Below the pieces are notes generated by a model that saw only the letters and a list, made by a program, of their open reading frames with translations, had not been told where the DNA came from and ran no database searches. Both the position numbers and the translations under genes were made by a program. DNA of 6,853 nucleotides from Spirochaetaceae bacterium (GTDB lineage Bacteria > Spirochaetota > Spirochaetia > Treponematales > Treponemataceae). The stretch lies in contig JAGCMR010000134.1 of NCBI GenBank assembly GCA_017646305.1, positions 1-6,853 of the forward strand, read 5' to 3'. Shown piece after piece: positions 1-6,853 of the stretch (position 1 is its first letter; each line of letters begins with the position of its first letter).

Positions 1-71
1 AAATCGCAGAGTTTGCTCGTTCAGAGCACTTTGAGTTGTATAAGAAATTATTTACAGAATTTGGATTATAA
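1..71 (+). CDS. C-terminal end of an unidentified upstream protein (partial)
   Basis: The frame starting at base 3 is open from the window edge to a TAA at 69-71 and gives 22 residues ending YKKLFTEFGL. The stop overlaps the ATG of the next gene by one base (TAATG), the usual mark of translationally coupled operon genes, so this is very probably the tail of a real gene rather than chance reading. The tail is amphipathic and charged, with no membrane segment or motif. It is too short for family assignment. Given the DUF115 genes downstream, a sugar-nucleotide enzyme would fit, but nothing visible proves that. Confidence 0.6.
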   Translation, partial: IAEFARSEHFELYKKLFTEFGL

Positions 72-898
72 TGGGTTTATTAAGCCACATGGAGGCCATA
101 CTTGCCAGAGATAAGGCTCTTCGGAGTTCTGGCAGTATGGACGACTCCATCCAGAAGAAAAAAATTGAGGATTACCACAGTTTCTCAGAAAGGGCTGCAT
201 TAAAGCAAAGTGCAGTCCTTGTACCTTTTGGTCGGCGTTTTTTTATGCGGTATGAACATGGATTTGATGCGGTTTCTATCTTCAAATCTGTTTCTTCCGT
301 TGATTTTTGGAATGGAACACTTCCACAACATCAGCAATGGCATACCTTTTCTGGTGATGATTTAGAGCCATTCTACCAACTTTTTTCTAACGAGTTCAAT
401 CACAATCTTACCGACTTACACATAAAATCATTTATTTTGCTTGCGGATGTTCCTATCCAAGCAATTCTTCTTGTAGCAGATAAAACAATCGATCGTGAGC
501 TTATTGATGAAAATATTCCTGAGTTAGCAGATTATATTGCAGCAGAAATATTCAATGCAATAGAAGCTAACCATCCTACTCCCTTGCAGGAAGGAAGCAG
601 AATCTTTTCAGTTTCAATCAAGGAGCCAGTTGCAGAAATTACTGATATTTTACACATTGACACAGAAGCATTAGACCTGTTGTTTCCTGTTGTTTTGTCA
701 GAAACCTTAAATAGATTGCAACAGATCCTGTCTAGTGATGATATTGTATTCCCCTTGAATGAATTTGATATTGTCTTGTTCTTTTCTCATGCTGATAATA
801 TGGATGCAGATTTACTGCAATTCCAATTACAAAAGTATTTTATTCCTTTATTAGGAAGTTCCGCTTCTAAGATTCTCGTTGAATCAGTTCAGTCATAG
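71..898 (+). CDS. Cytoplasmic protein with GAF-like and degenerate GGDEF-like domains
   Basis: A 275-residue soluble protein without signal peptide or membrane helix. I do not recognise a named family. Residues 1-45 are polar and probably helical. Residues about 46-165 alternate hydrophobic strands (SAVLVPF, SFILLAD, AILLVAD) and helices in a pattern compatible with a GAF/PAS-type fold. Residues about 176-271 follow the order of a GGDEF domain: a first strand (IFSVSIK), a long helix (SETLNRLQQIL), SSDDIVF, then PLNEFDIVLFF at 228-238, where active cyclases have GGDEF followed by a hydrophobic strand, and a helix (DADLLQFQLQKYF). The two glycines and the Asp are replaced, so cyclase activity is unlikely. 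The ATG at 71 overlaps the preceding stop; an ATG at 89 is a possible alternative start. The stop lies 16 nt before the first DUF115 gene, so co-expression is likely. The CDS is supported strongly; the domain assignments are fold-level inference from reading the sequence. Confidence 0.85.
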   Translation: MGLLSHMEAILARDKALRSSGSMDDSIQKKKIEDYHSFSERAALKQSAVLVPFGRRFFMRYEHGFDAVSIFKSVSSVDFWNGTLPQHQQWHTFSGDDLEPFYQLFSNEFNHNLTDLHIKSFILLADVPIQAILLVADKTIDRELIDENIPELADYIAAEIFNAIEANHPTPLQEGSRIFSVSIKEPVAEITDILHIDTEALDLLFPVVLSETLNRLQQILSSDDIVFPLNEFDIVLFFSHADNMDADLLQFQLQKYFIPLLGSSASKILVESVQS

Positions 899-904
899 TA
901 TCCC

Positions 905-908
905 GGAG
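905..908 (+). promoter_or_regulatory. Ribosome binding site GGAG of the first DUF115 gene
   Basis: GGAG lies 6 nt before the ATG at 915, an ideal spacing. It decides the start: the same frame is open back to a TTG at 879, but that TTG lies inside the previous gene, has no comparable Shine-Dalgarno sequence and would add 12 uninformative residues. Confidence 0.75.
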
Positions 909-914
909 TCTGGG

Positions 915-2420
915 ATGAATACGATTCAATATAGTCTAGCTAAAACAGGGAAACAAACCTGTACCGTTAATGGAATTCGCCTTCATTCAGCCTATGATCC
1001 TGTAAAAGAAGCCCAACGATTTGTCTCTGGCATAGACTTTGGCTTTATTCCAAAGCTTATTGTTGTAACAGAGCCTGCTCTCTCCTACTGCGTAGATTTT
1101 TTAAGACAAACCTATCCAGATGCAATTCTTGTGGCCATACGCTTTACCCATGATTTTGATGAATATAATTATTTATGGGACAAGGTTTTTGACTATGATA
1201 ATGTTATTCAAATATTAAATATCTATGGTGAGGATGTGGTTTTAGCTGCAGGTTTTCTCTCTTGGCAGCCATCTCAGCAGGTATATTCAGAAGAATACAA
1301 TTACTGCTGGCAGCAAATTAAAAATCTTGTACAAACTAGCAGAGATATTTTAGGAACTCGAGCTTATTTTGGAAAACGATGGCTTAAAAATACCATTTCT
1401 TTTTGTAGCAGGGTAAAAAATACTTCCACTATAGAACCAGGAACAGCACCTATCTTACTTGTTGCTTCTGGTCCATCATTGAAATCTTCTCTAGATTATA
1501 TTATCAAGTACAGAGATTCCTTTTTTTTGATTGCCTTATCCTCGGCTCTCTCACCTTTATTGGCAGCAGGAATCCAACCAGATATATGTATTTCTACAGA
1601 CGGTGGCTACTGGGCAAAGCGCCATATTGATTTTTGCTCTATTCCCCTAGCCTTACCAGCAGAAGCTGCTATTGCAGCACAACTTTTTGAAAAAAATATT
1701 ATTCCTCTTAAGTATGGTGATGCCCCAGAATCTGAGCTTTTAGATATTTGTAAAATACCCTCTCTGCAAGCCCTTCGTAACGGTACTGTCAGCGGAACTG
1801 CGTTGGAACTGGCACTCACTCTTACTACAGGACCAGTTTTTGCCTGTGGACTTGATTTAGCCACAGCAGTGGGCTTCCAGCATTGTCAGCCTAATCGACT
1901 AGAAATGGCAGCTGAAGCAAAGGATCAGAGACTTACACCTAAGGAAACACGATTGTTTCCTCAGCAGCTTCCGTCCCAATCCTTGGAGATTTATGCCCAG
2001 TGGTTTGTAAGTCAAAGTACCCGTTTTAAGGATCGATTTTACCGATTAGCTCATTCTAGCTATCAATTCTCCAATAGACTTGGTGTAATCCAAGATATTG
2101 ATTGGAAAAAATTTGTAGCAATTCTTGCTCAATATAAAAAAAATAAAGCAACAGTACGTTTTCCTGTAATTCGTTCTGTAATAATTCCAGATGAACGTCA
2201 ACGATATAATCTACTCTTAGAAGCCTTGGAAAATTATAAGCAACAGAAGCTCCCTCACCATTGGCTTTCTACCCTATTACCAGCAGAACAAGCCTTGTTA
2301 GGCAGGACCCTTGATAAATCTGAGCTTGAGGCAGAAATTAAAGACAAGTCCAGCAAATGCATAAATGAAATCATTGACTACCTAAAATCCATTGGAGAAA
2401 AAAAAGACCATGTTATATAA
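915..2420 (+). CDS. DUF115 / Maf-like (MptE-like) motility-associated glycosyltransferase, copy 1
   Basis: A 501-residue soluble protein of the DUF115 family, which includes archaeal MptE pterin pyrophosphokinases and bacterial Maf (motility associated factor) proteins proposed to transfer nonulosonic-acid sugars to flagellin. Residues 40-80 form a Rossmann-like N-terminal segment (KLIVVTEPALSY), followed by AYFGKRWLKN (150-159), which matches the FGK.W.+N element of the next gene. The DUF115 core has VASGPSLK at 183-190, GIQPD at 219-223, and DGGYWAKRH at 229-237. Next come a GTALELA segment (294-300) and CGLDLA (311-316). The C-terminal part, about 392-501, is helical and charged. Length fits the family's shorter members. 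The usual glycine-rich N-terminal motif, present in the neighbouring paralogue as GLGNGIH, is absent. It ends inside the next gene by 11 nt, so the two are probably translated together. The family call is firm; flagellin as substrate is inferred from the family, since no flagellin gene is visible. Confidence 0.88.
   Translation: MNTIQYSLAKTGKQTCTVNGIRLHSAYDPVKEAQRFVSGIDFGFIPKLIVVTEPALSYCVDFLRQTYPDAILVAIRFTHDFDEYNYLWDKVFDYDNVIQILNIYGEDVVLAAGFLSWQPSQQVYSEEYNYCWQQIKNLVQTSRDILGTRAYFGKRWLKNTISFCSRVKNTSTIEPGTAPILLVASGPSLKSSLDYIIKYRDSFFLIALSSALSPLLAAGIQPDICISTDGGYWAKRHIDFCSIPLALPAEAAIAAQLFEKNIIPLKYGDAPESELLDICKIPSLQALRNGTVSGTALELALTLTTGPVFACGLDLATAVGFQHCQPNRLEMAAEAKDQRLTPKETRLFPQQLPSQSLEIYAQWFVSQSTRFKDRFYRLAHSSYQFSNRLGVIQDIDWKKFVAILAQYKKNKATVRFPVIRSVIIPDERQRYNLLLEALENYKQQKLPHHWLSTLLPAEQALLGRTLDKSELEAEIKDKSSKCINEIIDYLKSIGEKKDHVI
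2394..2397 (+). promoter_or_regulatory. Ribosome binding site GGAG of the second DUF115 gene, spaced by an A8 tract
   Basis: GGAG lies 12 nt before the ATG at 2410, longer than usual, and 8 of the spacer bases are an uninterrupted A run (2398-2405). The site sits inside the end of the preceding gene, so initiation is probably coupled to termination at 2418-2420. A TTG at 2392 in the same frame overlaps the Shine-Dalgarno itself and is not a credible start. Confidence 0.6.
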
Positions 2421-3978
2421 ATCTACAGTGGAAGCCAAGGATGGAACCTTAGTACCAGTTTTTTTTAATGGAAAAACCATGTTTTCTCGTTATGCTCCTT
2501 TGAAGGAGGTAGAAAATTTTGGTGCTACTGTTAACCTACAAGGTGAACAAGGTGGATTTTTTGTGGTAGCTGGACTTGGCAACGGAATTCACATTCAAGC
2601 TTTACGAAAAAGATTTCCCCAAAGCCTGATTTTGGTTATAGAACAAAATCTTGATGATATTCAGTGGTTAAAAGAAAATTTTAACTTACAAACATTGCTT
2701 TCCATGGATAATATTTGGCTTACCTCCAGTAGTCAGGCGGCACAAAGCTTTATACAACTCTACAATCCTCTGCTTCATGGGAACTTTTTTTTCTTGCCTG
2801 TACGTTCTTGGTACGATCAAATTCCAGAAGAAGCTTCTCAACTTAAAATTTCCTTGGAACAAGCATTAGCATCCATTGCAGGCGATTTTTCAACTCAAGC
2901 TCATTTCGGAAAGCTTTGGTTTAGAAACTTTTTTTTGAACCTAAAAGCTCTTGTAGCAAATCCCAGAGATTTGCAGCTAGAAATACAAAAGAAATATGCC
3001 TTTGTGGCAGCTGCAGGCCCCAGCCTTGATTCATTTATTCCTGACTTAAAAAACAGCCTAATTCGGGAAAAAATCTATTTGATTACTACAGATACAGCCT
3101 TGCCAGTGCTTTTACGTCATGGAATTATACCAGATATGGCAGTAACCATAGACGGACAGGCTGCATCTACACGCCATTTTTTGCAAAAACTTCCCAGCTC
3201 CATGGTTTTAGCTGCCGATATTTCATGCTCTCCAGATGTTATACTTCGTTGTAAAGAAAGGGGCTGTCCCATTTTATTTTTTCGTAATAAAAATCCTTTG
3301 CCACTATTGCTAGAAACATATCTAAAAGAAATTGTTTCTGACAATCACGATGTATATGAATCTGTGCTTCCAGAAATCGATACAGGAAGCGGAACAGTAA
3401 CTGCAGCAGCAGTGGATTTAGCCTATAAAATGGGTTTTTATCAGATTCAAGTGGGTGGCGGAGACTTTGCCTATGTACAGGGAAAGCCCTATTGTCGGGG
3501 TACTTATTTTGAGGATCAGTTTTCCACTACAGCAGACAGAACTACTCCATTGGAGCAAAAATATGTTGAACTCATGTATCGAGGTACAACCTTCAAGGAA
3601 AACGACAGGCTTGTTACAACAGTTTTAGATGAATACAGAAAATCATTTCAGCAATACATAAAGAACCATGCTGATGTACATATTATTACTGATACTAAAA
3701 GGATTTATCTAGAAGGAGCCAAGGACAAAATTTCAAGTGAAAGCCCTCTTTCAACTTCCAATTCCATCAAAATAACCCATCTCAGTAAAAAAAATTATGA
3801 AGGTTTTGTGACTTGGTATACCAACCTATTGAAAGAAAAAAAACAAGAAGTTATTTACTCTATTTTACCCCTATTTGGATGGTATATTAAAAAAAACAAT
3901 GATAAATGTGATATTTTTTATATTATGAAACTTGCATACTCTCAAACTGTACGATATACTGAAACGTATGGAAAATAA
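2410..3978 (+). CDS. DUF115 / Maf-like (MptE-like) motility-associated glycosyltransferase, copy 2
   Basis: A 522-residue soluble protein and clear paralogue of the preceding gene. The N-terminal Rossmann-like domain carries VVAGLGNGIH at 52-61 followed by LILVIEQN at 73-80, a typical glycine-rich nucleotide-binding strand-loop-helix and acidic strand end as seen in Maf N-domains. HFGKLWFRN lies at 165-173. The DUF115 core shows AAGPSLD at 201-207, GIIPDMAVTIDG at 238-249 with the RH pair at 255-256, GSGTVTAAAVDLA at 326-338, and GGGDFAY at 349-355 in the place of the family's G.DLA motif. The region from about 385 to 522 is helical and lysine-rich. The expected role is transfer of a nonulosonic-acid or related sugar to a flagellar or surface protein in the cytoplasm. 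Because it keeps the glycine motif lost in copy 1, it is the better candidate for the catalytic member of the pair. It overlaps its neighbours by 11 nt on each side. Donor and acceptor cannot be read from sequence. Confidence 0.9.
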   Translation: MLYKSTVEAKDGTLVPVFFNGKTMFSRYAPLKEVENFGATVNLQGEQGGFFVVAGLGNGIHIQALRKRFPQSLILVIEQNLDDIQWLKENFNLQTLLSMDNIWLTSSSQAAQSFIQLYNPLLHGNFFFLPVRSWYDQIPEEASQLKISLEQALASIAGDFSTQAHFGKLWFRNFFLNLKALVANPRDLQLEIQKKYAFVAAAGPSLDSFIPDLKNSLIREKIYLITTDTALPVLLRHGIIPDMAVTIDGQAASTRHFLQKLPSSMVLAADISCSPDVILRCKERGCPILFFRNKNPLPLLLETYLKEIVSDNHDVYESVLPEIDTGSGTVTAAAVDLAYKMGFYQIQVGGGDFAYVQGKPYCRGTYFEDQFSTTADRTTPLEQKYVELMYRGTTFKENDRLVTTVLDEYRKSFQQYIKNHADVHIITDTKRIYLEGAKDKISSESPLSTSNSIKITHLSKKNYEGFVTWYTNLLKEKKQEVIYSILPLFGWYIKKNNDKCDIFYIMKLAYSQTVRYTETYGK

Positions 3979-5776
3979 AGCTATCAAGATTCTTTCTATC
4001 TGCCTCGTTGCTTTGTTCACCTTGGCAGTTCTTTTTTTTGCAGTTGGACTACTTGTTGAATACAAAAACGCACCAAAGGTTATTGATTCAACATTGAATC
4101 AGTTTACCTCTGATGTTGGTGTAGCCTCAGAATACTATACTCCTGGTACTCAGCAATTTTCAGATGTACTGCGAGCAAGAATTGCTTCAAATAAAACTAT
4201 TGCAGTAGTGACTATTGCTCAAGACAATAATGTTATTTTTGCCTATCCTCTGTCCTCACCTTTTATCGTTCAAGGTATTACAGGTCAACCAACCGTATCA
4301 GCTGCATCTTCCTTTGTTCAGGTTAAAAGCGATACCGTAGAGCTGGGTAGTGGAAATTATCTCATTACCAGTGCCTTATATTCATTGCAGCCTGCAGTAA
4401 TTTATTCTTATATCCGCATTTCTTTCCTCATCATTTTAGCAGGAACATTGATTGCAGGTATTGCCTTAATGTACCTTTATCTTACCGAACAAAAACAGGA
4501 AACAGAAACAAGCTTTGACGATCTTGCAACAGCACAGCGATTAAAAAACAGTAAGATTGACTTTCCTGAAGTAGATGCAGAAGCTTCCATTGATGCATTG
4601 GCAGATGATGGCTTTGATTTTCCAGCAGATGATGAAAATCAGTTTTTTGACGAAAATAATCTTCCAGAAGAAGCCTTTGAGTTCCCTCCAGCAGATGAAA
4701 TTCCAGTAGAGTCTCATTTTGTACTTCCACAAGAAGAAGAATTGGAACAACAAGAGATTTCTGTTGAAGATTTTCAGTCTCCAGAGGTTGAGCTTGACTA
4801 TCCCATGCCTCCAGTAGAAGAAGAAACTGTTCAGCAGGAAGATTTTGTTCCCCCTCCAGTAGAAGGAGACTTAACTGAAATTACCGACAATGATTATGTT
4901 GTAGAGGATTTTAAGTCATTTGAACAGGAACTGGAACCTCCAGTTGAGGAAAATCCAATTTATGATACTGAACCAGAAATCCCATCGGAAACTGAGTTGG
5001 AAAATGCAGTAGTGACACAAGCAAAATTCACCCAAGAAAACCTTGATTTACCTGCTTCTGAAAATGCTTCCAAGGATGAATTTAATATTGATAAGGCATT
5101 ACAAGGCTATGAGCCCCCTGTAAAAGAGGTTCCACAAGAAATTGACACCACAAAGGAGCCAGATTTCTTTGAGCCTGTTACAGATAATCTCCATGAACCA
5201 GTGCAAGAGTCTGTTGAATCACCAGAGGTTACAGCAGAATCTTCAGATGTATCTTCTGAGCCTGCAGGTCTTTTTTCACCAGTAACTGGTTTTGGTTGGG
5301 AAGCATATCTTGAAGAGCGTCTTGATTCTGAGTTGATTCGTTCTGCTTCTTCAGAAGAAGATATTGGTCTTATGATTGTAAGAATCCAGGGACTTGATAA
5401 AACTGACCAGCGAAATAAAGCAATTTATGACACCTTGTTGGAATTCTATAAATTCCGAGATTTAATTTTTGAATACGGAAATGACGGATTCTCCTGCATT
5501 GTACACAGCATCAATGTGGATGCTGCCTTGGATCTGGCTGAGCAAGTTTATGTTGCCCTTTCAAAGATTTTAAAAGATAACGGTATGGATAATGAAATTG
5601 GTATTGGTATTTCCACCCGTTCCTTCAGATTAATTCCCGGAAAGAGAATTTTTGAAGAAGCTGAGCAGGCCTTGATCCGTGCCTTTGCAGATCTAGAAAC
5701 TGCCATTGTTGCCTTTAGAGTTGATCCTGAAAAATATCGACAGTATATTTCTGCTTACGCTGACGAAGAACAATAA
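3968..5776 (+). CDS. Membrane sensor-like protein with acidic Pro-rich linker and degenerate GGDEF domain
   Basis: A 602-residue protein. Residues 7-31 are a transmembrane helix after a short basic N-terminus. Residues 32-147 are predicted extracytoplasmic, with strands (TIAVVTIAQDN, NVIFAYP, SSFVQVK) suggesting a small PAS/Cache-like sensor fold. A second helix spans 148-172. Residues 173-440 form a highly acidic, Pro/Glu-rich, probably disordered linker with repeated PPVEE and DFP-type motifs. Residues 441-595 have GGDEF order: LMIVRIQGLD, FRDLIFEY, GNDGF at 504-508, a helix (DAALDLAEQVYVAL), IGIGIS, EAEQALIRAFAD and a final VAFRVDPEKY. Catalytic Glu is Gly, the second signature Gly is Asn, and the early metal-site Asp positions read R472 and Q474, so it should not make c-di-GMP. 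The inhibitory RxxD site reads KFRD. The chosen ATG is directly followed by the membrane helix; a TTG at 3932 is less likely. No clear Shine-Dalgarno is visible, so coupled translation from the preceding gene is likely. It may pass an envelope signal to the DUF115 proteins; this is inference. Confidence 0.85.
   Translation: MENKAIKILSICLVALFTLAVLFFAVGLLVEYKNAPKVIDSTLNQFTSDVGVASEYYTPGTQQFSDVLRARIASNKTIAVVTIAQDNNVIFAYPLSSPFIVQGITGQPTVSAASSFVQVKSDTVELGSGNYLITSALYSLQPAVIYSYIRISFLIILAGTLIAGIALMYLYLTEQKQETETSFDDLATAQRLKNSKIDFPEVDAEASIDALADDGFDFPADDENQFFDENNLPEEAFEFPPADEIPVESHFVLPQEEELEQQEISVEDFQSPEVELDYPMPPVEEETVQQEDFVPPPVEGDLTEITDNDYVVEDFKSFEQELEPPVEENPIYDTEPEIPSETELENAVVTQAKFTQENLDLPASENASKDEFNIDKALQGYEPPVKEVPQEIDTTKEPDFFEPVTDNLHEPVQESVESPEVTAESSDVSSEPAGLFSPVTGFGWEAYLEERLDSELIRSASSEEDIGLMIVRIQGLDKTDQRNKAIYDTLLEFYKFRDLIFEYGNDGFSCIVHSINVDAALDLAEQVYVALSKILKDNGMDNEIGIGISTRSFRLIPGKRIFEEAEQALIRAFADLETAIVAFRVDPEKYRQYISAYADEEQ
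4685..5131 (+). repeat. Imperfect PPVEE-type repeats in the acidic linker
   Basis: Five irregularly spaced copies of a Pro-Pro-(Val/Ala)-acidic motif are encoded: PPADE at residues 240-244, PPVEEE at 281-286, PPVEG at 296-300, PPVEEN at 324-329 and PPVKEV at 383-388 of the membrane protein. The first four share the DNA hexamer CCTCCA at 4685, 4808, 4853 and 4937; two continue identically as CCTCCAGTAGAAG. The repeats are degenerate rather than a clean tandem array. Confidence 0.6.
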
Positions 5777-5793
5777 TAATAATTAATACTATA

Positions 5794-5842
5794 AAAATGG
5801 GCTATCTAGTTTGAAGTTAATTCAAGCTGAATAGCCCATTTT
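5794..5842. terminator. Bidirectional intrinsic terminator between convergent operons
   Basis: A perfect 12-bp inverted repeat, AAAATGGGCTAT at 5794-5805 and ATAGCCCATTTT at 5831-5842, encloses a second 8-bp stem (5808-5815 with 5821-5828, one G-U wobble) closed by a 5-nt GTTAA loop. The two stems can stack into a long hairpin. On the plus strand it is followed by TTTTATTTTG; on the minus strand the arm runs into TTTTTATAG. Both neighbouring genes point into it, so it most likely ends both transcripts. It fills most of the 91-nt intergenic gap, in which I see no other gene. Confidence 0.88.
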
Positions 5843-5867
5843 ATTTTGCTAAAGCTTCTTAAAAAGC

Positions 5868-6551
5868 TTACTCATTTGTGTTTTCTTCAACTATAGGCTC
5901 TTGATCTTTATCACCTTGATCTTGTTCTTGAGACTTTTCTAAAATCTCATCCTCTAAAACAGCAGTTTTTCCTTCCTGAGACTCCCAAGCTTTTGTAAGC
6001 TTATTTTCAAAATCATCGATAGAGCTATTATCTGGAAAATCCGTTTTAAGCTGATGGAGGGCAATTTCAGCCTCTTCAAGATAATTTCCTGTAATCAATA
6101 CCGTGATAAAGTTTTCCTGCAGGGCCTGATCGTAGGGATTCTTCTCTACCAGTTTACGATAACTTGCACTTGCATAGGCTAAATCACCCTGCCGAGCGTA
6201 AATATAGGCGAGACTTTTTTCAAGGTCACTATTATCAGGGTCTTTTTCCAACAGCTGTTCATATCCAAGTCGGGCTTTTTCCCAATTCTCTGATAAAGCA
6301 TAGGTAAAGGCTATCTTGTATTGAGCAGATTCAGTTAAATCAGGATGATCAAGTGCCTTTGTGTAATACTCAATAGCCTTCTGATAATTCTTATTATCTA
6401 GATACGCATCGCCAATAAGATAATATTCAGACAAGATATTGCTGTAGATTCGGTCTTTCTCCCCTACAATACCAATTCCCTGCTGAGAACTACAGGAAAA
6501 AAGTAAAAACACAAAGGCAACAAGAACAAAAGGGTACAAGCCTTTTTTCAT
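5868..6551 (-). CDS. TPR-repeat lipoprotein
   Basis: A 227-residue predicted lipoprotein. The signal peptide MKKGLYPF plus a hydrophobic stretch (9-18) ends in the lipobox LFSC with Cys20 as the lipidated residue. Phe at position -2 is unusual for enterobacteria but acceptable for the looser spirochaete lipobox. Residues about 42-175 form four tetratricopeptide repeats: 42-75 (GDAYLDNKNYQKAIEYYTKA), 76-109 (ending LLEKDPDN), 110-141 (YARQGDLAYASASYRKLVEK) and a weaker 142-175. A tail of about 28 residues (200-227) is rich in Asp, Glu and Gln. TPR lipoproteins scaffold envelope protein complexes; no partner can be read here. The ATG begins 2 nt after the stop of the uracil phosphoribosyltransferase gene, without a strong Shine-Dalgarno, so it probably depends on that gene's transcription and translation. 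It shares only the terminator with the opposite operon. Confidence 0.9.
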   Translation of the reverse strand: MKKGLYPFVLVAFVFLLFSCSSQQGIGIVGEKDRIYSNILSEYYLIGDAYLDNKNYQKAIEYYTKALDHPDLTESAQYKIAFTYALSENWEKARLGYEQLLEKDPDNSDLEKSLAYIYARQGDLAYASASYRKLVEKNPYDQALQENFITVLITGNYLEEAEIALHQLKTDFPDNSSIDDFENKLTKAWESQEGKTAVLEDEILEKSQEQDQGDKDQEPIVEENTNE

Positions 6552-6553
6552 TG

Positions 6554-6853
6554 CTAGACAGTACCTAAAACAGTTTGCTCAATTTTACGGAGCTGAGAAC
6601 GATACAAACCAGTAATATTTGTTCCGTAGTCTGCAATAAGCTGAATGATGTTGCGGGGAGAATCCTCGGTGTCACGACCGTTGAGACGATCTCCAGCATC
6701 TCCTAATCCTGGCATAATGTAGGCGGAGCTATTCAACACAGGATCCATCCACAAGGTATAAACGGTACAATTGTCCAAGGCACGAACTACCCGCAATGCT
6801 CCCTTGAGGGCTGCAATTACATTGAAGAACTTAATAGAACGAGGCTTTACTCC
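6554..6853 (-). CDS. upp: Uracil phosphoribosyltransferase, C-terminal part (5' end beyond window)
   Basis: The minus-strand frame is open to the window edge and gives the last 99 residues. UPRT joins uracil and PRPP to UMP plus pyrophosphate in pyrimidine salvage. The fragment shows the last Rossmann strand-helix ([20 protein letters not shown]), then the strand [20 protein letters not shown], and the family signature [12 protein letters not shown] at fragment residues 48-59 (bases 6712-6677), the uracil-recognition loop that closes ordinary bacterial Upp. Here about 40 more residues follow, with a predicted helical end ([15 protein letters not shown]), so this is a C-terminally extended form. 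A TTG at 6796 is not the start because homologous sequence continues upstream of it. The PRPP-binding motif is outside the window. The stop is 2 nt before the TPR lipoprotein start, indicating an operon. Confidence 0.92.

Follow-up and report, generated by a model that had tools for sequence, protein, structure and literature searches.

A divergent pair of Maf-type DUF115 proteins in a conserved Treponema operon as a candidate flagellin glycosyltransferase

Introduction

The flagellin FlaB of Treponema denticola carries a glycan of 450.2 Da that is required for filament assembly and motility (PMC9481697), a modification for which a transferase is needed. The passage of that report available to us does not name this enzyme, and no name for a Treponema flagellin transferase was found in the open-licence literature, which was searched mostly as listings. 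A stretch of DNA of 6,853 nt (the window) from the same genus raises the question of whether such an enzyme is encoded in it. In a preliminary description, two DUF115 (Maf-like) proteins were reported to be flanked by two degenerate GGDEF-fold proteins, and this arrangement was linked to flagellin glycosylation and motility. Here, we ask whether the DUF115 proteins are likely to be the transferase and what their neighbours might contribute.

Results

The window holds most of a five-gene operon

The four open reading frames that had been described were found in place on the forward strand, and their corrected starts agreed with those of homologues. The first gene, P1 (71 to 898, start ATG 71), encodes a soluble protein with a conserved MGLL start and is separated by 16 nt from DUF115A (915 to 2420, corrected start ATG 915). 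DUF115A overlaps DUF115B (2410 to 3978, corrected start ATG 2410) by 11 nt, and DUF115B overlaps by a further 11 nt the gene for the membrane protein P4 (3968 to 5776, corrected start ATG 3968); the residues MENKA were present at the P4 start in 18/18 aligned rows.

A fifth gene, P0, terminates in the window. Its last 22 codons and stop (3 to 71, forward strand; translation IAEFARSEHFELYKKLFTEFGL followed by the stop) matched the conserved P0 C-terminal domain from 19 loci, and the P0 stop and P1 start overlap by one base. The window holds most of a conserved Treponema operon, with P0 as the fifth gene, located mostly upstream of the window. On the 3' side of P4 there are, in convergent orientation, a TPR gene with a lipoprotein-like start and the end of a uracil-phosphoribosyltransferase-like gene. 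Between P4 and the TPR gene is a 22-nt inverted repeat (5794 to 5842, forward strand), the arms of which are 86% complementary, are separated by 5 nt and end in a T-rich final arm. It is possible that this repeat is a shared terminator of P4 and the TPR gene; the terminator scan reported none.

The DUF115 proteins are of the Maf type

Both middle genes exceeded the Pfam cut-off of 34.6 bits for PF01973 (DUF115A, 70.9 bits; DUF115B, 98.4 bits), which confirmed their earlier assignment as DUF115/Maf-like. When A, B and stand-alone members were combined in a 15-row profile, its match to the solved Maf protein 5mu5 (E 9.3e-23) was stronger than that to the archaeal MptE protein 8sd5 (E 1.9e-10); with DUF115B as the sole query, 5mu5 was matched at E 0.035 only. 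The match to 8sd5 and the Pfam name of PF01973 would both suit MptE-like pterin pyrophosphokinases. We regard this identity as extremely improbable, since the Maf match is far stronger, the proteins are approximately 500 aa in length compared to 241 aa for 8sd5, and the distribution of DUF115 tracks that of flagellin (see below).

Like Maf/PseD proteins, DUF115A and DUF115B retain the GPSL-type motif, the Asp and the GxD motif, have an N-terminal part with an HSxYxPxxE motif, and belong to a family whose spread tracks flagella, with NeuB encoded in most flagellated genomes. They differ in being shorter than 5mu5 (666 aa) and in occurring as a tandem of two unlike copies (48/48 loci) with reciprocal residue changes. 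Furthermore, their fixed neighbours are predicted to be non-enzymatic, and in the fetched loci none of the neighbours was recognised as a flagellar or sugar-synthesis gene. The unit itself contains no recognised flagellar structural gene, which counts against a flagellin transferase. Scores against the NCBIfam FlagModPseD model (44.1 bits for B and 12.8 bits for A) were far below its cut-off of 670, and the proteins are therefore named Maf-type, not PseD.

The two partners differ reciprocally at two residues

In stand-alone spirochaete DUF115 proteins, the Gln of the D-x-Q motif and the His that follows GxD were both invariant (62/62 each). The window DUF115A has D-G-G at 1599 to 1607, where the Asp is retained and the Gln has become Gly, and has kept the His (1881 to 1883); Gly or Ser replaced Gln in 47/47 A proteins from tandem pairs, all of which retained the His (47/47). 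The reverse was found in DUF115B, which has D-G-Q at 3151 to 3159 and Tyr in place of the His at 3490 to 3492. Among B proteins, Gln was retained in 47/47 and Tyr replaced His in 47/47.

The 47 pairs comprised 27 from the alignment and 20 added later from loci that had been chosen by P0. Two loci that were kept in the gene-order count, L066 and L037, the latter almost a duplicate of L036, were left out of this tally, and the B rows L026 and L027 were dropped because their genes had already been counted. The 62 stand-alone proteins, which were chosen by score, were four plus 58 from the best-scoring loci; each of the 58 was a single DUF115 frame as judged in loci of 2-3.5 kb. Median identity was only 30% among the 27 aligned A proteins and 31% among the 27 B proteins, so the pattern does not merely reflect relatedness. 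Of three further, more distant pairs from the phylum batch, two (L135 and L154) fitted the pattern and in the third (L136) the B-like member had Ser for Gln; a lone A-type gene adjoined P0 in L140. At the same positions 5mu5 has Gly and a retained His, as in A, and A consequently need not be inactive. The pairing and its two residues are the most surprising part of the locus, and the residue pattern is new.

P0 is the most constant partner of the DUF115 pair

Gene order was compared in 48 loci from distinct genomes, chosen by DUF115 hit (16), by P4 (four), by P0/P4 (eight) or by P0 alone (20); 45 of the genomes encode flagellin, and the other three (G002-G004) were outside the flagellin search. 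The DUF115-hit set began as 18 likely pairs, of which 16 had the pair together with P0. The remaining two, L046 and L048, contained a stand-alone DUF115 gene without P0 and lie outside the 48. L052 and L053 had been fetched as stand-alones, and L055, L057, L058, L060, L063, L064, L065 and L067 are flanking stretches without P0.

The order P0, A, B was present in 48/48 P0-holding loci, including 20/20 of those chosen by P0 alone, which is far beyond chance. A recognisable P1 lay between P0 and A in 34/48 loci and P4 was directly next to the pair in 23/48. The DUF115 pairs fetched from the order of the source therefore do not occur without neighbours. The unit is not, as had been proposed, two DUF115 proteins flanked by two pseudoenzymes, since P0 is its most constant partner and P4 an optional neighbour: P4 was found one opposite-strand gene further on in some loci (e.g. 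L070, L071) and approximately 40-45 kb away in other genomes (e.g. G012, G049, G053). The candidate locus was conserved down to a genome of 1.14 Mb, the size of that of T. pallidum.

In the loci examined, P0 was mostly longer than 500 aa, with 20-40% Asp+Glu, and had a conserved C-terminal domain of approximately 48 aa. In a sample of 194 genomes of the taxonomic order of the source, this domain was detected in 178, as a single match in 175 of them and as two matches in the other three. It was also detected in 151 genomes of a 198-genome phylum sample. When 20 phylum loci were chosen by P0, no DUF115 gene was found beside P0 in 16 and an MGL-type P1 was present in 12; of the remaining four loci, two had A-B, one had two B-scoring genes and one had a lone A. 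These results suggest that the pairing of P0 with P1 came first, that A and B were added to it in the order of the source and its near relatives, and that P4 was added later.

P1 and P4 are predicted to be non-catalytic signalling proteins

Searches with P1 found nothing in Pfam at E values of up to 10 or in NCBIfam at E values of up to 1. Its AlphaFold model (41-row alignment; pLDDT 82.2, pTM 0.78) predicts a GAF fold at aa ~27-164, as judged by fold comparison, followed by a C-terminal half of GGDEF-like topology (aa ~177-272). The hits in the fold-comparison (VIA) list were filled by the GAF half, and a single Foldseek match, to the GAF-GGDEF cyclase 4zmu (DcsBis; E 9.7e-4), spanned both halves. 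The earlier description of P1 as a GAF/pseudo-GGDEF protein was accordingly upheld by the model for its GAF half; its GGDEF-like half is read from topology and that one match. Nine proteins in the place of P1 outside the order of the source were long, mostly with an MGL-type start, and exceeded the cut-off for GAF in 6/9 cases and for GGDEF in 3/9; from their place and start they are probably P1 orthologues. In its predicted fold P1, like these longer proteins in its place, would resemble GAF-GGDEF cyclases and PleD, but its C-terminal half has just ~95 aa.

P4 has two hydrophobic segments with a presumably extracytoplasmic stretch of approximately 115 aa between them, then an acidic Pro-rich linker and a pseudo-GGDEF domain, in agreement with its description as a membrane pseudo-GGDEF protein. 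The window P4 matched GGDEF at 18.0 bits, below the cut-off of 23.8, and 12/18 P4 members matched PF00990 at E values up to 0.1 (best 6.8e-8). A P4 profile compared to GGDEF chains in the PDB matched 5euh at E 8.1e-6, and the AlphaFold model of P4 was poor. The nearest named relatives of P4 were 'Treponema sp.' MAG proteins. P4 thus shares the fold of its C-terminus with GAF-GGDEF cyclases and PleD but not their catalytic residues: the sequence EYGNDGF (5471 to 5491, forward strand) stands where the catalytic signature is expected, the GG[DE]EF motif was intact in 0/18 relatives and the strand-1 metal-binding Asp was present in 0/18, indicating that P4 is not a diguanylate cyclase. A GGDEF fold was assigned to P4 by profile, and a GGDEF-like half was predicted for P1 by modelling. 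Neither of the two outcomes that the preliminary description had set as refuting its interpretation was observed.

DUF115 genes and flagellin are absent together in the order of the source

In the order sample, 175/194 genomes had PF01973 above the cut-off; these are exactly the genomes that encode flagellin, and the count among genomes without flagellin was 0/19. Any PF01973 match at all was found in 176/194 genomes. The 18 without a match also lacked flagellin and the nineteenth flagellin-less genome (G033) had a match at E 4.8e-5 only, the weakest of the table, so that PF01973 above the cut-off and flagellin coincide. This joint absence strengthened the previously suggested link to motility. 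In the phylum sample, 190 genomes had PF01973 and 197 had flagellin. PF01973 was missing from seven genomes of 1.0-1.8 Mb that do encode flagellin, and G332 had neither. A RecA tree of 16 of the 19 flagella-less genomes and 12 flagellated ones (the other three were missing, two for want of a match and one because it was too short) placed the 16 in one clade with support of 100/99, and the shared loss of DUF115 and flagellin may therefore have been a single event.

The commonest number of PF01973 genes per order genome was four; G001-G004 each contained the tandem pair and two stand-alone DUF115 genes elsewhere (579-650 aa), and G002 had a fifth, weak match. Since all four copies were lost together, the correlation does not single out the A-B pair. 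It would accordingly also suit a division of labour in which a stand-alone DUF115 protein is the flagellin transferase and the pair, although flagellum-dependent, modifies a target other than FlaB, such as the FlaA sheath, the hook, the motor or a periplasmic protein. The additional copies and the retention of both invariant residues by the stand-alone proteins are in keeping with this scheme, against which nothing specific was found; in the part of the report available to us, the known Maf proteins have flagellin as their target (PMC4065374). We consider a target other than FlaB rather unlikely.

NeuB was detected at E <1e-25 in 162/175 flagellated genomes compared to 3/19 flagella-less ones; 13/175 flagellated genomes had no strong NeuB. 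This threshold was picked after the table had been seen, and the contrast depends on it, because 189/194 genomes encode NeuB at the Pfam cut-off.

Genomes without flagella mostly keep P0 and a P4-like gene

P0 was present in 18/19 flagella-less genomes, where its open frames were short (190-282 aa). The P0 sites of four such genomes had similar neighbours (recognised by eye), with P1, A and B all absent. A weak P4-like gene, matching mostly over the GGDEF half, was found in 17/19. The occurrence of P0 without flagella and, outside the order of the source, mostly without DUF115 indicates that this extra layer is not dedicated to glycosylation alone. The gene arrangement of the preliminary description was confirmed and extended, and its interpretation was supported in part.

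These observations, the breadth of P0 in the phylum sample and the phylum loci without DUF115 would also be expected if P0, P1 and P4 formed a unit of earlier origin that serves the envelope or signalling and has nothing to do with glycosylation, with which the DUF115 pair is merely co-transcribed in the order of the source; in one locus (L068) P0 adjoins a DivIC-like gene (E 2e-4, below the Pfam cut-off). We judge this explanation distinctly unlikely, because the pair follows every P0 that was fetched from the order outside the flagella-less clade (48/48), because P0 is short in flagella-less genomes, and because P1 was missing together with the pair in the four that were inspected.

Discussion

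On balance, we give slightly better than an even chance to the proposal that A and B are a paired Maf-type flagellin glycosyltransferase, working under catalytically dead partners and transferring a nonulosonic-acid-type sugar. The two proteins would work as one heteromer and the acceptor would be flagellin FlaB, modified in the cytoplasm. The donor may be a CMP-activated nonulosonic acid, as the co-distribution of NeuB at the chosen threshold would suggest. P0, as a long acidic chain with a conserved end domain, could tether the enzymes, and P1 and, in Treponema, P4 may serve as ligand- or envelope-responsive adaptors with no enzymatic role.

A stronger form of this proposal is unlikely, namely that flagellin glycosylation is signal-gated across Treponema, with the acidic scaffold and with the dead GAF/GGDEF protein and the membrane GGDEF protein acting as switches. 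In that form only the A-B heteromer would be active, since neither A nor B has the full residue set of the stand-alone proteins.

Similar presence/absence logic was applied to spirochaete motility genes in a 2025 preprint, which identified two families, one of them in DUF2225 (PMC12236494); the P0-P1-A-B-P4 unit is not mentioned in the portion of the preprint available to us.

The locus provides concrete candidates for the Treponema flagellin transferase. The proposal is that this transferase is a divergent pair, the partners of which can be told apart by two residues, and the dead signalling domains encoded beside it may form a control layer for flagellin glycosylation.

Gene content and neighbouring genes

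All five genes (P0, P1, DUF115A, DUF115B and P4) were present in the 1,139,633-bp genome G017 (locus L035), which we take, from its size and gene neighbours, to be that of T. pallidum; one match to NeuB was found in this genome. Downstream of P4, and convergent with it, the window carries a TPR gene with a lipoprotein-like start (5868-6551, minus strand); many of the Treponema loci that were fetched retain it next to upp.

At L052:5460-9249, a 647-aa stand-alone DUF115 gene overlaps the 3' end of a penicillin-binding transpeptidase gene that encodes a PASTA domain, and a pair of similar appearance was seen in L046 and L048. Another stand-alone DUF115 gene (579 aa) adjoins a PpiC-type prolyl isomerase gene (L053:7767-11017).

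Short motifs in P0 and in P1-place proteins

In the loci examined, and with the flagella-less clade set aside, most P0 proteins of the order contained two short motifs: YGVWV close to the N-terminus and ETIALTGDELDNIL in the central part. Neither pattern was matched in three P0 proteins of the flagella-less clade, or in those of the phylum loci L135-L153.

Outside the order, proteins encoded in the P1 place beside P0 carried a short repeated motif, GL[LMR]x[KR][AT], near the N-terminus, with 10 matches in L153 (7972-10896) and four in L147 (8278-10536); the background was 39 matches across the 418,423 aa of the remaining ORFs. The repeat resembles MGLL, the conserved start of P1, and suggests a docking peptide.
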